Of a stretch of DNA of 5,754 nucleotides, positions 1 through 5,754 are shown piece after piece. This stretch comes from an uncultured bacterium. GTDB taxonomy: Bacteria > CALINM01. The position numbers and the translations under genes were made by a program. How positions within the stretch are numbered: the first letter of the stretch is position 1; each line of letters begins with the position of its first letter. The notes below the pieces were generated by a model. The model had not been told where the DNA came from and searched no databases. It worked only from the letters and a program-made list of their open reading frames with translations. The stretch is from contig CALINM010000048.1 of NCBI GenBank assembly GCA_938045315.1, positions 1-5,754 on the forward strand, read 5' to 3'.

Positions 1-237
1 GGCTGCCAGTTCTCCCACCCTGTGATAACCAAAGGTTGCAATTTTAGAAGAGGGTTTTTGCATAATTTTTAGAGCAAAAAAACTTAGTAAGAGGGAGGCT
101 CCATCAGTAAAAACATGGCCAGCGTCACTTAATAATGCTAAGCTGTTACTTACTATTCCACCTATTATTTCGGAAATTAAAATGAGAAAGGTAATTATTA
201 TGCCAAAGAGTAGTTTTTTTTCATCACTTAAAGCCAT
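1..237 (-). CDS. Cation diffusion facilitator (CDF) family transporter, N-terminal 79 aa, cut by window edge
   Basis: This is the start of a CDF metal/proton antiporter of the inner membrane, a family that exports Zn(II) and sometimes Co, Cd or Fe. The gene runs off the left edge, so only residues 1-79 are visible; the family is usually about 300 aa. Seen directly: a hydrophobic first helix at about residues 9-29, then the family signature LLSDAGHVFTDG with H41 and D45 in the HxxxD spacing of the zinc site in helix 2, a second helix, and the typical cytoplasmic loop sequence FGYHRVGELAA. The ATG at 237 shares one base with the stop of the preceding 53-aa gene (TAATG), which points to translational coupling and to membership of the arsenic operon. 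The metal cannot be told from this part, though the H/D site favours zinc-type CDFs. The family call is secure. Confidence 0.93.
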   Translation of the reverse strand, partial: MALSDEKKLLFGIIITFLILISEIIGGIVSNSLALLSDAGHVFTDGASLLLSFFALKIMQKPSSKIATFGYHRVGELAA

Positions 238-398
238 TATATACCTACTTTTAGTCCTTTATTTTTGCTTTCTTCAATGCGTTTTATAATAGTTTTTAGC
301 ATTTTTAATGCCTCTTCCTTTTCGCCATCAAGAATAATTTCTTTAATTTTGATTATTTCATCCTCCGAAAAGGTTACCACTGCCTTTTTTTCACTCAT
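237..398 (-). CDS. Small charged protein, 53 aa, paralogue of the preceding 49-aa gene
   Basis: I do not recognise a named family. The ATG at 398 has a good ribosome site (AAGGAG, 412-407) eight bases upstream, and the stop overlaps the start of the CDF gene by one base, so this is very probably a real gene. The product is rich in Lys, Glu and Ile, with no membrane segment and no cysteine. It opens with a short strand-like stretch (KAVVTF, residues 5-10). A probable amphipathic helix (about 12-22), a short turn (LDGE) and a second helix (about 27-44) follow, and then a basic tail. Aligned without gaps from its KAV motif, it matches the neighbouring 49-aa protein at 16 of 38 positions, including KAV, F, EI, IK and the A-K-L-I-K-I pattern of the second helix. 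This suggests a tandem duplication. A regulatory or protein-binding role is only a guess. Confidence 0.8.
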   Translation of the reverse strand: MSEKKAVVTFSEDEIIKIKEIILDGEKEEALKMLKTIIKRIEESKNKGLKVGI

Positions 399-429
399 TT
401 GTTCCACTCCTTAAAAGGTTTGATATTGG

Positions 430-448
430 GAGCTTTGCCCGAAAGCTC
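430..448. other. Perfect hairpin in the gap between the two small paralogous genes
   Basis: The bases form a perfect 7-bp inverted repeat (GAGCTTT / AAAGCTC) around a 5-base loop. It lies in the 62-base gap between the 49-aa and 53-aa genes. No T-tract follows on either strand, so it does not look like an intrinsic terminator. In the minus-strand transcript it could be an mRNA processing or stability element that changes the expression of the downstream genes. The structure is seen; the role is inferred. Confidence 0.5.
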
Positions 449-460
449 AAAAACAGGCCT

Positions 461-610
461 TCAGTGGGGCTCTGTATAATCCTTTATCTTTTTATCAATC
501 CTAATTAAAGTCTTGATAGCCAACTCAAAATCTTCATTCTCAACAATCTTTTTTATCTCTTCAATCTCTTCGCTATTAAAGTTTATTACTGCTTTATTTT
601 TACAGTTCAT
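461..610 (-). CDS. Small charged protein, 49 aa, paralogue of the following 53-aa gene
   Basis: The ATG at 610 overlaps the TGA of the DUF2703 gene (ATGA, 4 bases), a classic sign of translational coupling. The local ribosome site is weak (only GGGA upstream), so coupling probably drives its translation. The product is highly charged, soluble and has one cysteine (C3). Its build matches the next gene: a KAVINF strand-like stretch, a helix beginning SEEIEEIKKI, and a second helix around residues 26-43 (AIKTLIRIDKKIK). It shares 16 of 38 aligned positions with the 53-aa protein. I do not recognise a characterised family. The shared pattern and operon position argue that both are real genes rather than chance frames. 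Confidence 0.78.
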   Translation of the reverse strand: MNCKNKAVINFNSEEIEEIKKIVENEDFELAIKTLIRIDKKIKDYTEPH

Positions 611-1008
611 TTTTTTATTCCCTGTATAATTTGGGTTATTTCTTTCAAAATAGCTTTAATTATCAACTTTTCCTCAACTACCTCTTTTTCCTCGCTTTCA
701 TCTATTATAGTTCTGCATTCGCTGTCACCACAGGGACCACAACAAGAGCTTTGACCAATCTTAACATCCAAAATGTCTTCGATCTTTTTGCCGTTTATAA
801 TGATTTCATTAGAAGCAAGTGGATTTTCCTTAAATTCTTTCATATTAAGGGCTTTTTTTCTAAAACTTACATCCACATCAATGCACTTAAGCAAAGATTC
901 TAATTTTTCTATGGCAGACTTTATGTTAAGATAGGTTTTATTACACCTATCACAGGTACTGCCCTTTTCGTCAACCAATCTTTGCCAGATAATATCAATT
1001 TTTTTCAT
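607..1008 (-). CDS. DUF2703-family cysteine-rich, probably thioredoxin-like protein, 133 aa
   Basis: The sequence matches the DUF2703 pattern as I know it: an N-terminal CxxC (C19-D-R-C22), a central NGKKIEDIL segment like the strand after the cis-proline loop in thioredoxin folds, and the hallmark SSCCGPCGDSECRT (C89, C90, C93, C98). It has seven cysteines in 133 residues (also C42), no signal peptide and no membrane helix, so it should be cytoplasmic. The biochemical function is not established to my knowledge. It starts 16 bases after acr3 with an AAAGGA ribosome site, and its stop overlaps the next small gene. No ArsD or ArsA is visible, so a thiol-rich protein beside the arsenite pump could bind or relay As(III) or reduce disulfides; that role is inference. 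Family call is fairly sure, function is open. Confidence 0.85.
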   Translation of the reverse strand: MKKIDIIWQRLVDEKGSTCDRCNKTYLNIKSAIEKLESLLKCIDVDVSFRKKALNMKEFKENPLASNEIIINGKKIEDILDVKIGQSSCCGPCGDSECRTIIDESEEKEVVEEKLIIKAILKEITQIIQGIKK

Positions 1009-1024
1009 TACTTGTATCCTTTAA

Positions 1025-2101
1025 TTATGGTATTTCGACATTTACTACCTTACAATACTGATCTTTGAAATATTTTTTCTGAAAATAAAGTGATAAGTTC
1101 ACCAAGCTGATTAATACTGGTACCTCTACCAATGGTCCAATTACAGCTGCAAAGGCCTCTCCAGAATTTATACCGAATACCGCTACAGCAACAGCAATAG
1201 CCAACTCAAAGTTATTGCTTGCTGCAGTGAAAGAGAGCGTTGCACTCTTTTCATAATTGGCACCAAACTTTATACTCATAAAAAAGGATATTATGAACAT
1301 AAAGACAAAATATATGAGTAATGGTATAGCAACCCTTATGACATCAAGTGGAAGTTTAACAATGTACTCTCCTTTAAGAGTAAACATAACCACAATAGTA
1401 AAGAGTAAGGCAATAAGAGTGATAGGACTTATTTTTGGTATAAACTTCTCTTCATACCACTCTTTTCCCTTTGTTTTCAAACCTATGATACGGGATATAA
1501 CACCTCCAATAAATGGAATACCCAGGTAGATAAATACACTCTCTGCAATTTGTCCCATGGTAACGGCAACTGTTGTTCCTTTAAGTCCAAAAAGTGGGGG
1601 CAAAACAGTGATAAATATATAGGCATATACGGAGTAAAATAAAACTTGAAATATAGAATTAAATGCAACAAGTCCTGCTGCATACTCTCTATCCCCACAG
1701 GCTAAATCATTCCATACTATAACCATAGCTATACAACGGGCAAGACCTATCATAATAAGACCATACATATAATGAGGATAACTTCCAAGAAAGATAATCG
1801 CCAGAAAAAACATGAGGAAAGGCCCAATAATCCAGTTTTGTATCAATGAAAGGGTTAGTACCTTTTTATCTCTAAAAACTTCTCCAAGCTCTTCATATTT
1901 TACCTTTGCAAGGGGTGGATACATCATAAGGATCAGTCCAATAGCTATGGGGATGTTTGTAGTGCCATATTGAAAAATATTTATAAAATCTGTAACTTTC
2001 GGAAAAAGATAACCACTGAATACACCAACAAACATTGCTAAAAAAATCCATAATGTAAGATACCTATCTAAAAAAGACAGTTTTTTACCTACTTTCTCCA
2101 T
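1025..2101 (-). CDS. acr3: Arsenite efflux transporter Acr3, 358 aa
   Basis: This is an Acr3 arsenite/proton antiporter of the BASS superfamily, located in the inner membrane, which expels the As(III) made by ArsC. The length (358 aa) is normal for the family, and ten hydrophobic segments can be traced from about residue 15 to 340. Key signatures are present: [19 protein letters not shown] with the essential helix-4 cysteine at C123, [18 protein letters not shown] in helix 9, and GPLVEVPVL with the acidic E326 in helix 10. The chosen ATG (2101) lies inside the end of arsC, with an overlap of 17 bases, and has a strong AGGAGG site six bases upstream within arsC, so the two proteins are probably made in coupled fashion. 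It is distinct from the unrelated 12-helix ArsB family. No damage is seen. Confidence 0.97.
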
Positions 2102-2516
2102 TCTTTTCCTCCTGTAATAAATTTAATATTCTGGTTTTAATTTCGTCCCTTACAGACCTGAATACTCTCAATACTTCTTCCTCTGTACCAGTAGCTTTTG
2201 CTGGATCTGGCAGTCCCCAGTGAAGGCGCTTTATTTTTGGCGGAGTCATAGGGCAGGTTTCTTCTGCATCTCCACAGAGGGTAATCACATAGTCTACCTG
2301 GGTTAGAATATTTTCATCAATAGACTTGGACTTATAATTAGAAATATCTATGCCCACTTCCTTCATCACTGAAACAGCCTTTGGATGAACAAATCCTGCT
2401 GGATTAAGGCCTGCTGAAAATGCTATGATTTTATTTTTACCAATCGCATTTGCTATACCTTCTGCCATCTGACTTCTACAGGAATTCCCCGTGCAGAGGA
2501 ATAATACTTTTAACAT
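2085..2516 (-). CDS. arsC: Arsenate reductase ArsC, thioredoxin-coupled (low-molecular-weight phosphatase fold), 143 aa
   Basis: It reduces arsenate to arsenite in the cytoplasm by a three-cysteine relay and is then recycled by thioredoxin. The catalytic P-loop lies at residues 8-15 (C8-TGNSC-R14-S15, the CX5R motif of low-molecular-weight tyrosine phosphatases). The relay cysteines C81 and C88 sit in CGDAEETCP, matching the C10/C82/C89 arrangement of the Staphylococcus aureus plasmid enzyme. The catalytic aspartate is D104 in GLPDP. All active residues are intact and the length is slightly above the usual 130-140 aa. The ATG at 2516 overlaps the end of arsR by seven bases, with an AGGAGA site inside arsR. 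The three cysteines exclude a simple phosphatase and the glutaredoxin-type ArsC. Confidence 0.97.
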
Positions 2517-2875
2517 TTACATCTCCTAAGTTCCCTCTTTATTATTTTCTTCTCTTCAAGAAACCTATTCAATCTTTTCCTTTCTTCTTCAATTTCAAGA
2601 TCATCTATATGTTCAATTGTAGAATAAACTAAAAATCTTTTAAAAAGGTCATCATTAGTTATTGAATAAAACGACCATTTCCCCTCCTTTCTATCCCTAA
2701 TTAACCCTGCTTCTTTTAAAACAGATAGATGAAAGGAGATCTTTGGCTGAACAGTATCAAAAGCTGCAACAAGATCGCAAACACAAAGCTCTCCTCCTTC
2801 AAGAAGCTTAAGCAACTTTAATCTGGTCTCATCTGAAAGGGCTTTATATATTATGTTTATATCTTTTAATGCCAA
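2510..2875 (-). CDS. arsR: Arsenite-responsive repressor ArsR, 121 aa, TTG start
   Basis: A winged-helix repressor of the ArsR/SmtB family that leaves its operator when As(III) or Sb(III) binds. The classic sensor motif ELCVCDL is present with C31 and C33, followed by the recognition helix region ([17 protein letters not shown], residues 43-59) and the wing ([11 protein letters not shown]). The start is TTG at 2875, chosen because AAGGAGGT lies six bases upstream and no in-frame ATG precedes the sensor and DNA-binding motifs. Unusual points are a long charged C-terminal helix and a final pair of cysteines (C119, C121, the last residue), which could be an extra thiol site. It is the fourth gene of the operon rather than the first, so it probably represses the promoter ahead of the permease gene. 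The rare start codon may hold its level low. Confidence 0.96.
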
Positions 2876-2881
2876 ACTGGC

Positions 2882-2889
2882 ACCTCCTT
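2882..2889 (-). promoter_or_regulatory. Ribosome binding site that fixes the TTG start of arsR
   Basis: AAGGAGGT, a near-perfect Shine-Dalgarno sequence, lies six bases before the TTG codon at 2875-2873. It is the only good site near the arsR reading frame and settles the non-ATG start. Confidence 0.85.
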
Positions 2890-2899
2890 GCTAAACTCT

Positions 2900-3088
2900 T
2901 CAAGCTATTACTTTGCCCTGTTCTAAAATGCACAGGTTAGTAATTTTTTTCCCATCGTCGGTTACAATTTCAAACTCATAATCCTTAATTTTGCCTAAAT
3001 CTTTTAGGTTATCCAAAAAATCCCATAGCAGTTTCTGTGCTTCTTCGGGTGATAGATTGCTAAATATTATTTTTACCCGAGATTCCAT
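2900..3088 (-). CDS. Small protein of unknown function, 62 aa
   Basis: I do not recognise this protein. It looks real: the ATG at 3088 has AAGGAG (3100-3095) six bases upstream, it sits 19 bases after the thioredoxin-like gene and 24 bases before arsR, and no other frame there makes a better gene. Seen in the sequence: a strand-like VKIIF, a helix beginning SPEEAQKLLWDFLDNL, a strand-like YEFEIVTDDG, and a last strand NLCILEQGKVIA with one cysteine (C53). This reads as a small beta-alpha-beta-beta fold. There is no signal peptide, membrane helix or metal-binding motif. Its place between a thiol protein and arsR suggests an accessory role in the arsenic response, but nothing in the sequence shows what that is. 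Confidence 0.75.
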   Translation of the reverse strand: MESRVKIIFSNLSPEEAQKLLWDFLDNLKDLGKIKDYEFEIVTDDGKKITNLCILEQGKVIA

Positions 3089-3107
3089 ATAAAACTCCTT
3101 TTTCAGA

Positions 3108-3338
3108 TTAACTGATGAGTTTTTTTACTTTTTCTACATCAGGTAAGGGTTTCCCAGAGTGAACTAGCTTACCATTTACAACAAGCGCTGGCGTATTCAT
3201 AGTATACTTCATAATTTCCGCAATATCCTCAACCTTTTTCACATCCCCGTCGATACTAAGTTCAGCCATAGCCTTCTTTACAGTTTCATAAAGCTTCTTA
3301 CAATTTTCACAACCTGGCCCTAAAACTAATATTTCCAT
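3108..3338 (-). CDS. Small thioredoxin-like redox-active disulfide protein (MTH895/TM0996 type), 76 aa
   Basis: A minimal thioredoxin-fold protein. The active site is GPGCENCKKL with C10 and C13 (CxxC) just after the first strand, and the cis-proline loop is NTPALVVNG with P50 preceded by Thr; the usual GxxP-like end (SGKPLPDVEKV) follows. About 76-80 aa is the normal length for this archaeal/bacterial mini-thioredoxin group. It is cytoplasmic, with no signal peptide. It starts 12 bases after the permease gene, and its Shine-Dalgarno sequence shares bases with the permease stop codon. Members of this group are often encoded beside CSCS-motif permeases, so it may reduce cysteines of the permease. 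It could equally recycle ArsC, which needs a thioredoxin; both roles are inference. The fold assignment is strong. Confidence 0.92.
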   Translation of the reverse strand: MEILVLGPGCENCKKLYETVKKAMAELSIDGDVKKVEDIAEIMKYTMNTPALVVNGKLVHSGKPLPDVEKVKKLIS

Positions 3339-3344
3339 TATTAT

Positions 3345-3353
3345 ACCTCCTTA
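3345..3353 (-). promoter_or_regulatory. Ribosome binding site of the thioredoxin-like gene, overlapping the permease stop codon
   Basis: TAAGGAGGT contains both the TAA stop of the permease (3353-3351) and the full AAGGAGGT site, six bases before the ATG at 3338. Ribosomes ending the permease would sit over this site, so translation of the two genes is probably coupled. Confidence 0.8.
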
Positions 3354-4298
3354 AAGTATAATGTTAAACATATAACCAACAAAAATTATCGTTACTGTCA
3401 TTATTCCAACAAAAATATATAAGAGTTTTGGCCTTAAAACCTTTCTTAAAATAATCATCTCCGGCAAAGATAGAGCAGTCACTGCCATCATAAAAGCAAG
3501 AACAGTCCCCAGGGAGAGCCCCTTTTGCATTAGGGCGTACACAATTGGGATTACACCTGCCGCATTAGAATATAAAGGCACACCTAAGGCAACTGCAATA
3601 GGAACAGAGAAGAAGTTGTCCTTTCCTGCATATTTTACAAGAAAATCTTGAGGGACATATCCATGAATAAAACCACCAATACCAATCGCTATCAAAATAA
3701 ATAGCCAAACCTTTCTTATAATATCAAAGGTATTAAATTTAGCATAGGCAATTCTCTCTTTAAAAGTAGGGGATATAATTTCAGCTTCTCCCGTTTTAAT
3801 TTTGAACACATATTCTTCTACATATTTTTCAAGCTTTAACCTACCAATAACAATTCCACCAAAAATAGCAACAGTAAGACCTGTTACAAGATAGAGAAAA
3901 GCTATTTTCCAGCCAAAAAGGCCAAAAAGCATAACAAGGGCAACTTCGTTAACCATAGGTGATGAAATAAGAAAAGAGAAAGTGACACCCAGTGGTACCC
4001 CTGACTCCACAAATCCAATAAATAAAGGAACAGCTGAGCAAGAACAAAAGGGAGTAACCACACCAAGAAGTGCAGCAAGCACGTTACCTATAAACTCTTT
4101 TTTATGTGATAAATATCTTTTCGTCTTCTCTGGTGGGAAAAAACTACGTACAAATGAAACAATAAAAATTATTACAGCAAGGAGAATGAAAATTTTTAAA
4201 GTGTCATATATAAAAAATTCCAATGCATCCGAAAAATGGGAGCCCTTTTCAAGATTTAACAAATCATAAACTACATACCTGGAAAAACTTTTAAGCAT
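3351..4298 (-). CDS. Permease of the ArsP/YraQ (DUF318) family, 315 aa, first gene of the arsenic operon
   Basis: An inner-membrane permease with about eight hydrophobic segments (roughly 32-52, 70-96, 105-126, 129-155, 195-213, 230-255, 262-283, 291-312) and a charged cytoplasmic loop near 156-192. The family signature TPFCSCSAVPLFIGF (C85, C87) lies in the second segment, followed by SFLISSPMVNEVAL; the matching second-half motif is PLYSNAAGVIPI (about 241-252). The length is normal. Characterised ArsP proteins export trivalent organoarsenicals such as methylarsenite, which makes that a reasonable role here, but the family is broad and the substrate is not proven, so no symbol is given. The ATG at 4298 has only a weak GAG site. 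It is the promoter-proximal gene, about 40 bases from the predicted transcription start, and is followed closely by a mini-thioredoxin gene. Confidence 0.9.
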   Translation of the reverse strand: MLKSFSRYVVYDLLNLEKGSHFSDALEFFIYDTLKIFILLAVIIFIVSFVRSFFPPEKTKRYLSHKKEFIGNVLAALLGVVTPFCSCSAVPLFIGFVESGVPLGVTFSFLISSPMVNEVALVMLFGLFGWKIAFLYLVTGLTVAIFGGIVIGRLKLEKYVEEYVFKIKTGEAEIISPTFKERIAYAKFNTFDIIRKVWLFILIAIGIGGFIHGYVPQDFLVKYAGKDNFFSVPIAVALGVPLYSNAAGVIPIVYALMQKGLSLGTVLAFMMAVTALSLPEMIILRKVLRPKLLYIFVGIMTVTIIFVGYMFNIIL

Positions 4299-4310
4299 TT
4301 TAACATCTCA

Positions 4311-4333
4311 ATCAAATATAAAAATTTTTTGAT
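4311..4333. promoter_or_regulatory. Candidate ArsR operator in the leader of the permease operon
   Basis: On the minus strand, ATCAAA and TTTGAT form a perfect 6-bp dyad around 11 AT-rich bases. It begins about 12 bases downstream of the -10 box, across the expected transcript start and leader. ATATTTGA-like half sites are typical of ArsR/SmtB operators. A second shorter dyad (TTAAT, 3 bases, ATTAA; 4349-4337) overlaps the -10 box and is an alternative. Which one is bound cannot be told from sequence. Confidence 0.45.
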
Positions 4334-4344
4334 ACGTTAATTAG

Positions 4345-4373
4345 ATTAAACTACTATTTACCATGTATGTCAA
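4345..4373 (-). promoter_or_regulatory. Sigma-70-type promoter of the arsenic operon
   Basis: On the minus strand a perfect -35 box TTGACA (4373-4368) is followed after exactly 17 bases by TTTAAT (4350-4345), five of six matches to TATAAT. The predicted transcription start is near 4338, giving a leader of about 40 bases before the permease ATG. It is the only strong promoter I can find ahead of the operon, and all genes from the permease to the CDF transporter could be read from it. Confidence 0.8.
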
Positions 4374-4479
4374 GCAAATTTTAAAGAAATTAGAAAAATA
4401 TGTTATTTATGTGCTTTAAACTTTACTCCCTTATCGCATAAATGCAGGACAATGTTTGTTTTTTAGATGGTCGTTTTCT

Positions 4480-4507
4480 TTAAAAAATGGAGACAGGTAT
4501 TTTTTAA
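4480..4507. repeat. AT-stem inverted repeat just after hsdR, with a GGAGACAGGT loop
   Basis: TTAAAAAAT and ATTTTTTAA form a perfect 9-bp inverted repeat around the 10-base loop GGAGACAGGT (plus-strand reading). It starts 19 bases after the hsdR stop. On either strand the second arm is a T-run, so it might end transcription weakly, but the stem has no G or C. No better terminator is seen between hsdR and the arsenic promoter. Confidence 0.4.
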
Positions 4508-4526
4508 TTGCTTTTCAAGATTTCTA

Positions 4527-5754
4527 TTACAAAGTTTTTTCTAAAAAATCTTTATTTCTAGCAATATCAAAGAAAATATTAAAAAACTTTTGTAATTTGT
4601 CGAATACTCTTTCTCGTTTTTTCCCTCTCTCGTTGTCTTTTGAAAATCGTGAGATGGGGGGCAAAATTTGAGAAAATTCTACACCTATATCTGTTATAAA
4701 ACTATTACTAAAAGATTTTTCTATAAATTTATAAGTTTCTTGTTGGTTTAACTTTTCTTCTTCAATGATTTTATCCAATTCTTCTTTCATTTTTTTATGT
4801 ACAAACTCTGGCCATTTTTCTTCTATTATTGAGCTGGCATCAAATGATGCAATAAACTCGTTAATAAGTTCTCTTTTGTCTCGGAGTTTAACAGTCGAAT
4901 CAATTATTTTGTTAATTTCAGTAATAATTTCAACATCTTTTATATGTTCGTTTTTATATTTCTGTATAAGTCCCAGGATATAATCGATATTGATTTCTAT
5001 CTGTTTGATGAGCTCTATTTCAAAAACAAGGTCATCATTAATAATTTCTGCTTCTGCTTGCTTTGCTCTAAGAAATTCGTTGTAAAGGTCAATATAAATA
5101 CTAAGATAATCCTGAATCTGTCGCTCGCTTAGAATAATTTGGTCGCCTTGAAATTCGTCAAATGTTGATAGGATATTCTGCATTCGCAAAATCTCTCCAT
5201 ATAATTTGATAAATTTCTTTTTATCTGTCTCACTTTTAAAGTATTGATCAACGGGAAAATTCTCTAATAAGTTATCAACTAGCTCTTTGTATCCCGGTAC
5301 ATATTTTTCTCCATTGTGATAGCCGTTATAGTAATCCTGATATGGTCGCAAAAGCACAATTCCTCTTGCTTCCTTGTTTCCAAAGAGGGCAATGGCGTCG
5401 TTTGTGGCTTTCTCCAGATTGCGAAAACAAACAATATTACCATGAGTTTTTACCTTGTTTAATATACGGTTGGTACGGGAATAGGCTTGCAAAAGTCCGT
5501 GATAACGAAGATTTTTATCCACCCATAACGTGTTAAGTGTAGTGGCATCGAAGCCAGTTAAAAACATATTTACAACGATAAGAATATCTACCTCTCGGTT
5601 TTTCACCCGTTCGCTGAGATCTTTGTAGTAATTCTGGAATTTATCGGAAGAGGTATCAAACGATGTGCCAAACATGGCGTTGTAATCCCTGATGGCACTT
5701 TCCAGAAAATCGCGCGAATTCTGGTCAAGGCCGCTGGTATCTTCAGAGTTTTCG
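4527..5754 (-). CDS. hsdR: Type I restriction enzyme subunit R (HsdR), C-terminal 408 aa, 5' end outside window
   Basis: HsdR is the DNA-translocating and cleaving subunit of a type I restriction-modification complex. The open frame runs past the right edge; the first visible residues are ENSEDTSGLDQNSRDFLESA, so the apparent Met codon at 5675 is internal. The end of the second RecA-like motor domain is visible: motif V (MFLTGFDATTLNTLWVDKNL, about fragment residues 63-82) and motif VI (QAYSRTNR, about 89-96, with the arginine finger). These resemble EcoR124I-type (IC) HsdR proteins. Some 310 mostly helical, Lys/Glu-rich residues follow; this C-terminal region docks on the methylase in EcoR124I. 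The tail is complete, ending at a TAA codon. The nuclease and motifs I-IV, as well as hsdM and hsdS, must lie to the right. Base composition falls sharply toward the 3' end. Confidence 0.95.
   Translation of the reverse strand, partial: ENSEDTSGLDQNSRDFLESAIRDYNAMFGTSFDTSSDKFQNYYKDLSERVKNREVDILIVVNMFLTGFDATTLNTLWVDKNLRYHGLLQAYSRTNRILNKVKTHGNIVCFRNLEKATNDAIALFGNKEARGIVLLRPYQDYYNGYHNGEKYVPGYKELVDNLLENFPVDQYFKSETDKKKFIKLYGEILRMQNILSTFDEFQGDQIILSERQIQDYLSIYIDLYNEFLRAKQAEAEIINDDLVFEIELIKQIEINIDYILGLIQKYKNEHIKDVEIITEINKIIDSTVKLRDKRELINEFIASFDASSIIEEKWPEFVHKKMKEELDKIIEEEKLNQQETYKFIEKSFSNSFITDIGVEFSQILPPISRFSKDNERGKKRERVFDKLQKFFNIFFDIARNKDFLEKTL

Follow-up and report, generated by a model that had tools for sequence, protein, structure and literature searches.

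A probable selenoprotein and its tailless paralogue from an undescribed family of small helical-hairpin proteins encoded in a bacterial arsenic operon

The window analyzed here, that is, the whole stretch of 5,754 nucleotides, is contig C48 of G000, a fragmented 1.86-Mb genome of an uncultured bacterium. On its minus strand an arsenic operon is found in the order ArsP-type permease, Thioredoxin_3 protein, 62-aa protein, ArsR, ArsC, Acr3, DUF2703, a first small gene (gene 1), a second small gene of 53 codons (gene 2) and a cation diffusion facilitator (CDF) transporter (Table 1). The PF01758 protein is one that we take to be an Acr3 from its family and operon context, and the Thioredoxin_3 protein belongs to a homologous cluster matching NCBIfam TIGR00412. 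ArsA was not recognized within the window. The 62-aa protein (2900-3088, minus strand) between ArsR and the Thioredoxin_3 protein represents a small unannotated operon gene without family match. Upstream of the operon lies a large gene, present with its 3' part (4527-5753, minus strand), whose product, from reading its sequence, resembles the HsdR subunit of type I restriction systems.

Table 1. Positions of the genes and sequence elements in the window.
Feature	Position	Strand	Basis
CDF transporter, N-terminal part, truncated by the contig end	1..237	-	PF01545, E 7e-16
Gene 2, tailless 53-aa paralogue made of the core hairpin alone, without Cys/Sec	237..398	-	frame from its ATG
Gene 1 as extended, predicted 71-aa selenoprotein, first copy of the small family	395..610	-	translation with TGA = U
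bSECIS-like hairpin GAGCUUU-CGGGC-AAAGCUC	430..448	-	folding scan
Candidate selenocysteine codon, in-frame TGA in gene 1	461..463	-	position of the family-tail Cys
DUF2703 (thioredoxin-like family), immediately upstream of gene 1	607..1008	-	Pfam, E 4.5e-30
Presumed Acr3-type arsenite efflux permease	1025..2101	-	PF01758, E 2e-61
ArsC, arsenate reductase of the LMW phosphatase type	2085..2516	-	PF01451, E 2.5e-24
ArsR-family repressor	2510..2875	-	PF01022, E 7.6e-17
Thioredoxin_3 small redox protein (ArsE/MTH895-like)	3108..3338	-	PF13192, E 1e-24
ArsP-type permease	3351..4298	-	PF03773, E 5.8e-84

A sequence-only reading had described a tandem of tiny paralogous genes between DUF2703 and the CDF start. 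Both are indeed present on the minus strand, one at 461-610 (49 aa) and the other at 237-398 (53 aa), and their products can be aligned without gaps at 16 identical and 28 similar out of 39 positions (pairwise E 5e-6). The coupling overlaps mentioned in that reading are seen as well, with ATGA joining the DUF2703 stop to the ATG of the 49-aa frame and TAATG joining the stop of the 53-aa gene to the ATG of the CDF gene. However, while the 49-aa frame as such stands, its 3' boundary is most likely wrong, as read-through of the in-frame TGA leads to a 71-aa protein ending at position 395 (MNCKNKAV...YTEPH-U50-RPVFELSGKAPNIKPFKEWNK, then a stop; TGA translated as U). The stop of the extended gene 1 then shares an ATGA with the start of the 53-aa gene, so that each junction from DUF2703 to CDF is an overlap. 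Hence, the apparent 62-nt gap between the two small genes would be coding, since gene 1 probably continues past the TGA. What had been overlooked is this possible selenocysteine reading of the TGA together with the C-terminal tail telling the two copies apart.

For identifying relatives, an initial search gave weak matches, two of them being short frames beside ars genes, and seeded profile A1, followed by the 18-member profile A2. The profile search suggested in the sequence-only reading recovers a clearly separated set, with 18 matches at E ≤ 1.3e-15 (17 of them at ≤ 3e-17) from 15 of 386 genomes, the next best match being at 2e-4. Both window proteins match the family profile, which is built mostly from other genomes but includes the pair itself, at E 4e-17 and 8e-15. 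A contig scan with one subgroup as the query added metagenome-assembled loci of Deltaproteobacteria, other Proteobacteria, Chloroflexi and an actinobacterium, whereas a first contig scan employing DUF2703 gave no relatives of the pair. In total, 30 members of about 50-80 aa from 25 loci of varied bacterial genomes were collected. In plasmid and phage collections the family was not found. The surmise that it is undescribed holds, as neither the window pair nor the 18 A2 members have a match above the curated cut-offs of Pfam and NCBIfam (weak ones are far below), the profile search against PDB sequences gave no solved structure matching the family, and a description is absent from the open-access literature, leaving an account in a subscription journal possible.

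The family core can be written as vxL-xxE-xxELExIIxDxDxExAxxFLKxxIxxK, with a single invariant alanine, and is in most members followed by a conserved tail, whose forms include CKPxFE, KSHLDGxxDPV and YQRGGHIG. The KSHLD and YQRGGHIG subgroups as well as the tailless copies do not possess Cys or Sec at the tail position. With much of the family lacking such a residue, tail chemistry cannot be the sole function, and these two subgroups must work differently or by docking. At least two copies per locus recur (L057, L061, L111 and L114), and at L114 a tailless first copy adjoins a tailed one, an arrangement like that in the window. In the L061/L062 subgroup, the tail is YQRGGHIGxAKL and genes for NifU/CBS or sulfate metabolism lie beside the family gene; the tandem second copy of L061 lacks the N-terminal part.

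The TGA of gene 1 occupies exactly the position at which the family tail has its cysteine (as in HCKPTFEW and GCKPVFEW). Members with cysteine show TGT or TGC at this position (L057 with two copies, L059 and L064) and tails such as HCKPTFEWGAAEPSLLKEF (L064), GCKPVFEWQGKEPQILTEM and HCKPAF (L057) and GCKPAFEVEG (L059). A TGA at the equivalent codon is also present at locus L070 from genome G099, an unrelated genome of another family, where read-through gives ATKEK-U-KPVFELRGANIPEFRY, i.e., a tail reading TKEK-U-KPVFELRG. These two are the only UGA members known, and the exact equivalence of Cys and TGA is observed in two genomes. Downstream of the TGA, both read-through tails align gap-free with the CKPxFE tails and, scored against three Cys tails, outscore each of the other 15,251 TGA triplets in the retrieved DNA. 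Against the model of the Cys-bearing CKP subgroup, the tail contributes 26.7 bits in the window protein and 23.2 bits in that of L070, and the full scores of both exceed all 200 scores obtained with shuffled tails. Scans of viral contigs for DNA encoding such a TGA tail gave nothing except one chance match, L147, which was rejected as a relative because the family core is absent upstream of its TGA-tail match. In Rfam, nothing matched around the TGA.

The TGA could also be a true stop, with the window and L070 genes encoding tailless forms and the downstream tail being a relic left after a nonsense change from Cys (TGC/TGT) to TGA. Such a change would take a single step, and tailless members do occur (the 53-aa gene of the window and the first copy of L114). 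Nevertheless, this would require that two deeply diverged genes each acquired a nonsense mutation independently, at one and the same codon, and still preserved their tails. The cores of the window and L070 proteins share only 15 of 47 residues, so that inheritance of a single broken gene from a recent ancestor is unlikely. Moreover, each tail remains open in frame until a stop codon and resembles the Cys tails more closely than the sequence following any other TGA does. Between the two tails, pS is 0.56 and pN 0.30 (dN/dS 0.37, 15 codons), a substitution pattern suggesting coding constraint.

The genomes carrying the two UGA members also encode tRNA-Sec, which speaks against a mere stop. In G000, the genome of the window, this tRNA scores 70.2 bits and SelA is found at 513 bits (cut-off 268). 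The tRNA-Sec of G099 reaches the top score of the set (82.3 bits), and ARAGORN assigns both tRNAs as SeC with anticodon tca. SelA was not found in G099, a fragmented metagenome-assembled genome of roughly 500 contigs, and is absent from several genomes bearing non-UGA members. The genome of the window does not reassign UGA in general, since the DUF2703 frame of this operon also ends in TGA.

The bSECIS model demands a loop of 3-9 nt, a stem of 4-16 bp, a distance of 16-37 nt from the UGA to the loop, a G within the first two loop positions and a minimum free energy of ≤ -7.5 kcal/mol (PMC13188914). With a 7-bp stem, a loop 19 nt past the UGA and G at loop position 2, the hairpin in the window complies with the rules for loop, stem and spacing, and reaches -7.5 kcal/mol in some folding windows. 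At L070, the hairpin (spacing 18 nt) has suitable geometry but missed the energy cut-off in the scan. Stability is not above that of shuffled sequences (z of -0.32 for the window and -0.1 for L070), and 8 of 136 ORF-ending TGAs of low GC content (6%) pass the identical scan. Hence, the hairpin is supporting but not decisive evidence for selenocysteine, and this weakness leaves room for a true stop. Among the Cys members, six are without such a hairpin, while L063 passes. Weighing both sides, a genuine stop appears rather improbable to us. The TGA probably encodes selenocysteine, and the family is likely a new one among selenoproteins.

Purifying selection, which the sequence-only reading had proposed to verify by dN/dS, is evident for close copies (0.17 for the L111 pair), whereas for the window pair, as for the core comparison with L070, the ratio is unusable due to saturated dS. 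Other related pairs likewise have saturated dS, with pN between 0.07 and 0.2; copies linked to CO dehydrogenase show a pS of 0.82 versus a pN of 0.07.

That homologues exist at comparable loci is clear from the gene neighborhoods. An ars-type neighbor lies within 1.5 kb at 16 of the 25 family loci, compared to 1 of 43 control loci, where ars-type comprises ArsP, ArsR, ArsE, ArsG, Acr3, ArsF, ArsM, ArsC and DGC and a neighbor was counted only if its assignment did not rest on the locus itself. The sole control locus with such neighbors, L040, encodes a sensor kinase beside an ars operon and is not a family member. Neighbor clusters comprise the ArsP permease, ArsR, Thioredoxin_3/ArsE, CcdA-like/ArsG, Acr3, ArsF, ArsM, ArsC and DGC; the domain match of presumed ArsG proteins is to a DsbD-type transmembrane domain, and they are so named after the arsEFG operon.

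The remaining 9 of the 25 family loci have no ars neighbors inside 1.5 kb. A third copy in G000 (L067, contig C212, 851-1033), with the tail KCGNIFSPG, follows a gene for what we take, from reading its sequence, to be a CooS-like CO dehydrogenase. The family copy of L065 (contig C80 of G001) adjoins a presumed CooS-like gene in the same way. At L058 (contig C8 of G228, 5399-7316), a member is found downstream of genes for an HgcB ferredoxin, a CdhD-domain (HgcA-like) protein and a CMD-like protein. The HgcB match is above the NCBIfam cut-off and forms, with the CdhD-domain protein, an hgcAB-like pair, so that this is probably a mercury-methylation locus, as judged from its gene content. Other copies are close to NifU or sulfur-metabolism genes (G285 and G148). 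Close to members of the CKPxFE type, an FeS-domain protein is encoded at L057 and L059 (PF04060 in both) and at L064, the latter having a C-terminal part like the gamma subunit of acetyl-CoA decarbonylase. That family members also occur next to hgcAB-like and CO dehydrogenase genes hints at a broader role with metals.

The previous characterization of the pair as highly charged and helix-rich falls short as a full description, since in most members a conserved tail follows the helical hairpin. An AlphaFold2 model of the 53-aa protein, based on a 16-sequence alignment, predicts helices at residues 12-24 and 27-46 (mean pLDDT 76.5). For L104, the prediction is likewise a hairpin of this kind, with helices at 13-24 and 28-56 and a low-confidence end, and it serves as a rough check only, as it was modeled from the single sequence without alignment. 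Fold searches with both models gave a best Foldseek E of 1.9 and VIA Z values of at most 3.2. The layout of an extended N-terminus followed by two helices, the monomer model showing only the helices, would also be compatible with a ribbon-helix-helix-like protein (strand, helix, helix) that binds DNA and tunes ars transcription together with ArsR, and small dimeric regulators are common in ars-type operons. However, searching Pfam with the 18 members (E ≤ 1) brought up no ribbon-helix-helix family, and the profile matches to PDB sequences contain no corresponding chain, leaving membership unsupported by both searches. As a Sec/Cys tail is unusual in such proteins too, a regulatory role of this kind seems unlikely.

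We therefore lean toward regarding the pair, with reasonable though far from full confidence, as accessory proteins of arsenic/metal operons from an undescribed family, of which the upstream one would be Sec-decoded and carry a hairpin plus a flexible tail with the motif [U/C]-[K/R]-P-x-F-E, and the downstream one the hairpin only. Beyond selenocysteine insertion, we infer oligomerization and, from genomic context, ligand and partner. The hairpins would form a homo- or heteromer, self-association being probable, and the tailless 53-aa copy may be the partner subunit of the Sec-tailed protein. The selenol of the tail, or the thiol in Cys homologues, might bind or redox-cycle trivalent arsenic, be kept reduced by thioredoxin-like partners (DUF2703 and Thioredoxin_3/ArsE; CcdA/ArsG plus ArsF in relatives) and pass the arsenic on to the Acr3 or ArsP efflux permease. 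An As(III)-binding or redox-active tail is favored because members of the CKPxFE subgroup have no reactive group in common other than the Sec/Cys of the tail, and because the operon encodes several thioredoxin-like proteins. The pair may have the heteromer or adaptor role originally envisaged. An adaptor could be a membrane-associated or assembly subunit on the Acr3, ArsP or CDF permeases with the tail as a docking peptide rather than a metal or redox site, in line with the frequent adjacency of ArsP or Acr3 genes and with several conserved tail forms that are not all thiol-bearing. On the other hand, the Cys/Sec position is kept throughout the CKPxFE subgroup, Sec use normally implies reactive selenium chemistry, and copies beside CooS or hgcAB-like genes have no recognized adjacent permease in the mapped stretches; we thus consider pure docking doubtful, if less so than a regulatory role.

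More speculatively, the Sec-tailed and tailless proteins could constitute a heteromeric carrier between thioredoxin-like reductants and the Acr3/ArsP pumps within a selenium-dependent module for arsenic, metals or organometals, whose scaffold, fitted with different tails, is used again next to CO dehydrogenase and hgcAB-like genes, an extension that we put forward tentatively and with some doubt. Selenols have a very high affinity for As(III) and Hg, so that a Sec tail encoded among arsenic genes would provide a direct and testable link between selenium use and metalloid detoxification. If the selenocysteine reading is correct, the selenoprotein catalogue gains a family and many ars operons a missing component, one which gene callers overlook twice, owing to its very small size and to a Sec codon that is taken as a stop.

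Among known systems, the ArsD-type metallochaperone is similar in the proposed role of a small soluble As(III) carrier handing over to an efflux system, but there is no sequence match, and ArsD uses several cysteines whereas the tail described here has a single Sec/Cys. ArsE, ArsF and ArsG are encoded in the same operons and are among the commonest neighbors of the family, yet they are membrane or thioredoxin-fold proteins, while the small family represents an unrelated helical hairpin. Like the selenoproteins in the catalogue of 119 prokaryotic families and subfamilies (Zhang et al. 2026, PMC13188914), gene 1 has a UGA at a conserved Cys position, Cys homologues elsewhere and Sec machinery in the genome, and it shares a metal/organometal operon setting with SAO genes, HgcA/HgcB and arsenite methyltransferase. 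In contrast, no UxPxF or UKPxFE motif in a helical protein of about 70 aa is listed there, and none of the NCBIfam models, in which many of the catalogued families are represented, matches this one. Finally, although DUF2703 differs from the small family in fold and size and is not homologous to it, this thioredoxin-like protein (PMC6514093) is encoded directly adjacent, with the ATGA overlap, and is the probable redox partner of the gene 1 product.
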